Shown: piece by piece, positions 1 to 64,000 of the stretch
Position numbering within the stretch: the first letter of the stretch is position 1
Layout of the letters: every line of letters begins with the position of its first letter
From: Pyrofollis japonicus
GTDB taxonomy: Archaea > Thermoproteota > Thermoprotei_A > Sulfolobales > Pyrodictiaceae
Direction: 5' to 3'
DNA length: 64,000 nt
NCBI RefSeq assembly: GCF_033097485.1
Contig: NZ_AP028634.1
Coordinates: 1,541,126 to 1,605,125 of the forward strand
Program-made: the position numbers and the translations under genes
The notes under the pieces: generated by a model
What the model was told of the DNA's origin: nothing
What the model saw: the letters and a program-made list of their open reading frames with translations, nothing else
Database searches by the model: none

Positions 1-455
1 CGGCAATGTATGTTATGTTGTTCAGAATGTGGATTGGCTATGTTTTTAGAAGCGTTGGGGAGAACGAGAAAACTGCAAAAGCTCTCGGCGTTCCCGTTAG
101 ACTTGTTCGGTTGATAGCGCTTCTTGTAAATGGAGTTCTTGTAGGCCTTGCTGGGGTTTTTCTGTTCTTTAACGGGCCCCTAGGTGCTCGTTGGGTTTCG
201 ATGTCTTTGCTGGGCTGGGGCTGGATGAGCCTTGGCATAACAATACTTGGCTATTGGCATCCTGTAGGTGTTGTTGCTGCATCCTATCTGGTGGGCGTGT
301 TGCACACGGTAAGGCCCTTATTGGAGGCTATCGGCGTCCCCGGTTCAATAGCTGATGCGATTCCGTACCTTGTGGTAATAGCAGCACTTGCAGTAATTTC
401 CGCGCTTTATGAGCGCATGCACGTTAAGCCGCCTGCTGCTATTTGGTCTCGCTAA
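1..455 (+). CDS. ABC transporter permease, C-terminal part (nucleoside/sugar type)
   Basis: The open frame enters from the left edge, so only the last ~150 residues are present. They are hydrophobic, with about four membrane spans, and contain the cytoplasmic loop signature GENEKTAKALGVPV, followed by a Leu/Val-rich helix ending GVLVGLAG. This loop is typical of permeases of the BmpA-linked nucleoside/simple-sugar ABC importers, which are distantly related to LivH/LivM. The protein would form half of the membrane channel. A uridine phosphorylase gene lies 2.5 kb away (2960-3754), which loosely fits nucleoside salvage, but the two are not in one operon. The 3' end overlaps the convergent gene at 439 by 17 bases. 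The substrate is inferred, not shown. Confidence 0.75.
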   Translation, partial: AMYVMLFRMWIGYVFRSVGENEKTAKALGVPVRLVRLIALLVNGVLVGLAGVFLFFNGPLGARWVSMSLLGWGWMSLGITILGYWHPVGVVAASYLVGVLHTVRPLLEAIGVPGSIADAIPYLVVIAALAVISALYERMHVKPPAAIWSR

Positions 456-1680
456 CCCTTTGCCTTCTTAGTGCTTCAAGGACTCGCTCCAACACTTCAT
501 AGTATTCCATTACCGGTATAAGCGTAAGCCTTGATGCATTAAGTGTATAGAACTCCACACGGCTCTCAAAGCGATTCAAGAGTAGCTCTATATATGGTTT
601 ATACATGAATGCTTGCATTGGCGGCACGATTATCCAGACGCTGTACCCGAGTGAGAGACGCTCTCTTATTATTGTGGACAGCCTTGTGACCGGGTTACCG
701 CTACCAAACAATGTCTCTATCTCAATCGCTATACTGCTTCCCCATCCTCGCTCAATTCTTATATCAATCGGCACGTTTGCAACAATTGTTTCGACGTTTA
801 AGGTTGAGGGATCAATACCGATATCTATTACATGTTTTATCGCCGCTAGCTTAAGGGCGTAGTGCGTGAAAGCAGTTTCAGGTCTGGCTTCTTCATCGTC
901 AATAGCTTGTCTGGAGTAAAACGCGAGCAGCGGGTCGTTGGCCAGCACTTCAAGAGCTCTTGTATAGTTTTCCTCGGCTTTTAATACTACTTGAGACAAA
1001 GTATCTGCATCGATTAGCTCATACAGATTCCCATAAAAGAGCATTGCAAGCCTCTTTAGAGCGTCTCCGGCTGTAGGCATTGTCACTTCAATATAGGGAG
1101 GCAGGCTTGTGAAAACAGCGTGGCGTGCAACTATTCTAGGCTCCCATAGCCTCTTAACAAGTGCAAGTGATTCAGCGCTTCCGTAGAGTACTAGGTATCC
1201 AGGGCCTTGTGCAAAAATCTCGCGCAGTCTATCACTAAGAGTCTTTACAAAACGCATAAAGGATGCTTCGTCGCTTGTCCCTGTTTTTAACGAATCTATG
1301 TTGACAGCGTAGATGCCCGCCCCCCTTATTGCTGCAAGCTGGTACTCGGTGAGCCTCTCAGCAACATACATCACCTGGAATGGGATTGGTGCCTTCCACT
1401 GTGTCTTCAGGACTTCGCGCAGTATTCTCAGAAGAAAATCTAGATAGTCAAGTTCTTTTATGTCTGGTCTAAGTGCTAGTATTATGCGTGCTTTCTCGCT
1501 ATAATCACGTATAGCGATACTGCCAAGCAATACCTCAACGGGGTCGTAGGAGAACCTCGGGGTTTGCGCATCTGGCTCCTTAATGTTGAAGGCTTTATGT
1601 GAACAGATCACTGGTTTACAGTACCATATGCCTAGACTAGTCGAGGGAATGGTTCTATCAAATTCCCGTATCTTAGCCAT
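439..1680 (-). CDS. Uncharacterised protein, possible PD-(D/E)XK-like nuclease domain
   Basis: I do not recognise the family. The 413-residue product is soluble, with no signal peptide or membrane span. The N-terminal half is alpha/beta. Near residues 315-345 it has a strand-turn-strand with an acidic pattern (IDIRIE, then AIEIETLFGSGNP), followed by a helix and a Val/Ile-rich strand. That arrangement resembles the core of restriction-endonuclease-like folds, where an Asp and an ExE/ExK pair bind metal; this is inference from pattern only. The ATG at 1680 is preceded by a weak GGTAG. Upstream, divergently, lie the ubiquitin-like and TtuA genes. The 3' end overlaps the ABC permease tail, so both genes read into each other. 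Confidence 0.6.
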   Translation of the reverse strand: MAKIREFDRTIPSTSLGIWYCKPVICSHKAFNIKEPDAQTPRFSYDPVEVLLGSIAIRDYSEKARIILALRPDIKELDYLDFLLRILREVLKTQWKAPIPFQVMYVAERLTEYQLAAIRGAGIYAVNIDSLKTGTSDEASFMRFVKTLSDRLREIFAQGPGYLVLYGSAESLALVKRLWEPRIVARHAVFTSLPPYIEVTMPTAGDALKRLAMLFYGNLYELIDADTLSQVVLKAEENYTRALEVLANDPLLAFYSRQAIDDEEARPETAFTHYALKLAAIKHVIDIGIDPSTLNVETIVANVPIDIRIERGWGSSIAIEIETLFGSGNPVTRLSTIIRERLSLGYSVWIIVPPMQAFMYKPYIELLLNRFESRVEFYTLNASRLTLIPVMEYYEVLERVLEALRRQRVSETK

Positions 1681-1784
1681 ACTACCATCTAAGAGTTACC
1701 TTAATGCGTCTGGTATAGTAATAAACCTTAGTAGTTCCCGTATAAAAGAAAACCTTGCTTCTGCGAAAACGGGGGTATTTGAGA

Positions 1785-1991
1785 ATGGTTAAGCTTATTG
1801 TACGGATATATCCTGATAACAGGGAAGTCGTTATAGATACGAAAAGCGGCTGTGGACGTGAAGTTATAAGGCTCTTAGGGTACTCAAGCGAATCAGTCGT
1901 ACTAGTATACAAGGGTAAGCCGGTTCTCGAGGACACATGTTTTAATGATGGAGATGAGGTAGAAGTCTATGTCGCAACGAGTGGCGGTTAA
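1785..1991 (+). CDS. Ubiquitin-like small archaeal modifier / sulfur carrier (ThiS/MoaD/Urm1 family)
   Basis: The protein is 68 residues and has a beta-grasp pattern with an exposed C-terminal Gly-Gly (TSGG), the mark of sulfur carriers and ubiquitin-like modifiers. An E1-like enzyme would adenylate the C-terminus and convert it to a thiocarboxylate. The ATG at 1785 (MVKLIVRIYP) fits the family better than the upstream in-frame start at 1755, which would add ten residues with no family counterpart. The gene overlaps the start of the following TtuA-type gene by 23 bases, implying translational coupling. By analogy to the TtuB/TtuA pair, its likely role is to hand sulfur to TtuA for tRNA 2-thiolation. 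Protein conjugation is also possible for this family. Confidence 0.8.
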   Translation: MVKLIVRIYPDNREVVIDTKSGCGREVIRLLGYSSESVVLVYKGKPVLEDTCFNDGDEVEVYVATSGG

Positions 1992-2976
1992 TAGGAAATG
2001 CAGCAAGTGTGATAGACAGGCGATAGTTGAGATTAAGTATGCAAGGCTCCGGCTTTGTGAAGAACATTTCAAGGAGTTTATTGAGTCAAAAGTCGAAAGA
2101 ATTCTTAGAAAGACGAATGCTCTAAGAAAAGGCACCATTATTGTTGCAGCCGTTTCTGGAGGCAAGGACAGTGCAACAATGCTAGCAACGCTGTCAAAAA
2201 TAGCAAAGCAGTACGGCGTAACAGTTGTAGGTGTTCATATTATCCTCGGGCTTCGCGAGTATAGTGAGAAAAGCCTTAGCAAGGTAACTAACCTATGCAA
2301 GGAGCTTGGCGTCAGCTGTATCACGGTTGATTTAAAAGAGTTAATCGGCTTCACGGTCTACGAGCTTGCGCGTCGGAGTAGACGCCCCGTGTGTAGTATC
2401 TGCGGGCTTGTAAAGCGTTACATGCTAAACGCTATAGGAGTTGAAATAGGTGCTGATTATATAGCGCTGGGACACAACGCTGACGACATAATAGCATACT
2501 CTATCAAATCTTTCCTTAGCCATGACATTGAAGCGCTCGCCAAGTTCGGGCCTTCAACACCAAGCATAGATGGCATTGCTGTAGGTAGACTCCGCCCTCT
2601 CTACGAGGTTTATGAGAAAGAAGCACTCCTCTACGCCCTTGTAAGTAAGCTACCCGTTGTTATCGAGGAATGTCCCTTTAGACCAGAGCGGCCGATCGAG
2701 GACAGAATAAAGGAGTTTATGAATAAGCTTGAAGAAGAACATCCAGGTATAAAATTATCGTTCATAAGGAGGCTTGAAAAAAGGCTCGAATTCTATAAAC
2801 GGATTGCCGGGGACGAGCCAGTAGGAAAGTGCAAGTACTGCGGCCTAATCTCTGCAGGCAGCGAATGCAGCTTTTGTAGGCTAACACGCAGAATTGCAGG
2901 AAAGCCCTTGGGGCCGGTTGTTAGGGAAAAAATAAGAAAGATTTTAACAGACCAAGGCCTTATCCGGAGTCAATGA
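1969..2976 (+). CDS. ttuA: tRNA 2-thiolation enzyme, TtuA/NcsA family
   Basis: This PP-loop ATP pyrophosphatase thiolates a tRNA uridine or ribothymidine. The N-terminal zinc site is C11, C14, C30 and H33. The PP-loop SGGKDS is at 63-68. The CSIC pair near 143-146 and a Cys in the ECPF segment near 233 match the three cysteines that hold a [4Fe-4S] cluster in TtuA. A second zinc ribbon (CKYCG, then CSFC) lies near residues 287-304. Its 336-residue length is normal for the family. It is directly coupled to the upstream ubiquitin-like gene, the classic sulfur-donor partner. The thiolated position (U54 or wobble U34) cannot be told from sequence. The 3' end overlaps the convergent phosphorylase gene by 17 bases. 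Confidence 0.88.
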   Translation: MSQRVAVNRKCSKCDRQAIVEIKYARLRLCEEHFKEFIESKVERILRKTNALRKGTIIVAAVSGGKDSATMLATLSKIAKQYGVTVVGVHIILGLREYSEKSLSKVTNLCKELGVSCITVDLKELIGFTVYELARRSRRPVCSICGLVKRYMLNAIGVEIGADYIALGHNADDIIAYSIKSFLSHDIEALAKFGPSTPSIDGIAVGRLRPLYEVYEKEALLYALVSKLPVVIEECPFRPERPIEDRIKEFMNKLEEEHPGIKLSFIRRLEKRLEFYKRIAGDEPVGKCKYCGLISAGSECSFCRLTRRIAGKPLGPVVREKIRKILTDQGLIRSQ

Positions 2977-3754
2977 CACTGCCGAGCTCGCTTAAGCTGT
3001 GAATCTTTACCCCATACTTCTTATCGGCCTTGGATATAATCCGTAGGGCCTCATTTGCAACAATGATTGCTTCTCGTACTCCTTTACTAGCAACGAACTT
3101 GTCTGTAACCCTGTTAGCTATCGCTGCGCATATGCATCCAGCCCGGAGTCCGTAGATATTAGCTAACGTGAAGATGGTTGCAGCCTCCATCTCGAAGCTT
3201 AGGACACGCATTTTCTGGAGATCGGGGAGCCTAGTGCGGCTAAGGCTCCACTCGTATCCATTGAGCCCAGGCCTGCTCTGGCCAACATGAAATGTTGCGG
3301 TCGATGCTACAATGCCTACGCGATAACTATAGCCAAGTCTTTCAGCGGCCTCGATGAGCGCCATGGTGAGGTCAGGAGAGGCTGCAGCCGGGTATTCGGG
3401 GAATGCGTATTCCAGGCTGGCTCCGTCAAATCTTACAGCTCCGGATGCTATTATTAGTGTGCCAGGTTCTATGTCTGGCTGTATTGCGCCAGTGGTGCCT
3501 ATTCTGAGAAATGTATGAACTCCTATACGTGCTAGTTCTTCAATAGCGATGGCTGTTGAGGGACCTCCTATCCCCGTGCTTACAGCTCCTAGTTCAACAT
3601 CTTTGTAGACTCCTTTGGCACTTCTATACTCACGGTGAAAAGCTAGATCCTGTGCGCTACTCCAAGTTGACTTTATTAGGTCGATCCTACCGGGATCACC
3701 TGGTAACAAGACGTAGGAAGGTATATCGCCGGGTCCGAGCATTATATGGTACAT
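2960..3754 (-). CDS. udp: Uridine phosphorylase / nucleoside phosphorylase-I family
   Basis: This cytosolic enzyme cleaves uridine (or a related nucleoside) with phosphate to give base and ribose-1-phosphate. The N-terminal LLPGDPGR motif binds phosphate. The central RIGTTGAIQP segment and the FEMEAA motif near residues 187-192 form the ribose-binding site of this family. The 264-residue length fits uridine phosphorylases rather than the longer trimeric purine enzymes. The start ATG at 3754 opens MYHIMLGPGDIPSYVLLPGD, a good family N-terminus. It stands alone as a minus-strand gene between TtuA and uracil-DNA glycosylase. Substrate preference (uridine versus purine nucleosides) is inferred. 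Confidence 0.85.
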   Translation of the reverse strand: MYHIMLGPGDIPSYVLLPGDPGRIDLIKSTWSSAQDLAFHREYRSAKGVYKDVELGAVSTGIGGPSTAIAIEELARIGVHTFLRIGTTGAIQPDIEPGTLIIASGAVRFDGASLEYAFPEYPAAASPDLTMALIEAAERLGYSYRVGIVASTATFHVGQSRPGLNGYEWSLSRTRLPDLQKMRVLSFEMEAATIFTLANIYGLRAGCICAAIANRVTDKFVASKGVREAIIVANEALRIISKADKKYGVKIHSLSELGSVIDSG

Positions 3755-3912
3755 CTTCCCTCTAAGTATTGGCTCAGAAGCACTTGTCTCGTCTAGGCTC
3801 AGGGTACGGCACCGGGTACTCTTAACGCATTGGGGCTGCTACCTTAAGTTTTGGCCGCATCTATTAATAAGCGGCATCGGGTAGGCCGCGCCGCTGCGAG
3901 GTCATCCACGTC

Positions 3913-4587
3913 TTGCCTGTATCCAAGGATATAGAAGATGCTTACAAAAAACTCGTAGAAGAAATAATGAACTGCACCAAGTGTAGACTGCACAGATATC
4001 GCACCAACCCTGTGCCAGGGGAGGGCCCGCTCGATACCGATGTAATGGTTGTTGGAGAGGCTCCTGGACGCAACGAGGATTTGCAAGGAAGGCCATTTGT
4101 TGGCGCAGCTGGCCAGCTTTTAAACAAGTTACTCCTTGATGCGGGGCTTCGCAGAGAAGAAGTATACATAACAAATATTGTTAAATGCCGTCCTCCAGGC
4201 AACCGTGACCCTAAGGACGACGAGATAAGCGCATGCCTTCCATACCTCCTGAGGCAGATAGAACTCATCAAGCCAAAGCTAATAATTGCGCTAGGGAGAC
4301 ACGCTGCCAGAGTTCTGCTTGAACAAGCCGGCCACAAATGGCATAGTATGAGTAAGCAGCATGGCCACGTCTATGACGGCGTTATTTCTGGTGTGAGATT
4401 GCGCATAGTTGTAACTTATCATCCTGCAGCGGCGCTATATAGGCCGCAGATTAGGGAAGCGTTGGAAAAAGACTTTGCAGAAGTCATACGAAGAGAGGTC
4501 GAGAGAATAAGAAGACCTAGCAGTGGAGAGAAGAGGGGCAGTAGTCAAGCTAGGCAAACGAGTCTTCTAGACTTCTTCAAGAAATGA
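3913..4587 (+). CDS. udg: Type-4 uracil-DNA glycosylase with C-terminal PIP box
   Basis: This enzyme removes uracil from DNA, the first step of repair after cytosine deamination, which matters at high temperature. Four cysteines that hold the [4Fe-4S] cluster are visible: CTKC near residues 20-23, KCRPPGNR near 95 and SACLPYL near 111. The catalytic GEAPG motif (near 53) and the late HPAA motif are both intact. The C-terminus ends QTSLLDFFKK, a consensus PCNA-binding PIP box, so it is probably tethered to the sliding clamp. The start is a TTG at 3913, with a GAGGT about ten bases upstream. The last 21 bases overlap the convergent protease gene. Confidence 0.9.
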   Translation: MPVSKDIEDAYKKLVEEIMNCTKCRLHRYRTNPVPGEGPLDTDVMVVGEAPGRNEDLQGRPFVGAAGQLLNKLLLDAGLRREEVYITNIVKCRPPGNRDPKDDEISACLPYLLRQIELIKPKLIIALGRHAARVLLEQAGHKWHSMSKQHGHVYDGVISGVRLRIVVTYHPAAALYRPQIREALEKDFAEVIRREVERIRRPSSGEKRGSSQARQTSLLDFFKK

Positions 4588-6318
4588 CCTACGCGCTAGC
4601 AAAGCCACCGCGTAGGTCAATACAGCCAAGATGCTTGCCTCTATGAAGAGCGGTATTGGTGCTCCCGGTGTAACTGCTCCTGGTGCTGTATGTTCTACGG
4701 GGACAATACTTGCTTGTTCTTGATGCGTGTTCCAGAAGAAGAGCCCAAAGAGACTCCACACACTGGCTTCTGAGCCAAGCGTTGAGGCAAAATTAGGGAT
4801 ATTCACGATTTCACCAACCTCGCCAGCATAGTGTATAGCGTAGTCTAGGTACAGTATTGTCTCAATAGATGATGATAGACCGAAGACGGTGTTTTCCAGG
4901 ATATAGAATGTATGCGAAACAACATGGTTCAACGGTATATCTGCATAATCTATGAATATGTTCTCGAAGCTCGCTATGACTTCCTCTGCGAGCCCAAGCG
5001 CAAGAACATAGTCACCCTTATCTAGTGCATCCTCAGCGTCTTTAAGCCAAGCACCTATAGTACGGTTGTCGGGCATGTATAGATTTTGGGTGAGATACTC
5101 TATTGACGACTGTATATACTTATATGAAAGATCCGCGTAATCAACGTAGTCCCGGATAGCGTTTCTCAAGGAATCGCAAGTTGTTTTCGGACCATTTATG
5201 TGCTCCGAGAATAACGCCCACGACTCAGCGGATACCGCCCTAAAAAGGGCAAGCACCTTGTCTGCACCGGTGTTTGCAGCGTTCTTTGCGAGATAGAGCC
5301 GCGATGCCGCTGCAGCTAATGCCTCTATGCGCCAAAGGTCGCAGACAGAGCTATTGCCCACTTCTTTCTCGGCCATATTAAGCACAGACTCGGCCTTCTT
5401 GATGGCTTGTTCCAGGCTAAGGCTGGTAACGTTTTCGATATAGTTAAAGCCCTTTTCGCGCTCCATCTCAGTTGCTAGGTTTACAACAGTATAGAATGCA
5501 ATGCTCGCCGCACTATAGCTGTCTCCTCTTCCTAGAGCAGTCTCCGCCAATTCAATTAACGCCTTATACGTGTTCTTCCTAGGACCTTGGTAATCATCGA
5601 GTAGCTTGTTCGCAGTCTCTATGAAGAAACGTGTATAATTATCAAATACCGAAACGCTGTCTCTAATCGTGCTTAGCGTTGTGTTAAGGGCTTTTGCAGC
5701 GGAGGCTAAGCCGAACATTTCTTCGTCAATAAGCCTTGCCCCAGAGAGCGCCTCGGCTGCTTCTTCAAGGCTGCATGCAGTATCTATTCTAATTCCTTTT
5801 ACACCCTCTAAGGCTTCGCTGCAAGGTAGGACAACTGTCTTATAGCCGGCGTCTTTAGCTGCTTTAACCTTCTGTGGTACGCCTGCAACAGGTAGTATGA
5901 ATCCTGTAAGAGAAATCATGCCGGTCATGGTAGTATCGTTCTTCGGATAAAGGCCTCTTATTCCTAGAAAGGTTATAGCCGCCATCATTCCGCTAGCACT
6001 TGGCCCTTCAACTCTGGTATCAGTTTGAATCCTAACGTGAACCGATACCGAGCCTGGAGGTATATGGGACAAGAGAGAAGCTAGAATGTAGCCTACCTTG
6101 AACGAGTAGAAGACGCTTTCATGCACATATTGTTTAGGTTCTATAGTTAGCCCTCCCTGCCCATCGTAGCTTATCTCAACAAAGGCGGGTATGACCTCCC
6201 CCCTACTACCACTCACTGCAAGCAAGCCAAGCCTAACACTATAGGCCTGCGCTATGCTTGAAACAAGCGCCACAAATAACAGAAAGATAGCCAAAGCCGC
6301 TGCATATCGCCTATCCAT
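4567..6318 (-). CDS. Membrane-anchored S16 (Lon-type) serine protease with large extracytoplasmic region
   Basis: An N-terminal hydrophobic segment starts directly at the ATG at 6318 (MDRRYAAALAIFLLF). A longer frame to 6408 exists, but its extra 30 residues do not fit a signal peptide. A Lon-type protease domain covers roughly residues 20-200. The EGPSASGMM motif carries the catalytic Ser and VPQKVKAAKDAG the catalytic Lys. There is no AAA+ ATPase domain. A long alpha-helical region with TPR-like character follows, then a C-terminal membrane helix (near 560-580) with a basic tail. The protease domain should therefore sit outside the cytoplasm, unlike archaeal LonB. The likely role is surface protein processing or quality control; the substrate is unknown. 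Confidence 0.75.
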   Translation of the reverse strand: MDRRYAAALAIFLLFVALVSSIAQAYSVRLGLLAVSGSRGEVIPAFVEISYDGQGGLTIEPKQYVHESVFYSFKVGYILASLLSHIPPGSVSVHVRIQTDTRVEGPSASGMMAAITFLGIRGLYPKNDTTMTGMISLTGFILPVAGVPQKVKAAKDAGYKTVVLPCSEALEGVKGIRIDTACSLEEAAEALSGARLIDEEMFGLASAAKALNTTLSTIRDSVSVFDNYTRFFIETANKLLDDYQGPRKNTYKALIELAETALGRGDSYSAASIAFYTVVNLATEMEREKGFNYIENVTSLSLEQAIKKAESVLNMAEKEVGNSSVCDLWRIEALAAAASRLYLAKNAANTGADKVLALFRAVSAESWALFSEHINGPKTTCDSLRNAIRDYVDYADLSYKYIQSSIEYLTQNLYMPDNRTIGAWLKDAEDALDKGDYVLALGLAEEVIASFENIFIDYADIPLNHVVSHTFYILENTVFGLSSSIETILYLDYAIHYAGEVGEIVNIPNFASTLGSEASVWSLFGLFFWNTHQEQASIVPVEHTAPGAVTPGAPIPLFIEASILAVLTYAVALLARRSFLEEV

Positions 6319-6436
6319 TCCGGCCAGCCCTCTCGTATACCGGTGTTTAGAGAAAGTCATTATAGTATTGTTGCCCAAAATACAGCCCTGGCAGGAGAGC
6401 GCGAACACGTATTTTATCCTTTAAGGGGCGCAGAGA

Positions 6437-6883
6437 ATGGCGGAAGAGGAAAAAATAGAACAACTCAAGGCGCTCATAGAGTCACGCATAGAGCAGCTTG
6501 AGCAAGAAATACAGCTTTACCAAAAACTACTAGAAATTATTGCTGAGTGTACGCGCAGCCCTGGGGGCCACATATCAGCATCCGCGGCCGGGAAAGAGTA
6601 CCGCTCTAAGAGCGGAAAACCAGTTGCCCGTCTATCGATGACTCGTGACACTTTTCGCCTGGTCTTTCTCCAGCCCGTCCCAGCGTCCCACCCCTACATT
6701 AAATACGTTCTTACTAGTCTTGAACGACTATCGGAGAATTATGAGGGACTAGAGTACTCCTTCGAGGAAGACAATGGTAAGGTAACATCAATACTCGTAA
6801 CAGGCGTTACAAAGGACAATATTGACGACGTTAAAGCAATACTCGAGTTTGCTGCAAAGAAAATAGCTTCCCTATACCATTAA
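6437..6883 (+). CDS. Conserved hypothetical protein with N-terminal coiled coil
   Basis: I do not recognise this 148-residue protein. The first ~40 residues are strongly charged and heptad-like (EQLKALIESRIEQLEQEI), predicting a coiled coil. A compact alpha/beta domain follows, with VARLSMTRDTFRLVF and a final helix. There is no signal peptide, membrane span or metal motif. It starts at ATG 6437, about 120 bases from the divergent S16 protease, so the two genes share a promoter region. It ends five bases before the convergent methyltransferase gene. A cytosolic scaffold or nucleoprotein role is possible but unsupported. Confidence 0.65.
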   Translation: MAEEEKIEQLKALIESRIEQLEQEIQLYQKLLEIIAECTRSPGGHISASAAGKEYRSKSGKPVARLSMTRDTFRLVFLQPVPASHPYIKYVLTSLERLSENYEGLEYSFEEDNGKVTSILVTGVTKDNIDDVKAILEFAAKKIASLYH

Positions 6884-6887
6884 ACTA

Positions 6888-7757
6888 CTAAGTAGACTCG
6901 TTTACCTTAAGGTCTACAACTACTTGGCTCTTCCTAGGGCCAACAGTCCTAACCACTCGTGCAAGAAGGAACTCGTAGTTTTTAACACCTATCTCTGCAA
7001 GTCGCTCCTCAATGAGCTGAACAGCCTTCCTTCTAGGATCAACCCCTTTCTCAGCAAAAACATGCAGATAGACATGGACTACTCCACGCCCTCCCCTTAA
7101 AGCATCTACGGCATTGGGTAGGTGCTGTAATGCGAGCTCAGGAAGAGGCATCAATACCCTGTCGGCCTCGTTCCTAATATCTTTACCAACTATTTTGCCA
7201 GCATCGCCCAGCATCGGTATTACGACTTCTTCAACCTTGTTGAGCTTCACGTTTTCAACCATAAGCTGATACGCGTATGGGTTTATGTCTATGCTGTAGA
7301 CTCTTTTTGGCTTAGCGTGTCTAGCTATTATAATCGAGAATAGTCCAGCTCCTGCATACATGTTAACAACTACTTCGCCTGGCCTAACTTGTTCAGCTAC
7401 ACGCTTATGTTCAGTTGAGAGCCTCGGAGAAATGTAGACACGGGTTATATCTATTTTGAACACACAACCGTGCTCCTTGTACAGCGTGGTAGTTCTTCTC
7501 TCGCCAGCGAGATGGGTAAATCTCCTTATGCGATATTCGCCCTCTATAGGGCTTGATGCAGCCCAGACGCTCTTTACATAGGGTAGTCTCTGGAGGAGAG
7601 CCTCAGCTAACGGTTTCAACTCCTCGATGCTAATGTCAAATGGCTTCTTAATAACAGCTATATCGCCAATAATATCTATCCTCGACCATATCTTTCTAGC
7701 TCTTTCCTCGCCGTAGACCTCGGCCGCGATTTCTCTTAGCAGCCTCTTCTTCGTCAT
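6888..7757 (-). CDS. Trm5/TYW2-family tRNA guanine-37 methyltransferase-like protein
   Basis: This is a class I SAM-dependent methyltransferase of the Trm5 group, which acts on G37 next to the anticodon. It makes m1G37 or, in the TYW2 branch, transfers an aminocarboxypropyl group for wyosine. The signature DITRVYISPRLSTEH (near residues 101-115) and the SAM-binding VVNMYAGAGLFSIIIAR (near 131-147) are clear. A later acidic motif SIDINPYAY follows. The catalytic loop reads MPLPE, close to the N/M-x-P pattern. The intact PRLSTEH and the ~290-residue length favour a Trm5-type methyl transfer, but the split between the branches is not certain. It sits four bases downstream of the flavoprotein gene and is probably co-transcribed with it. 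Confidence 0.8.
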   Translation of the reverse strand: MTKKRLLREIAAEVYGEERARKIWSRIDIIGDIAVIKKPFDISIEELKPLAEALLQRLPYVKSVWAASSPIEGEYRIRRFTHLAGERRTTTLYKEHGCVFKIDITRVYISPRLSTEHKRVAEQVRPGEVVVNMYAGAGLFSIIIARHAKPKRVYSIDINPYAYQLMVENVKLNKVEEVVIPMLGDAGKIVGKDIRNEADRVLMPLPELALQHLPNAVDALRGGRGVVHVYLHVFAEKGVDPRRKAVQLIEERLAEIGVKNYEFLLARVVRTVGPRKSQVVVDLKVNEST

Positions 7758-7760
7758 AGC

Positions 7761-8906
7761 TTATCGCCTCTGCTTGAAAGCGAAGAGGCACTTGAGCAGC
7801 GAACTATGCCTATCATAGTCTATTTTGCATCGGTCTCCGTGACTAATGCATGCGATGGATAAGGCTGCTCTCCAGAATTCTCTAAAGAGAAGCGAAATCC
7901 TTGTTAATAAGCGTTGCAAGAATAGTTCGTGCCTCAGCTTTCTCCAAGCCTCTTGTACAACGGATTCCCAGCTTGGCTCATGTATCGCCCTTGCTATTTC
8001 GGGAGCGAGGACAGCTACTGCATAGAGTCCTCCCCCAGTAAAAGGCTTCGATGCGCAGAGCACATCCCCGACCCCCCAGGCCTTGCCCGCACGAATTCTC
8101 TTGGCAGGTGGTCCTCGAACAATTGTACCACCTCGATGAGAGATTATGCTGTCTAGTTCCAAAAGGCCTCGCCGCTCAGCCACTCTTAGAAGCTCCGAGA
8201 GCCTCGGCAACGGGTCGTCGAGGGAACCGAGCCCTATGAGGGCCTCCCTGCCATAGTTAATTGGCACGATCCATGCAAAGAAGTCGGGAGCGAATCGCCT
8301 ACCATGGATAGTGTAGAAGATGTTTTCGGGCAATCTCTTCAAAAGCCTGGCCCGGAGCTCGAATCCTGCAAGCTTGTCACACTTCTCCACTCCAAAGAGC
8401 TTTGAGAAAGAACCATAGCCAGTCCCAACAATAATTGCTTGCTCGGCGCACAGCCTTGCACCCCCGCTAAGATGTACGCAGCCTTTTTCGGCATCGACTC
8501 TACTAGCACGTCTACGGAACAGTATTTTGTGGCCAAGGCTTTGCACTTTTTCCGCCAATAGTTCCTCTAGCAACGGTCGTGAAATCCTTACGGCAAGCAT
8601 AGTGGACTCTATTGAGCAAAAGGCTTCAAGATTATCTTTGAGGAACACGGCTGTATCGTATATCTCTCTAACAGCTTCCCAGCCAAGTCTTTTTGCAGTC
8701 CAAGGGCTAACTAGTCCAGTGCAGTGAGGCGGCCAGCCCGGCCTATGAGAAGCCGAAACAACTGCAACTGATGAATTTTTGAGCCTAGAGGCCACTGCGA
8801 GCCCGGAGACACTCGCGCCGAGAACTACAACGTTGTAGCTGTTAAGGGGGTCAGCCAAGGCTAAACTCATCCCTGCAGCGCCATCAGCTCCGCCTGAGCC
8901 AATCAT
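7761..8906 (-). CDS. FAD-dependent oxidoreductase, geranylgeranyl-reductase-like
   Basis: A Rossmann-type FAD site lies near the N-terminus (VVVLGASVSGLAVASRL). The HCTGLVSP segment (near residues 61-68) and the late KPFTGGGLYAVAVLAPEIARAI are both typical of the geranylgeranyl reductase family. Such enzymes saturate isoprenoid double bonds; in archaea they act on membrane lipid chains or quinone tails. At 381 residues it is slightly short. The ATG at 8906 gives an odd Gly/Ala-rich leader, so the ATG at 8870 (MSLALADPLN) is an equally good start. It is likely co-transcribed with the Trm5-like gene four bases downstream. The substrate is inferred only at family level. Confidence 0.72.
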   Translation of the reverse strand: MIGSGGADGAAGMSLALADPLNSYNVVVLGASVSGLAVASRLKNSSVAVVSASHRPGWPPHCTGLVSPWTAKRLGWEAVREIYDTAVFLKDNLEAFCSIESTMLAVRISRPLLEELLAEKVQSLGHKILFRRRASRVDAEKGCVHLSGGARLCAEQAIIVGTGYGSFSKLFGVEKCDKLAGFELRARLLKRLPENIFYTIHGRRFAPDFFAWIVPINYGREALIGLGSLDDPLPRLSELLRVAERRGLLELDSIISHRGGTIVRGPPAKRIRAGKAWGVGDVLCASKPFTGGGLYAVAVLAPEIARAIHEPSWESVVQEAWRKLRHELFLQRLLTRISLLFREFWRAALSIACISHGDRCKIDYDRHSSLLKCLFAFKQRR

Positions 8907-8980
8907 CCCCGCTTATTCATCATTCTAGGCGTTGCGTTAATAAGCTGCCCATCAAAGAGGTAGTGTATACGTGGAAGGAT

Positions 8981-9087
8981 GCCGGGGTGGCCGAGCGGTC
9001 GAAGGCGGCGGGCTGCAGTGACAGCTCTGAGGACCGCCCATCGCGGAAACCCGTTGATCCCGGGTTCAAATCCCGGCCCCGGCTCCA
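8981..9087 (+). tRNA. tRNA-Cys (GCA) with an intron in the anticodon loop
   Basis: The acceptor strands GCCGGGG (8981-8987) and CCCCGGC (9077-9083) pair, with discriminator U and an encoded CCA at 9085-9087. The D stem is GCC/GGC. The T arm is CCGGG-TTCAAAT-CCCGG. The anticodon stem strands GCGGG (9008-9012) and CCCGT (9050-9054) frame the loop CU-GCA-G, so the anticodon is GCA at 9015-9017. About 30 bases (roughly 9019-9048) interrupt the loop after position 37, the canonical archaeal intron site. Splicing by the archaeal endonuclease at a bulge-helix-bulge is expected. The U discriminator supports Cys rather than Ser or Leu. Confidence 0.88.
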
Positions 9088-9212
9088 CATTACAACACAG
9101 CTGGTGTCTCCCTATCACCCCGGTTCTTACCCCGGCTCTTTCGCCGGATAGAAGACAAGTCCTTAACTAGCACAAAGCTAGAACCATAGAGACTAGGGGA
9201 GTGTGGCTTCTC

Positions 9213-9584
9213 ATGCAGAGCTCTATGAGCACTGTAAAAGATATCGTGAATAAGCTCGCAAAGCAGGCAGGATACCGGGTTGAGGAACGCGGAGAAAAAG
9301 TGGTAATCACACATCCTAATGCACCGATATTTATAGAGGTGTTTGAGAGCAGTCGTGGAATTATGGTTAAGATAGGTCATGAGAATCTTAAGGACTATGT
9401 GCGCGAAATAATAGATACCGAGGAGAACCCGCGAGACTACATTGAGGATGTTCTTGACGATGTTTCTTCGCTTGCCCTAAGGATTGTTGAGGCCCTGCGC
9501 CAGAGAGGGCTAAGTGTCGTAAGCGATACAAGAACCGGCGTCATGGATGTCTTGGAGGAGTTGGAAGAAGCTGAAGAGGAGTGA
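9213..9584 (+). CDS. Conserved hypothetical acidic protein
   Basis: This small soluble protein of about 123 residues has no recognised domain. It opens with a basic/amphipathic helix, then beta strands (KVVITHPNAPIFIEVFE), a helical middle and a very acidic C-terminal tail (LEELEEAEEE). Three in-frame starts are possible: GTG 9201, ATG 9213 and ATG 9225. The GGGGAG at about 9195 suits the 9213 start best. It follows tRNA-Cys on the same strand, with a TATA-like CCTTAACTAG near 9161. The first half resembles a small nucleic-acid or dimerisation domain, but no function can be assigned. Confidence 0.6.
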   Translation: MQSSMSTVKDIVNKLAKQAGYRVEERGEKVVITHPNAPIFIEVFESSRGIMVKIGHENLKDYVREIIDTEENPRDYIEDVLDDVSSLALRIVEALRQRGLSVVSDTRTGVMDVLEELEEAEEE

Positions 9585-9711
9585 GAGGAGGCTCGGCACC
9601 AGAAACCGTCATCACGTTTCAGCATATCTAGCCCTCTTCACAGCCTAAAATATATGTATCTGGGTAAGCAGTAATAAGGCTCTTACTAAACACCGTTTGC
9701 AAAACAAGGTG

Positions 9712-10821
9712 ATGAGCCTCCTCTCACCCCCATGCAGAGCCGTGATAGCTGTGAAGAACCTCACGGTAACTGATGAGAAGTGTGGTACTGCTCCCTACCC
9801 TTCACCGCTTCTTGACGTCCTCTACGGTTATGGAGTAGGGACTCTATGTTTTCGTGGCCGCCGATTTCCGCGGCTTAGCGCGTTCCGTGAGATCCTCCTC
9901 AGAGCACTTATATGGGGAGGATGCATACAGAGAACATCTTCGTCAGAAGGAAGGATAGAGGAGTGCACGGTCTATAAGGGGAGACGCTTTTGCGCAGCCC
10001 GGCTAGGCGGTCGTGCCTGCTGCGACGCGGTTTTCAGCGAGAACTCTTATTGCAGTTTACGTAAAGACTTGCTGGGCTGGATCGAAGACTATTTACCGCT
10101 CATAGTAATTGATATGAGTCTTCTTAGAGAGCATAGGGGAAGAGAAATACGAAGCCTACGAGTCCAGATAGGTGCTACTCTGGGGGTAGTGAGGCGCTTC
10201 CTATGGGATCGCCACTTACTCATAGCCGGGATAGAGCCCGGTGTCGCTGAGTGGTTGCGCGCGTTTATGGGGCGTGCCTTGGTGGACTTTAGTGTTCTCC
10301 CAGGCGATGAAGCAGCAGAGCTAAGAGGTGCCAAGAGGATTATACTCCTTGATCCAAGCGCTGATAGGGATCTAGGCGTTGATGATGTTCTGTCAGCGGA
10401 TGCTTTTGTTCTCGGCGGTATTGTGGACATCTTGCCGCGGCCCGGAGCAACACGTAGGTTGAAATTGCGCGGAATAGCTATTCCGCGCAGGATTTCTCTT
10501 CGAGGCGACATACACGGAGTTCCTTCGCGGCTTAACCAGCTAGTCGAGATTATTCTAAGGGCGCGCTATGAAACGTGTGGCGACATCGAGCAAGCAATAC
10601 GGAGCACTATGAGTCCAAGAGATGCTAGGCTTCGTGCATACATTGAGCTTATGAGGTGGAGCAGGGGGAGACGAAGAGAAGTGCCGGTTGAGCTCTACTA
10701 TGAGCTTAAGGAGTGGCTCCCCCTAAGCCTTAGGGATTTTATTCGTGCAGCGAAAATGGCTGGGCTAGAGGTAAAGGGGGTTCAGCAAAGGCCAAAGTCG
10801 TCACGTCACGATCAGCGATAG
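9712..10821 (+). CDS. trm10: tRNA m1A9/m1G9 methyltransferase, archaeal Trm10 family (SPOUT)
   Basis: The C-terminal two-thirds match the SPOUT core of archaeal Trm10, which methylates N1 of the purine at tRNA position 9. Diagnostic segments are RRFLWDRHLLIAG (near residues 160-172), IILLDPSADRDLGVDDVL, the knot strand FVLGGIVD and the final RGDIHGVPSRLNQLVEIILRARYE. The N-terminal ~130 residues are variable and Cys-rich, as expected for this family. I chose the ATG at 9712, preceded by AAGGTG; TTG 9697 and GTG 9709 are alternatives. A TATA-like TAAAATATATG lies at 9645-9655. Whether A9, G9 or both are methylated cannot be told from sequence. Confidence 0.85.
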   Translation: MSLLSPPCRAVIAVKNLTVTDEKCGTAPYPSPLLDVLYGYGVGTLCFRGRRFPRLSAFREILLRALIWGGCIQRTSSSEGRIEECTVYKGRRFCAARLGGRACCDAVFSENSYCSLRKDLLGWIEDYLPLIVIDMSLLREHRGREIRSLRVQIGATLGVVRRFLWDRHLLIAGIEPGVAEWLRAFMGRALVDFSVLPGDEAAELRGAKRIILLDPSADRDLGVDDVLSADAFVLGGIVDILPRPGATRRLKLRGIAIPRRISLRGDIHGVPSRLNQLVEIILRARYETCGDIEQAIRSTMSPRDARLRAYIELMRWSRGRRREVPVELYYELKEWLPLSLRDFIRAAKMAGLEVKGVQQRPKSSRHDQR

Positions 10822-10867
10822 CTGGTCACATCATTACCCTTTCCCTGTAGCAGGCTGTTTGCCGCCT

Positions 10868-11554
10868 TTAGTCTTTCTTAGCGAGGCAGTAGGTGTCTTC
10901 ACCGCAGACACTAATAACGCCTTTCTCAATGAGCATCTCTATAGCGTCACGATAATAGAACTCTTCGACCTCAACACCATACCATTCCTTGAAGCCCTCT
11001 ATGATCTCTTTGTAGGTCCACTTGTCCTTCCCGGTCTCCTTATAGGTCTCCGTAATCATTCGCTTAATGAACTGGGTAACATCCTCTAGACGTGTCCAAG
11101 GATACTGGAACCAGGTCCACTCCTTCACTTCCAGGAAGTAATAGTCCGGCTTAAACTTCGCAACAGTGCTAATCCATTGAAGCGCAGCTATCTTTAGGTC
11201 ATCTGGCTTCCACTCACTCAGTACATAGTCCTTTGCTAGGAGCAGTGTCTCGCCAGTATCAACTATGTCGTCGACGAGAAGTGCTCGGTGTCCCCTTAGG
11301 TCAACCTTGTAGGGGAACTTTATCACCGCGCGTTCTGCGGCCTTCGCTGCCTCAGTCCAGTGTTGGCTTTGAATGCTTAACAGATTCTCAACGCCTAGGA
11401 AGTCGCATAGTAGTCTTGCTGGTACGTACCCGCCTCGTGCAACAGCTATTACAACGGTGGGCTTGTATCCTGATTCTTTTATCTTGCGTGCTAGCCCTCT
11501 GCTCCATTCTACAATTTCGTTCCAGCTGACTAGTTTTACAGGGACGCGGGGCAT
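10868..11554 (-). CDS. Type I phosphoribosyltransferase (purine salvage type)
   Basis: The PRPP-binding motif LLVDDIVDTGETLLLA lies near residues 91-106 and the N-terminal VVIAVARGGYVPARLL near 34-49. Together they define a type I phosphoribosyltransferase, joining PRPP to a base, probably hypoxanthine, guanine or xanthine. The 228-residue length includes a C-terminal extension of about 75 residues rich in Trp, Tyr and Lys, which resembles crenarchaeal salvage enzymes and may form a small winged-helix-like cap. The ATG at 11554 begins MPRVPVKLVSWNEIVEWS. It is monocistronic, between Trm10 (convergent) and the cupin gene. Base specificity is not evident. Confidence 0.82.
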   Translation of the reverse strand: MPRVPVKLVSWNEIVEWSRGLARKIKESGYKPTVVIAVARGGYVPARLLCDFLGVENLLSIQSQHWTEAAKAAERAVIKFPYKVDLRGHRALLVDDIVDTGETLLLAKDYVLSEWKPDDLKIAALQWISTVAKFKPDYYFLEVKEWTWFQYPWTRLEDVTQFIKRMITETYKETGKDKWTYKEIIEGFKEWYGVEVEEFYYRDAIEMLIEKGVISVCGEDTYCLAKKD

Positions 11555-11649
11555 AAGGAGCCCTACACCCTAGAGGAGGCTAAAAAAGAAGGATTCAAAG
11601 ACTTTTTGCCAGCCTAGTCGGTACTCTCTATTTTACAGTGCACATGATT

Positions 11650-12060
11650 TTAGGCTTGCTTGCAAGGATCGTAGTTCTCGTCCACGCTTGGCTTCAATGG
11701 TATCAAGCATAGGAACTCAACGCCTTGGTCTCCGACAAAGTATTCGTGATCAATGTTTGGAGGTATGTATACGAAGTTGCGCTCCTTGAGCTCGTAGGTA
11801 TTCTCGCCTATGCGTACCTTCATAGAGCCACGCAGCACGAATATCTCGTGCTCCCATGGATGTTTGTGGGCAGGGATATGAGAGTTCGGCTCTGCCTGGA
11901 ATACTCTCATAGCGAAGGTTAGGGCGCCATCATCCTTCGCTATGAGCCAGCGAATAGTTACTCCCTTCACCGGTGTTCCGTCTGCAAGAGTTGCTTGCTT
12001 TGCAGGAATGTCTTCAACAGAGCCTATCTTCTCGCCACAGGGACCGCGTTGAATAGTCAA
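11650..12060 (-). CDS. Cupin-domain protein
   Basis: A single cupin barrel is recognisable. Motif 1 is HIPAHKHPWEHEIFVLRG, with His, His and Glu metal ligands. Motif 2 is YIPPNIDHEYF, with a further His. Such proteins bind a divalent metal and may be dioxygenases, isomerases or sensors; the substrate is unknown. The start is uncertain. The open frame extends to an ATG at 12141, but that adds residues encoded in a GC-rich hairpin. The TTG at 12060 (LTIQRGPCGE) gives a more family-like N-terminus, though GAGGT lies immediately before it. It transcribes away from the GC-rich intergenic island at 12061-12377. Confidence 0.75.
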   Translation of the reverse strand: MTIQRGPCGEKIGSVEDIPAKQATLADGTPVKGVTIRWLIAKDDGALTFAMRVFQAEPNSHIPAHKHPWEHEIFVLRGSMKVRIGENTYELKERNFVYIPPNIDHEYFVGDQGVEFLCLIPLKPSVDENYDPCKQA

Positions 12061-12108
12061 ACCTCTTACACCATAGTGGTATTGGTATGTGTGGAGGATT
12101 AGAGTTTG

Positions 12109-12290
12109 GTGCCGGGCACGGTCGCATCCGGCCCGGCACACGTCATCGGTGTAAAAGCCTCTGCGGGCAAGGGGGCGCGAGGGGGCACGCTCATCCCAAT
12201 AATGATGCTCGTCGGGGTGTGCCCCGCCTGACCGACCCGCTTCATAGCCCCGTAGCCGGGTCTCAGCGGGTGTGAGACCGGCGGGGCCCG
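12109..12290 (-). ncRNA. Candidate structured RNA: GC-rich island with three strong hairpins
   Basis: The 317-base gap between the divergent cupin and DUF460 genes is much more GC-rich than its flanks. It folds into three successive stems. GTGCCGGGC (12109-12117) pairs with GCCCGGCAC (12131-12139). GGGGCAC (12182-12188) pairs with GTGCCCC (12219-12225). A compound stem at 12247-12287 pairs GCCCC with GGGGC and GGTCTCA with TGAGACC. On the minus strand a TTTATTA-like box near 12305-12315 would place a start near 12288, at the edge of the third stem. I found no RNase P or SRP consensus core, so the class is open. Leader RNA of the cupin gene is an alternative. Confidence 0.35.
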
Positions 12291-12428
12291 GTTAAGGGTA
12301 AGATAATAAAACGGTAGGCTATTAGGGTTCTCTAGTATCTCTCTTGCCTTGGGAGACCGGGGCTACTCTAGTATTAAATGACTATTTGTTCCACGTTATT
12401 GCGGGGTGGCTCGTGCAGCGTGCGCGTT

Positions 12429-14459
12429 ATGGGTCTCGACATTGAGCCAGGGTGCCGCTCCAGTTCAAGGTGCTTTTCTCTAGTCCTCCTTGAAGATGAT
12501 AGGCTTGTTGCAAAATACGAATCCATTCCATTGCATCGAGTGATAAGGATTGTGTGGGAACACCGTCCTAGCGTTATAGCACTTGACAATCTATATGAGC
12601 TTGCATCTGACGAGCATGAACTCATACGCGTAGTCTCCATGCTTCCGCCGAACACGGAGATAGTACAAGTTACAAGGCTTCCCACCGGCGAATACGTTGA
12701 CATACGCTCATTAGCGAAGCTAGCCGGGATAGATGTTGGTAGCGGTAAGCTTTCTCCCTCAAGAACGGCATATGTTGCTGCACTTCTGGTTCTAAAGGGA
12801 TATGGCTCAAAGGTCCGGTTCGTCGAAGAGAAGACTCGCATAATTGTATCAAAGTCTCGTCGATTAAAGCATGGTGGCTCGAGTAATCCAAGATTTCAGC
12901 GCAAGGTTCGCTCCGCCATACTAAGAGCGGTGAAGCTGATCAAGCACAAGCTCGATAGAAACAGGTTCGACTATGACCTAGTTTTTCGTAAGAGTAGTGG
13001 TGGTCTCGAAAGCGCTACATTCATAGTGTATGCACCTAGGGATAGACTCTATGGGATCATTAAGCCCTACGAGGACAGTGATATAAGGATTGAAATCAAG
13101 CCAGTGTATAGTAGCCAGGTAGTCTTTGAGACTAAGCAGGACGAGACACTCCAGGGCTCCTTGCCATACATAATAGTTGGCGTTGACCCCGGCATATCAA
13201 CGGGTCTTGCAGCACTAGACATTAATGGTAATTTCGTAGCAGCTCTTAGCAGGAGAGGACTTGATAGAGGAGATGTTATTGCTTGGATACAGAGTCATGG
13301 AGTCCCTGTACTAGTCGCAACTGATGTGAGACCTGCACCCGACTTCGTGAAAAAACTCGCCGCCAGCCTAGGTGTACCGCTCTATGAGCCCCCTGTCTCA
13401 CTGAGCGTGGAGGAAAAACGTGAAATTGTTGAAGCTTTTGCAAAGAAATACCCAGAAGTGAATACGCTTCTTGATACCCATGTCCGCGATGCATTAGCAG
13501 CAGCGCTTAGAGCATTCAACAGCTACAAGTCAAAGCTTCAGCAAGTCGAGTCCTATGTCTCGAAGATAGGTATAGAAATGGACCTTAACCATATCAAAGC
13601 CGAGGTCATAAAGGGTGTAACAATTGCTGAAGCAGTAGAAAATGCTATTAATAGGGTTTTAAAGGGTATTGAGCCCCAAGCATACCTTGTAAAAAGAGTT
13701 CGAAAGCAAAGCGAGCATTACGAGGATAAGCAAGGCACTAACATAGTTAAGCTCAAGCACGAGATTGAAATTCTCCGTGCACAGAACAAGTTGTTGGAGC
13801 AAAAAATCAAGGAGCTTAATGAACGCCTTGAATTAATAGAAAAAGACTATCGTGTTACGCTCTTAGAGTATCGTAGCGATATTGAAAAAGATCGCGAGAT
13901 AGCTCGGCTGACTAACGCCCTAGCACAACTAAGAAATGAGCTCGAGAAAGTTAGAAAAGAAAAAGAAGAAATGAGAATAATGTTAGAAAAGATGAAGAAC
14001 ATAGTAATGGGTGTTGCTTCGGGAGCCCTTATACCAGGCCTATACCTTGGCGATATCGGCAATGATTCGATAGATGCTGTTAGAGAGATCGTGAGCAACT
14101 ATGGTAAGACAATTATTATCCTAGATAGAATAAATCCAGTAAACTGGGCACATTACGGCAGCGACTTAAAGGATGCAGTTCTAGCTGTGCTAGCACCGTC
14201 TTCAGAACTTGACAAGCGAAGCGCTATCGAGCAATACGATATCCCGGTTCTCCCAATCGAACAATACAGGGTTGAAGTAATTGATAGTCTTGCATTTGTT
14301 GACGAGCTAGTTATTAGTGATGCCTATGCACGGCTACAAGAGATAATACTCGAGAAGAAAAATAGGAATAAGCGTAAGGAACTCAGCCTAGATGACTTGA
14401 AGAAGCTATTTGCAGAATATAGGGAAAGAAGGGCTAAGCTATTCTCCAAAAATAGCTAA
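12429..14459 (+). CDS. DUF460 protein (COG2433-like, RNase H-fold plus coiled coil)
   Basis: The N-terminal DUF460 region (MGLDIEPG, then VIALDNLYEL) is followed by a RuvC/YqgF-like RNase H fold near residues 250-360, with IIVGVDPGISTGLAALD and the acidic HVRDALAAALRA. A long coiled coil (about 430-535) links to a C-terminal alpha/beta domain. These archaeal proteins are predicted nucleases or nucleic-acid binders of unknown role. The TATA-like GTATTAAATG at 12371-12380 predicts transcription from about 12402. I therefore chose the ATG at 12429 over the frame opening at 12378, which lies inside that box. It is monocistronic, convergent with SAM synthetase. Confidence 0.78.
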   Translation: MGLDIEPGCRSSSRCFSLVLLEDDRLVAKYESIPLHRVIRIVWEHRPSVIALDNLYELASDEHELIRVVSMLPPNTEIVQVTRLPTGEYVDIRSLAKLAGIDVGSGKLSPSRTAYVAALLVLKGYGSKVRFVEEKTRIIVSKSRRLKHGGSSNPRFQRKVRSAILRAVKLIKHKLDRNRFDYDLVFRKSSGGLESATFIVYAPRDRLYGIIKPYEDSDIRIEIKPVYSSQVVFETKQDETLQGSLPYIIVGVDPGISTGLAALDINGNFVAALSRRGLDRGDVIAWIQSHGVPVLVATDVRPAPDFVKKLAASLGVPLYEPPVSLSVEEKREIVEAFAKKYPEVNTLLDTHVRDALAAALRAFNSYKSKLQQVESYVSKIGIEMDLNHIKAEVIKGVTIAEAVENAINRVLKGIEPQAYLVKRVRKQSEHYEDKQGTNIVKLKHEIEILRAQNKLLEQKIKELNERLELIEKDYRVTLLEYRSDIEKDREIARLTNALAQLRNELEKVRKEKEEMRIMLEKMKNIVMGVASGALIPGLYLGDIGNDSIDAVREIVSNYGKTIIILDRINPVNWAHYGSDLKDAVLAVLAPSSELDKRSAIEQYDIPVLPIEQYRVEVIDSLAFVDELVISDAYARLQEIILEKKNRNKRKELSLDDLKKLFAEYRERRAKLFSKNS

Positions 14460-14498
14460 GCAATGGTTTTGTTCAGAAAGGAGGCTACAAAGTAATCA

Positions 14499-15728
14499 CT
14501 AGTATACTGTTATCTTGCTCTCTACAAGCTCCTTCGTTATTTTCGCGAAGCTGTCCAGCTCCTCGGCAACAATTGCTTCAATCTCGCGTATCGCGTTGCT
14601 TGGCAGCAGCTCGCCAGGCTTCTCAGTCAGTACCTTCACGTTTGCAATAAGGGGCTCGTTTAGCGGCTTACCTATCTGGCTCAAGAGTTTGACATAGACT
14701 TCTCTTATTCCTTCAACGCTCTCGTATATCTTCTTTGCCGCCCTCATTGCCATGATATTGTATATTTTGCCTACATGGTTTACCGGGTTCTTTCCAGCAG
14801 CTGCCTCAAGGCTCATAGGCCTAAGCGGCGTTATGAGCCCGTAGGCACGGTTGCCTCTACCAGTCATACCATCGTCTCCGTGCTCGGCGCTCGTCCCAGT
14901 AACGGTCAGGTAGACTATTCCCTTGTCTGGTTTGTCGGCAGTGTTTACATAGACATTGACATCATAGTCAGGTGCTATTCTTGACGCGAGATCTAGGACA
15001 GCCTCCCTTATGGAGTCCTTTACTGAAAGATAGTGATCAACGTCCTTAACAAGGCTCGAGATTATCGCGGCTGCTATTGTTAGCTCAATTTTCTTTCCGC
15101 GACGAAGACCCATGACCTTTATGTCCTCGCCTACCTCGGGCGTCTTTTCCTTGAATTCACGGCTGTTTAGCAACCTCTCTGTTTCGTAGACTAGTTTCTC
15201 AAGCGTTGTCATTGGGGCGAAGCCTACACCAACACTCGTGTCGTTTGCCAAGGGGACATGCCTCTTGCCAAGCTCGAATATTCCTACGAGGTCTGCGCTA
15301 CCATGACCTATCTTGTAGTCAACTATGACGTGTTTCTCGGGGTCAAGGAACCGGAAGCTCCTCTTTATCCAATCCTTAACCGCGTGCAGAACTAGAGGCC
15401 CTATCGGTATTTTCTCTCGAGTTCCGTCCTCAAGAATTACCTCTGTAGTTGCCCGTCCAGATACTATTATATAGATTGGCTGCAGTATGTCGCCTCCTCC
15501 AAACCTTGGCGCAGCCTGGCCGCCTACGACGAGTACTTTATCGAGGTTGTGGTGGAGTATGTAGCCATACTTGTCTAGATAATACCTTGATAGGACTCTG
15601 CTCGACTCCTCTGCGGCAGCATCAGCTATGGTGTCGGGGTGGCCCAGTCCTTTTCTCTCAACAAGCTCTACTTGTTGCTCTTCAATAGGCTGCCATTTTA
15701 CGCTTTCGATGACAATGTTTTTGGCCAC
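14499..15728 (-). CDS. mat: Archaeal S-adenosylmethionine synthetase
   Basis: This enzyme makes S-adenosylmethionine from methionine and ATP. It is the archaeal form, which is distinct from bacterial MetK. Family segments include [19 protein letters not shown] near the N-terminus, [18 protein letters not shown] and the late [19 protein letters not shown] chose the GTG at 15728: it has GGTGA eight bases upstream, and a TTAAAAG box near 15770 predicts transcription starting after the alternative ATG at 15758. This gives ~409 residues, normal for the family. It supplies methyl donor for the several methyltransferases and radical SAM enzymes in the window. Confidence 0.93.
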
Positions 15729-15955
15729 TTTTTGTTCACCGGTCTGTAGGGGGTGCATCTCAGAGGCTTTTAAGATATTAATGAGCCGTATAGCCGTGTT
15801 ATTAGCTATTTAGTTGGCTCCATGTTATTGCCTTTAGTCTAGGAAATGATTATTGATACTAACACGTCATCGCTCTTGAAAATTGATGTTTCTAGAATCC
15901 TTTTCCGTAATACGTGTCTTGTTAACAGAATTACCTAGATGACTGTTTGACCGCG

Positions 15956-16237
15956 CTATGCGGTCGGCAGGCTTGGTGCCACTATCTCGTAGTCAACGCT
16001 GACATAGACTACGTGGCTTCCCCGTATCAATACGCGGCCATATTTCACCTTAGGCTCATTAGTTCCCGGCTTTAGTTCAACGCACTCGTCGAGTACTAGG
16101 TTCATCGTCGAATCTGTTGCGTGCAATTTGCCTACGTATTCGCTTCCGTCCTTAAGCTTAACGAATACAACTCTACCAATAGCGTCTCGTAGCATCTTCA
16201 AAGGACTTATCGTTTTTGCGCGTTGACGTTGGGACAT
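15956..16237 (-). CDS. LSm (Sm-like) RNA-binding protein
   Basis: This Sm-fold protein of about 93 residues forms ring oligomers that bind U-rich RNA. The Sm1 motif ([29 protein letters not shown] is split here as VVFVKLKDG and STMNLVLDE) and the Sm2 motif with [13 protein letters not shown] are intact. The ATG at 16237 (MSQRQRAK) is preferred over 16261, whose extra residues lack family support. A basic N-terminal tail is present. It is divergent from the nitrilase gene, with about 100 bases between starts, so both promoters lie in a shared region. Confidence 0.9.
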
Positions 16238-16338
16238 TTTCACGCTACCCCCAAAAACCATGTATGCATTCTATGCCATTCAACCTACGCACTCGGCTGG
16301 GCTATAAATTTGTAGCACCTCTCAGCCCTTACATAGAA

Positions 16339-17151
16339 ATGGAGGAAAAACCTACTATGAAGGACTTTACGCTAGGCATCCTCCAGTTCAGTGCGCGGGA
16401 CGACGCCGTCGCCAGCCTTGAGAGAATAAAACAAATTTTGTCACAGTATAGCGTAAATGCAGATTTGATAATTCTGCCCGAGTACTCTAACGCGGATCCG
16501 ACAGGGCTCAGCCGCGATACCGTACTTGAAAGAGCCGAGAAGCATGGCGGGTACTTCACCCGTGGCCTAGAAATGCTTGCCGAAGACTACGGTGTCTATA
16601 TTCTGGCTGGGCTCCTTGAACGTGAAGGCGAGTGCGCCTACAGCTCAGTGCTCTACGTGACCCCTTCCAGCGAATCGAAGATAGTGTACCGTAAGAGAAT
16701 ACTATTCGACGCCCTCGGCGTCCGTGAATCAGACATACTATGCCCTGGAAAAACACAGCCACCGGTGCTAAACCTGCCCTTCGCTAGGATAGGGCTCCTG
16801 GTCTGCTTTGAGCTGCGCTTCCCCGAAATAGCCCGCCAGCTAGCACTCCAAGGCGCAGAGGTTGTAGTAGCTCCTACAGCATGGTTCCAGGGCCATCTAA
16901 AAGAAGAACAGTTAGTAGCAATAGCCAAGACCAGGGCCATGGAGAATACGGTCTACTTAGCGATAGCTTCCCAGTGGAGCAACAAGTTTACCGGTAGAAG
17001 CATAGTAGTTGACCCCTATGGTGCAACACGGCTAGATCTAGGCAGCGGAGAACGCTACGGCGAAGCATTCATAGAGTCAGCATATCTCAAAGAGGTGAGG
17101 ACTCAGCTACCGCTACTCAAAATACTAAGAGAAAACTTAATGAAAAATTAA
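16339..17151 (+). CDS. Nitrilase-superfamily carbon-nitrogen hydrolase
   Basis: The catalytic Glu-Lys-Cys triad is visible: LPEYSN (Glu, near residue 45), YRKRILFD (Lys) and LLVCFELRFPEIAR (Cys, near 150). Members hydrolyse amides or nitriles, such as omega-amides or N-carbamoyl compounds; the substrate here is not evident. The length of ~270 residues is typical. A TATA box CTATAAATT at 16302-16310 predicts a start near 16332, so ATG 16339 would have a very short leader. ATG 16357, with GGAGG at 16341-16345, is a good alternative. A T-rich stretch at 17160-17190 after the stop is a likely terminator. Confidence 0.85.
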   Translation: MEEKPTMKDFTLGILQFSARDDAVASLERIKQILSQYSVNADLIILPEYSNADPTGLSRDTVLERAEKHGGYFTRGLEMLAEDYGVYILAGLLEREGECAYSSVLYVTPSSESKIVYRKRILFDALGVRESDILCPGKTQPPVLNLPFARIGLLVCFELRFPEIARQLALQGAEVVVAPTAWFQGHLKEEQLVAIAKTRAMENTVYLAIASQWSNKFTGRSIVVDPYGATRLDLGSGERYGEAFIESAYLKEVRTQLPLLKILRENLMKN

Positions 17152-17159
17152 TTTAACTG

Positions 17160-17190
17160 TAAAGTTATTACTTTGTTATTACTTTTTATT
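17160..17190 (+). terminator. T-rich terminator after the nitrilase gene
   Basis: Two short repeats of GTTATTACTT are followed by a CTTTTTATT tract just after the nitrilase stop, before the convergent orphan gene. Archaeal transcription ends at such oligo-T tracts without needing a hairpin. Confidence 0.45.
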
Positions 17191-17196
17191 GCCAGA

Positions 17197-18834
17197 CTAA
17201 GAGGCTTGGCCAGGCCAACCATATATATGTGACGCACTATCTTCTATATTTACGTCTATATACATGGAGTCTACATAGTATGCGGTATTCTTGCTCATCA
17301 ATAGAAACTTTGTATTGCCGCGATAATAGCCTCCGACCATAGCTGTTGTATCGTCGTTAAGCGATACAATGGACTCGGCCATGTAGATATTCGAATTGAT
17401 TCTGTCCAATGATATGCTGGGTCCAATGCTGAGCACCAGAAGCGGTAAGGCCTCTGAGACGCTTAGCCCTGCCGATAAAGCGTATGTGAGAAGGTCTGAG
17501 ACAATTAGTGAGGCGGTCAGACTACCAGGTGCTTTTATCTCAGCGTTCTTGTTCTTATATACATAATGGTCATACATATCGTATGCCACTTTGGTACCAT
17601 GCAGTGTTGACACGCTCCTAATAATATTATATGCTTTTGCAGCAGTAGTTGAGCCCATTGCTGGGTTTAAGTCAATTTCTTCCCACGGAACCAATTGATT
17701 ATTAGTTATGCGTGGCCTTACAAGGGCTACATAAAAGTCGCCAATATCTTTGCACTTCAGGTTCTTTAACCATAGATATGATTTACACTTCTTTATATGA
17801 TATTTTGCAAGTGCTGCATCGCCCTTAATCCCGAGCGCTAGTATAGCCTCCTTGGTATTGTCTAGATTAATATATTGGCCATTCTTATACGCATGGTTCT
17901 TTAGCTCAGTCACATGGTGGAACCATAGTCTTCCGCCAGATAATTGGAAAGAAGGGCCAGGTATTGAATACGAGTAGCCCGCGTCAGCTCCCGTTTTCTC
18001 TATTAGCGCATTCATATTGAAATCAAAGTTGATGATCCATTTGCTACTATAATCTATATTAAGAACCTCAGTAATGTGATGTAAGTGATTTAGACTATTA
18101 TGTGCCGATACATGTGTGAGTATTATAGGTAGGCCCTTGTCTAATAATACTGCATAGGTATTCTCCCTTTTAAGTACATAACAGATGTAAAGAGTGTCGT
18201 CAAGCGGGTCCTGATAGCAAAGTTTTACCTCATTCGGCGGGAACTCGTCGTCTGAGCTAACACTTTTCTGTGCCTTGGCCCTATTCTTTAAAATCTCTTT
18301 TGGTTCGATATACTTTCCGAGCTCTTGCGACGATGCAAATAAGAGTTTTTTATTATCCAGTGCATTTGTGCCAAGATTTATTGAAACGCTATAACCCTTA
18401 GTTACCAAGTATATATCCAGCGGGACACTTCTTAGAACTAAGTGTAGACCATTCTTATCCTCTGCAAACCCCACGAGGAGCACGCCAGGCCGCGGAGAAT
18501 TCTTTGATATGCCAAGAACCTTACCCCATTTATCAATGTAGTTACGAATAGGCTTAATGCTTAGGCTAACTGTTTCTCCATGCGTACGACTTGTTGTAAG
18601 CAGCTTTAGCGAGCCATTCGGCATCCATCCGTAGACTTGTATCACTGCCCTCTTAGCTCCTGGAATTTTCACTGAAATGGTCTGCCCTCCCCCTATCCAG
18701 GGTCTAGGAGGCTCATATGTTACTGATATACCTTGTACATCAAAGCTAACCGTGCTTAGCCTAGAATAAGCGTATGCAGCAGCAACACCTATGACTAGAA
18801 AAGATAAAACAATTATTATAACTGATCGCTTCAA
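17197..18834 (-). CDS. Orphan secreted or membrane-anchored protein
   Basis: I do not recognise this 545-residue protein. A basic N-terminus and a hydrophobic helix (SVIIIVLSFLVIGVAAAYAY) give a signal peptide or anchor. The first ~120 residues after it look beta-rich (Ig-like: ISVTYEPPRPWIGGGQTISV, then VIQVYGWMPNGSLKLL). The rest mixes alpha and beta, with few cysteines. There is no second clear membrane span, though ~440-475 is hydrophobic. It and its flank are visibly AT-richer than their neighbours and carry more ATA/TTA codons, which suggests lineage-specific or transferred DNA. It may be a cell-surface protein. Confidence 0.6.
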   Translation of the reverse strand: MKRSVIIIVLSFLVIGVAAAYAYSRLSTVSFDVQGISVTYEPPRPWIGGGQTISVKIPGAKRAVIQVYGWMPNGSLKLLTTSRTHGETVSLSIKPIRNYIDKWGKVLGISKNSPRPGVLLVGFAEDKNGLHLVLRSVPLDIYLVTKGYSVSINLGTNALDNKKLLFASSQELGKYIEPKEILKNRAKAQKSVSSDDEFPPNEVKLCYQDPLDDTLYICYVLKRENTYAVLLDKGLPIILTHVSAHNSLNHLHHITEVLNIDYSSKWIINFDFNMNALIEKTGADAGYSYSIPGPSFQLSGGRLWFHHVTELKNHAYKNGQYINLDNTKEAILALGIKGDAALAKYHIKKCKSYLWLKNLKCKDIGDFYVALVRPRITNNQLVPWEEIDLNPAMGSTTAAKAYNIIRSVSTLHGTKVAYDMYDHYVYKNKNAEIKAPGSLTASLIVSDLLTYALSAGLSVSEALPLLVLSIGPSISLDRINSNIYMAESIVSLNDDTTAMVGGYYRGNTKFLLMSKNTAYYVDSMYIDVNIEDSASHIYGWPGQAS

Positions 18835-19129
18835 GAGAGAGAACCACCGTTTTTCACCGTTGCGCTCTCCGTGCTGCGTATTGATTATAAAAATATATCG
18901 AGTGTGTGCATTATGTATAAAAAGTTTTTATGGGCCGACCTTCCGATATCAAAATTATTAAAGTTTTTTCTATTGACATATTTCGCCGGATAGCTGACGC
19001 TTGAAAATATCGTAGGCTTGAAATTATGCTATGTGTTAAACTTTTCAGAATTACTTAAACTTGACTTAGTATTTAGGTAGAGCCGGGAGAGGATTATGTG
19101 GTTAGTTAGCCAGATATGATTGAGAAGAT
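18835..19129. other. AT-rich intergenic stretch
   Basis: About 295 bases lie between the orphan secreted gene and tRNA-Val. They are strongly AT-rich (for example a run near 18890 with AAAAATATATCG). No open frame, repeat array or RNA fold stands out. Several TATA-like tracts exist, and those nearest 18860-18900 could serve the orphan gene on the minus strand. Confidence 0.5.
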
Positions 19130-19207
19130 TGGTGGGCCCGCGGGGATTTGAACCCCGGACCTCCGCCGTGTAAGGGCGGCGTCCTAACCAGGCTAGACGA
19201 CGGGCCC
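19130..19207 (-). tRNA. tRNA-Val (TAC)
   Basis: Read on the minus strand, the acceptor GGGCCCG (19207-19201) pairs with CGGGCCC (19140-19134), followed by A and an encoded CCA (19132-19130). The anticodon stem CCGCC/GGCGG encloses the loop CTTACAC, giving anticodon TAC for valine. The T arm is CCGGG-TTCAAAT-CCCCG with a GC-rich stem. There is no intron. Confidence 0.93.
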
Positions 19208-19357
19208 GCTCAGCTTCTTCCAAGTTTGTTACAAGATAGGGATACAAGCTAAGGGGTAAATGCTTTACGGCGCCCCTTTTTTAAGCCCAAAGCATCCTTA
19301 ATTCTCCTTAGCAATACCTAGTACTTGGCATGTGAGTAGAGGTATGGTGTTTTAGCC

Positions 19358-19966
19358 TTGTCGGGGCAAGAACTTGGTGTAGAGATTTTGCGCGAAATAG
19401 TATGCGATGGTAAGAAGATAGTCTTGGCTAAAGGCGATATAACAAGGGTTTCATGCGACGCCGTGGTGAATCCCGCAAACAGCCTCATGATAATGGGTGG
19501 CGGCGTTGCTGGCGCGTTAAGGCGTGCGGCAGGCGAAGAGGTTGAAGCCGAGGCTAGGCGGCGTGCCCCGGTACCAGTAGGAAGGGCTATATCGACTTCT
19601 GCGGGCAGGCTCCAGCCACGTATCCGCTACATAATCCATGCACCTACAATGGAGCGACCAGCTATGCGTACGACCGAGTCCAAGGTCAGAAAAGCTACGG
19701 AGGCTGCGCTCGAAGAGGCTAAGCGCCTTGGTGTGAGCTGTGTAGCCTTTCCCGCAATGGGTGCAGGTGTTGGCGGCCTCTCTGCCTCGGACAGTCTGAA
19801 AGCAATGCTGGAGGCCTTGGACGAGTTCTGGGGCAGGTCGGATACCCCTAGCCAGGTAGTATTCATAGCCTATAGTGATGCGGATGCAAAACAGTTCCTA
19901 AAAGTAATTGATCGCATAAAAATGAAAACATGCAAACAGACTGGTTCCTCGAGGAGCCCTGCCTAG
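19358..19966 (+). CDS. Macro-domain protein (ADP-ribose binding)
   Basis: This is a single macro domain of about 190 residues. The ligand-binding segments are clear: CDAVVNPANSLMIMGGGVAGALRRAAG (seen as VVNPANS and GGGVAGAL), then YIIHAPTM, and FPAMGAGVGGLS with the glycine-rich loop. Macro domains bind ADP-ribose or its derivatives and often remove ADP-ribose from proteins or nucleic acids. The start is a TTG at 19358 with no strong SD; a later start near the GVEILREI segment is possible. The 3' end is six bases from the convergent HTH gene. The substrate is unknown. Confidence 0.85.
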   Translation: MSGQELGVEILREIVCDGKKIVLAKGDITRVSCDAVVNPANSLMIMGGGVAGALRRAAGEEVEAEARRRAPVPVGRAISTSAGRLQPRIRYIIHAPTMERPAMRTTESKVRKATEAALEEAKRLGVSCVAFPAMGAGVGGLSASDSLKAMLEALDEFWGRSDTPSQVVFIAYSDADAKQFLKVIDRIKMKTCKQTGSSRSPA

Positions 19967-19972
19967 TTTAGA

Positions 19973-20380
19973 CTATTTCTTTTCCTCCTTAGGGGGCTCT
20001 AGTATAATTCGTATCTCCTTCACAGCTGTTTTTACAACTTTTCTTACTCCTCGCACACCGGGTCTATACTCTGATCGTACCAGCCCTATCTCTTCTAGTC
20101 TCCTAACCTGTGTCGACGCATTGGCCTTACTCTGCTTTATCATATCAGCTATCTCTCCTACATCGGCCTCCCTCCTCAGCAGCTCCATGAGTATCTTTAT
20201 CCTTGTCGGGCTTGCAAGGGCACTGCATACACGGTATATGTATTCTTCTCCTGAAACTATAAGAACACCGTCCTTTTCAATTATTCCTTCCCTTGTTACT
20301 TCGGTTTTCTGCTTGGTCTCGTTCGTTTGTGCGAGCGACAAATTTGGTCTCCCACTTTCTAAATACATGAGAGTCTGCAT
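19973..20380 (-). CDS. ArsR-like winged-helix transcriptional regulator
   Basis: A winged-helix DNA-binding domain spans about residues 45-115: YRVCSALASPTRIKILMELL, then VGEIADMIKQSKANASTQVRRLEEIGLV as the recognition region. A charged N-terminal arm of ~40 residues precedes it. A basic Lys/Arg tail ends in EPPKEEKK. No metal-binding Cys pair is visible, so it is probably not a metal sensor. The ATG at 20380 is used; MYLES, four residues later, is an alternative. It stands alone between the macro-domain gene (convergent) and Rio2, and no operator was identified. Confidence 0.8.
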   Translation of the reverse strand: MQTLMYLESGRPNLSLAQTNETKQKTEVTREGIIEKDGVLIVSGEEYIYRVCSALASPTRIKILMELLRREADVGEIADMIKQSKANASTQVRRLEEIGLVRSEYRPGVRGVRKVVKTAVKEIRIILEPPKEEKK

Positions 20381-20500
20381 TTTTGAATGCTACGCTTCTT
20401 ACGTGAAAAAGGTGTATGCATAGTCGCCTATTTAACCACAATACTAGTTGCAACCTGGCCTTAATAGAAACAGAGAAATAAAACCTATTTAGTGCCAACG

Positions 20501-21403
20501 CTATAGCAGTTCCTCTGCCTCGCCCCTTATATAGCGAAGAGCCTTCTCTGCGTCGACTTGGACGCGATACTTCTTCCTAAAGAAGCGAGTTATGTACTCG
20601 ACATCGCGGCGTAGTAGCTGCTCTGCAGCAGGGTGTTCCCTCTCAACATACTGTGGCCAATCAATTATGTATGGTAGTTCTTCCTCGTCAACTATAGCTA
20701 CAAGAACATTATACTCGCTAAGGTCTCCATGAACGACGCCTACGTCTAGATAAGCCTTTCTCAGTGTTTCAAGAATCTTGTAGAGCATTGACTCCGGGTT
20801 CACGGGGTTCTCGTAAAGGTATAGCTCAACTCCTTCGATGTACTCGGTTACCACGACATGCCTACTATAACCAATCGGTTTTGGAACCAGTGCACCTACC
20901 TTGTAGAGCTCCTCAAGTACTCTGAACTCTCTCTGACCGGCAACCTTTGCTAGCTCGAACCAAGACGAGTAAGGCTTTGATGCAGCGTAGTGCCTAACTC
21001 TTACGACGCGTTGAAAACTCGTCCTACCAACCCTATGAAACTTGACAATAACCCTTTCGCCGGCAGGTGTGAGCCCCGAGTAAACATCGCTCTCCTTACC
21101 AACGCCTAGCTTATCCCCCAAAGCACTGAGAAGGCCTCTCTCGACAAGCGAGCGCAAAGCGAGCATGTCAAGGCCGAGATAAGTCAATCTGTATCCTACG
21201 TATTCTCCTATCCTTCGCCGGACTAGTTTCAGCGAGTTAAGTTTCTGTAAAACCATTGCCACGTGGGTTGACGGCATCCTAACCCTTCTCTCAATAACCT
21301 CAACTGGCACGTACTCGTATCTGCTCATTTCCCGCTCTATGACTGCCAATACCTTGAAATCTCTATCTACAAGCTTTTTATACGTAAGCGCTATTAACAC
21401 CAA
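20501..21403 (-). CDS. rio2: Rio2-family serine/threonine protein kinase
   Basis: Rio2 kinases act in maturation of the small ribosomal subunit. The N-terminal winged helix (about residues 1-90) typical of Rio2 is followed by the kinase. The nucleotide loop is GVGKESDVYSG, the ATP Lys is in VIVKFHRVG, the catalytic loop is VVHGDLSEYNVLV (Asp and Asn) and the metal motif is IIDWPQYV. The 300-residue length is normal. Usual Rio2 order is preserved throughout with no missing catalytic residue. The ATG at 21403 is in a good context. Its upstream neighbour (divergent) is the tandem nucleotidyltransferase-like pair. Confidence 0.92.
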   Translation of the reverse strand: MVLIALTYKKLVDRDFKVLAVIEREMSRYEYVPVEVIERRVRMPSTHVAMVLQKLNSLKLVRRRIGEYVGYRLTYLGLDMLALRSLVERGLLSALGDKLGVGKESDVYSGLTPAGERVIVKFHRVGRTSFQRVVRVRHYAASKPYSSWFELAKVAGQREFRVLEELYKVGALVPKPIGYSRHVVVTEYIEGVELYLYENPVNPESMLYKILETLRKAYLDVGVVHGDLSEYNVLVAIVDEEELPYIIDWPQYVEREHPAAEQLLRRDVEYITRFFRKKYRVQVDAEKALRYIRGEAEELL

Positions 21404-21590
21404 GGCACTATCTCCTTACCTAGACTATGCCGGTCTGCAACCGATCCCGCAGAAAGGTCTAACTTCTGCACCCAGCTTATTAAGAGAATTTCCTCTACTC
21501 GCACCTTCACACAAGAGAAGATATATAGGGAGGCCTTGACTAAAGAAAGGGTTTAGAAAAAAGTAAGCAGGCTATACAAGGGTGGGAGAC

Positions 21591-22061
21591 ATGAATGCTA
21601 TGCAGAAGCTTCACTACGATGAACTAGGCAAGTGTCTTGAGAAACTAAAAGCACTCAGAAAATATGCCCCCAAGAATGTTGTTGACGATGTTGACGACAT
21701 GTACTTGATAGAATGGGCTAGGTTTAAGCGGGCAATAGCGGAGAAAGCAGCAGAATGCATAAAGGAATTACTTGGAAACATTGTCAAGGAAATATATTAC
21801 ATAGAGCTATCAGACTCGTGGATAGGCAGAGACATAGACCTCTACATAGTCCTTGATGAAGAGAAAGCCACGAGCCTCGATGCCCGCGAAGTCGAAGAAA
21901 CACTCGAAGAACTGTTAACGAAGCTAACTCTGCAGGCGGGAGTAGACATAAGGCCATATACAGATACTCCGTCCATTTTTGAAATACATACGAGCATAGG
22001 CGGAATATATGGATCTAAAGGGTTGCCACGAAGCGTGCGCCCCATAAAGCTATACCCCTAG
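21591..22061 (+). CDS. Nucleotidyltransferase-like protein, first of a tandem pair
   Basis: This protein of about 156 residues has an N-terminal helical half (including WARFKRAIAEKAAECIKELL). It then has a polymerase-beta-type signature: DSWIGRDIDLYIVLDE carries an Asp-x-Asp pair, and VDIRPYTD could provide the third carboxylate. This resembles small MNT-type nucleotidyltransferases, but the glycine-serine motif is degraded (DSWIG). It ends with FEIHTS, shared with the next gene. ATG 21591 follows GGTGGGAG; a GTG at 21582 is an alternative. No HEPN partner is adjacent, so it is not a standard MNT/HEPN toxin-antitoxin pair. Substrate unknown. Confidence 0.6.
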   Translation: MNAMQKLHYDELGKCLEKLKALRKYAPKNVVDDVDDMYLIEWARFKRAIAEKAAECIKELLGNIVKEIYYIELSDSWIGRDIDLYIVLDEEKATSLDAREVEETLEELLTKLTLQAGVDIRPYTDTPSIFEIHTSIGGIYGSKGLPRSVRPIKLYP

Positions 22062-22139
22062 CCTTATTGCTCGTATTTTATTATCCAGGGAAACAGTTGA
22101 AAAGCCCCCTTTGAGTTCCCAAACCTCGGAGAATTACTT

Positions 22140-22607
22140 ATGAATCTCGACGACCTCGTTGGATGTGTTATCAATAATATGAAGAGGCATGATGGGGAGC
22201 TACGCAGGCTTCTGCGTAGCCTACTTTCATCTCCAAGTGAAGTGCCTTGGTCTCGTCTTGAGTGGCAAAGAGCTAAATACATCATTGCGAGAGGGATTGC
22301 CGAGTGTTTCTGTAAAAATAATTGCAGAGTCTACTTACTGGAAATGCACGGCGGGGAGCCAAGTGATGGGCTCGGAGACAAGGACATAGATATGGCGATT
22401 GACTGCCCCGGTGAGAAAATAAATATAGACTTTATCGAGAATATTCTCGAAAAGTATGTTACAAAGTATTTGTCAGGCCTCATAGGGGGAGAAGTAAGGA
22501 GGGAATTAAAAATACCGAATGTTGTTGAGCTGCATACGAGTGATGAGTTCCTAATTAAAAAACACCTTGAGGCTCGCGACAAGCGCTATGCTATAAAGAT
22601 ATGTTAG
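22140..22607 (+). CDS. Nucleotidyltransferase-like protein, second of a tandem pair
   Basis: This divergent paralogue of the preceding gene has 155 residues. The layout is the same: a helical N-terminus with WQRAKYIIARGIAECF aligning to the first gene's WARFKRAIAEKAAECI, then GGEPSDGLGDKDIDMAID with the Asp-x-Asp pair, and a C-terminal VVELHTSDE matching FEIHTS. It has extra cysteines (CFCKNNC). Its start ATG 22140 lies 79 bases after the first gene's stop, so co-transcription is likely. The 3' end overlaps the convergent metallophosphoesterase by four bases. It may be a nucleotidyltransferase or a non-catalytic partner; function is unknown. Confidence 0.6.
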   Translation: MNLDDLVGCVINNMKRHDGELRRLLRSLLSSPSEVPWSRLEWQRAKYIIARGIAECFCKNNCRVYLLEMHGGEPSDGLGDKDIDMAIDCPGEKINIDFIENILEKYVTKYLSGLIGGEVRRELKIPNVVELHTSDEFLIKKHLEARDKRYAIKIC

Positions 22608-24766
22608 CTCCGCTTTCTCGCAACTATTATAGCGAAGGCCACGATCGCTATAACTATAATAGTTGCAACCACTATTGGTGCATTATTTGATCCTGTTGTA
22701 GTAGTTACCTCTTCCTTGGTCTGACGGGGGCTTACAGTACTCGTGGTTGTGGCTGGCTTTGTTTCTGAAGGCGTTGTGGCTGTGGTTTTTGGCTTTGTAG
22801 TCGTGGTCGTTGATGTTGTAGTCTTTGTAGTGGTGGTCTTCGGTGTTGTAGTTGATACTTGCTGGGCTGTTGTTGTCGTGGTTGTCGTAGTTTTTGTTGC
22901 CGGCGTTACTGTTGTAGTCTCTTGTGCACGGTACTTTATCTCGATAGTCTTCGTTGTCTCTTTTCCGGAGGCGTCTGCTACGGTTATTGTTAGCTTAGCC
23001 TCGTTGACTCCCTTTAGGGGCGGGACTACGATGCGTACATATCCGTACGAGTATGCTGGTGTTATTTTGAGCGTCTTTCCGTCATAGCTTAGCTCTGCAG
23101 TGATACTTTCAACGCCCCACGCGTCATCGGATACCTTAAACTCTAGTACAACTTGTCTACCTATTCTCGGAGTTTTCGGCCTCATCTTAACCAGCTTTAT
23201 TGTTGGCGGCTGCTTGTCTTCTGCTATGAAGACAGTTGCCTGGTATTTTTCTCCAAGCTTCGGAGCAGTGTTGGTGTATGCGTATAGGACGCAGCCCAGT
23301 GGCGTACAACGTATATCGTAGTTGTCAAGGCCTTGTAGATATAGCTTGGCAGTCTTTCCTGCCCATTCCATCGGTATTGGTACTGCGACAACCGTTTTCT
23401 TCATCAATGCGGCTATGTTGGGATCAGTTATCTCCAGTATGGTAGTTACTGCTTTGCTTGTTTTCACTAGTGCGGTATCGACTTTCTCTAGGTTAAAGCT
23501 CGCATGCCTACTCCAAGGCTGGGCACTATCACCAAGTATTCTTACTTCACCATTAGCCGCTTTTACCTCTATTACGCGGAAGCCATGGTAGTCGCCGGGT
23601 CTTACGCTGCCACCCGTGGCAGTTGTCACTACGTAGTATATCTTGGTTCCATCGGGCTTTGTTACGTCCGCGTACGAGTCTAGATGCACGTGGCCTGAGA
23701 GCACGAGGGTTGCCTTGCTCTTTGCCTCGAATATCGCCTTTGTTAGGAGCTCAAAGGCTTCTTTGTTACCCTCAACCCAACTGCTGTATACGTAGAGGTA
23801 GTTGCTGTTAGGCTTCTTGGAGAGTAGTATGTTTACCAGGTCCTGCCATGTTGCTGCCTTGAAGCTATGAGGTATGTTGTCAAACACGTGCGTAAAGTGT
23901 GGATGGTGGAATAGGACTATCTTTATTGGCTCATTGCTCGTTGTCAGCACATTGTAGGCCCACGTGGCTTGTGCCTTGTCTATGTACCCATCGCCACCGC
24001 TATCGATTCCCACTACCCGGTAAAGCCCGTATATGCTGAGCGTAAAGTTAAACGGTCCTCTGAAGACAACGAAGTTACGAGAAGCACCAACATGGTCGTG
24101 GTTACCGGGTATGTTTATTAGCGGTTTATCAACAAGGTAGTCAGTCTCAATGCTCTCAGTATATTCTCCGACCTTAGCTGTGTCAGCCGTGTCCCCTGTA
24201 TCAATTATTATGGTATTATTTCCGAGTCCAAGCGTCACTAGATCTGCTGCTAGATCATAGTTGGCAGCCTCTCTGCCATTAGAGTTTATCACGCCGAAGT
24301 GACGGTCAGTCACGTGTACTATTACTAGTTTTTCGAAATCAGATGGGCTTCCTATGTAAACTGCGTGAGGCTCACCGATAGCAATGTTGTCTTTGCTTAC
24401 CACTATTAGGTCGTATAACCCCTTAGGGGCATTGCCTGGAACTTTTACCACATACAAGTTCTGGCTTTTTTGCTTGAACTCGCACTCTATAAAAGCTCCA
24501 TAACCATTGTCTATAAAGACCTTTGCCGGCTCAACGCCTTCGGCGAGCTGTAAGTAGAAACTTCCCCCTGAAGTAATGAACACCGGGGTAGCAAGTCTAG
24601 GATACAGTATTTTTCCGTGTGCTAGCTCTGCTTTAAGCTCTGGCTTAGGTATAGTTATCTCAACTATCTTCCCTTTAGTGTTCTCCGCTATAGCAATGCC
24701 GGATAATAGCGGGGCAGCAATAAGGACCATTATTAGAATAGAGTATAGTGCCTTTGCACGCACCAT
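22604..24766 (-). CDS. Secreted, membrane-anchored metallophosphoesterase
   Basis: A signal peptide (to about residue 27, ending GIAIAEN) is followed by a small beta domain. Next comes a calcineurin-like phosphoesterase: HVTDRHFG, IDTGDTAD, INIPGNHDH, FHHPH and LSGHVHLD, the full metal-ligand series across residues ~150-360. A further beta domain follows. Residues ~620-690 are a Thr-rich spacer, and a C-terminal membrane helix ends in ARKRS. The enzyme should therefore stand off the cell surface on a probably glycosylated stalk and hydrolyse extracellular phosphoesters. In DRHFG, Arg replaces the usual middle residue of D-x-H, which is tolerated. Its neighbours are further surface and uptake proteins. 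Confidence 0.85.
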   Translation of the reverse strand: MVRAKALYSILIMVLIAAPLLSGIAIAENTKGKIVEITIPKPELKAELAHGKILYPRLATPVFITSGGSFYLQLAEGVEPAKVFIDNGYGAFIECEFKQKSQNLYVVKVPGNAPKGLYDLIVVSKDNIAIGEPHAVYIGSPSDFEKLVIVHVTDRHFGVINSNGREAANYDLAADLVTLGLGNNTIIIDTGDTADTAKVGEYTESIETDYLVDKPLINIPGNHDHVGASRNFVVFRGPFNFTLSIYGLYRVVGIDSGGDGYIDKAQATWAYNVLTTSNEPIKIVLFHHPHFTHVFDNIPHSFKAATWQDLVNILLSKKPNSNYLYVYSSWVEGNKEAFELLTKAIFEAKSKATLVLSGHVHLDSYADVTKPDGTKIYYVVTTATGGSVRPGDYHGFRVIEVKAANGEVRILGDSAQPWSRHASFNLEKVDTALVKTSKAVTTILEITDPNIAALMKKTVVAVPIPMEWAGKTAKLYLQGLDNYDIRCTPLGCVLYAYTNTAPKLGEKYQATVFIAEDKQPPTIKLVKMRPKTPRIGRQVVLEFKVSDDAWGVESITAELSYDGKTLKITPAYSYGYVRIVVPPLKGVNEAKLTITVADASGKETTKTIEIKYRAQETTTVTPATKTTTTTTTTAQQVSTTTPKTTTTKTTTSTTTTTKPKTTATTPSETKPATTTSTVSPRQTKEEVTTTTGSNNAPIVVATIIVIAIVAFAIIVARKRS

Positions 24767-24984
24767 CCTACACCAATTAGGGTGTTTCGCCGGAGGGGAT
24801 TAAAATAAGACTAGAATATAGCGCGTAGATCTCCGCATTTGTGCGAGAGCAGCTTGCAATTAATCTACTAACAGGCAATAAGCATAAAAAGAGGGAAAAA
24901 GAATAGAGACTTAATAATTAAAATAATTAAATCGGGTAACAAAAACAAAATCTATGCGAAGTATGTTACATCCACAAAATCTTG

Positions 24985-26391
24985 TTACTTCTTTGACATT
25001 GCTAGCCCGGCTGCTATTAGTGCTATTATTGCGAGAACAAGCCCACCAATGCCATACCAGTACGCTGAGGAGGCTTTATTGTTCGCACTATTTGCTATGC
25101 TCTTCACATTCTCTATCTCCTTGACTTTCTCGGCTAAGGATTTCACCTGGTTATCAATATCGTTGACCTTCTTTACAAGGCTGTTTACATTATTATCAAC
25201 ACTCGTTACTTTCTGCTCAAGGCTGCTTACCTTCTGCTCAAGTGTTGCTACTTTGTTGTTTACAACATTCTCTACTTCCGACTTAATTGTGCCTACTTGT
25301 TGTGCTACAGCTTGTTCTGCTTGCTTTGCCGCCACCTCTTCTACCTGCTTTAGAGCTTTAAGCTCGCCAAGGTATCCTAGGGACCATAGTACGAGGTTCC
25401 TGAAGAATCTCGGGCCATCAAGCATTACGCCGTGATACTTGAATGTCAGCATTGACTGGTATCCGTAGTAGGGCGATTCGCCGCTAACTATGATCGTCTT
25501 AGTAGACTTCCCTACTTTTACGAGTTCAGCTGCAAGCATTACGAATACTCCTTGCTCGCCTACCTGGTGGGCACAGCCGAACTCGCCCGGCTCACCCGGG
25601 TTACGTGGCTGGTGCTCGACAATGTTGCCATTCTTCGTGGTGACAACGATCGGTACTATTGTGTCGGGAGTGCCGCTGGCTATTTTGCCCGTGGCAGGGT
25701 CAACTATCTTGTGGCAGTCGCCGTTCTCGTCAACCCACATTACCGCGCCGGGGCCATGCATTAGCACCTTTTCTGCGCCAAGTGCTATTAGGTCTGCATT
25801 GTACTTTGCAGGCGGCTTTACGAGGCCTACTACACGGTAGGAGCGTCCAGTGTTGCTTACCGGGTCCTCAACGCTCACGTAGTCGCTGCGGAGATGTACT
25901 GGTATACCGTTCTCTGCGAGATAGTCTAGGAGATCGTTACAGATGTGCTGGGCAAGTTCCTGGTTTCCACCCTGTGCTGGATAGTCGCTGTCTGTTGCGC
26001 ACCATAGCATTGAGCCGTCGCCTTTTAGCCAGTCAAGTACTGCTTTCTTTTCGTCTTCGCTCAGAGGGGTGACTGGTTGGCCTATGATGAGGCCGTCAAT
26101 AGATATCTCGCTCTTGGTTAATGCGGTTAGGCCTCCAGTAAGGATAGCGTAGGCCCTGGTCTTGATGCAATTGTCTAGCTGCTCTATCGACGCCTTATCT
26201 GGCACTATGATTACCCAGTAGGCGTCAGGCATGACAGACATCATTGCGCAGACGCCATTAACTTGTTGACCGTGGGCGAGGTCAATCGCGATTGTTGGTA
26301 ACTCTGTTCTAGCGGCATGCACTGCTGGTGCAAATAGCGCGACAAGCAATAGGACGAGAGGAGCGGATAGAGTGAGTATCTTTGTTCTCAT
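24985..26391 (-). CDS. Surface protein with C-terminal coiled-coil stalk and membrane anchor
   Basis: The ATG at 26391 (MRTKILTLSAPLVLLLVALF) starts a clear signal peptide; the frame to 26463 adds an unlikely leader. Residues ~25-350 form an alpha/beta domain with Rossmann-like strands (TIAIDLAHGQQVNG, then AYAILTGG), reminiscent of class I glutamine-amidotransferase-like domains used in surface ABC systems, with no proven catalytic site. Residues ~370-445 are a heptad-rich coiled coil (repeated VSSLEQKV-type units). A terminal membrane helix ends in MSKK. This stalk layout recalls crenarchaeal S-layer anchors. The divergent ABC importer begins at 26673, so a role near that transporter is plausible but inferred. 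Confidence 0.68.
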   Translation of the reverse strand: MRTKILTLSAPLVLLLVALFAPAVHAARTELPTIAIDLAHGQQVNGVCAMMSVMPDAYWVIIVPDKASIEQLDNCIKTRAYAILTGGLTALTKSEISIDGLIIGQPVTPLSEDEKKAVLDWLKGDGSMLWCATDSDYPAQGGNQELAQHICNDLLDYLAENGIPVHLRSDYVSVEDPVSNTGRSYRVVGLVKPPAKYNADLIALGAEKVLMHGPGAVMWVDENGDCHKIVDPATGKIASGTPDTIVPIVVTTKNGNIVEHQPRNPGEPGEFGCAHQVGEQGVFVMLAAELVKVGKSTKTIIVSGESPYYGYQSMLTFKYHGVMLDGPRFFRNLVLWSLGYLGELKALKQVEEVAAKQAEQAVAQQVGTIKSEVENVVNNKVATLEQKVSSLEQKVTSVDNNVNSLVKKVNDIDNQVKSLAEKVKEIENVKSIANSANNKASSAYWYGIGGLVLAIIALIAAGLAMSKK

Positions 26392-26672
26392 AGCTTCCAG
26401 CCCCCTTAATCCGCATAACAGAGTTAGCCGGGAAGCAATAAAAACGCTATGTGAATCGCGCAAGTAGCTCCACTATTATGTTGAAGTCATACCGGGGATA
26501 CTTTTCACTACGCATACGTAATTGCTATCTCAGTGCGCCTACTCGCTTCAAGTTCCTTAAATTCCTTAATTCTGTATCGTGAAAGCTGGCTTAGCTAACG
26601 GGGCCGATGGGGGTAAGAACGTTATACCTCGAGTCATGCCTTACTCCCAGATATGGATAAGGTGAGTAAGAT

Positions 26673-28259
26673 ATGGCCTCGCGCAGTGTTATAGTTTGGA
26701 CAACCATAGCGGTCATAGTAATAGCTATAATAGCTGGTGTATTGATTGCATCGCATCGCGGCGGTGCGCCACAAACAACAACAGCAACAACGTCCACGCC
26801 TACGCCCACCCCAACCCAACCAGCAACAACTACGAGCCCTGCCGCACCACCAGCTACTACGACTTCAAGCCCAACAACAACGCCTAAAACTACCACAACA
26901 ACTACGCCACAAACAACTACCACAACAAAGCAGGCGTGCAAAACCTGGATAACGCTAAAGGTGCTGACGCGTCACCCTGCCGACATACAGAAGAAAGCCA
27001 GGGATATGTTCCTAAAATCTGATCTCGCTAAGAAGTATTGCATAAAGGATGTACGCTTCCTTGCGCTGCCTGCCGGCTTCTGGCCTGAGGCGATAAAGAG
27101 GCAGAGCATTGACGTTGCCTGGAGCGGTGGACCAACGCTCTTCGACACGCTGTTCATGGATGGTCTTCTTAGGCCACTTCAGACAAAGCTGGCCCTTGAC
27201 GCTGCTGCACAAGTACCAGACACGATAGGAGGAACAATGCCTCTCAAGAGGATAAAGGATGGCAAGATATACTGGGTCTCTGCAGCTATAGCCAGCTTCG
27301 GCTTCACGGTCAACAAGGATGTGGCTAAGAAGCTTGGCTTCGATCTCTCGAAGCTAAAGACGTGGCGTGACCTAGCGAGTGACGACCTAGGCCTAATACT
27401 CGTCAAGACAGGTCAGCCAGCGCTAGCGATAGCGAACCCGTTGCAGAGCACTAGCAACACTAGGATGTATGAAATAATACTGCAGGCCTATGGCTGGGAG
27501 GAGGGATGGAAAGTACTGACACTGATGGCTGCTAATGCCAAGGTTGAACCGGGCAGTGCAATTGTCCGCGACGACGTGATAAACGGCATAGTGATGGTTG
27601 GTATAACTATAGACTTCTACGGCTATACTGCTCATCTGCTCAACCCGGCCTGCTACTATGTTATGCCGCAGGGCGAAACAATTGTGAACGGCGACCCAAT
27701 AGCAGTAACCATCTCAACAAAGCACCCGGAGGCTGCAGAGGCTTTCGTTGCATGGGTACTAACCCAGGGACAAGTCATATGGCTTGACCCAAGCATTAAC
27801 AGGCTGCCTGCAAACCCGAAGGTCTTCGAGACACCCGAGGGCAAGAAGCGGCCCGACCTAAAACAAGCTTATGAGCAAGCACTTCACGCTAAGGCGATGA
27901 ACTTCAACGACACTCTCGCCCTTATGACCGAGTACCCGATGCAGCTATACTTTGTGGCAACACTGGTAGATATGCACGACCTCCTGCAGCAGGCTTGGGT
28001 TGAACTCCTAAAGGCGTACTATATCGATCACAGCATTGATAAGGCTACATTCGAGAAGCTAAAGGCAAAGCTTACCGACCTCGTAGAGTTCAAGGATCCT
28101 GTAACCGGGAAGATGACGAAGTTCACGCTACAAGAGGCTATAAGGATAAACGAAGAACTTAAAAAGAATATGAACCTTAAGGAAGCATACATGAATGCCT
28201 GGAGAGAAGCAGCGCGCCAGAAATACCTGGAGGTTCTGAAGGCGCTTGGAAAGGGCTAG
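26673..28259 (+). CDS. ABC transporter substrate-binding protein (iron/thiamine type)
   Basis: An N-terminal membrane anchor (residues ~6-26) is followed by a ~60-residue Thr/Pro-rich linker and a family-1 extracellular binding protein. Features include an early ITLKVLTRHP strand, IDVAWSGGPTLFDTL and YWVSAAIASFGFTVNKD, typical of FbpA/TbpA-like proteins. The C-terminal part is helical. It is the first gene of a three-gene importer, with the permease start overlapping its stop by 14 bases. The ligand could be ferric iron, thiamine, polyamine or phosphonate; sequence alone does not decide. The Thr-rich linker is likely glycosylated. Confidence 0.85.
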   Translation: MASRSVIVWTTIAVIVIAIIAGVLIASHRGGAPQTTTATTSTPTPTPTQPATTTSPAAPPATTTSSPTTTPKTTTTTTPQTTTTTKQACKTWITLKVLTRHPADIQKKARDMFLKSDLAKKYCIKDVRFLALPAGFWPEAIKRQSIDVAWSGGPTLFDTLFMDGLLRPLQTKLALDAAAQVPDTIGGTMPLKRIKDGKIYWVSAAIASFGFTVNKDVAKKLGFDLSKLKTWRDLASDDLGLILVKTGQPALAIANPLQSTSNTRMYEIILQAYGWEEGWKVLTLMAANAKVEPGSAIVRDDVINGIVMVGITIDFYGYTAHLLNPACYYVMPQGETIVNGDPIAVTISTKHPEAAEAFVAWVLTQGQVIWLDPSINRLPANPKVFETPEGKKRPDLKQAYEQALHAKAMNFNDTLALMTEYPMQLYFVATLVDMHDLLQQAWVELLKAYYIDHSIDKATFEKLKAKLTDLVEFKDPVTGKMTKFTLQEAIRINEELKKNMNLKEAYMNAWREAARQKYLEVLKALGKG

Positions 28260-30132
28260 CGCTTATCAACGTCGCTCTCTTATACAAAGGCTCTATCCAC
28301 GCGCTAAAACAGACCTAGAGATATTTTTACTCCTCTATATTCCTCTTTTGGTAATAACTCTTGCATTCATAGTGCCGCTTCTTACTATTATACCGGAGGC
28401 CGGCAAGGCTGATTACAAAGGCATACTTAGCAACGTCTACTACTTGGAGTTCGATAAATACAGTGTAAACAGGTTTATAACTGTAAATAGGCTTCCAGGG
28501 GAACTCCGAATAACCATAAATGGCTTCGATTTTGGTGTAATAGGGAACTCAATAATAAACGCAGCAATCGTCACAATAATTGCTGCAGTGCTCGGCTCAA
28601 CGCTAGCGCTACTAATAGGTATATATCGGTTCAGAGGGCGCCGCGTCTTTGCTGCACTAGCATATATACCGCTCCTCATAGCGCCCTTCGTTAATGCCTA
28701 TATAGTGAAGGTAGTCTTCGCGCCGAGCCTTAGCCCTCAAGGAAACACTCTATCATTTATAATAAACAGCTTATTCGAGCCCCTTATAGGCAAAAAGCTA
28801 ATTATTGCTTTCGATAAACAAGCTGGCATAGCTCTGGCACAGATACTCATGTTCTACCCAATAGTCTATATAAATACATTGGCCGCCCTAGGAGCAGTTG
28901 ATGCAACACTTATTGAGCAGGCACTAAACCTTGGTGCGCGCGGTCTTCGATTAGTCAGACGCATCGTCTTCCCTCTAATAGTTCCAGGAATCCTTGCCGG
29001 CTCGACTCTAGTGTTTATCCTAAGCCTGGAAGACGTTGGTGCACCCCTAGTGTTTAACTATGAGAAAATGATATCTTATCAAGTATATCAGTTCTTCCAG
29101 TCAGCAGGTGTCGGTGATAAGGCAACTATAGCGGCCCTGAGCCTAATCCTGCTTACAGCAGCTGCTATTCCACTAGTGTTTATCCGGAGATATCTGAGCC
29201 TAAGGTATTATGCGCGTCTCGCAAGAGGCGCTCCTCGGCCATTCCAAGGGATACGGTTAGGGCGCCTTGGATACCTCGTTGCGTATCTTGTCTTTCTTCC
29301 AATCATTATAGCTGCCGCGACACCGCAAATAGGTGTAATTCTGCTATCTCTCAGTAAGCGATGGACTGGCCCGCTGCCAGACATCTTGCCTATTGGCAAG
29401 CTTTTTACAAACTATCAAGCAATTATCACGGATCCGGGATTGCAGCGAGCCATAACGAATAGTTTATCCTACCTCGGCGAGGCAATAGTGTTTGTGGCGC
29501 TACTGGGCTTTGCCACTGGCTACGCTATTGCACGAGCCCGTTTACCGGGTGCAGGCCTGCTGGACATACTAGCCTCGCTTCCCCTCGCGGTGCCGGGTCT
29601 TGTTGTGGCATTCAGCTACTTCGTCTTCTTCTCAACATATAGTCTTGGAGGCTTCTTTGATCCCTTGATTAATCCCGGTCACGTGCTCGTCTTAGCCTAT
29701 ATAATTCGTAAAATGCCGTTTACTGTGAGATCAGTGTTCACAGCGGTTATTCAGACCCCTGAGGAATTAGAGGAAGCTGCTAGGAGTCTCGGCGCTAGAC
29801 GAGCGAAGGTCATTCAGCGGATAGTATTACCATTGGTGTGGCACGGTATAATTGCGGGTCTCTTGTTGAGTAGCATCTATATCCTAAGCGAGGTCAGTGT
29901 CAGTGTAACTATTGGTGCCTTAAAAGGAGGTCCAATAGCTAATCCGAGCACACATGCAGCGCCAATAACCTATGCCATAGCAGAGATATTTACGCTGCCA
30001 AGCGTTACTGGCGGTACGCAGCCACAGGCAAGGGCAGCGGCAATGGCCTCTCTCCTCATGATTACAGAGATAGCGGTGATTGCTATAGCCTCGCGCTTAA
30101 CCAGGAGGGGACAAGCCCTCATAACTCTCTAA
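28246..30132 (+). CDS. ABC transporter permease, fused double domain (FbpB-like)
   Basis: This single 628-residue chain contains two permease domains of about six membrane spans each. Both carry an EAA-type loop (near residue 230: EQALNLGARGLRLVRRIVFP; near 510: EEAARSLGARRAKVIQRIVLP). Fused permeases of this kind are typical of ferric-iron and thiamine importers. The start is a TTG at 28246 that overlaps the binding-protein stop, with GGAGG at 28229-28233, so translation is probably coupled. It ends a few bases before the ATPase gene. Confidence 0.88.
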   Translation: MERASAYQRRSLIQRLYPRAKTDLEIFLLLYIPLLVITLAFIVPLLTIIPEAGKADYKGILSNVYYLEFDKYSVNRFITVNRLPGELRITINGFDFGVIGNSIINAAIVTIIAAVLGSTLALLIGIYRFRGRRVFAALAYIPLLIAPFVNAYIVKVVFAPSLSPQGNTLSFIINSLFEPLIGKKLIIAFDKQAGIALAQILMFYPIVYINTLAALGAVDATLIEQALNLGARGLRLVRRIVFPLIVPGILAGSTLVFILSLEDVGAPLVFNYEKMISYQVYQFFQSAGVGDKATIAALSLILLTAAAIPLVFIRRYLSLRYYARLARGAPRPFQGIRLGRLGYLVAYLVFLPIIIAAATPQIGVILLSLSKRWTGPLPDILPIGKLFTNYQAIITDPGLQRAITNSLSYLGEAIVFVALLGFATGYAIARARLPGAGLLDILASLPLAVPGLVVAFSYFVFFSTYSLGGFFDPLINPGHVLVLAYIIRKMPFTVRSVFTAVIQTPEELEEAARSLGARRAKVIQRIVLPLVWHGIIAGLLLSSIYILSEVSVSVTIGALKGGPIANPSTHAAPITYAIAEIFTLPSVTGGTQPQARAAAMASLLMITEIAVIAIASRLTRRGQALITL

Positions 30133-30137
30133 GGGTG

Positions 30138-31250
30138 ATGCACGAAATGGGGTTCATAGATGTAGAGAACGTTGTTAAAACGTTTGGAAAAACCGTTGCT
30201 CTCCGAGGCGTAAGCCTATCCATAGAAAAAGGTGAGCTATTCGCGATACTCGGGCCAAGCGGGTGCGGAAAAACCACGCTTCTAAGGATTATCGCGGGGT
30301 TCGAGGTACCGGATTCTGGTCGTGTACTTCTTGAAGGCCGTGACGTGACTAATCTTCCTCCAGATAAGCGCGGTACAGTGATGGTGTTCCAAAATTGGGC
30401 CTTGTGGCCCCACATGACAGTTTATGAGAACATTGCTTTCGGGTTAAGGCTTCGTAAGCTCTCCAAAGAAGAGATAGATCGCAGAGTAAAGTGGGCACTA
30501 GAGCTCCTAGGCCTAAAAGGCATGGAGAATCGTTACCCTGGACAGCTTAGCGGCGGTCAGCAGCAAAGAGTGGCGCTGGCAAGGGCGCTCGTAGTAGAGC
30601 CGAGAGTCCTCTTACTCGACGAGCCATTAAGCAACCTTGACGCCAAGCTGCGTCTCCGACTCCGAGGAGAGCTTAGGAAGCTGCAAAGAGAACTCGGCAT
30701 AACAATGGTCTATGTTACGCATGACCAGGAGGAGGCAATGAGCCTTGCGGACCGCATAGCTGTCATGCGTAATGGTATTGTGGAGGAGATAGGGACACCC
30801 GAACAGCTATACAGTAACCCCTCAAGACTGTTCACGGCAGTATTCCTTGGAAGAACAACGCTTGTACTCGGAAAGGTTGCCGAAATTGCAGACAACATTG
30901 CAAAGGTTGTTATAGGTAATGCCGAGATTAACGCCATAAACCATGGGCTCGGGAAAGGCGACAGCGCTGCAGTGGTGATCAAGGCTGAGGGTGCAACTAC
31001 TAGAAAGCCGAGCAATATACAGGACTACGTGGTTATAAAGGGAACAGTGTCTGTTTCAATGTACATAGGCTCGTTCATAGAGATCCGCGTCTCAATTCCA
31101 GGGCTGAAGCACGATATATTGCTCGACCTGCCGAGTGACGAGAAACAGCCCGAGACCGGCTCAACGATCGAGGTCTATGTACCCTTAAGAAACATACATG
31201 CGTACCCAGCGGAGGAAGAAATTGTTAAAGAAGCAACAGAGCAGGCCTAG
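30138..31250 (+). CDS. ABC transporter ATP-binding protein (FbpC/PotA type)
   Basis: Walker A is GPSGCGKTTLL (near residue 38), the signature LSGGQQQRVALARAL (near 137) and Walker B VLLLDEPLSNLDAK. The switch His is in YVTHDQEEAM. The ~120-residue C-terminal TOBE-like regulatory domain marks the iron/polyamine/maltose subfamily. It powers the importer formed with the two upstream genes. The start may be GTG 30135, ATG 30138 or ATG 30147; AAGGGTGA supports one of the last two. The stop overlaps the convergent small gene by four bases. Confidence 0.92.
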   Translation: MHEMGFIDVENVVKTFGKTVALRGVSLSIEKGELFAILGPSGCGKTTLLRIIAGFEVPDSGRVLLEGRDVTNLPPDKRGTVMVFQNWALWPHMTVYENIAFGLRLRKLSKEEIDRRVKWALELLGLKGMENRYPGQLSGGQQQRVALARALVVEPRVLLLDEPLSNLDAKLRLRLRGELRKLQRELGITMVYVTHDQEEAMSLADRIAVMRNGIVEEIGTPEQLYSNPSRLFTAVFLGRTTLVLGKVAEIADNIAKVVIGNAEINAINHGLGKGDSAAVVIKAEGATTRKPSNIQDYVVIKGTVSVSMYIGSFIEIRVSIPGLKHDILLDLPSDEKQPETGSTIEVYVPLRNIHAYPAEEEIVKEATEQA

Positions 31251-31420
31251 GCTTGAAATAGCTTAATTATTTTCTGCCTCAGCGGCTCTAGAGCTTTTAT
31301 CCTCTTATCCACTAGCTCCTTTGAATAACGCTCAAGCTCTCCCGCAACGAGGTTCTTATACTCCTCGTCGAGTTCGCGAATATACTTGTTAATTAGCTCA
31401 TCTAGCTTCTCAAGCCCCAT
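31247..31420 (-). CDS. Small hypothetical helical protein
   Basis: This 57-residue, highly charged protein is predicted to be one or two amphipathic helices (from MGLEKLDELINKY to IIKLFQA). No family is recognised. A TATA-like GCTTAATTATG at 31456-31465 would start transcription near 31434, and GGTGA lies about nine bases before ATG 31420, which supports a real gene. An upstream ATG at 31453 would fall before this predicted transcript start, so it is unlikely. Confidence 0.5.
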   Translation of the reverse strand: MGLEKLDELINKYIRELDEEYKNLVAGELERYSKELVDKRIKALEPLRQKIIKLFQA

Positions 31421-31455
31421 AACTCGTTCACCAAATAAGCGCCCCCGAGGCACAC

Positions 31456-31465
31456 ATAATTAAGC
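31456..31465 (-). promoter_or_regulatory. TATA box of the small helical protein gene
   Basis: Minus-strand GCTTAATTAT lies about 36-45 bases upstream of ATG 31420. Together with GGTGA before that ATG, it decides the shorter start. Confidence 0.4.
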
Positions 31466-31508
31466 CTTATTCATGCATTAGGAGGGGATGCTAAGAGGAG
31501 AGGATATT

Positions 31509-31600
31509 TCTGAGATACGGCCGGGAGTGACCCGCCCCCTGCCCATCTAGCCCCGGGACACGGGGTCAAGTAGCAGGGGACCGGGGTTCCGTATCTCTAG
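31509..31600 (-). ncRNA. Candidate H/ACA-type guide RNA
   Basis: A perfect 9-bp closing stem (GAGATACGG at 31512-31520 against CCGTATCTC at 31589-31597) encloses an upper stem of CCCCTGC/GCAGGGG and an apical CCCCG/CGGGG stem with a kink-turn-like loop. Read on the minus strand, the closing stem is followed at once by AGA, an allowed ANA box for archaeal H/ACA RNAs. A TATA-like tract near 31618-31626 would place the start at about 31598, the edge of the stem. On the plus strand an ACA lies five bases after the stem, so the other orientation is possible. Target not identified. Confidence 0.42.
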
Positions 31601-31666
31601 CTACATGGGTTTAGACGCATTAAATGTTTCTGTACAATCATTGCCTAGCCTAAGGAGTGTTTACAC

Positions 31667-33508
31667 TCATAGGTCAAGTGCTTTGGCAGCATCTGCTACA
31701 AGTGCCTTGTACTCCTCAAGGCCACCAGCTACACGGTAACGTGTCCCTAGGATGCCTAAGTGCTTTCTCAACGGCTGCCTCATGAACCTGTAGTCGCCAA
31801 GAACTATAAGAGCCGCATCACCTGGCCCCCTCCTTGCCCGTCCTATAGCCTGAAGAGTTCTAATAGCAGCAGTGACTTCGTAGAAAAGGGTCTTAGCCCT
31901 CCTTATGACTATCCTGTCTGAAAGAGCCCTTATCTGATCCTCAACATAGTCATCGGGCTGAGGATATGGTACACCAGCAATGAACACAGTAGAGATCAAG
32001 CTCTCTCCTTTATCGCTGAGAATCTCTACACCTTCAGACAGCTTGCCTCCGGCAACACCATTAATTAGAACGTGCTTCCTTGCCCTCACTTTTTCCTCTA
32101 CAAGCTCTATGCGCGTATCTTGCTCCTCAATAATGATTTGAGAATCATCCTCAAGCCTTGGCTTAATTGCCTCTACCACATTGCTCATGAACTCGTAGCT
32201 AGGGTATATCGCTAGAAGCGATTTCCTAATATACTTGAATGTTGAAACAATATAGTCAGCGTATAACCGGTACATGTCCATGGTTCTCATCCGATACCTT
32301 GACGTAAGTTCAGCAGTGACTATAACTCCAAGATACTCCAGGGGGAAGACAGGCCCAAACTCTCGCTCCACATCAAGATAGCGAATGTTTTTCCTTATGC
32401 AGAGAAGCTCTGCCAAGGCCTCCCTATCTGGTAGCGTCCCGCTTAGCAGTACTGCTGCCCTTGCGTTCTCCACAATATCGCCGACAATGGAGCACGGATC
32501 AACGGGCAAGACCTTTATAATAATGTGGCCGTTTGATGCAGTCACATAGGCGCCTGTATCCTCCTTCCAAACCGAAGCAGTCAGCTCCGCTATCCTTGAG
32601 AGATAAACTCGTAGCGAAATAGGAGCGCCCGATTCAAGTCTCTCCCTAATCTTTTCTGCCCTAACCTCTTCGGCAGCATCCCTCCAGATAACAGGCTCCT
32701 CAAGTATATCGCGCAGTTTGTCCTTATCCAGCCTCTTGAGCCTGTTGCTAGCACGGATTCCGGCGAGTAGATCTATTAGTTCTCGTAGTTTTTCTCCGAG
32801 CTCTTCGGGTAGTTCATACTCCTCGATCTCTCTTATAGCATTCTCAATATCTCTAATACTAGCCCTTGTCTCCAGCAAGGACTGGATATTTATGAGGGAA
32901 TGAGCCTCGTCAATAACTACTACGAAGTCTCCAAGGCTCAGCGGCTCGAAAGTCGTCTCAAAAATATCTTGGCGAAACAAGTAAGGATAAGTTGCGACTA
33001 TGAACTTGGAGGATGACAGTAACATTTTCAGCGCGAAGAAGGGACAAAGACCTCTCTTCGCGAGCTCAGCGACTACCTCGCCAGGCCTATCGCTAGAGTT
33101 AACAATATTTGCGACTTCGTCCTCGCTTGTTTCCGCGAGCGAGGCATAGAATGGACACTCTCCTCGAAGCCTTAGCAGCCTACAGCTGTTCCAGAAGTCC
33201 TCAACGCCGAGTTCCTCGCCTTCAAGGAGAGGACACATCCTTCTAGCACTGTAGAGGAATACGTACTCCTTTATCCCGAAGTGTCTCAGCTCTCTAACGA
33301 CAGGCCGTATCTCGTTACGAGTGCGTACAACATAGAGTACCCGGTCCACATCAGCATCCAGCAACCCCTTTATCGTTGCAGCTGTCTTGCCGAAGCCCGT
33401 GGGCGCTCTAATAGCCGCTATACTGCCTTCTCTTACCGCTTTGGCTATGGTCTCGGCTACTTCGAGCTGGCCACGCCGCGGAGCATCGTAAGGGAAGGCA
33501 TGTGGCAA
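31667..33508 (-). CDS. xpd: XPD/Rad3-family DNA helicase
   Basis: This superfamily 2 helicase unwinds DNA 5' to 3' for repair. Walker A is IRAPTGFGKTAA (near residue 36) and motif II is VVIDEAHSL. Motif VI reads QAIGRARRGPGD. Four cysteines between motifs Ia and II (RRMCPLL, NSCRLLR, GECPFY and GLCPFF) form the expected iron-sulfur cluster. The 613-residue length is close to other archaeal XPDs, and helicase motifs are complete. The start ATG at 33508 lies six bases after the cysteine hydrolase stop, so the two probably share a transcript. Confidence 0.93.
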   Translation of the reverse strand: MPHAFPYDAPRRGQLEVAETIAKAVREGSIAAIRAPTGFGKTAATIKGLLDADVDRVLYVVRTRNEIRPVVRELRHFGIKEYVFLYSARRMCPLLEGEELGVEDFWNSCRLLRLRGECPFYASLAETSEDEVANIVNSSDRPGEVVAELAKRGLCPFFALKMLLSSSKFIVATYPYLFRQDIFETTFEPLSLGDFVVVIDEAHSLINIQSLLETRASIRDIENAIREIEEYELPEELGEKLRELIDLLAGIRASNRLKRLDKDKLRDILEEPVIWRDAAEEVRAEKIRERLESGAPISLRVYLSRIAELTASVWKEDTGAYVTASNGHIIIKVLPVDPCSIVGDIVENARAAVLLSGTLPDREALAELLCIRKNIRYLDVEREFGPVFPLEYLGVIVTAELTSRYRMRTMDMYRLYADYIVSTFKYIRKSLLAIYPSYEFMSNVVEAIKPRLEDDSQIIIEEQDTRIELVEEKVRARKHVLINGVAGGKLSEGVEILSDKGESLISTVFIAGVPYPQPDDYVEDQIRALSDRIVIRRAKTLFYEVTAAIRTLQAIGRARRGPGDAALIVLGDYRFMRQPLRKHLGILGTRYRVAGGLEEYKALVADAAKALDL

Positions 33509-33514
33509 TGCCGC

Positions 33515-34153
33515 TTATGCCCGCCTCCACTTCCCAGTTCCTCTAAACTCTATAGCTTCTGCCTTCTCGACTAGAACACCCCTGTAGAGGAATGATACTT
33601 GGCGAAGCGCGACATAGTAGTCAAAATCGTTTAACGCGCTGATCGCGTTGAGCGGCATGTATACCTTGTACCACCTTAGTGCTGCGCTCGCAGCTGTATG
33701 GAGAACACAGATATTCGCAACAGTCCCGACAACAATTACGTTCTGTATTCCATGCACGCGGAGCAAGTCATCAATAGGGGTGCCGTAGAAGCCATCGTAA
33801 CGAGTCTTCTCTACAACTATCTCCCCCTTAACCGGCTTAAGCTCATCTATTATCTCCCAGCCCCACGTCCCCTTAACGACGTGTTCGCCCCATATCTTGA
33901 ACTCTGGGTCATCAAGGTAATGGGTATCCTGTGTGAATATTGTCATTACTTGGTGTTTCCTAGCTTTTTCGAGAAGCTTCTTGATCGGCTCTATAGTTGC
34001 CTCGGCTGCTGGGACACGGAGCTTGCCACCAGGCTTCACGAAATCATTCTGCATATCAACAATTATAAGGGCTGTCTTATCAGCGTCTAAGACAACGCTC
34101 TCTTCTACCGGTATCTCAGGTACATTAACACGTAGTCCCTTGATCGGTCTCAT
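33515..34153 (-). CDS. Cysteine hydrolase, nicotinamidase/isochorismatase family
   Basis: The catalytic triad of this family is present: Asp in IIVDMQNDF (near residue 33), Lys in VVEKTRYDGF (near 120) and Cys in VANICVLHTA (near 150). Nicotinamidases hydrolyse nicotinamide to nicotinate for NAD salvage; isochorismatases and other hydrolases are related. The 212-residue length and the DTHY segment fit a nicotinamidase best, but the metal-binding set was not fully checked. The start is ATG 34153. It is upstream of XPD in an apparent operon. A 17-base tandem repeat lies in its promoter region. Confidence 0.82.
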   Translation of the reverse strand: MRPIKGLRVNVPEIPVEESVVLDADKTALIIVDMQNDFVKPGGKLRVPAAEATIEPIKKLLEKARKHQVMTIFTQDTHYLDDPEFKIWGEHVVKGTWGWEIIDELKPVKGEIVVEKTRYDGFYGTPIDDLLRVHGIQNVIVVGTVANICVLHTAASAALRWYKVYMPLNAISALNDFDYYVALRQVSFLYRGVLVEKAEAIEFRGTGKWRRA

Positions 34154-34173
34154 GGTTCCCCCTCAGGAGGGTT

Positions 34174-34207
34174 CTAGTCTACGCTTTTCCCTAGTCTACG
34201 CTTTTCC
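34174..34207. repeat. 17-base tandem duplication upstream of the cysteine hydrolase gene
   Basis: CTAGTCTACGCTTTTCC occurs twice head to tail (34174-34190 and 34191-34207), perfectly. A TATA-like AATAGTTTATCC sits just beyond it (34211-34222), so the repeat covers the predicted transcript start of the minus-strand gene. It could be an operator pair or a simple replication slip. Confidence 0.8.
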
Positions 34208-34317
34208 TCGGATAAACTATTTCGTAGAATCCACAAAGCCATGTATAGCCCGCTACTCTGTCAGCTCTAAGGCTTATATGTTCCCAGACCACCTTGTGGC
34301 CCAGACGGGTGTACGGT

Positions 34318-34524
34318 ATGGGTGGAAAACACGGCAAGTACGCCTACGTACAGAGAAACGATGGATGGTATGTTAAGGTAAGGGTGTTGAAGAGCAGAGC
34401 TGAAAACGACCCGACAAGGTACATTGTTATAGGCCCTAAGAGGAAAGACGCTCCTCCAACGTATCCCGTACTCCGCGAAGACGAGGTACCGGAGGAGGTA
34501 AGGAAACAACTATACGAGATCTAA
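34318..34524 (+). CDS. Small basic conserved protein (possibly DUF5622)
   Basis: This basic protein of about 68 residues begins MGGKHGKYAYVQR and has several beta strands (YVKVRVLK, RYIVIGPKR) and a Pro/Glu-rich end. It resembles small basic crenarchaeal proteins, perhaps DUF5622, with a size typical of ribosome-associated factors; this family name is from memory and not verified. A TATA box GGCTTATATG at 34271-34280 predicts a start near 34303, which selects ATG 34318 over the frame start at 34294. Confidence 0.65.
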   Translation: MGGKHGKYAYVQRNDGWYVKVRVLKSRAENDPTRYIVIGPKRKDAPPTYPVLREDEVPEEVRKQLYEI

Positions 34525-34676
34525 GGCCGCGAAATCTCGGCCCTGCCCCTCTTCCAGTACGTGGGCAGCAGTCTTTTTGTCCGGCTTTTTAAGCGGCGAA
34601 GATAGGGACTATAGCGCGCCCACGTGGTACTTTTTGTGCGCGCAAATGCATAGCTATAAGACGGGGATAGGGCTTC

Positions 34677-35303
34677 TTGACATACAGTGTGCTAGCATAT
34701 GATCCCCTACTCGGTCAAGCAGGCATAGCAGTTGTATCTGGAAGCGTAGCGGTCGGCTCCAGAGTGCCCTGGGCTAGGCACGGGGTCGGCGTTGTAGCTA
34801 CACAGGCTTATACAAACCCAGCACTCGGCCCCATAGTGCTCGAGTATCTCTCCAAGTCCTACACAGCCGAGGAGGCACTCCGCCAGGCCCTAGCACGTGA
34901 CCCTAGCCCAGCACATAGACAAGTAGCAGTCATAGACTATAGAGGAGACATAGCTATCCACGACGGGGATTGGACTCCTCAGTGGCATGGATACGTTGTG
35001 CATCCATCCGAGCCTGTTGTTTGTATTGCGAACCTTGTGAAGGGTCCAAGCGTGTGCGAGGATGCAGTAGAGGCCTTCGAGTCTTCGCGTGGAAGTCTTG
35101 CTGAGAGATTAATTGCAGCAATTGATGCCGCGCACCGTGCTGGCGGAGATAGAAGAGGCGATCGCTCGGCAGCACTTATTGTTGTAGGACAAACAGAGTA
35201 CACCCCGTACTATGACAGGATAGTTGATCTACGCGTTGACTTGGCTGCCGATCCTGTTAAGGCGCTGAAAAAACTCTACGTAGCATATACCGAAGGCACT
35301 TAA
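34677..35303 (+). CDS. DUF1028-family protein
   Basis: The N-terminal TYSVLAYDPLLGQAGIAVVSGSVAVGSRVPWA and the central GVVATQAYTNPALGP are characteristic of DUF1028, proteins with an Ntn-hydrolase-like look (an exposed N-terminal Thr/Ser could be catalytic; unproven). The 208-residue length is typical. The start is a TTG at 34677, which would put Thr in second place (MTYSV). The 3' end overlaps the convergent nucleotidyltransferase gene by four bases. The biochemical role is not known. Confidence 0.85.
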   Translation: MTYSVLAYDPLLGQAGIAVVSGSVAVGSRVPWARHGVGVVATQAYTNPALGPIVLEYLSKSYTAEEALRQALARDPSPAHRQVAVIDYRGDIAIHDGDWTPQWHGYVVHPSEPVVCIANLVKGPSVCEDAVEAFESSRGSLAERLIAAIDAAHRAGGDRRGDRSAALIVVGQTEYTPYYDRIVDLRVDLAADPVKALKKLYVAYTEGT

Positions 35304-36040
35304 TCTTCTTCTACTTCGAGCTTGTTACAGAGCTCTCTAGGTATAACCCTCAGCGCTCTACACGCTATTGCGGTTGAGCTGCAAAGAGGGCACTCGATCC
35401 GTTCCTTAAGTCTAAGAACCTTTGCTCGTATACCCTCGGCTTCCAGCCTCTTTTGCAGCCATTCCTCGTCAGCCCACTGATCTGGCCCAAGGAGAACTAT
35501 GTCTGGTTTTATCTCGCGGAGGGGCTCGAGAAAGTCTGTTTTGCTGCCAAGCCTAGCACTATAAACGTATCTTATAGCGGATACGACTTGTAGGCGCTGC
35601 TCCTCCGGCACAATGGGCTCTCTACCCTTCATCTTACGCACTGATTCGTCTCTCGCAACTATCGCGTAGACCCTGCCTAGTCTCCAAGCCTCGCGCAGAA
35701 GCCCTATATGTCCGGGATGAATAAGGTCAAAGGTGCCTGCCACGACTACCTTTGGCCTACTCAGTAGCTCAGACGGCTTCTTCCACTCAAACTCCACTAT
35801 GCCTAGCCAGCGTAGCGCATCGAGAAGCCCTTCAGCATAGGCTATATCGGCTAACGCCGTAAACACGTCGCCTTTCTCAAGATAGTACTTTGCATCAGCT
35901 ATATATCTCTCAACTAGCTCAACAACATGTTTTACGCTCGGATCACTTACCTTATTCTTTACCTTGTCGAGAGCAGCCTCAACATTAGCTATGTAGACCT
36001 CAACCCTCTTGCTCGGCTCAACTTCTTCTAAGCTAACCAC
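35300..36040 (-). CDS. DUF357-cytidylyltransferase fusion (FAD synthase-like)
   Basis: Two parts are visible. Residues ~1-80 are helical and fit DUF357. The rest is a nucleotidyltransferase with VVAGTFDLIHPGHIGLL (HxGH type) and the later RDESVRKMKGREPIVPEEQR segment. Archaeal enzymes of this kind include FAD synthases (RibL) and related adenylyl/cytidylyltransferases. A Cys cluster (ECPLCSSTAIAC) near the C-terminus may bind metal or be redox active. The GTG at 36040 is selected because a TATA-like CCCTAAAAC at about 36080 places transcription just above it. The substrate is inferred. Confidence 0.78.
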   Translation of the reverse strand: MVSLEEVEPSKRVEVYIANVEAALDKVKNKVSDPSVKHVVELVERYIADAKYYLEKGDVFTALADIAYAEGLLDALRWLGIVEFEWKKPSELLSRPKVVVAGTFDLIHPGHIGLLREAWRLGRVYAIVARDESVRKMKGREPIVPEEQRLQVVSAIRYVYSARLGSKTDFLEPLREIKPDIVLLGPDQWADEEWLQKRLEAEGIRAKVLRLKERIECPLCSSTAIACRALRVIPRELCNKLEVEED

Positions 36041-36111
36041 TCCTCTGCGCCCAGAACAAGTATTCTCGCAACGAATAGGAGTTTTAGGGCCTAGACCCAA
36101 TAAGTTTGCGG

Positions 36112-36738
36112 CTACGTAGAGCCAAGGCTCTCGAGATAATCGAGGTCAGCCCATTTAGCACCTGCCTCCGCTTCCCGCCACGCATCCTCAAGCGACTTGT
36201 AGAGAGCCTTGAGAGGAGCCATGCCATCATCGAAGATAAGTTTGTAGAGCCTCTTATAATGCTCTCTTCGCTCCCAAATATAGTGGCTAATTAGTTTACG
36301 TGGCAGCGGCCTCTCGGGTCCTTGTCCTACCCCGGGAGAACGTGGATCCAGGAAAACATGCTTACCAGATAAGTCCTCCACTAGTACTGGATACAGCCGG
36401 CACCTCATAGGCCTTGCGGGGTAAATTACGCATAGCTTTTCTCCCGAAGGCTTCTCTGCTAAGAAGAGGCATCGACCCTTATCATCGCCGCGAAGAAGCA
36501 TGTGAGGCATAAGATCCGCGATTATAACCTTTACGTAACCCTTCAAGAAGCTCTTCCAGTCGATCTCCAGAAACCTAGCCATCCTGACGACATCAAATAT
36601 CGTTAAGGACACATTAGGACCACCGCTGCAACACCTACCACAACGTGTACAACGAAAGCGAAACATGTCGCTGGCTCGCAGTCTTATGAGCCTAGCAGTA
36701 TACTCTTCATACTCGTCAAGCCGCGCATCTGTACCCAT
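36112..36738 (-). CDS. YkgJ-type cysteine-cluster protein
   Basis: The N-terminal CTRCGRCCSGGP (near residue 28) and the later LCVIYPARPMRCRLYP form the cysteine cluster of YkgJ-family proteins, which bind zinc or iron. The protein is soluble, about 208 residues. I chose ATG 36738 (MGTDARLDEYEEY). The frame extends to 36855 but the extra 39 residues are basic and not family-like. It lies between the DUF357 fusion gene (same strand, 71 bases downstream) and tRNA-Thr. Function is unknown. Confidence 0.8.
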   Translation of the reverse strand: MGTDARLDEYEEYTARLIRLRASDMFRFRCTRCGRCCSGGPNVSLTIFDVVRMARFLEIDWKSFLKGYVKVIIADLMPHMLLRGDDKGRCLFLAEKPSGEKLCVIYPARPMRCRLYPVLVEDLSGKHVFLDPRSPGVGQGPERPLPRKLISHYIWERREHYKRLYKLIFDDGMAPLKALYKSLEDAWREAEAGAKWADLDYLESLGST

Positions 36739-36874
36739 TCGAGGAAACCCCCTTAAGCTAGTCGCTCTGAGGCTGACCCTAATTAGGCCTAGCCGCAAGA
36801 AGCCGTAACGGATTAAAACACGAACCGCTAAAGATAGAGAAGAACCACGGAACAAGACCGGGCCTCCCCGAGGC

Positions 36875-36950
36875 GCCGCCGTAGCTCAGCGGGCAGAGCG
36901 CCGGCCTTGTAAGCCGGTGGTCGCGGGTTCAAATCCCGCCGGCGGCTCCA
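36875..36950 (+). tRNA. tRNA-Thr (TGT)
   Basis: The acceptor GCCGCCG (36875-36881) pairs with CGGCGGC (36940-36946), followed by U and an encoded CCA. The anticodon stem CCGGC/GCCGG encloses the loop CTTGTAA, giving anticodon TGT for threonine. The T arm is GCGGG-TTCAAAT-CCCGC. There is no intron. Confidence 0.93.
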
Positions 36951-37303
36951 CCTATTTAGCCCAATTGCACCACTATGTACCAAGGTAGGTCTATAGCTAT
37001 GCCCCTTGCTCAACTATAACACCTATACGTTGACACTGTGATCCATACTCTTGCTTATTCGCGCCACATCGAGGAAACCTATGTTTTCAAGCATTGATAC
37101 CATATTAATGTTTATATATGACCTCTATACACTATTTGACTATTAAGCTAAGTATTGTAAAAGTCTATATTTAAAAAACTAATAGGCCTACAAGATGAAA
37201 AGGAGTCTTGGTATGGTAGTTGTTCTAGCGTATACGTGATTTAGTGGGAAAGTAATTGGTAAGATTTTAAAACTGCCGACTTCATAGAAGGGCTTGGAGG
37301 TGC
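36951..37303. other. Intergenic region upstream of livK
   Basis: About 350 bases, AT-rich in the second half. No coding frame or repeat is convincing. A TATA-like GATTTTAAAACT at 37263-37274 precedes livK by about 36 bases and is the likely promoter. GGAGG at 37296-37300 is its ribosome-binding site. Confidence 0.55.
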
Positions 37304-37309
37304 GTGTTT

Positions 37310-38686
37310 TTGAGCAGAACAGGCCTCATCGTCGCAACCGTTATTGTAATCCTCCTTGTTGCTGGAATAGCTATATACTATTCCAAGGGTGGAGGTAAGA
37401 CATCAACAACAACTCCAACAACAGCTACGAGTCCGACTACAGCCCCATCTACATCATCAACACCGCTTACGTCAAGTCCGCAAACCACGACCACGATCTC
37501 AACACCTACTGGTACAGTGACAACAACCATCGCTGGTACTGCAACTGGGCTCCCTAAGGAGATTCCTATAGGTCTCGCAATAGCAGTCAGCGGTGGCTAC
37601 GCAGTAGACGGTCCTCGCCGACTAAAGGGCGCACTACTAGCAATTGAGGAAATGAATAAACTTCTTGAGCAAGCCGGCGCTCCATTCCGCTTTAAGCCAA
37701 TACACGAAGACACTAAGGCCAATCCACAGGAAGCAGTTAATGTAGTTAAGAGGTTCATAAGCAACGGCATACAAGTGATCATTGGACCGCTTTCAACAAG
37801 CGAAACGGCTGCAGTAATGCCTATAGCAAATGATGCCCACGTTGTCGTCATAAGCCCCAGCAGCACTGGCAAGGCAGCAGCCTTCCCCGATGACTATGTG
37901 TTCAGAATGCCCCCACCCGATACAGCACAGGGACCAGCACTCGCCAAGCTAATCTATAACCTAGGGTACAGGAAGCTCGTCATAATAGCCCGCAACGACG
38001 ACTATGGTCGTGGCCTCGCAGAGCTAGTAAAGAACACGTTTACGAAGCTCGGCGGAAAAGCCGAAATGATACTCTACCACCCCGAGAAGCAGGACCTTAG
38101 CCAGGAGGTAAACACGCTTGCAGCAAAGGTCTCGAAATTCGGCGCCGACAAGAAGACAGCAGTACTCATAATAGCATTCGATAACGACGGTCGCCAGATA
38201 CTCGAAAGAGCATCAAAGATAGATGTGCTAGGAAAGGTCCAGTGGTTCGGACCAGACTCAATGGCGCGAAAGACCTTCGTACAAGTACCCGAAATAGCTG
38301 CATTCCTCGAAAAAGTACACATACTAATAACAAAGCCAGCAATAGCCCGTAACCCGGTAACTGAGCACTTCGAGAAACTATATGAGCAAAAGTACGGCGA
38401 GAAACCAACACCATATGCATACTATGCATACGATGCTGCTTGGATAGCGATGCTAAGCGTACTAACGGCTGGCAAGTACGATGGTGAAGCCATTAAGGCT
38501 GTTCTACCAACAGTAGCGTTCCACTTCATGGGAGCAACTGGCCACAAGGTGCTCGATAAGAATGGTGACGCTGCGATAGCCGACTATACAATATCAACTG
38601 TGGTAAAGACTGACGGAGGATACGCGTTCAAGGACATAGGTATACTGCATGGAGCTACTGGCGCTGTTGAATGGTACAAGAGCTAA
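37310..38686 (+). CDS. livK: Branched-chain amino-acid-type ABC substrate-binding protein
   Basis: An N-terminal membrane helix is followed by a ~45-residue Thr/Ser/Pro-rich linker and a type I periplasmic-binding fold: IPIGLAIAVSGGYAVDGPRR, then VIIGPLSTSETAAVMPIA and GYRKLVIIARNDDYGRG. This architecture anchors the binder to the membrane and holds it near the S-layer. GGAGG at 37296-37300 is nine bases from TTG 37310; GTG 37304 is too close. It heads the Liv importer, but a T-rich tract after its stop and a 211-base gap suggest it is made in excess over livGFHM. Ligand may be Leu/Ile/Val or another amino acid or amide. Confidence 0.88.
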   Translation: MSRTGLIVATVIVILLVAGIAIYYSKGGGKTSTTTPTTATSPTTAPSTSSTPLTSSPQTTTTISTPTGTVTTTIAGTATGLPKEIPIGLAIAVSGGYAVDGPRRLKGALLAIEEMNKLLEQAGAPFRFKPIHEDTKANPQEAVNVVKRFISNGIQVIIGPLSTSETAAVMPIANDAHVVVISPSSTGKAAAFPDDYVFRMPPPDTAQGPALAKLIYNLGYRKLVIIARNDDYGRGLAELVKNTFTKLGGKAEMILYHPEKQDLSQEVNTLAAKVSKFGADKKTAVLIIAFDNDGRQILERASKIDVLGKVQWFGPDSMARKTFVQVPEIAAFLEKVHILITKPAIARNPVTEHFEKLYEQKYGEKPTPYAYYAYDAAWIAMLSVLTAGKYDGEAIKAVLPTVAFHFMGATGHKVLDKNGDAAIADYTISTVVKTDGGYAFKDIGILHGATGAVEWYKS

Positions 38687-38730
38687 ACATAACTAACAAA
38701 GTAGGCTAAGGGGTGAACGTTTTTGGAAAA

Positions 38731-38742
38731 TATGGTTTTTTG
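38731..38742 (+). terminator. T-tract after livK
   Basis: GGTTTTTTGTC about 45 bases after the livK stop, ahead of livG, could partly terminate transcription and leave livK as a separate abundant message. Confidence 0.4.
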
Positions 38743-38897
38743 TCAATTAGCCACGTATTTCTTCCTATCAGGTGTCATTCCAAGCTCTGTTTATTATCTG
38801 CTTAGTCTTTGAGCCTCCTCTCTGGGCGATAATGTTGCGATGACTCAGCTATAGTGCTAGAAATCAACTCGACTAAGATTTAGAAGGTGATCGTAGT

Positions 38898-39680
38898 ATG
38901 CCTCATACGGTTGCTCTACGAACAGTTGATTTGAAAAAATATTTCGGAGGTATACGTGCGTTAGACGGTGTAAGTATTGAGATCCGGGAAGGCGAGTTCG
39001 TAGGGTTAATAGGGCCCAACGGTAGTGGTAAGACGACGCTCTTCAACGTTATTTCTGGCGTTTACAAGCCCGATAGCGGTAAAGTTTACTTCTACGATAA
39101 GGATGTAACGGGTCTTCCTCCTCACGATCTCTACAAGCTTGGCCTTGTAAGGAGTTTCCAGATCCCGCGCCTCTGGATGAACATGACGGTAACAGAGAAT
39201 GCTGCGACAGCTGCCCGCGAAAGGTATGGGGCCAACCCGGTTTCTTCTGTACTCAAGCGCCGACTATGGGTTAATTGGGAACGCGATGAGAGCGAGAGAG
39301 GTCTTGCTGGAAAGGTCTTCAGCACACTTGAAAAGCTCTCACTTATTCGTGTTCTCCTCAACCCTGCTCACAGTGTTAGCGGTGGCCAGATGAAGCTGAC
39401 AGACATATCCCGCGCCCTCGTAGGAGAGGCAAAGCTCTTACTTCTTGATGAGCCTACAGCTGGCGTGGCACCTAAGCTTTCAAGGGATATTTTCCGCACA
39501 CTTGAGGCATTAAACCGGGAGGGTCTGACAATTTTCGTTATAGAACATCGTCTTGAAGTCCTATTTGACTATGTTGAGAGGGTAATTGTTATGCATGAAG
39601 GCCGTGTTCTCACGGAGGGTACCCCCGACGAGGTAGTAAACGATCCACGTGTACTTGATGCTTATCTAGGTGAAGCTTAA
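38898..39680 (+). CDS. livG: Liv-type ABC transporter ATP-binding protein LivG
   Basis: Walker A is GPNGSGKTTLFN (near residue 39). The ABC signature reads VSGGQMKLTDISRAL, and Walker B is LLLLDEPTAGVAP. The LivG-type C-terminal FEYV/FDYVERVIVMHEGR and YLG end are present. The protein energises the amino-acid importer together with LivF. Gene order livG-livF-livH-livM is compact: gaps of 11, about 19 and 3 bases. ATG 38898 has GAAGGTGA upstream. The 260-residue length is normal. Confidence 0.93.
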   Translation: MPHTVALRTVDLKKYFGGIRALDGVSIEIREGEFVGLIGPNGSGKTTLFNVISGVYKPDSGKVYFYDKDVTGLPPHDLYKLGLVRSFQIPRLWMNMTVTENAATAARERYGANPVSSVLKRRLWVNWERDESERGLAGKVFSTLEKLSLIRVLLNPAHSVSGGQMKLTDISRALVGEAKLLLLDEPTAGVAPKLSRDIFRTLEALNREGLTIFVIEHRLEVLFDYVERVIVMHEGRVLTEGTPDEVVNDPRVLDAYLGEA

Positions 39681-39691
39681 GGTGGTGTCAG

Positions 39692-40429
39692 ATGAACACG
39701 CGTATTCTTGAAACACGGAAACTAAGTGGTGGATACGCCGATGTTCCTATAGTGCAGGACGTTGATGTATACGTCGAGAAAGGTGAAATAGTGGCACTTG
39801 TTGGTCCCAACGGTGCAGGCAAGAGTACGCTCCTCAAGACTATCTATGGGATAGCGAAGGTTTTTGGAGGGAAAGTAGTCTTTGACTCGAAGGATGTGAC
39901 AGCCCTTCCCCCGGAAAAGAAAACAATGTTAGGAATGGGCTTTGTTCCTCAAACGGATAATGTTTTTCCTGATTTAACCGTTGAAGAGAATCTTGAGATG
40001 GGTGCTTACCTAGTACGTGATGAGAACAAAATTAGGGATGCAATGGAGACTATATTTAACATATTTCCGGCACTCCGTGAGCTACGCCACGTATTAGCAG
40101 GGTCTCTTAGCGGTGGCCAGCAGAGGATGGTTGCTGTTGGCCGCGCCCTCATGACTAGGCCCAAAATATTGCTCCTTGACGAGCCAACTGCAGGCCTGGC
40201 TCCAAAGATAGCCATTGAGTTACTTAACACGCTTAAGACTATACGTGAGGAAGCAAATGTGTCCATACTTATTGTTGAGCAGCATGCTCGCAGGGCCCTC
40301 GAGCTATCCGATAGGGGCTATGTCCTTGTCTATGGAAAGATAGCTGCAGAGGGCCTTGGAAAAGAGATCCTTTCCCGCCCTGATCTACAAAAACTCTTCC
40401 TTGGTGGTCGTCGCAGTGAAGTAGACTAG
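39692..40429 (+). CDS. livF: Liv-type ABC transporter ATP-binding protein LivF
   Basis: Walker A is GPNGAGKSTLLKTI (near residue 36), the signature LSGGQQRMVAVGRAL and Walker B ILLLDEPTAGLAPK. The segment LGMGFVPQTDNVFPDLTVEENL is typical of LivF and differs from LivG by the longer PQ loop. It pairs with LivG as the second ATPase of the importer. The gene starts 11 bases after livG, with AAGGTGG before the ATG. Confidence 0.93.
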   Translation: MNTRILETRKLSGGYADVPIVQDVDVYVEKGEIVALVGPNGAGKSTLLKTIYGIAKVFGGKVVFDSKDVTALPPEKKTMLGMGFVPQTDNVFPDLTVEENLEMGAYLVRDENKIRDAMETIFNIFPALRELRHVLAGSLSGGQQRMVAVGRALMTRPKILLLDEPTAGLAPKIAIELLNTLKTIREEANVSILIVEQHARRALELSDRGYVLVYGKIAAEGLGKEILSRPDLQKLFLGGRRSEVD

Positions 40430-40448
40430 GCAGAGAGGGGTGTCCGAA

Positions 40449-41387
40449 ATGGGCGTGTTCCTCTATGGCTCAATAGGCGCAACTCTTAACGGTTTACTTG
40501 TTGGCAGTCTCTACGGGCTCATGGGGCTGGGATTAGCACTGATATATAGAGTTACGCGAATACCTAACTTTGCCTATGCAGAGTACATAACTTACGGAGG
40601 ATATGCTGCAGCCTTTGCAGCATCACTTGCTACTGGAAGTCTTGGCGTCATGCTTGCTGGGCTTGCTGCAATAGCTCTGGCAGCGGTTATTGCACTTGTT
40701 AGCGACGAGCTAGGATTTAAGCCTCTATGGAAGCGCGGCGCCTCCTCGTTGCACTTGCTAGTAGCCTCTATCGGTATAGGTCTTGTACTAAGATACGGCC
40801 TTCTCGGCATAGTTGTGCTGTTCTTCGGTACAAAGTACCTTGAGGTCGCTACTCCTCAGCGTAGTACAACACTCATATCAATCGGAGGAATAGCGTCACT
40901 GACTACGGCGCATATACTTGCAATTGCATCAACAATAGTCTTCGCAATATTATTGTGGCTAATGTTCACTAGGACGAGGACCGGTAAGGCTATGAGAGCT
41001 ACTGCGAGTAACCCCATACTCGCTAGAATTTCGGGCATAAACATATTCCTGGTGAGGAGAATAACTTGGCTAATAGCTGGCGCTCTTGCAGGGTTCTCAG
41101 GGTTCGTTTATGCATACTACAATGTAGTTAACCCTGAGAGCGGGTGGCTGATGCTCCTCTATATCTTCGCTGCAGCGACAATGGGCGGATTTACATTCCT
41201 TGGCACAATGATCTCTGGCATAATACTCGGACTAGCTGAGTACTATACGAGTTTCATTGGAGACTATTTTATTGGTGGTGTTTCCCAATACTCACCAATA
41301 ATTGCATTGATAACGCTCTTCCTAGTCCTCTTGTTCAAGCCTCAAGGCGTGATAAGAATGGAGGCATTTGCTGTGAGGAGGGCGTGA
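40449..41387 (+). CDS. livH: Liv-type ABC transporter permease LivH
   Basis: A polytopic protein with about eight membrane spans. The N-terminal GLLVGSLYGLMGLGLALIYR and the cytoplasmic RTGKAMRATASNPILARISG loop are characteristic of LivH. It forms one half of the channel with LivM. GAGAGGGG at 40432-40440 favours ATG 40449; GTG 40440 is an alternative. It ends three bases before the livM ATG, so translation is coupled. Confidence 0.9.
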   Translation: MGVFLYGSIGATLNGLLVGSLYGLMGLGLALIYRVTRIPNFAYAEYITYGGYAAAFAASLATGSLGVMLAGLAAIALAAVIALVSDELGFKPLWKRGASSLHLLVASIGIGLVLRYGLLGIVVLFFGTKYLEVATPQRSTTLISIGGIASLTTAHILAIASTIVFAILLWLMFTRTRTGKAMRATASNPILARISGINIFLVRRITWLIAGALAGFSGFVYAYYNVVNPESGWLMLLYIFAAATMGGFTFLGTMISGIILGLAEYYTSFIGDYFIGGVSQYSPIIALITLFLVLLFKPQGVIRMEAFAVRRA

Positions 41388-41390
41388 GCC

Positions 41391-42500
41391 ATGGCGGCTA
41401 TAACGGGTATATTAGTGCAATATATAGTCCTTTACGCGGTTTACGCCATATTGGCCCTTAGCTTTAACATAGAGTATGGCTTCGGCGGTATACCCAACTT
41501 CGGTAAAGTACTCTTTGTGAGCCTCGGCGCTTACTCTGCTGGCTGGTTGGTAGCAGACTTTGTGGTGAAAGCTGGCTCAGCAGGGCTCGGCATCCCGGTA
41601 GAGGCAAGCGGTATGCCAGCATACTGTACGGGTACCGGAAAAACAGTCATGACAATGGCGGTCCACAAGGGTGTTATATCACCCGCAACACTGATAGCGT
41701 TGTTTATAGCATCGCTAATACTTGCGGCAATAGTAGGTATGGTAACTGGCATCGTGGCTAGCTACCCAGCGCTTCGCTTAGGAGGAGACTTCCTAGCAAT
41801 AAGCCTACTTGCTCTCGGAGAAATAGTCCGAATATGGGCATATAACAGCCAGTGGCCAGCATGCAGCTTCAACGGTATATCGGGAATACCTGGCCCCTTT
41901 GACTGGCTTGGCAGAATAAAAGACTATGCATATGCAGCACTCCTAATAGTAATGCTGATACTAGTCTACATCTACGTTGAGCTAGCAACAAATAGCCCGT
42001 GGGGCAGAGCCCTCAAAGCAATGCGAGACGACGAGATAGCGGCAGAGGTATACGGGTATAACGTGCCCCGCGTGAGAATGCAGGCATTAGCCGTTGGCTC
42101 GGCGCTCGCAGCAATGGCTGGAGCACTCCTCGTATTCTACTCCGGAAACGTTAATGCTAACACGTATAAGCCGGACATGACGTTCATGGTAATAGTTGCA
42201 ACCCTCCTAGGCGGCGCAGCAAACAACGTTGGCGCCCTCATAGGTGCGGCAATAATAGCGGGTATAGAGGTGTTCCTCAACCCGAGCTCGTTGCTAGCAA
42301 TGGGAATCACGCTGCCAGACAATGTTGCCCTAGCACTACCATACATGAAATACGTGTTGCTTGGCGTGATAATAGTCTTAGTGCTACTGTATAGGCCGCA
42401 GGGCTTGCTCCCAGAGAAGCCGCTGAGGACACCAATAGTTGAGAAGGCCAAGCAGAAACTAGAAGAGTTCCAGAAAGCGATTCAGTCGCAGCAGAAATAA
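41391..42500 (+). CDS. livM: Liv-type ABC transporter permease LivM
   Basis: A permease of about 369 residues with about nine membrane spans. The conserved loop SPWGRALKAMRDDEIAAEVYG and the early FNIEYGFGGIPNFGKVLF match LivM. The C-terminal tail is charged (KQKLEEFQKAIQSQQK) and cytoplasmic. It completes the livGFHM set. A T6 tract at about 42529-42534 beyond the stop is a likely terminator. Confidence 0.9.
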   Translation: MAAITGILVQYIVLYAVYAILALSFNIEYGFGGIPNFGKVLFVSLGAYSAGWLVADFVVKAGSAGLGIPVEASGMPAYCTGTGKTVMTMAVHKGVISPATLIALFIASLILAAIVGMVTGIVASYPALRLGGDFLAISLLALGEIVRIWAYNSQWPACSFNGISGIPGPFDWLGRIKDYAYAALLIVMLILVYIYVELATNSPWGRALKAMRDDEIAAEVYGYNVPRVRMQALAVGSALAAMAGALLVFYSGNVNANTYKPDMTFMVIVATLLGGAANNVGALIGAAIIAGIEVFLNPSSLLAMGITLPDNVALALPYMKYVLLGVIIVLVLLYRPQGLLPEKPLRTPIVEKAKQKLEEFQKAIQSQQK

Positions 42501-42525
42501 ATACATGGCACATGCAATATATATG

Positions 42526-42536
42526 ATTTTTTAAAG
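42526..42536 (+). terminator. T-tract after livM
   Basis: A GATTTTTTAAAG tract lies about 30 bases after the livM stop, with further T-rich sequence after it. It is the likely end of the livGFHM transcript. Confidence 0.45.
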
Positions 42537-42693
42537 CTCCTATACTGTGTTTCTCTTTTCTATCCTATCGCTATTTTATAAGGAATCGTATTAACCGGAT
42601 TGATTATCAGAAATAAATTCCTCAAAGCGATATTTTCCCCCAGTATTCCCCCTATTCAGCGTTAAATATAGTAGACCGAACATCTTTAGAAAC

Positions 42694-42703
42694 ACTTAAA
42701 TAT
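42694..42703 (+). promoter_or_regulatory. TATA box of the KamA-family gene
   Basis: CACTTAAATATAATC around this position is a good archaeal TATA box, about 50 bases before TTG 42749. AAAGGGGG at 42734-42741 is the ribosome-binding site that decides the TTG start. Confidence 0.5.
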
Positions 42704-42748
42704 AATCATTGGTGGCACGCCAATATCACGGAGAAAGGGGGTTAAACC

Positions 42749-44725
42749 TTGGGCTCGCAAGACCCCTCTCAGTTCCAAAACACACTTATCCGACAAGGTA
42801 TATATCCACAACCAGTCCACGTTAGGTACTATCTTGAAGACATCCATGAGGCGAAGGTAGATATATTAGCAGAAGTGCCCTGGCGCTACTACCCCGTCTC
42901 TCCCGAAGACGTTGAAAAGATGTGGGCTGAAGCGCCGGCGATCTATAAGATTCTCCGAGAAGCCCCCGACCTAGAGACAGCTCGCAAAAAACTCTACGAG
43001 TACCTAGCCGAGTGGGAGCTCAAGGTCCGCGAGGGCGAGATAGACTTACACCCACTGGACCAATGGCTAGCCCTTCAAGCAATCAACATCTTTCGCAATA
43101 TATTGTCTAAGAGGAACGAGAAAATAGCAACCTTTAGCACTCTCGAGTACTTGTACCGCCTAGCTAAGAACGATGAATCGGTCTACGACGAGGTGGGAAT
43201 GGGCTTCATAGAGGAGTTCAGACACTTATTCAAAGCCATACACGGTACAGCGAAGTACTCCATGGGCTGGCTTGGTGAGAAGCTCGGAGGAGAAGAACCC
43301 ATACTCAAGTTCCTCCGCTCACATGGAAGGCAGGCAGCGCTTCTCCGCTCGGAGTACCTCGACAGGCTGGGTCACTTCGTCCTAAACTATGTCAAGAGGT
43401 ACCGTTCCGGACTAGACCCTAAGGTCATAGAGGAGCGCAAGAAGAATAGGCAGAAAATCCTCGACTACCTAGGCGCCACGCTGGACGATTGGTATGATTA
43501 TCACTGGCAGTTCCGAAACATATTCAAAACAATGAAGCACGTAGATATGCTAAAAGAACTCGTACCGCTTACCCCCGAGGATATACATAACATAAAGCTA
43601 GCAATTGAGAACAGAATACCCTTCGGTATAACCCCCTACTATCTGAGCCTATTCGACTTCACGCGTGCTGACCGGAAGTACGACTTCGTCGTCCGTAGCC
43701 AAGTAATTCCACCAAAGTGGTATGTTGAGCAAATGATTAAGCACCGCCAGGACAGACGCTACGTCTTCGACTTCATGAGAGAGGCTGATACCTCTCCACA
43801 TGACCTTATAACGAGGAGATACCCCCTCGTTGTTATCATAAAGGTGTCCGATACTTGTCCACAGATATGTGTCTACTGTCAGAGGAACTGGGAAATAGAG
43901 TCTGCAATGTTTCCCGAAGGAATAATTCTTCCATGGAGAATAGATAAGGCCATAGAATGGGTAGCAGAGCACGACACCATAATAGACGTATTGCTGACCG
44001 GCGGCGAGCCGATGATACTCGGAGAGAAGAGGCTTGAGAGAATAATAAAGAAGCTCGCAGAGATAGATCATGTGAAGCACATACGTATCGGCAGCAGAAT
44101 CGTGGTAACGGTACCAATGAGGATAACCGACGAGACAGCCGAAATGCTTGGAAGCTACATAGAGCCAGGTCGCCGCAACATAGCCTTCGTAACGCATGTA
44201 GAGGGAGTAGAGGAAGTAACACCCGAGATGGCTGAGGCGGTGAAGAAGCTGAGGAAGCAAGGCATCTATGTGTACAACCAGCAAGTATACAGGTTCCAGA
44301 CCAGCAGGAGATTCTACTACGTAGCAACAAGGATAGCACTCAAACAGATAGGTATAGACCCGTACTACAACTTCTACCCCAAGGGCAAGTTCGAGCAAAA
44401 AGACTACCTTGTACCCATAGCGAGAATAGTGCAGGAGAGAAAAGAAGAGGCAAGGCTCCTGCCAGGCATCTTCCGTACAGACGAGCCAGTATTCAACGTG
44501 CCAGCACTTGGCAAGAACCACCTACGCGCATGGCAGGACAGAGAGCTCATTGCCGTAACGCCCCGCTACGGGAACAGAATATACCTATGGCACCCATGGG
44601 AGAAAGGAATAGCCCCAATAAGCCCATGGCCATACGTCGACGTACCGATATACGACTATCTAAAGCGCCTAGAAGAAGAAGGCGAAGACCCCAAGGAATA
44701 CGAGACCATCTGGTACTACTACTAA
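42749..44725 (+). CDS. KamA-family radical SAM aminomutase-like enzyme with long N-terminal extension
   Basis: The radical SAM motif C370-x3-C374-x2-C377 (DTCPQICVYC) is followed by LLTGGEPMI and RIGSRIVVTVPMRI, as in lysine and glutamate 2,3-aminomutases. A late FNVPALGKNHL probably holds the PLP lysine. These enzymes move an amino group using SAM and PLP. The iron-sulfur motif lies ~240 residues later than in classic lysine 2,3-aminomutase; the extra N-terminus is helical and rich in Tyr/Arg. It sits right after the amino-acid importer with its own TATA box. Role could be amino-acid breakdown or beta-amino-acid solutes; substrate unproven. Confidence 0.82.
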   Translation: MGSQDPSQFQNTLIRQGIYPQPVHVRYYLEDIHEAKVDILAEVPWRYYPVSPEDVEKMWAEAPAIYKILREAPDLETARKKLYEYLAEWELKVREGEIDLHPLDQWLALQAINIFRNILSKRNEKIATFSTLEYLYRLAKNDESVYDEVGMGFIEEFRHLFKAIHGTAKYSMGWLGEKLGGEEPILKFLRSHGRQAALLRSEYLDRLGHFVLNYVKRYRSGLDPKVIEERKKNRQKILDYLGATLDDWYDYHWQFRNIFKTMKHVDMLKELVPLTPEDIHNIKLAIENRIPFGITPYYLSLFDFTRADRKYDFVVRSQVIPPKWYVEQMIKHRQDRRYVFDFMREADTSPHDLITRRYPLVVIIKVSDTCPQICVYCQRNWEIESAMFPEGIILPWRIDKAIEWVAEHDTIIDVLLTGGEPMILGEKRLERIIKKLAEIDHVKHIRIGSRIVVTVPMRITDETAEMLGSYIEPGRRNIAFVTHVEGVEEVTPEMAEAVKKLRKQGIYVYNQQVYRFQTSRRFYYVATRIALKQIGIDPYYNFYPKGKFEQKDYLVPIARIVQERKEEARLLPGIFRTDEPVFNVPALGKNHLRAWQDRELIAVTPRYGNRIYLWHPWEKGIAPISPWPYVDVPIYDYLKRLEEEGEDPKEYETIWYYY

Positions 44726-44745
44726 GCAAAAACACTGACTCCTTT

Positions 44746-44766
44746 ACGTTTTTCTTAGTTTTTCTT
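44746..44766 (+). terminator. T-rich terminator after the KamA-family gene
   Basis: The region after the stop contains several T runs (CGTTTTTCTTAGTTTTTC and more downstream), the usual archaeal termination signal. Confidence 0.5.
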
Positions 44767-44855
44767 TCCCTGTTCTTCTGCTTTTCTAGAGGACCCATGT
44801 AATCCTTAATAGGGGGTATATTGGTTCTCAATTCCTCCCAAGGGAGCAGCGCCTC

Positions 44856-45470
44856 ATGGCTAGACTGCACCCCGTTGTAACGCTTCCTGTCTATGAGAAA
44901 CTAGTGGCTCGTAAAAGGCTCCGGGTGCAAGGCGAGCTAGTATTAGAGGCAAAGCTTGACGGATACCTAGCAATAGGGTTCGAAGGCAGGTTCTACACGG
45001 GCTCGGGCAGGCGGGCACCCAGCTGGATGAAGTACGCGTTTCGAGACCTGGGCATAGATGCTCCCAGGGGCAGCCAAGTATTCTTCATAGAAGTTTACGG
45101 ATCATGTGCAACGCCTGGAGGCTATCATCGGGGAGATAGGCAATGCTATAGGGCAGCCCTTGTAGATGCAGGCCGCTCCCCCTCCTTTGCCTCGGGTATT
45201 GAGGAAGCAGCTTTTCTCGCAAGGGCTCTCGACCCTATCGACAAGCTATATTTCGCGGAAACTTATGGATTAGAACACCCCGTTCAGAAAATGATTATGG
45301 CGGACAGAGCACCCGAATCATGGGAGCTTAAGGAACTTCTAAACATGTTCAGAAGCTATGAAGGATACGTTCTCAAATTGTATCGCAACATGGGCCACGT
45401 GCTTCCACCGGACTATGGGGCGAAAATAAGGGGGCTTCTTGAGGTTAAAGTAAAGCATAGGCCTCTGTAG
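44856..45470 (+). CDS. Minimal ligase-like covalent nucleotidyltransferase (RNA/DNA ligase family)
   Basis: In 204 residues this protein carries every core motif of covalent nucleotidyltransferases. Motif I is K33-x-D-G (EAKLDGYLAIG) with the nucleotidyl-lysine, motif III has Glu79 in FFIEVYG, motif IV is EGYVLK (near 169-174) and motif V is VKVK (K198, K200). There is no OB-fold or other C-terminal domain; it stops right after motif V. It could join RNA or DNA ends, cap, or act as a truncated regulator. ATG 44856 is used. It is a single gene between the KamA-family gene and a convergent aldo-keto reductase. The substrate is unknown. Confidence 0.72.
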   Translation: MARLHPVVTLPVYEKLVARKRLRVQGELVLEAKLDGYLAIGFEGRFYTGSGRRAPSWMKYAFRDLGIDAPRGSQVFFIEVYGSCATPGGYHRGDRQCYRAALVDAGRSPSFASGIEEAAFLARALDPIDKLYFAETYGLEHPVQKMIMADRAPESWELKELLNMFRSYEGYVLKLYRNMGHVLPPDYGAKIRGLLEVKVKHRPL

Positions 45471-45528
45471 AAATCGCTTACTAGATACTAGATAAGACAG
45501 AAAGACATCGTTGACACGGTTCTCAATA

Positions 45529-46503
45529 TTACTTAATTTTTGTCTCCTTTTCAACATATAGTACGGAGTAGCTTATCTCTAGTCTCCGTGAAGCTTCTTC
45601 TAGGAGCTTCCAGTCGCTATAGCTCAGTCTCCATCCAACCGCGCCGACAATATCATCTACTTGTTCGGGCGACTTAGCACCAGGTATCGGTATTACCACG
45701 GGGCTACTGACTACTAGCCAGTTTAGCGCAACCTGTACCGGCTTCTTCCCGTATTTTTCTCCTACTTGGCGTAGGAGCTTGACAAGCTCCCACACCTTGC
45801 TATAGTTTTCTGGGTGAAATATTGGTTCGCGACTCCTCACGTCCTGAAACTCGAGCTTGCCTGGCTCGTACTTTCCCGTAAGTGCTCCTTTTGCTATTGG
45901 GCTCCATGCTTGTACAGTCATCTTGTACTTCTCGGCATATGGTATGTGGGCTTTCTCGGCCCATCTTTCTGCGAGATTGTAACGAAGCTGGAGAACTTGT
46001 ACGTCTTCGCGCGCTAAACAGCTGCGGAAGCTCTCGACGAGTTCAACTGGGTAGTCGCTTAGCCCGAGATAGTTAACCTTGCCGAGGTGTACGAGCTTCT
46101 CCATAGCCCTGGCGTACTCACATGTCGGGAAATTATGCCAGCATGGAGGCCAATGAGCAAGCAACACGTCTACATAATCGAACCCGAGGTTCTTCAAACT
46201 CTTCTCTATAGCTCGGAAAACATCACCGGGATTAAGGAACTCGCCGGGGATCTTTGTCGAGACGACTATTTCGTCACGCTTAGCGCCTGCCTCGCGCAGC
46301 GCCCCGCCAAGAAAAGTCTCACTCATGCCAAGGCCATAAACCATTGCTGTGTCGAAGAAGTTTATTCCATGGCTCAGAGCCCGCTCTACAACAGCACGTG
46401 CTGCTCTATAGTCGGTGAGGCCCCATGCTTCGCTGAACTGCCATGCACCAAGCCCTATTCTTGAGACCTTGACTCCGGTTCTGCCAAGCTCAGTATACTC
46501 CAT
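45529..46503 (-). CDS. Aldo/keto reductase
   Basis: This NAD(P)H-dependent carbonyl reductase has a TIM-barrel fold. The catalytic tetrad is visible: Asp in FFDTAMVY and Tyr in AMVYGLG (near residues 51-56), Lys in VVSTKIP (near 83) and His in VLLAHWPP (near 116). The C-terminal IPIPGAKSPEQVDD binds the nucleotide. The 324-residue length is usual. The start ATG 46503 opens MEYTELGRTGVKVSRIGLG. The substrate is not evident. Confidence 0.9.
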   Translation of the reverse strand: MEYTELGRTGVKVSRIGLGAWQFSEAWGLTDYRAARAVVERALSHGINFFDTAMVYGLGMSETFLGGALREAGAKRDEIVVSTKIPGEFLNPGDVFRAIEKSLKNLGFDYVDVLLAHWPPCWHNFPTCEYARAMEKLVHLGKVNYLGLSDYPVELVESFRSCLAREDVQVLQLRYNLAERWAEKAHIPYAEKYKMTVQAWSPIAKGALTGKYEPGKLEFQDVRSREPIFHPENYSKVWELVKLLRQVGEKYGKKPVQVALNWLVVSSPVVIPIPGAKSPEQVDDIVGAVGWRLSYSDWKLLEEASRRLEISYSVLYVEKETKIK

Positions 46504-46767
46504 GGCCTCGGTACCGTTTACTAGAGGATAACTAATACCTAGATCTATTATCTCCTATGCTAGGCATTACTAAAACACGCACTTTTACGGTACTCTCTTA
46601 GCGAAAGCTTCTGTTAAGCCAGCTGTGCAGCGGTAATTATGCATGGCAGTGAGGCAACATAGTAGATGCAGGTGAGCAGCCTTTTGTCGGGTCGTGGCAC
46701 GGTCGCTTGTACCGTAGTATGAAATATATTTAGCCACTGAATATCTAGATATATTGTGAGATAGTCC

Positions 46768-47901
46768 TTGATAAGAGACAGCGATGGGGAAGAGTGGCAG
46801 CAGTACTATATGGAAAGATGCAACGATAATGGCCAAGACAATAGTACTAGTGGAAACAGCTCTGACGACATCGAATACTTATATTATGGGCAGGACTATG
46901 ATGAAGACGAAGATCTAGAAAAACCTATGGATCCTATCTCGGCATTTCTTTGCGAAATCTCGGATACCTCGCCCGAAGGTAGCTTCTGGGCGACTATAGC
47001 ACTAATAGTAGTAAACATATTTACGTTCCTATTCACTTTGCGCAATATCTCCGACCCAGTGTTCATCTATAAGTATTTGCCAACATCGGCCTGTATTCTG
47101 AGCGGCGGATGCGACGCCAAGATACTCTATTCAATGTTCATGCATGCCGGGTTCCTGCACCTTATCGGCAATATGATATATCTCTACATAGTTGGAGACA
47201 ATATCGAAATAGCACTTGGCAGGATAAGGTACCTATTCCTCTATATTTCATCCGGCCTTATCGGCGCCTATACACAGGCATTGATAACCTACAGCATAGA
47301 TTCCTCCAGCTTGTACTTACCAATGCTGGGTGCCTCAGCGGCTATAAGCGGTGTAATCGGCGCATATGTGCTTCTCTACCCCGGCTCGGCCATGTGTAAA
47401 TGTCTCGGCGTCGGATTCGGCTACTACTGTTTCAAAATAAAGGCATCATACTATCTTGCTTCATGGGCTCTCCTGCAACTATTCCTCTCATTACTCACCC
47501 CCTATGTAGCGGTATGGGCCCACCTAGGAGGATTCTTCACAGGGCTCTCACTAGCCTACCTGTTAGCAGACAAGGATAGAGTTAACAACATCAGAAAGAT
47601 GCTTGCAAAGGGCCTCTACAGCGGATTACGGCCAGACACCTATGAGCTACACGTGCATTCTCTTGGAAGGCCGGAAAGACTTGCAATTGTCATTACAGCA
47701 GCTCTCTTCTCCCTATTACTTCTAAACTCCCTAGCACTAGCACTACATAGTCACGGAGGCTACTTCACGATCTACATAAAGAAGGTACGCGTGTGCGAGT
47801 CCATGTTCTTCTGTCATACCGAGACACACGTACTCCATAATATGACGAGTTTTAAGTGGACCCCCTCCTGCAGCTGTCCCCGGCTTCTCCTGCAACTGTG
47901 A
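46768..47901 (+). CDS. Rhomboid-family intramembrane protease, frameshifted near the C-terminus
   Basis: An acidic N-terminal cytoplasmic region (to ~70) is followed by a six-span rhomboid core. HAGFLHLIGNMI carries the conserved His/Asn, GASAAISGVIGAY the catalytic Ser and WAHLGGFFTG the catalytic His. After the core come a further membrane span and a Cys-rich loop. The frame then runs into an unlikely tail (SCSCPRLLLQL) and stops at 47901. The +1-shifted frame continues with plausible protein and a final membrane helix up to 48088. Removing one C from the run at 47861-47865 would join them. The true product is therefore probably ~440 residues, or the gene is decaying. Confidence 0.8.
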   Translation: MIRDSDGEEWQQYYMERCNDNGQDNSTSGNSSDDIEYLYYGQDYDEDEDLEKPMDPISAFLCEISDTSPEGSFWATIALIVVNIFTFLFTLRNISDPVFIYKYLPTSACILSGGCDAKILYSMFMHAGFLHLIGNMIYLYIVGDNIEIALGRIRYLFLYISSGLIGAYTQALITYSIDSSSLYLPMLGASAAISGVIGAYVLLYPGSAMCKCLGVGFGYYCFKIKASYYLASWALLQLFLSLLTPYVAVWAHLGGFFTGLSLAYLLADKDRVNNIRKMLAKGLYSGLRPDTYELHVHSLGRPERLAIVITAALFSLLLLNSLALALHSHGGYFTIYIKKVRVCESMFFCHTETHVLHNMTSFKWTPSCSCPRLLLQL

Positions 47902-48088
47902 AATCGCCTACACGGCAATCTACAACCTAGCTGGCTTGCCGCTAGTCGCGGCTCTGGCGGGAGCTGTGTCTCTATTCTTTGTAGCCGTTACTGCCATAGT
48001 CGTCTTAACGGATAGGTACAAGGAGGTAGAGATAACATATCTAGAAACAAGTGAACATACTTCTCGGAGAAGACACGAGTCCATGTGA
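47866..48088 (+). pseudogene. Out-of-frame C-terminal part of the rhomboid gene
   Basis: This frame, open from 47846, encodes a Cys pair (FSCNCE), a clear membrane helix (LPLVAALAGAVSLFFVAVTA) and a basic tail ending HESM. It has no start of its own and continues the loop of the upstream rhomboid. It ends at TGA 48086-48088, overlapping the glycerate kinase start. It is most simply the missing end of the rhomboid protein. Confidence 0.65.
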
Positions 48089-49425
48089 GGCTGCTTGGCC
48101 TCTTGAACACGGCCCCTTGTACGGTGCCGCAAAGGCTCATAAGGAATACAGATACCCTAGCAGCTACTAGTAGCCGTGCTACTTTGCTAGATGCAGCAGA
48201 AGAAGCTCTTGCCGCAGTTCATCCCTGCAAGTCGTTGCCAGCAGTTGTGCCGCCCCATCTTCTCCGTGTACTCAAGGAGAACAGTGTATACGTAGTTGGT
48301 GTAGGTAAAGCGGCTGGAACGATGACGGCCGCGTTCCTAAGCCTCTCCGGTGTCGCCGTGAATGAGGGCATAATCGTTGTCCCAAGGGGGACAATGATTG
48401 GGCAGCTTAACGGGATCAAGGTCTTGGAATCAGATCATCCCTATCCATCAAGGCGCAGCATAGAGGCTGCAGAAAGCCTGATAGAGTTCGTGTCGAGCCT
48501 GCCCAGGGACTCAGTCCTTGTCTCGCTCGTCTCGGGCGGTGGCAGCGCCCTCTTAGAGAAGCCATGCATCGCGGACATTGAGACCCTAGTCGATATTACG
48601 AGAAGGCTCATGCACAGAGGTGCAAGTATTTATGAGCTCAACACAGTGCGCTCAAGCCTCTCATGCATAAAGGCGGGGGGTCTGCTTTCCTACGCTAAGC
48701 CTAGAAGAGTGATAAACATCTTGATGAGCGACGTAGTAGGCGATAACCCATGCTACATAGCGTCAGGCCCCACAATACCAGGCTGCAAGGTCTCGGCGGA
48801 AGAGGCAATTAGGGTGCTGAGAAGGTATGGGCTTCAACAATACGAGGAACTCGTGAACAAGAGCCTTGTAGCTAGGCTGGCGCCGCCGAAAGAGAAACAA
48901 GTTGACACAATAATTGCTGCAAGGAACCTTGACGCCGTCAGGGCAGCCGCAGCCAGGCTTACAGCCCTCGGCTACAAAGTACGCTTGCTCACCGACAGGC
49001 TTCGCGGAGAGGCAAGAGAGGTAGGCAAAGCCTTAGCAGGCCTCGCCGAGAGCCTCTCACCCGGCTCAACTATGGTGCTTGGAGGAGAAACAACTGTCAC
49101 TGTGCGCGGACGAGGCAGGGGTGGCAGAAACCAGGAACTATGCCTCGCAATGCTAGACGCGACGCTGTCGCTAGGCGAGGAACTAGACTATGCAGCGCTA
49201 TGCATGGGCACAGACGGCGTTGACGGGAACAGCCCAGCGGCAGGCGCCCTCATAGACAGAAGTGTTGCTGAGAAAGCTCGGAGCCTGGGGCTGGACCCAG
49301 CAGTCTTTCTTGAGAATAATGATAGCTACGGGTTCTTCGGCCGCGTGGAAGCTGTTGTTGATACCGGGGGATATACTGGGATAAATGTTAACGACTTGAC
49401 TATTATCATTAAGCCTAGTGGCTAG
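48085..49425 (+). CDS. gckA: Glycerate 2-kinase, MOFRL/DUF4147 family
   Basis: This family makes 2-phosphoglycerate from glycerate and ATP, a feature of archaeal sugar breakdown by the non-phosphorylated Entner-Doudoroff route. Recognisable parts are YVVGVGKAAGTM and LVSGGGSALLEKP in the N-terminal domain and the C-terminal MOFRL region with GRGRGGRNQELCLA and LCMGTDGVDGNSPAAGALID. The 446-residue length fits. GTG 48085 overlaps the rhomboid tail; GTG 48124 (VPQRLIRNTD) is a plausible shorter start. Confidence 0.88.
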   Translation: MRLLGLLNTAPCTVPQRLIRNTDTLAATSSRATLLDAAEEALAAVHPCKSLPAVVPPHLLRVLKENSVYVVGVGKAAGTMTAAFLSLSGVAVNEGIIVVPRGTMIGQLNGIKVLESDHPYPSRRSIEAAESLIEFVSSLPRDSVLVSLVSGGGSALLEKPCIADIETLVDITRRLMHRGASIYELNTVRSSLSCIKAGGLLSYAKPRRVINILMSDVVGDNPCYIASGPTIPGCKVSAEEAIRVLRRYGLQQYEELVNKSLVARLAPPKEKQVDTIIAARNLDAVRAAAARLTALGYKVRLLTDRLRGEAREVGKALAGLAESLSPGSTMVLGGETTVTVRGRGRGGRNQELCLAMLDATLSLGEELDYAALCMGTDGVDGNSPAAGALIDRSVAEKARSLGLDPAVFLENNDSYGFFGRVEAVVDTGGYTGINVNDLTIIIKPSG

Positions 49426-49545
49426 TAGTGTGGCTAGTAGTACATGCTGCATTGTTGTCTCCGCGATGCATACTAAACTACTCCTATGTACACAGACTAT
49501 ATACCGGTAATATATAGAGCGAATAGGTTCTCAGAATATGCAACC

Positions 49546-49556
49546 TTTTTATACAA
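49546..49556 (+). promoter_or_regulatory. TATA box of the first TasA-like gene
   Basis: TTTTTATACAAA lies about 45 bases before ATG 49598, which would place transcription near 49577, and AAGGCG precedes the start. Confidence 0.5.
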
Positions 49557-49597
49557 AACACAAGCCCTACTATACTTGACCAAAAAGGCGAAACAGT

Positions 49598-50149
49598 ATG
49601 AAAGGAATGGTCTTTGGATTAGCCCTAATCGGAGTAATGCTAGCATCAATAATAGGAGCATACTCGATGTGGTCAGAAACGCTAACAGTCAACGGAACAG
49701 TCAACACGGGCGAAGTCAAGGTAGCATTCACGGGCTGGTCTTGCAGCGACACCGGGGCAGACCCCCAGCTACCGAACTCTACATTCCATAACGAGGAAGG
49801 CAAAGACGTAGCTAACTGTGATATAAGTGTAACACAGGTAGATGACGACGGCAATGCAATAGTCTTGCGAGTAACAATAAACAATGCATACCCCGGCTAC
49901 ACGCCGGTGATAGCACTAAACATAACCAACATTGGCACAATCCCAGTAAAACTATACAACTCCTCCGTGAAAGTAGACTCGCCAATAATAGTTGAACTAG
50001 CTACACCTGATAGTACACAGATGCATCCAGATGATACTCACACATACTACCTAACAATAAGCGTGCCCCAGGACGCAGCAGAGAACAGCTCATACAGCTT
50101 CGAGGTGACACTGACCTTCGCTCAGTGGAACGAAGTCTCAACACCCTAA
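49598..50149 (+). CDS. TasA/camelysin-like filament subunit 1 (archaeal bundling pilin type)
   Basis: The N-terminus has a hydrophobic signal ending in IIGAYSMWSETLTVNGTVNTGEV, read here as the SipW-type pattern AYxMWS followed by GTVNTGE. This is the hallmark of TasA/camelysin proteins and of archaeal bundling pilins (AbpA). The mature ~155 residues look like a beta sandwich (VLRVTINNAYPGYTPVIAL and others) with two Cys. An acidic QVDDDGNA loop may bind calcium. Members are cut by a dedicated signal peptidase and polymerise by strand exchange. The gene has its own TATA box and is followed by its paralogue and by such a peptidase. Confidence 0.8.
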   Translation: MKGMVFGLALIGVMLASIIGAYSMWSETLTVNGTVNTGEVKVAFTGWSCSDTGADPQLPNSTFHNEEGKDVANCDISVTQVDDDGNAIVLRVTINNAYPGYTPVIALNITNIGTIPVKLYNSSVKVDSPIIVELATPDSTQMHPDDTHTYYLTISVPQDAAENSSYSFEVTLTFAQWNEVSTP

Positions 50150-50198
50150 CACATGTAATGAATGAGCAATAAAAGGGCTAAATAATCGTAAAAACAAG

Positions 50199-50208
50199 CA
50201 TATAAATA
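50199..50208 (+). promoter_or_regulatory. TATA box of the second TasA-like gene
   Basis: GCATATAAATATTT lies about 55 bases before ATG 50259. GAGGT at 50251-50255 is the ribosome-binding site. A separate promoter for the second subunit is implied. Confidence 0.5.
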
Positions 50209-50258
50209 TTTTTAATAAATACTCGTATTAAGCGTGATTTGCGTAATTTTATGAGGTA

Positions 50259-50963
50259 ATGAATATGTATAAGAACAAGACGATAGCTCTAACAGCTTCA
50301 ACTATAGCAGTACTAGCAATATCAGTGCTCGCAGCCTACGCAATGTGGAGCCAACAAGTCAGCGTAACGGGCACTATAAACACCGGAGAACTTGACTGGG
50401 AATTTGTTGGCGGATCACTTGCATATATGGATGCATGCGGATTAGTTCCTGGATATGGAAATTATGCTGGAAACGATTGGAACGCATCCTACTATCCAGA
50501 ACCCGGCTCTATACAACTAGATAAGGATGCTGGATGCACCAATGTAACACTGTTAGACACTGACGGCGACGGAGATTATGATGCACTAAATATAACGCTT
50601 CACAATGTATATCCGTGGTACTACACACATATAGCGTTCAAGGCGCACAACAATGACGACATCCCGCTCAAAATATGGCGAGTAACAATAGAGGGGCCAT
50701 ACAGTAGCGAAACATACTATGAGCTAAATGAGCAAGAGCTACAGCAAGGCGTTGAACTAGATCTTACTGGTGATAATCAGCCAGACATTACTGTATGGTG
50801 GGGCGACAACTTTGGCACGCAACTACATTATTGCCAGTCAGCAGACATAAGTCTCGATATCACAGTTCTCCAGACAGCTCCGCAAGGCAGTACGCTTTCA
50901 TTCATAGTGAAGCTTGACGCGATAGCCTGGAACGAATACACAAATACCTCTATAAGTGGATAA
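50259..50963 (+). CDS. TasA/camelysin-like filament subunit 2, with calcium-loop-like motifs
   Basis: This is a 234-residue paralogue of the preceding protein. The signal region ends SVLAAYAMWSQQVSVTGTI and NTGELDWEF, the same SipW-type pattern. The mature part is larger, with a Tyr/Gly/Asn-rich loop (near residues 55-85). DTDGDGDYDAL (near 100) is an EF-hand-like loop and DLTGDNQPDI (near 168) a second acidic loop, so calcium binding is likely. The beta pattern matches subunit 1 (ALNITLHNVYPWYYTHIAF). Its separate promoter suggests a different amount or timing. It may be the second filament type or a cap/adhesin. Confidence 0.8.
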   Translation: MNMYKNKTIALTASTIAVLAISVLAAYAMWSQQVSVTGTINTGELDWEFVGGSLAYMDACGLVPGYGNYAGNDWNASYYPEPGSIQLDKDAGCTNVTLLDTDGDGDYDALNITLHNVYPWYYTHIAFKAHNNDDIPLKIWRVTIEGPYSSETYYELNEQELQQGVELDLTGDNQPDITVWWGDNFGTQLHYCQSADISLDITVLQTAPQGSTLSFIVKLDAIAWNEYTNTSISG

Positions 50964-50979
50964 TAATGATATAAAATTA

Positions 50980-50994
50980 TTTAATTATTTTTTC
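50980..50994 (+). terminator. T-tract after the second TasA-like gene
   Basis: TTAATTATTTTTTC follows the stop by about 20 bases and would end the subunit messages before the peptidase gene. Confidence 0.45.
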
Positions 50995-51066
50995 AAAATT
51001 AATACAGTTTTTATAGTGGGAAAGAGACGCTAATTTACATTGTTATAGGTATTGGTGTCATAGCAG

Positions 51067-52263
51067 TTGTTTAGCGATAAAATGGCTACATTACTAGCGA
51101 TATTATATGTAGTAATAGTTGTCATCTTGTTTATGAGGACTAACATAGCTGTTACGCGTACAACTTCACTCCTCATAGGAGTACTGCTCTATTTAAGCAT
51201 GCTAGGCTCAACCTACTGGAAGCGGACAAGCGGTTTCAAGGACGAGGCAGAAATAGCGCTAATCTCTTCACTTGTATCATTGATAGGTATCTATTCTGCT
51301 CTATCACTTATCTATGGCTTTGCAATAAACGCTCTTTCCCCAACCCTGTTTGACTCCCTGGTCAACCTTGTATACAGACTTCCACAGCTCCTTGCCACCT
51401 CGTCACTGATCTCTATGCTTGCCCTAGGCAAGAACTCAGTGCCAACCCGCCGTTTTCAACCCGTATTGGTGCTTGGCGCGTTTTTCGCATTACTATTAGA
51501 CTCCCTGGATTATGCCTCGCTGACTCTACTCGTAAGGGGAGCCATGAGCCCAATTGTCTTCACTTCCAAGATAATACTCGCTACAGGTGTGATCGCATCT
51601 ACATACTTGTTAGCCCGCTACGGAACAATACTGTATGGTACAGTATTTGTTCTCTCAGTAATGTTGCCATACTATGTGAGCCCCCTGCTTCCAAATGTAC
51701 CTACAATATTCCTTATATTTATGGGCCTCGTACCCTCACTAGTAGCGTCAATGACCCTTCTTAACCGAATAGAGATTCCACGCCACGAGGCCAAAGGATT
51801 AACAGTTGACGCCAAGAGTGTTGTCGCGGCAACATTTGTTGCTCTTAGCCTGCTCATAGTTCTTTCAAAGGGCTATTGGCCCCTCATTATATTGAGTGGA
51901 AGCATGAAGCCAAGCATAGATGTTGGAGACATAGTAGTAGTTAAACCAGTAAGCAGGATCAATATAGGCAGTATAGTCGCCTATAAGGCTAGCAATAGAA
52001 TCGTAGTACACCGAGTAATAAATATTAGTATTGATAAGTTAATAACTAAGGGTGATGCAAATAATGCCCCTGATCCGCCCATTAGTCGTAGCCAGGTCCT
52101 AGGAGTAGTTAATGTAAAGATTCCTTTGATAGGCAAGCCACTGATTGTTTTGGCAAGGCTCCTTGGAGGGAATATTTTCTCTGCTCAGCTCTTCTTAGTG
52201 CTAATGATAATTGTCGCTATAATGGCGTCCCCCCTAGTAAGGATGAGGAAGAAGTTGACATAG
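51067..52263 (+). CDS. Polytopic SipW/Sec11-like signal peptidase
   Basis: The catalytic part is archaeal/ER-type S26B: the Ser is in ILSGSMKPSID (about S279), the His in VVHRVI (about H315) and the Asp in TKGDANNAPD. The usual Lys is replaced by His. Unlike compact SipW or archaeal SPases, a ~265-residue N-terminal region with about nine membrane spans precedes the catalytic domain. One more span follows it. Position right after two SipW-type substrates strongly suggests a dedicated processing enzyme. The start may be TTG 51067 or ATG 51082. Confidence 0.85.
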   Translation: MFSDKMATLLAILYVVIVVILFMRTNIAVTRTTSLLIGVLLYLSMLGSTYWKRTSGFKDEAEIALISSLVSLIGIYSALSLIYGFAINALSPTLFDSLVNLVYRLPQLLATSSLISMLALGKNSVPTRRFQPVLVLGAFFALLLDSLDYASLTLLVRGAMSPIVFTSKIILATGVIASTYLLARYGTILYGTVFVLSVMLPYYVSPLLPNVPTIFLIFMGLVPSLVASMTLLNRIEIPRHEAKGLTVDAKSVVAATFVALSLLIVLSKGYWPLIILSGSMKPSIDVGDIVVVKPVSRINIGSIVAYKASNRIVVHRVINISIDKLITKGDANNAPDPPISRSQVLGVVNVKIPLIGKPLIVLARLLGGNIFSAQLFLVLMIIVAIMASPLVRMRKKLT

Positions 52264-52397
52264 ACAAGGCGCAGAGTACACGGTATATAGCGCAGTGTTT
52301 AAGAGCAAGAAATATATACCAATTTTCACTAATACCAGATTGTGCATAACCTAGTTTACGTCTTTCTTGATCATTACATATTCATTGATTATACGGT

Positions 52398-53432
52398 ATG
52401 TGTTTAGCTATGAGTAATACTAGCCGTGGAGTCGGTGGCTCAAAGGGCCACTGGCTCAAGATATCTTTTATCCTAATTCTGTTTGGTGTTACACTATCAT
52501 CTTTTGCAGCTGTTGGATTAATCTTTGGCCATAAAGCGAAGCCCGATACCGATACAAATACAACAAAGACGGTGGCGCTAAGGGCAGATGCGAGCCTCGA
52601 AGCATTTATGAAAAAGAGCTTGATCTATCCAAACGGCTCAACTATTATAAGAAATACTGGTGTAATTGCGTCTAAGCTACTGAGAAACAATACGCTTGTG
52701 GCAAGTTTCAAAGTAAGTGCTATTACAAGCGATGTTCCTCTGAATAGTTTCAACTACGTTATTGTCGAGAAACTCCTAGTAGGCCCCTTCGCAATAAAGC
52801 TCAAAGAGGTTAAGGGAAAAACCCTGGTTGGCAAAGAGGCTGTAATGTTGATTAATCTCTCGAAGGCTAGGAGTGTCGCAATGCGAGTTATAAATGAGAC
52901 GGGCCTTAGCATTGCTACAGACGTCTTCCTAGTAACAGAAATGAATGCGGTTCTCCCTGTAGGTGGAAGAGTTGCTAAGCTTAGCCCCTCAATAAGTATG
53001 AGCCTAGGCTACAATAAAGAGCTATACAGCGTGCACGTAACCAGCAAGAATTCAACAACAACATTTTCGGAGAACCTGCCCACGCCGGTCGGGAATAGGA
53101 AAGAATCACTTGTTCCACGAGGCCTGCTCATACCATTACTAGCAATCGGTATAGCCATGTCACTTGCAGGAGGCGTAATGTATTCAAGGCTAAGCGAGCC
53201 TAGCATAGAAGAAATACTAAAAGCAACTAGTGCCCCAGTTATAGAGGCCCATGGGCTTAGGGAGAAAAGCCATATAGAAGTAGCCAATCCGCGCGACATT
53301 ATTCTTCTCGCCGAAAGGACTGCCAACCCTCTTCTACGAGACAGGGGTGGGGAACTACTCTGTACTCTTCTCAATAATAACTTAGTGTGTGCAGCTTATG
53401 GCAGAGAGCCAGTTAAGCAGGGTGAGAGCTAA
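52398..53432 (+). CDS. DUF5305-like membrane protein of the filament locus
   Basis: The topology is an N-terminal membrane helix (near residues 22-45), an extracellular ~190-residue domain (LIYPNGSTIIRNTGVIASKL and later IATDVFLVTEMNA), a second helix near 240-265 and a ~75-residue cytoplasmic tail. This is the layout and size of DUF5305 proteins, which I recall as frequent SipW neighbours in archaea. It probably assists filament export or anchoring. ATG 52398 or 52410 may be the start; no clear SD is seen. Confidence 0.7.
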   Translation: MCLAMSNTSRGVGGSKGHWLKISFILILFGVTLSSFAAVGLIFGHKAKPDTDTNTTKTVALRADASLEAFMKKSLIYPNGSTIIRNTGVIASKLLRNNTLVASFKVSAITSDVPLNSFNYVIVEKLLVGPFAIKLKEVKGKTLVGKEAVMLINLSKARSVAMRVINETGLSIATDVFLVTEMNAVLPVGGRVAKLSPSISMSLGYNKELYSVHVTSKNSTTTFSENLPTPVGNRKESLVPRGLLIPLLAIGIAMSLAGGVMYSRLSEPSIEEILKATSAPVIEAHGLREKSHIEVANPRDIILLAERTANPLLRDRGGELLCTLLNNNLVCAAYGREPVKQGES

Positions 53433-53598
53433 GGGGGTAGTTGAGCGCTCTTCGGTGACTTCATATAAGCTTTGTGCATCTCTAGTATACAATTCTTAAA
53501 TAGTGCATGTTTCGCAGTATTACCTGGTTTACAAGTACGTAGCTTACATATAACGTAGCACACGTATATGATTGAATAAGGTGTAGGATTGATACCTT

Positions 53599-54288
53599 AT
53601 GCAAACTAAGCGTGCAAAGCGCCGAGACGCGCTACTCATAGTTGGGGACATATTGTCAATTCTGAGCCATAAAGGCCCTCTTCGTAAGACCAGGCTTATG
53701 AATCTTGCAAATCTTAATCCACAGAGCCTTGAGAAGCACCTATCCACGTTGCTGGAGAAAAGACTCGTAACTAATGTTGCAAAGAATTCTGTACACCCAC
53801 CGCTCTATACTATCACCCGGAAAGGCCTAATGTACCTAAGCATTATACGCCTTCTCCACAAAGAACTGAACACGCCGAGTGAGCAAAATTGTCCATGGTG
53901 CAGAAACATTCGTTCCGCAGTAACGGGGGTACTAGAATCTATCAATAGTGGTACAAAGGTCTATGAATCACTAAGCGGAAAATCAGGAACAATGTATATA
54001 CACGATGCAGTCTTTTTAACCAAATCAGGAAAGGAAATAGCGATAGACTTGCTCCTCGACTCAAATAATACGCTGTCGCTGCTCTATGATCTAGGCTACA
54101 TACTGCTAAGCTGTGTAGACACAAATACGGGGCACATAATAATTACCAGGGAATCACAGCACCACATATGCGAAGTGCTTCTATCCAATCCCGGATTAAC
54201 ATGCAAACCCTTAGTCCTTTATGTCAACGAAGCAACAACTAAAGAGTCATTAGCATACAAGATCCAAGATCTATTGTCAAAACAATAG
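53599..54288 (+). CDS. Winged-helix regulator beside the filament locus
   Basis: A winged-helix domain covers about residues 8-80: DILSILSHKGPLRKTRLMNLANLNPQSLEKHL (with the PQSLEKHLSTLLEKRLV recognition part) and the wing YTITRKGLMYL. A Cys-x2-Cys (CPWC) follows near 98. The C-terminal ~130 residues are a separate alpha/beta domain of unknown type, perhaps a sensor. It is probably transcribed with or near the filament genes and could regulate them. ATG 53599 is used. Confidence 0.72.
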   Translation: MQTKRAKRRDALLIVGDILSILSHKGPLRKTRLMNLANLNPQSLEKHLSTLLEKRLVTNVAKNSVHPPLYTITRKGLMYLSIIRLLHKELNTPSEQNCPWCRNIRSAVTGVLESINSGTKVYESLSGKSGTMYIHDAVFLTKSGKEIAIDLLLDSNNTLSLLYDLGYILLSCVDTNTGHIIITRESQHHICEVLLSNPGLTCKPLVLYVNEATTKESLAYKIQDLLSKQ

Positions 54289-54471
54289 AATAGTGATGCA
54301 GACAACTTACCCATACTTCATCGTCAAGGTCTTTAAGATTAAGAGCCCGTATAACGACATCTCAAGTAATAAATTTTAGTGCATACAGATAGCTCAAAGA
54401 CTCTTTTGTCTTCGCCTCAACTCATTTAATTTACTTTTTAAAGCTAATTCCATAGCAGGGTAGAGAGGTTC

Positions 54472-55683
54472 TTGGACGATAGCTCCAAGGCCTTTCTACT
54501 GACTACCGTGTTTCTCTACAGCGCGTCCGCCGCTATAGCCAATATTGCTGCGGGGCTCTACGCTCTCGATATTAGTGGCAAGACTGTTTCGCTAACCCTA
54601 GCAGTTGCAGCATATAACGCCGCGTTCGCGTTCTCGAGTCTTGTCGTCGTGCCTTGGCTCGAGAGCAGGCGAAGCGGTCTCTTTCTCTCAGTTGCGCTCG
54701 TCACTGTATCCATCTCTCTGGCCCTCATGTACTTGTCTAGGAGCCTACTAGAAATAGTGCTGCTTAATGCCGTGTATGGTGCCGCAGCGGCACTGGTCCA
54801 GCCAATAGTCCTCGCAGCAGCATCGGCGCTGGAGGAGGGAAGCGAAGCCGTCCCAGAGATCAATATCGCGTCAAGCATCGGCATAATCACGGGCGACACG
54901 GTTGCCGCAGTCCTTGCAAAGGCTCTCGGCGTACAAGGACTCCTCGCATTATCGGCTCTCATAGCGCTCTTATCGGCTGCGACATCGCTGAAACTCTCAT
55001 GGGTAGTCGGGGGGTCAAAGCCCCCGCTAGCTCCGAGTACGCCGCTCGTGACAGGCAGGGCGCGCTACTCTCCACCGACACATGTACCCCGTAACAGAGG
55101 CGCTGATGCGGGAGCAACCCAGATTCCTTGGCGCTTTCTCGCAGGGGTACTCCTCCTCTTCACAGCCATATCAGTATTCTTCTCCCCAATGCCGGCTTAT
55201 CTAAGAGACCTCGGGTTCAGTGACTCCGAGATCTATGTATTATCAATGCTCTCTCTCGCAACCTCGACGTTGGTATATGAAGTACTCCGCAGATCAAAGC
55301 TGGCGTTAGAAAAGGCGCATCTCCTCTTGGTCTCGGCAGCCGCATTAAGGACAATAATCTTCGCAACACCGATACCCGTGTTCAGCAGAGTACTAGACCC
55401 AGGTATAACCATGCCAATGCTCTACGTGTTCGTCGGCGCAACATGGGCCCTAATCTCAACGTCACTCCCACTTATAGCTCTAACTCTGGAAGGCGAAGCC
55501 GGCGTAGGGAAAACCAACGCGTTTATGAGCATAGGCTTAGTAGTCGGGAGCACTGCTGCAAGCATCCTAGTACACTACGGTGGAGCAGATGCAACATGTA
55601 TCACAGCATCCGTCCTCGCACTTGTGTCAGCACTCATACTCAGCAAGGCAAAACCAACAAGCACATCACCAGCACAGCTGTGA
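54472..55683 (+). CDS. Major facilitator superfamily transporter
   Basis: The 403-residue protein has two blocks of about six membrane spans separated by a hydrophilic ~40-residue loop (residues ~185-220). The short WLESRRSGLF loop between early spans is MFS-like. It likely moves small solutes by proton or other ion coupling; the substrate is unknown. The start is a TTG at 54472 with GAGAGG upstream. The codon use is GC-rich, unlike the AT-rich filament genes before it. It is monocistronic. Confidence 0.75.
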   Translation: MDDSSKAFLLTTVFLYSASAAIANIAAGLYALDISGKTVSLTLAVAAYNAAFAFSSLVVVPWLESRRSGLFLSVALVTVSISLALMYLSRSLLEIVLLNAVYGAAAALVQPIVLAAASALEEGSEAVPEINIASSIGIITGDTVAAVLAKALGVQGLLALSALIALLSAATSLKLSWVVGGSKPPLAPSTPLVTGRARYSPPTHVPRNRGADAGATQIPWRFLAGVLLLFTAISVFFSPMPAYLRDLGFSDSEIYVLSMLSLATSTLVYEVLRRSKLALEKAHLLLVSAAALRTIIFATPIPVFSRVLDPGITMPMLYVFVGATWALISTSLPLIALTLEGEAGVGKTNAFMSIGLVVGSTAASILVHYGGADATCITASVLALVSALILSKAKPTSTSPAQL

Positions 55684-56005
55684 TGCAGGAAGCACTTCTC
55701 CCGCGAACCCCGGCTCATCCCGCCTAGCAGCGGTCACCGGGGCATATACTCATTCACCGCCGGCCGCTCGCACACCAAGCACCTAAAGCCCTGCTCGCTC
55801 ATCGCGGCCAGTATTCCACAGAGCCGCCCTGTATCCTTATCCGGTCTCTCCTTGCCTGCTCCCAGTAAATAGTTATATTACTTCTCGGCAAGGGTTATAA
55901 GGATTAGATAGATACTTTGATAAACAATTTAACAAGCGTTTATGGCAATAATGGTAAACGAAACAGATAGTGCACAGCATGTCGGAGAGGAGCCGGGAGA
56001 AGGAT
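55684..56005. other. Intergenic region with a possible micro-gene on the minus strand
   Basis: About 320 bases, GC-rich first then AT-rich. On the minus strand 55734-55802 encodes a possible 22-residue peptide (MSEQGFRCLVCERPAVNEYM) with one Cys-x2-Cys pair, and a TATA-like AGTAATATAAC lies near 55875. This may be a small zinc-ribbon protein or part of an RNA; support is weak. No repeat is seen. Confidence 0.3.
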
Positions 56006-56084
56006 TGGTGCGGCGGCCGGGATTTGAACCCGGGATCTCCGGCTTGGCAGGCCGGCGTCCTAGTCCAGGCTAGACGACCGCCGC
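56006..56084 (-). tRNA. tRNA-Gly (GCC)
   Basis: On the minus strand the acceptor GCGGCGG (56084-56078) pairs with CCGCCGC (56016-56010), then A and an encoded CCA. The anticodon stem CCGGC/GCCGG encloses CTGCCAA, giving anticodon GCC for glycine. The T arm is CCCGG-GTTCAAAT-CCCGG in pattern. There is no intron. Confidence 0.93.
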
Positions 56085-56237
56085 ATCCATGTTAGGATAA
56101 TAACTGGGCCCAGGAGAGGGTTAAGAAGCTTACGAAACACACTTGCCCTCCTAGAACAGACTCCATATATGGACTAGTCACGTTATCCTTATCTGAGCCC
56201 GGGGAAGCATACAGGACGAAGAGGGACACTACAAAAT

Positions 56238-56711
56238 ATGCCGAGAACACATTGCTATAGGCTTCGAGGAATCAGCGAGTACGTGTCGGCCGCGCTCCTA
56301 GCAATAATAGTCCTGGGCGTCGGCGGCCTAGTAGTGTCAAGGATAATCGAGACCACGTACACGGCGCAACAACAAGCAGAGCAGCAATCAGTCAGAGCAA
56401 AGGTAGAGGCCATGCAGGACCTAACAATAGCACTCGCATACATTAATCAGAGCGACGTGCTCCACGTAGTAGTGGTTACAGACAACACGCCAGTACTCCT
56501 CTACGACGTCTACGTGAACAATACACTCTGGAGCGACAACTGTACAGCGAGGCTCAACAATGGCTCAGAGTATCATCCGGTGCATAATGTCCGGCTCCCA
56601 TACTACGCAGCAGCCGACATAGAATGCACACTGCCAGCCGGGACAAGCCTCGCAGAAGTAAAACTCGTCTACCAAGGAGGCGAGGCATATGCATCCGCGA
56701 AGAAGCCCTAG
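56238..56711 (+). CDS. Type IV pilin-like protein (class III signal)
   Basis: The N-terminus YRLRG-ISEYVSAALLAIIV is a class III signal: basic residues, a Gly, then a cleavable hydrophobic helix, cut by the archaeal prepilin peptidase PibD. The Gln-rich helix continues to about residue 75 and then turns into a small beta domain with two cysteines that may form a disulfide. It likely forms or caps a type IV-like surface filament. The ATG at 56238 is used. It overlaps the next gene by 23 bases, so the two are translationally coupled. Confidence 0.75.
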   Translation: MPRTHCYRLRGISEYVSAALLAIIVLGVGGLVVSRIIETTYTAQQQAEQQSVRAKVEAMQDLTIALAYINQSDVLHVVVVTDNTPVLLYDVYVNNTLWSDNCTARLNNGSEYHPVHNVRLPYYAAADIECTLPAGTSLAEVKLVYQGGEAYASAKKP

Positions 56712-59481
56712 AGCAATAGCAACCATAATAGGCGGAGTACTCCTAGCCATAGCCCTACTCGCCCTCCTAGCCCTCTACTTCTACCTACAACACCAACAGC
56801 AAGAACTACAGCAAACACTATCCGAGGCAGCAGAGGAGAGAATAAACACACAGCTCCTCGCATCAACAATAAACGGCTACTATACTTATGATGGAGCGGA
56901 GCTTTATATAGAAATAACTTCGAGTGCACCTAGGGCCGTCAATATAATCAATATAAACGTCCTATGGAATAATTACACATCGCTGGTTATAGATCGTTTC
57001 ACAAATCTTCAAGCTAAAGGCATTGAGATGAGAATTCAGTCATTCAATGGAGCAACGACGCTAGTTGCTTCAGTGCCCGTGGCTTTGGCTCCAGGAGACA
57101 CTTTAGAAATAATTATCCCTGCTACAGCTAAACCATTATCAATAACAGCAACTATTTCTGCAAGCCCAGCCGTAGCAGTAATATCAATAAAGAAGAAGCC
57201 TGCATTCCCAGCTAACGTGACCTATCCAAATGTAACGTGTCCCCTAGTAAGTACAATACTGTTAAGTGAACCACTAAGTGGATACGTTGTTGCCGAAAAG
57301 GCTGCTACTACTCAGCTTCTAGGAAATTATACTCAAGTCCCGGATAGCTATCAAGTACTAAGAGGAGGCCAAGTCACTGGTTCACTCAATAACTTGGCAA
57401 GCGTAGATGGTTTAACTCTTAATATAAGGAGCATATATGCGCCTTTATGTCCAGGACTTAGTGGCTGGAACTATATGAGAAAAATAACTATAAGTAATCC
57501 AAACAGTTATAGCTATGACGATATCCAGATTAGAATCGAACTCAATTCTACAAATTTCGAGTTTAGCCATGCGAAAAACGATGGAAGCGATATACGAATA
57601 CTTGCATCAGATTGCACTCCCCTATACTACTGGATAGAGAAATGGGACCCTCAAAACGGTCACGCTGTAATATGGGTAAAAATACCTCATATAGATGCTA
57701 ATTCTAATCAGACAGTATTTCTCGTTTACGGTAATCCATCAGCACAACCAGACACCGAGCACGAAGGCCTCACAAAAGTCATGACGGAGCTCCCTGCAAA
57801 CGATGGTCCAGGGTACACAATCTACTACCAGGAATGGATAATGCCGGTAAATGGTCTTGTGGGTGATGGAAATTCAATGAATTGGCACGCCGATGATGGG
57901 TCGTGGCTACTGTCTTTGCCCTTTAAGTTTCCTTACTATGATAGATATATCAATCAAGTTTATGTTGATAGTAATGGTTTTGTATCAAATCATACAATTC
58001 AGTTTGATTGGATATATAGCGAAAATAATCTAAAACAAAACTTAATAATTGCCCCTCTCTGGGCAGACTTAACAACACAAAGTCCACATGATATATACGT
58101 TCTGAATAATTATGAAGATAACTACGGAAATGGTACGGTCATAAGATGGAATGCCGGAGTATACGTACGCATATCCAGGGTAAAGATACTGGTAGGAGAA
58201 GCTAACTTTGAGTTAATATTGTATGACAATGGTTTAATACGATTTAATTATGGAGATGTAACAACGCTTCTCCCTTCTGTCTTCCTCGTCAATCCTGTCG
58301 TAGGCTTATCTTTGGGCGATGGCAGGCATTATACCATAGCTTCATATAACCGGATGGATCTTAATAGTTTAGATCATGCAAACTCTTTGATGTTCTGGCC
58401 TCGTAAAAAACCTCAGCAAGAACTTCAGGCGTATGTCGGTACCGAAGAATCTTTCAACAAGTATATAATTGATATTAAATTCTCAAAGGATTTAGGCTAT
58501 GCTTTCCTTAGAAATATAGCGCTTGTGGCTGCATCTCCTAGCGGTGTAAGCTATCACTATGAAATAAAGATCAGCATATCTAATATAAATCTCTATATAG
58601 AAAGAGCTGCGGCCTCGGACCCAGTCATAAAAACGATAGAGTTTAATAAATTAGTAAATGGCTTGTTAGAAATCGAAATAGTTGTGTTCTCAGATAATAA
58701 TATCTCTTTTTCTCTTGATAAACTAACTATCTCTTACTCACCTGCGACTTTAACGGAAAAAGGCATATATATAGCATCGAACAGCACAGCCGATTATATT
58801 TTGAAGCTCGATACATTGACTAATGCTACAGCAAAAATAACTCTTCCATCACAGCTCCAGGGCCAAGGATATATAGCGATTTCACCCTACATGGGATCTT
58901 CACCTATTTTGTGGGTTGCAAGAGGTAAAAATGCAGCTGAGTACATAATTGCCAATAATACATGGCAAAGAATAATAGCACTATCAACTCCGCTGGGTCC
59001 AGGAGGCTTTATCGCGTTTAACGGAACACATCTATACTACTGCCCCGGTGATGGCTACAACTACATAGATATATACGACGTTACTACGAATAGTCTTGTG
59101 TCTCGAGTAGCATTACCTAGCAATATTACTCGTTGGTCGAGTGTAGCGTATGTAGGATCAATACTATATATCCATACAGGCGAAACCAACCGGCTGATTG
59201 CTATAGATCTAGCAACCGGCTCCGTAACGGATCTAGGACAGACTCCTCTTCTCTATAGCGTAGGCATGGACTATGGATCGTCAAGCATGAAACTCTATGT
59301 TGCTATCCGCGGCGGCGGCATTATGACCTATGACACGGTCTCTAAACAGTGGGGTTCGCTTAATTACGCTTTACCTTTTTATCCATTCTCTCCCGGTGAC
59401 AGGCTCGCTATAATTAATGATAAGATTTATTTCGTGAGAGGAGATGGAACTGCTCAAGTGATTGTAATAGATATTTCATAA
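56689..59481 (+). CDS. Large pilin-like adhesin with DUF2341 and beta-propeller-like domains
   Basis: The 930-residue protein begins with a class III signal (RRSPRAIATIIGGVLLAIAL) and a Gln-rich helix as in its coupled neighbour. A beta domain follows. A DUF2341 domain spans about 265-355 (WNYMRKITISNPNS, AVIWVKIPHIDANSNQTVFL, VYGNPSA). A nidogen-like beta region follows (~380-570), then a domain of Kelch/propeller-like repeats (to 930). This looks like an adhesin displayed on a pilus tip. The first ~190 bases are GC-rich like the upstream gene, and the rest is AT-rich, suggesting a swapped body. Confidence 0.78.
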   Translation: MHPRRSPRAIATIIGGVLLAIALLALLALYFYLQHQQQELQQTLSEAAEERINTQLLASTINGYYTYDGAELYIEITSSAPRAVNIININVLWNNYTSLVIDRFTNLQAKGIEMRIQSFNGATTLVASVPVALAPGDTLEIIIPATAKPLSITATISASPAVAVISIKKKPAFPANVTYPNVTCPLVSTILLSEPLSGYVVAEKAATTQLLGNYTQVPDSYQVLRGGQVTGSLNNLASVDGLTLNIRSIYAPLCPGLSGWNYMRKITISNPNSYSYDDIQIRIELNSTNFEFSHAKNDGSDIRILASDCTPLYYWIEKWDPQNGHAVIWVKIPHIDANSNQTVFLVYGNPSAQPDTEHEGLTKVMTELPANDGPGYTIYYQEWIMPVNGLVGDGNSMNWHADDGSWLLSLPFKFPYYDRYINQVYVDSNGFVSNHTIQFDWIYSENNLKQNLIIAPLWADLTTQSPHDIYVLNNYEDNYGNGTVIRWNAGVYVRISRVKILVGEANFELILYDNGLIRFNYGDVTTLLPSVFLVNPVVGLSLGDGRHYTIASYNRMDLNSLDHANSLMFWPRKKPQQELQAYVGTEESFNKYIIDIKFSKDLGYAFLRNIALVAASPSGVSYHYEIKISISNINLYIERAAASDPVIKTIEFNKLVNGLLEIEIVVFSDNNISFSLDKLTISYSPATLTEKGIYIASNSTADYILKLDTLTNATAKITLPSQLQGQGYIAISPYMGSSPILWVARGKNAAEYIIANNTWQRIIALSTPLGPGGFIAFNGTHLYYCPGDGYNYIDIYDVTTNSLVSRVALPSNITRWSSVAYVGSILYIHTGETNRLIAIDLATGSVTDLGQTPLLYSVGMDYGSSSMKLYVAIRGGGIMTYDTVSKQWGSLNYALPFYPFSPGDRLAIINDKIYFVRGDGTAQVIVIDIS

Positions 59482-59547
59482 GGATAGCGCATAGCTGAGA
59501 TTAAGCTTAATAAGGCTTCACTAGTAGCTATGTACCACTATACTTGG

Positions 59548-59565
59548 CCGCGGCCTAGTCCGCGG
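59548..59565. repeat. Inverted repeat upstream of tRNA-Glu
   Basis: CCGCGG (59548-59553) and CCGCGG (59560-59565) are separated by six bases and can form a hairpin. The element lies between the TATA-like ACTATACTTGG (59538) and the tRNA. The sequence GCCGCGG also equals the first seven bases of the tRNA. Confidence 0.6.
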
Positions 59566-59581
59566 AAGGGGCTGCGCGGTT

Positions 59582-59659
59582 GCCGCGGTAGTATAGCCCG
59601 GCCAAGTATGCGGGCCTTTCAAGCCCGTGACCCGGGTTCAAATCCCGGCCGCGGCACCA
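59582..59659 (+). tRNA. tRNA-Glu (TTC)
   Basis: The acceptor GCCGCGG (59582-59588) pairs with CCGCGGC (59649-59655), then A and an encoded CCA (59657-59659). The anticodon stem CGGGC/GCCCG encloses CTTTCAA, giving anticodon TTC for glutamate. The T arm is CCGGG-TTCAAAT-CCCGG. There is no intron. A TATA-like box lies near 59538. Confidence 0.93.
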
Positions 59660-60132
59660 ATTCCTACAACTAAATCCTATGCGATTCCTAACTTGGTTTC
59701 CTTGTTGAATAGCTTGTATTGTAAGGCATGTGAAGTATTTCTGAGAGTTCATTGTGGAATTCTTAGTGTTTTCTGTATCGGCTTTATAGTCTAGGGGAAT
59801 GTTGTTGGTCTGTGTATCTCGTGTATCTTAGTGGAGCTTGTATCTCGGTGTACTGGTTTCTTCTTGTAGAGCGTTGTTTAGTTTTATTTTTTATCGTTGG
59901 TTAGAATGCATAGTGTAGTTTCAATATTGAAGCTTAATATTCGCTTAGAGTATAGATGACGGTTTTAGCTTTGTTATAATATATGAGTATATTGTATTTA
60001 TTTGTCGGGTTCTTGGTACGGTGTGCTTTTTCCTTATATGTTTATTTGTTTGGTTTGATGCTGGTTAGGTTATTTATTATTGCTGGGCTCTGTGTGGGAT
60101 AGTTATGGTGCCTTGTAATAGGCTATATTTGG
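59660..60132. other. Long intergenic stretch after tRNA-Glu
   Basis: About 470 bases of T- and TG-rich sequence with no convincing gene on either strand. It differs in strand bias from its neighbours (plus strand is very T/G-rich). No repeat array, tRNA or clear hairpin is visible. Confidence 0.5.
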
Positions 60133-60135
60133 GTG

Positions 60136-60840
60136 ATGGTAGTGGTTTTGGAGTTTTCTAGGGCTCTCTCCTATGGCTCTATCTATGTTCCTAGGGAGTT
60201 GTTCGAGATACTTTACGAGGTCTTCGGCGTCAAGGAGCCGGTTGCCAGCGGGTTGGCAGTGGCTCGAAGAGATATGAGTGTCGGGGAGGTTGAGGAGGCT
60301 ATTCGGAAGAGGAGCTTCTTGTTCCACGATACGCGCTACTTGTTGGTTGATTCTCTGGATTTCCCTGGGAGCTTGCTCTGGATGAAAACGGTGTATGTTT
60401 ACACCGATAGGATGGAGGGGAAGAACATTGCTGAGCCTAAGGTGATTGATCCGATGCCTTGTAGGCGGCTTTATGGTGACCCTGTTGCACTTGACGAGCT
60501 ATTGGTTTGTCGCGCGCTTTACCCGTTGATAGGTAGGCACGTGGTGTTCAAGGCTGCCCTCATATTCAAGGCGCGTAAGAAGGTTATCGATGTTGATGTG
60601 GAGGGTCTTTGCAGGGGGGTAACGAGCGTTGCTAGGAGGTATGGTGGTGTTCCTGTTTACTTGCCTATAGTTCTGAGGCAAAGTGTTGACAAGATAGTTG
60701 GTGTCTTGGAGGAGAGAGGTATAGACCCGGAGATTCTTAGGTCGGGTAGCGTTGACCCGTTGGCCGACCTCGTTGACGAGATTATTGCTGAGTCTATGAG
60801 GCTTTCCGGCCTGAGAGTACCCGGCGGGGGCGCCCCGTAA
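60136..60840 (+). CDS. Uncharacterised soluble protein
   Basis: I do not recognise this ~234-residue protein. It is alpha/beta, soluble and without cysteine clusters. The first half holds a helix and an acidic stretch (FHDTRYLLVDSLDFPGSLL) and the second a charged core (FKARKKVIDVDVEGLCRGV). It ends in a flexible Gly/Pro tail. GTG 60133, ATG 60136 and GTG 60142 are all possible starts; a TATA-like GGCTATATTT at 60121 lies very close, so the true start may be later. It is followed 80 bases later by the thioesterase gene. Confidence 0.6.
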   Translation: MVVVLEFSRALSYGSIYVPRELFEILYEVFGVKEPVASGLAVARRDMSVGEVEEAIRKRSFLFHDTRYLLVDSLDFPGSLLWMKTVYVYTDRMEGKNIAEPKVIDPMPCRRLYGDPVALDELLVCRALYPLIGRHVVFKAALIFKARKKVIDVDVEGLCRGVTSVARRYGGVPVYLPIVLRQSVDKIVGVLEERGIDPEILRSGSVDPLADLVDEIIAESMRLSGLRVPGGGAP

Positions 60841-60921
60841 GAGTGTTCTTCTATTCCCGTTGTTTGTCTCGGTGCTGTTTTCTACCTGTACTAGAGCTTA
60901 AGGGTACTCGGGCCACGTGAT

Positions 60922-61911
60922 ATGGCTAGAAGTGTTTGTCTAGAGTCTACGCGCATGGGCAGCGTTAGGCCTGTTTATCCGAGGCATGCTAACCGCTATG
61001 GCACTCTCCATGGTGGTAGGCTTGCCTGGTGGCTGCTAGAGTCCGGAGCGATGGCTGCGATGAGGGCTACGAGGGGATATGTTGTCCTCGGCGCTATTGA
61101 CTACTTGTTCATACTTGAGCCGGTACGGGTAGGGGAGCTTTTCGAGACGTATTCCTGGGTCATAGGGTCTACGAGCCACACGGTGGACGTCCTGAGCTAT
61201 GGTGTCGCGAGTTCTGCAGGAGGAGGATCGCCTAGGCTTGTGAGCCTTAGCATACAGACATATGTTGCTGTTGATGAGTCTGTGAGGTCTCGTGAGCATG
61301 GTGCAAGTATTAGGGCTTGTAGTTTTGAGGGCGAAGCGCTCCTTAATATCCACGAGGAGTGGCTCCGTGAGCGCCGCGAACTAGTGGAGAAGCGGCACGA
61401 GGTTGCCAGGGATACCTCGAGGCTAAGCGTTCCCTACCGGGTTGAGAGCTATGAGATAGTTTACCCGGAGTCTACTTTCTCGCTTCCAAGGGTCTTAGAT
61501 GCAACGAAGTTCTTCTACAGTATTGATAGCCTTGGCGCGCTCGCGGCGATGAAGGCCACGGGCTCCCCCGTGGTAACGGCTAGCTTCGACGCAGCAGTCT
61601 TCGCGTCACCCGCCTATGTTGGCGACGTTTTGCGCGCAGAAGCAGGCGTCACGGGAGTGGGCAGAACCAGCCTAGAGGTCCTAGTAAAAGTGGTTGCTGA
61701 GAACCCGATAGAGGAGCGCGAGAACACAGTAGCACAGCTCTACATGGTGCTCGTCTCCATAGGCCCCGACGGACGCCCCGCCGAGCCGAGGAGGAAGCCA
61801 CAGGTCCCAGAGGACCTCCAGAAAGGGTTCGAGCTACGCCGCATAGTTCGCCAAAAGAAGCGCGAACGGATAAAAGAGATACTGCACCTAGTAGAGGCGC
61901 TGCCCAAGTAG
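60922..61911 (+). CDS. Double hot-dog acyl-CoA thioesterase-like protein
   Basis: The first hot-dog domain has HANRYGTLHGGRLAWWLLESGAM (seen as NRYGTLHGG then the long helix), the usual catalytic/CoA-binding helix. A second, related domain (about 180-290) has ATKFFYSIDSLGALAAMKATG. Such proteins hydrolyse acyl-CoA or related thioesters. A basic helical C-terminal tail (KKRERIKEIL) is present. ATG 60922 is used. The 3' end lies 11 bases from the convergent MoaD-like gene. Substrate chain length is unknown. Confidence 0.82.
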   Translation: MARSVCLESTRMGSVRPVYPRHANRYGTLHGGRLAWWLLESGAMAAMRATRGYVVLGAIDYLFILEPVRVGELFETYSWVIGSTSHTVDVLSYGVASSAGGGSPRLVSLSIQTYVAVDESVRSREHGASIRACSFEGEALLNIHEEWLRERRELVEKRHEVARDTSRLSVPYRVESYEIVYPESTFSLPRVLDATKFFYSIDSLGALAAMKATGSPVVTASFDAAVFASPAYVGDVLRAEAGVTGVGRTSLEVLVKVVAENPIEERENTVAQLYMVLVSIGPDGRPAEPRRKPQVPEDLQKGFELRRIVRQKKRERIKEILHLVEALPK

Positions 61912-61922
61912 GTGTCAAGGTC

Positions 61923-62207
61923 TTAGCCGCCTGCCGCTGGCGGGAAGAACGCTACGGCGTCGCCATCCCTAAGCCTTGTCTTCTCGCCCTCAAGCCAATC
62001 AATAAGCCTGCCATTAACCAGTACCTTTGTCTCCTCGTTTATACTATCGCCTTGCACGAGCCGCCCCTGGAGCTTCGGAAACTTCTCCTCAAGCATCCTG
62101 GCAAGCTCTATGACCGTAGTACCATCGGGGACCTCTAGCTCCACGAGGTGCTTGCGGCCAGCAAGCTCATAGTACTCTGCGAACAGCTTCACCCTAACCC
62201 TAGCCAT
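61923..62207 (-). CDS. MoaD/ThiS-family sulfur carrier
   Basis: A 94-residue beta-grasp protein ending FFPPAAGG with the C-terminal Gly-Gly. VKLFAEYYELAG and the LVNGRLIDWLEGEKTRLRDGDAVAFFPP core match MoaD, the small subunit of molybdopterin synthase. In archaea such proteins may also be SAMP-type modifiers. No MoaE gene is in the window. It lies 148 bases downstream of a radical SAM gene on the same strand. Confidence 0.88.
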   Translation of the reverse strand: MARVRVKLFAEYYELAGRKHLVELEVPDGTTVIELARMLEEKFPKLQGRLVQGDSINEETKVLVNGRLIDWLEGEKTRLRDGDAVAFFPPAAGG

Positions 62208-62355
62208 AACTCGTCACCACTCCTCGGAAAAGGAGTCTAAAACGCGGCAGCCCCTAATAGGGTAGCCCATCATGGGCGCGGAAGGAAGCTGGGCGCCGCG
62301 TGCTCCCCCGGCTTTGCGCCCTCGATGCCCTAATTGATAGGTGGCATTGCTTCGT

Positions 62356-63456
62356 CTACAGAGCCTTTGCTATGAATATGCCGTCCTTATCCCTAATAAT
62401 CCTCGCAACAGTCAAGCTGCCTACGCGTAGGCCCCTGGACCCTACGAGTGTGACTACGCGCTGCTTGTCAAGGGTTACTGCGAGGTACTCGCCCCGGAGC
62501 CATCCCGGCCCAGCTACTTGGAGCTTGACGCGGGAGCCTCGGCGGAAGGGCTGCTTAATCCTAGGAGCATAGCTCATGCCCCACTCCTCCATGCTCCAGG
62601 AGAGCCGCTTCCCCAGCTTCTCCTCGAGCCTCCTCAGCCACTCCCAGTACTTTTCCCAGCTAACCTCCCTCACGCCCTCAGGGTGCCTACCATACCTGTG
62701 GCGGATATACTTCTGAATAGTTACGGGCGGCCACTTCTTACCTGCGCCGATGCGATAAGCCCACTCAACTATCTCGACCACATCTTCGTCGTTAAGCCCG
62801 GGAAGCCAGACAGGTGTCACGTGCAGGTCTATGCTAGTCTCCCTGGCAACGTACTCAGCTACTTCTCTAACCCTCTTGGCGCTATACCACGGAGTGCCGG
62901 TGAGCCTCCTTGCCTTCTCCTCGTTAAGGCTCTCTATGCTGAGATTTATGCGATCCAGTCCAGCCTCCTCCAAGGCGTCCACGATCTTCCTGGAGAGTGT
63001 CGCCCCGTGGGTCTCGGCGGCAACGCTCCTCACAACGCCTGTCTCCTTGAGTAGCCTCACAAGCCTAGGCAGCCAGGGATAAGTAAAGGGGTCTCCAACA
63101 CCGTCTATGAGGGCCTCGACAGCCACGCCCTTCTCTACTGCGACACGGTGAACCCACTCAGCAAGCCACTCAGGGTCAACAATGTATTCGGCCTGCCTCC
63201 ACCGGCTCCGGGGCCCCGCATCAACGCTACAGAACACGCAGCTAAGCACGCAGAGAGTCGTCGGCCGCACCTGGAGCACGTTAGTGCCTCTATCTATAAC
63301 CCCGAAGGCAATGTGGCCTAGGAGCGGAAAGGGCCTATCCACGTAGAAGACGGGCCTGCCCCATGCACGCCTCCAGACCTTGAGGCCAAGCGCTTCAGCA
63401 ATCTGTTCCTCTATCAGCAGCCTTCCCCTCACAGAGCACGGTACCTCTTGCTCCAT
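62356..63456 (-). CDS. Radical SAM protein with C-terminal TRAM-like domain
   Basis: The iron-sulfur motif CVLSCVFC (C-x3-C-x2-C, near residue 69-76) and the SAM-binding GVGDPFTYPW follow each other in the usual order. The core continues to about residue 290. The C-terminal ~70 residues are a small beta barrel (RGSRVKLQVAGPGWLRGEYLAV), resembling TRAM RNA-binding domains. This arrangement suggests action on RNA or on a tRNA-bound group (COG2100-like), but the reaction is unknown. It is co-directional with the MoaD-like gene. ATG 63456 is used. Confidence 0.82.
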   Translation of the reverse strand: MEQEVPCSVRGRLLIEEQIAEALGLKVWRRAWGRPVFYVDRPFPLLGHIAFGVIDRGTNVLQVRPTTLCVLSCVFCSVDAGPRSRWRQAEYIVDPEWLAEWVHRVAVEKGVAVEALIDGVGDPFTYPWLPRLVRLLKETGVVRSVAAETHGATLSRKIVDALEEAGLDRINLSIESLNEEKARRLTGTPWYSAKRVREVAEYVARETSIDLHVTPVWLPGLNDEDVVEIVEWAYRIGAGKKWPPVTIQKYIRHRYGRHPEGVREVSWEKYWEWLRRLEEKLGKRLSWSMEEWGMSYAPRIKQPFRRGSRVKLQVAGPGWLRGEYLAVTLDKQRVVTLVGSRGLRVGSLTVARIIRDKDGIFIAKAL

Positions 63457-63494
63457 TAGCGCTAAGTGTCTCCTAGAACCCTCTTATCAAGCTA

Positions 63495-64000
63495 TCAAGC
63501 CTGGGTTCTCCTTACCCTGGGCCTACACCCCGGTGGAGGGGGCTCATTGCATCCCGCAAGGGCTTGCAACTCCCTAGTCCATTCACGTATTTGTTCTCCG
63601 CGCCTAGCGTAACGGGTATCGCTCAGCCCGATGACGTAGACATGTATGGTTCTCAGTATATCGTTCTCGTCTCGCAGCCTAGGAGTATAGACTGGCACCC
63701 AGCCGGGCACAGGAAAATCAATAGTAACTACTCGTGCACCAGGCCTTAGCTCCTCCTCAAGCTTGGATCTCAGCGCCTCGTTTATGCTACGGTAAAGATA
63801 CATGTAGACCAGTGTGGCGCCTTGTAGGCTAGTCTTGAAGAAGTCTTGCTCGATTATCTCTACCCGGTCCTCTACGCCATCCATGTGCGCCTTGGCCCTC
63901 GCAGCCTCAACTAGCACCGGGTCAATCTCAACGCCAACAGCTCTGCGGACACAGAACTCGCGTGCAGCAATAATCACGGCTCGCCCGTCTCCCGCACCCA
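63495..64000 (-). CDS. SAM-dependent methyltransferase, partial (runs off right edge)
   Basis: The frame continues past 64000, so the N-terminus is missing. The visible start encodes GAGDGRAVIIAA, a motif I SAM-binding loop, then VGVEIDPVLVEAARAKA (motif II acidic) and VEIIEQDFFKT. The later part shows VVTIDFPVPGW. The fold is a class I methyltransferase of the type seen in archaeal lysine or DOT1-like enzymes, but the substrate is unknown. It ends 38 bases before the radical SAM gene and points the same way. Confidence 0.78.
   Translation of the reverse strand, partial: GAGDGRAVIIAAREFCVRRAVGVEIDPVLVEAARAKAHMDGVEDRVEIIEQDFFKTSLQGATLVYMYLYRSINEALRSKLEEELRPGARVVTIDFPVPGWVPVYTPRLRDENDILRTIHVYVIGLSDTRYARRGEQIREWTRELQALAGCNEPPPPGCRPRVRRTQA

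Follow-up and report, generated by a model that had tools for sequence, protein, structure and literature searches.

Donor-strand fibres that bear on the locus described here are known from bacteria as well as from archaea. Heteropolymers of TasA and CalY are reported from Bacillus cereus, where SipW and the chaperone-like protein CapP also belong to the system (PMC13082335), and in the TasA system of Bacillus subtilis a comparable part is played by TapA (PMC10151520). Among archaea, AbpX of Pyrodictium abyssi has been described as an ABP-like donor-strand fibre (PMC11952670), and AbpA of Pyrobaculum calidifontis (PDB 7UEG), likewise from a hyperthermophilic archaeon, is a TasA-like one (PMC9674648, PMC9715654). 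For the archaeal threads (Saci_0406), a donor-strand fibre of related archaea, maturation by signal peptidase I is predicted, and the neighbourhood of the thread subunit gene is reported to show no obvious assembly machinery (PMC9715654). Pyrodictium abyssi, which belongs to the same family as the organism studied here, additionally forms cannulae, hollow tubes as opposed to bundling fibres, whose subunit CanA polymerises with divalent ions and needs its N-terminus (PMC12326000). How donor-strand fibres polymerise in archaea without a chaperone-usher machinery is the question that the present locus addresses.

The window, that is, the whole stretch of 64,000 nucleotides that was analysed, comes from Pyrofollis japonicus, the genome of which has been described as 1.99 Mb in size with 49.4% GC (PMC13140500); the assembly used here is a single contig of 2.005 Mb, the GC content of the window is 48.1%, and the relatives from the same genus are MAGs of Pyrodictiaceae. 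An ORF check of the window found the five genes to be real and placed as originally described, on one strand within 4.7 kb, and gave, together with promoter-like elements and motifs, the following features:

49548..49553, plus strand: TATA-box-like TTTATA of subunit A, exact match at -50
49598..50149, plus strand: subunit A, 183 aa (160 aa mature), with SipW-type signal peptide and AbpX homology
50259..50963, plus strand: subunit B, 234 aa, paralogous to A and bearing two calcium-type loops rich in Asp
50556..50582, plus strand: residues 100-108 of B, loop DTDGDGDYD with the calcium-type motif DxDxDG
50760..50786, plus strand: residues 168-176 of B, loop DLTGDNQPD, the second of the two Asp-rich loops
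51010..51015, plus strand: TATA-box-like TTTATA of the signal peptidase gene, exact match at -57
51067..52263, plus strand: long-form signal peptidase I (TIGR02228), 398 aa, TTG start
52398..53432, plus strand: DUF5305-family membrane protein, 344 aa, from PF17231 matches of alignment relatives and hydropathy
53599..54288, plus strand: winged-helix (HTH_45) protein, putative regulator

Ordinary genes flank the block: upstream, one for a rhomboid protease and one for a glycerate-kinase-like (MOFRL) protein, and downstream, one for an MFS transporter. Rfam gave no RNA element in positions 48000-56000, and a viral origin was rejected, as a search of viral contigs gave no relative. To call the locus self-contained, as had been done initially, was an overstatement, since a third SipW-type paralogue is encoded elsewhere in the same genome. 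It had also been proposed that each subunit gene carries its own TATA box. This holds for A, where an exact TTTATA stands that only 0.9% of 45-bp stretches drawn at random from the window contain, and where the TATA-like stretch aligns in L073 and L075, the two relatives whose rows in that alignment cover the promoter; for B it is plausible at most, the best upstream match being 5/6 at a background of 21%. The element in front of the peptidase gene had been missed.

The two secreted proteins are paralogues with SipW-type signals, just as the original prediction had it: hhalign aligns A and B at 100% over 189 columns, the alignments of the A and B sets keep the MWSxTL...TG motif across the subunit family, and with a pI of 4.05 each mature protein is acidic. 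TIGR04088 is among the best NCBIfam matches of A and B, yet with 13-14 bits it falls short of its cut-off of 19 bits. Used as single sequences against the PDB, A retrieved AbpX at 1.3e-6 and B retrieved it weakly at 0.025. As the broader A alignment contains AbpX, a PDB search with it is not independent; with AbpX left out, the A6 profile of A reached AbpX at E 1e-12 over 140 positions and the A3 profile of B did so at E 2.3e-8 in two shorter stretches, which bears out the proposed kinship of both proteins with an archaeal bundling-pilus subunit. By homology, A and B would be AbpX-like bundling-pilus subunits that may form filaments.

The comparison with AbpX (PDB 9sj2, 9rhp) shows, besides the homology of the mature proteins, a shared WSETL...TG mature start and a neighbouring gene for a long-form peptidase. 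The product of the AbpX gene in P. abyssi (L105) is identical to chain 9sj2 in 163/163 residues, and the deposited chain begins with Gln-Trp, directly after a signal ending in ...TYA. A mature start of the form x-W-S-x-x-L...TG behind a SipW-type signal is present in A, B and AbpX, and by analogy with the start of 9sj2 the mature N-termini are predicted to be Met24-Trp25 in A and Met29-Trp30 in B. The AbpX locus differs, however, in that it holds one subunit and neither B, DUF5305 nor the winged helix, and AbpX itself does not have the DxDGDGDxD loop of B. Since that locus has neither of them, B and DUF5305 are not needed for every filament of the AbpX class.

The loops of B are calcium-type motifs, which suggests that B may bind calcium. 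DxDxDG occurs in 34/35 B sequences, against 1.5 in shuffles, and in none of the 31 sequences of the A set, and the looser pattern D.[DNTY].[DN]...D of the second Asp-rich loop in 35/35 B sequences, against 2.6 in shuffles, and in one of the 31 A-set sequences; across both patterns and both sets the shuffles gave about 0.4 to 2.6. This split between a plain A and a calcium-loop B hints at heteropolymers in archaea, comparable to TasA/CalY of B. cereus.

One could nevertheless imagine that A and B each polymerise on their own, giving for instance one structural and one calcium-dependent fibre, or that B is just a cap at the tip or base, both proteins sharing the peptidase without copolymerising in the shaft. 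AbpX functions although its locus holds no B partner, separate promoters are possible for A and B, B is systematically unlike A in size as well as in its loops, and some relatives carry three or more subunit paralogues. Against this stand the adjacency of A and B in nearly all complete loci and the correlation of their distance matrices (r 0.82, to which shared ancestry contributes), and the nearest studied two-subunit case, TasA with CalY, has been reported to be a heteropolymer (PMC13082335). From our point of view, separate polymers are a serious alternative, though on the unlikely side.

Structure models were made for B and for the ectodomain of the DUF5305 protein. The AlphaFold model of B (pLDDT 86) is mostly beta, and its first 18 residues lie outside any strand. 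Foldseek against the PDB found nothing better than E 1e-3 for this model, with low TM-scores and with neither TasA nor AbpA among the top 50, in a library for which AbpX is possibly too recent. The ectodomain, modelled at pLDDT 88, likewise found nothing better than E 1e-3, again with low TM-scores, and because confident models thus met no better match we make no claim as to the fold. The missing fibre match of B would suit a reading in which A and B are secreted monomers or S-layer-associated proteins, as a SipW-type signal need not always mark a fibre subunit. However, the profile homology to a filament subunit is significant and spans most of the mature protein, the motif of the N-terminal strand of AbpX has been kept, and the strandless first 18 residues of B fit a free donor strand, so that we consider proteins that form no filament improbable.

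With regard to TasA itself, direct membership in its family (M73) was rejected: PF12389 has no match anywhere in the genome of the window, and among the A set 3/31 members match it, the best at E 0.0018. Compared by hhalign with six archaeal M73 proteins, the A set reached 95% over 110 columns and B 95% over just 29 columns, which surround the cleavage site. The subunits, originally proposed to be TasA-like, thus appear to be remotely related to TasA at the level of profile-profile comparison, whereas the model of B finds no significant PDB counterpart. What the cassette does share with TasA/CalY (camelysin, Pfam M73) of Bacillus are SipW-type precursors, a linked peptidase of the Ser/His type and, as far as B. 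cereus is concerned, a pair of paralogous subunits (PMC10151520, PMC13082335). AbpA gave no significant match in the sequence and profile searches of the PDB with A and B or in the Foldseek search with B. The threads have no sequence match to A or B and differ in their mature N-terminus, which carries an isopeptide Asp and a YYY motif.

The third gene encodes a signal peptidase as predicted, with TIGR02228 matching at 74.8 bits (cut-off 51.85; E 6.8e-21) and Ser279 and His315 standing in invariant alignment columns. It is not SipW proper, since it falls below the curated cut-off of NF046067 (39.8 vs 190 bits), and it differs from SipW in length and topology: hydropathy indicates about 8 hydrophobic segments, and the archaeal enzyme, unlike its Bacillus counterpart, has a large N-terminal region with multiple transmembrane segments. 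In P. abyssi the AbpX gene is followed by the same long form (full-length profile, E 2e-85). The window genome encodes a second, short signal peptidase (G000:C1:373528-373968), and the long form is therefore probably dedicated to the cassette and not a housekeeping enzyme.

Linkage was counted in those loci of the order that have at least 4.5 kb of contig downstream (n=26). In every one of them (26/26) the peptidase gene has the strand of the subunit gene and is no more than 5 kb away from it, so that homologues without a linked peptidase, which would have spoken against the original prediction, did not turn up among these loci; B is present in 22/26, DUF5305 in 21/26 and a relative of the winged helix within 5 kb in 17/26. 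Most of the 43 loci of a second, named collection show the identical gene order. Beyond the order, the peptidase accompanies DUF5305 in most loci where the contig is long enough, SipW-type proteins are encoded in many, and in three of them (L193, L196, L202) a match to the M73/TasA family sits beside peptidase and DUF5305. DUF5305 and A/B-type genes occur together in 25/397 genomes against 4.8 expected, a figure uncorrected for kinship. Of 39 DUF5305-positive genomes, 12 have no A/B-type or M73 gene above the thresholds; two of these, G292 (L188) and G355 (L186), have weaker matches to the A/B profiles beside DUF5305. For peptidase and DUF5305, the distance matrices over 22 loci are correlated with r 0.95, again with a contribution of shared ancestry. 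As such, it is very unlikely that the peptidase serves general secretion and that DUF5305 and the winged helix stand beside it without any functional relation. Some loci do have no DUF5305 or winged helix, but the genome has another signal peptidase at its disposal, the peptidase linkage persists outside the order, and peptidase and DUF5305 show the correlated distances just given.

The assignment of the fourth protein to DUF5305 was confirmed by way of its relatives: the window copy alone has no Pfam match and is itself below detection, and 21/25 alignment members match PF17231, the best at 3.7e-20. Hydropathy places transmembrane segments at residues 24-42 and 243-261, with an ectodomain at about 46-238 between them and a presumably cytoplasmic tail behind them. 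In the genome of P. abyssi that carries AbpX, no DUF5305 protein was found with the window protein or the Pfam model as query. With no copy in the AbpX locus and none detected in the rest of that genome, DUF5305 is not an obligate assembly factor. It is named in no paper of the literature searched, the scope of which ended short of the AbpA and AbpX/cannulae papers (PMC9245690, PMC12518558); an earlier description of the peptidase/DUF5305 neighbourhood in the AbpA or AbpX papers is possible, and priority is uncertain. For the fifth protein, the winged-helix assignment is confirmed by a match to HTH_45 above the cut-off (E 1.4e-11), whereas the control of the locus that had been ascribed to it follows from gene position; on that ground it probably controls expression of the locus. 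The proposal that DUF5305 and this regulator belong to one module with the filament genes stands for DUF5305 as a conserved, phylum-wide component, with AbpX as a locus that does without it, and is less strict for the winged helix with its 17 of 26 loci.

That the block makes calcium-dependent tubes of the Pyrodictium cannula type, as the membership of the organism in the cannula-forming family, the conserved calcium-type loops of B and the polymerisation of CanA with divalent ions (PMC12326000) might suggest, can hardly be upheld, since no CanA chain appears among the PDB matches of A and B up to E 10, provided that the PDB copy contains CanA, which also leaves the originally proposed link unsupported, since their kin is the bundling fibre AbpX, and since the cassette is widespread beyond that family.

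Overall, the block very probably serves to produce protein fibres of the cell surface, from subunit synthesis through trimming to assembly. In its full form, as an AbpX/TasA-type filament with two SipW-type subunits, a dedicated peptidase, a DUF5305 membrane partner, strand exchange and a calcium-loop B, we give this reading a probability of roughly 0.77, based on the AbpX homology, the conserved linkage, the processing motif, the separate housekeeping peptidase and the calcium-type motif, all of which were computed. Of the original claim that the block encodes filaments, their processing and their control, homology, linkage and peptidase class have held up, while the filament itself is a prediction from the genes; that P. 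japonicus forms one, that its subunits exchange strands and copolymerise, that calcium is bound, what DUF5305 does and how the locus is regulated are likewise inferred.

The order of events can be sketched after the precedents of TasA/CalY/CapP in B. cereus (PMC13082335) and TapA in B. subtilis (PMC10151520). Export of the A and B precursors would presumably run through Sec, and the neighbouring dedicated Ser/His peptidase would cut them just before the conserved x-Trp. This would free an N-terminal strand (MWSETL... or MWSQQV...), which could then enter the groove of the next subunit in a donor-strand exchange. The shaft would consist mainly of A, and B may copolymerise with it or cap the filament, with calcium as a stabiliser in its two Asp loops. 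DUF5305 may act as a membrane-anchored partner of the peptidase, be it as base, nucleator or quality-control factor, in a role comparable to that of TapA or CapP, which in contrast are secreted, whereas DUF5305 has two transmembrane segments. Expression would probably be governed by the winged helix.

One could further speculate that archaeal SipW-type (TasA/ABP-class) filaments have in DUF5305 their missing assembly platform in the membrane, and that it, together with the long multi-TM peptidase, couples cleavage and donor-strand hand-over at one membrane site, where it nucleates a calcium-stabilised A/B heteropolymer. We regard this extension as doubtful; were it true, archaea would possess in these four genes a widespread counterpart to the chaperone-usher principle, one that works without an outer membrane. 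In either case, the presence of peptidase and DUF5305 beside AbpX-like subunits, and near TasA-family matches elsewhere, provides named candidates for processing and assembly, and the uniformity of the locus makes it a marker for finding such filaments in uncultured lineages.

Beyond the cassette itself, the following features lie next to it or elsewhere on the single contig of the genome (G000:C1):

window 46768-47901: rhomboid protease, two genes upstream of subunit A
window 56238-59481 (+): two ORFs with hydrophobic N-termini, separated from the cassette by about 2 kb on its downstream side
locus L112:8893-9468 (-), about G000:C1:1394892-1395467: third SipW-type paralogue

The rhomboid protease carries an acidic N-terminal extension. 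Of the downstream ORFs, whose hydrophobic N-termini possibly both resemble those of type IV pilins, the 930-aa one matches DUF2341 and the 157-aa one has no Pfam match.

In four loci of relatives (L078, L081, L088 and L095), long subunit genes (418-502 aa) are found at or adjoining the position of B, which suggests extended or multidomain subunits. In distant Thermoproteota (L193, L196 and L202), a signal peptidase and DUF5305 adjoin matches to the TasA family (M73).

The third SipW-type paralogue is encoded about 195 kb from the cassette, and proteins resembling it are found within or adjoining the cassette in several relatives, several of these proteins containing a Cys/His-containing insert. 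It is possible that the third paralogue and its counterparts represent a tip or cap subunit.
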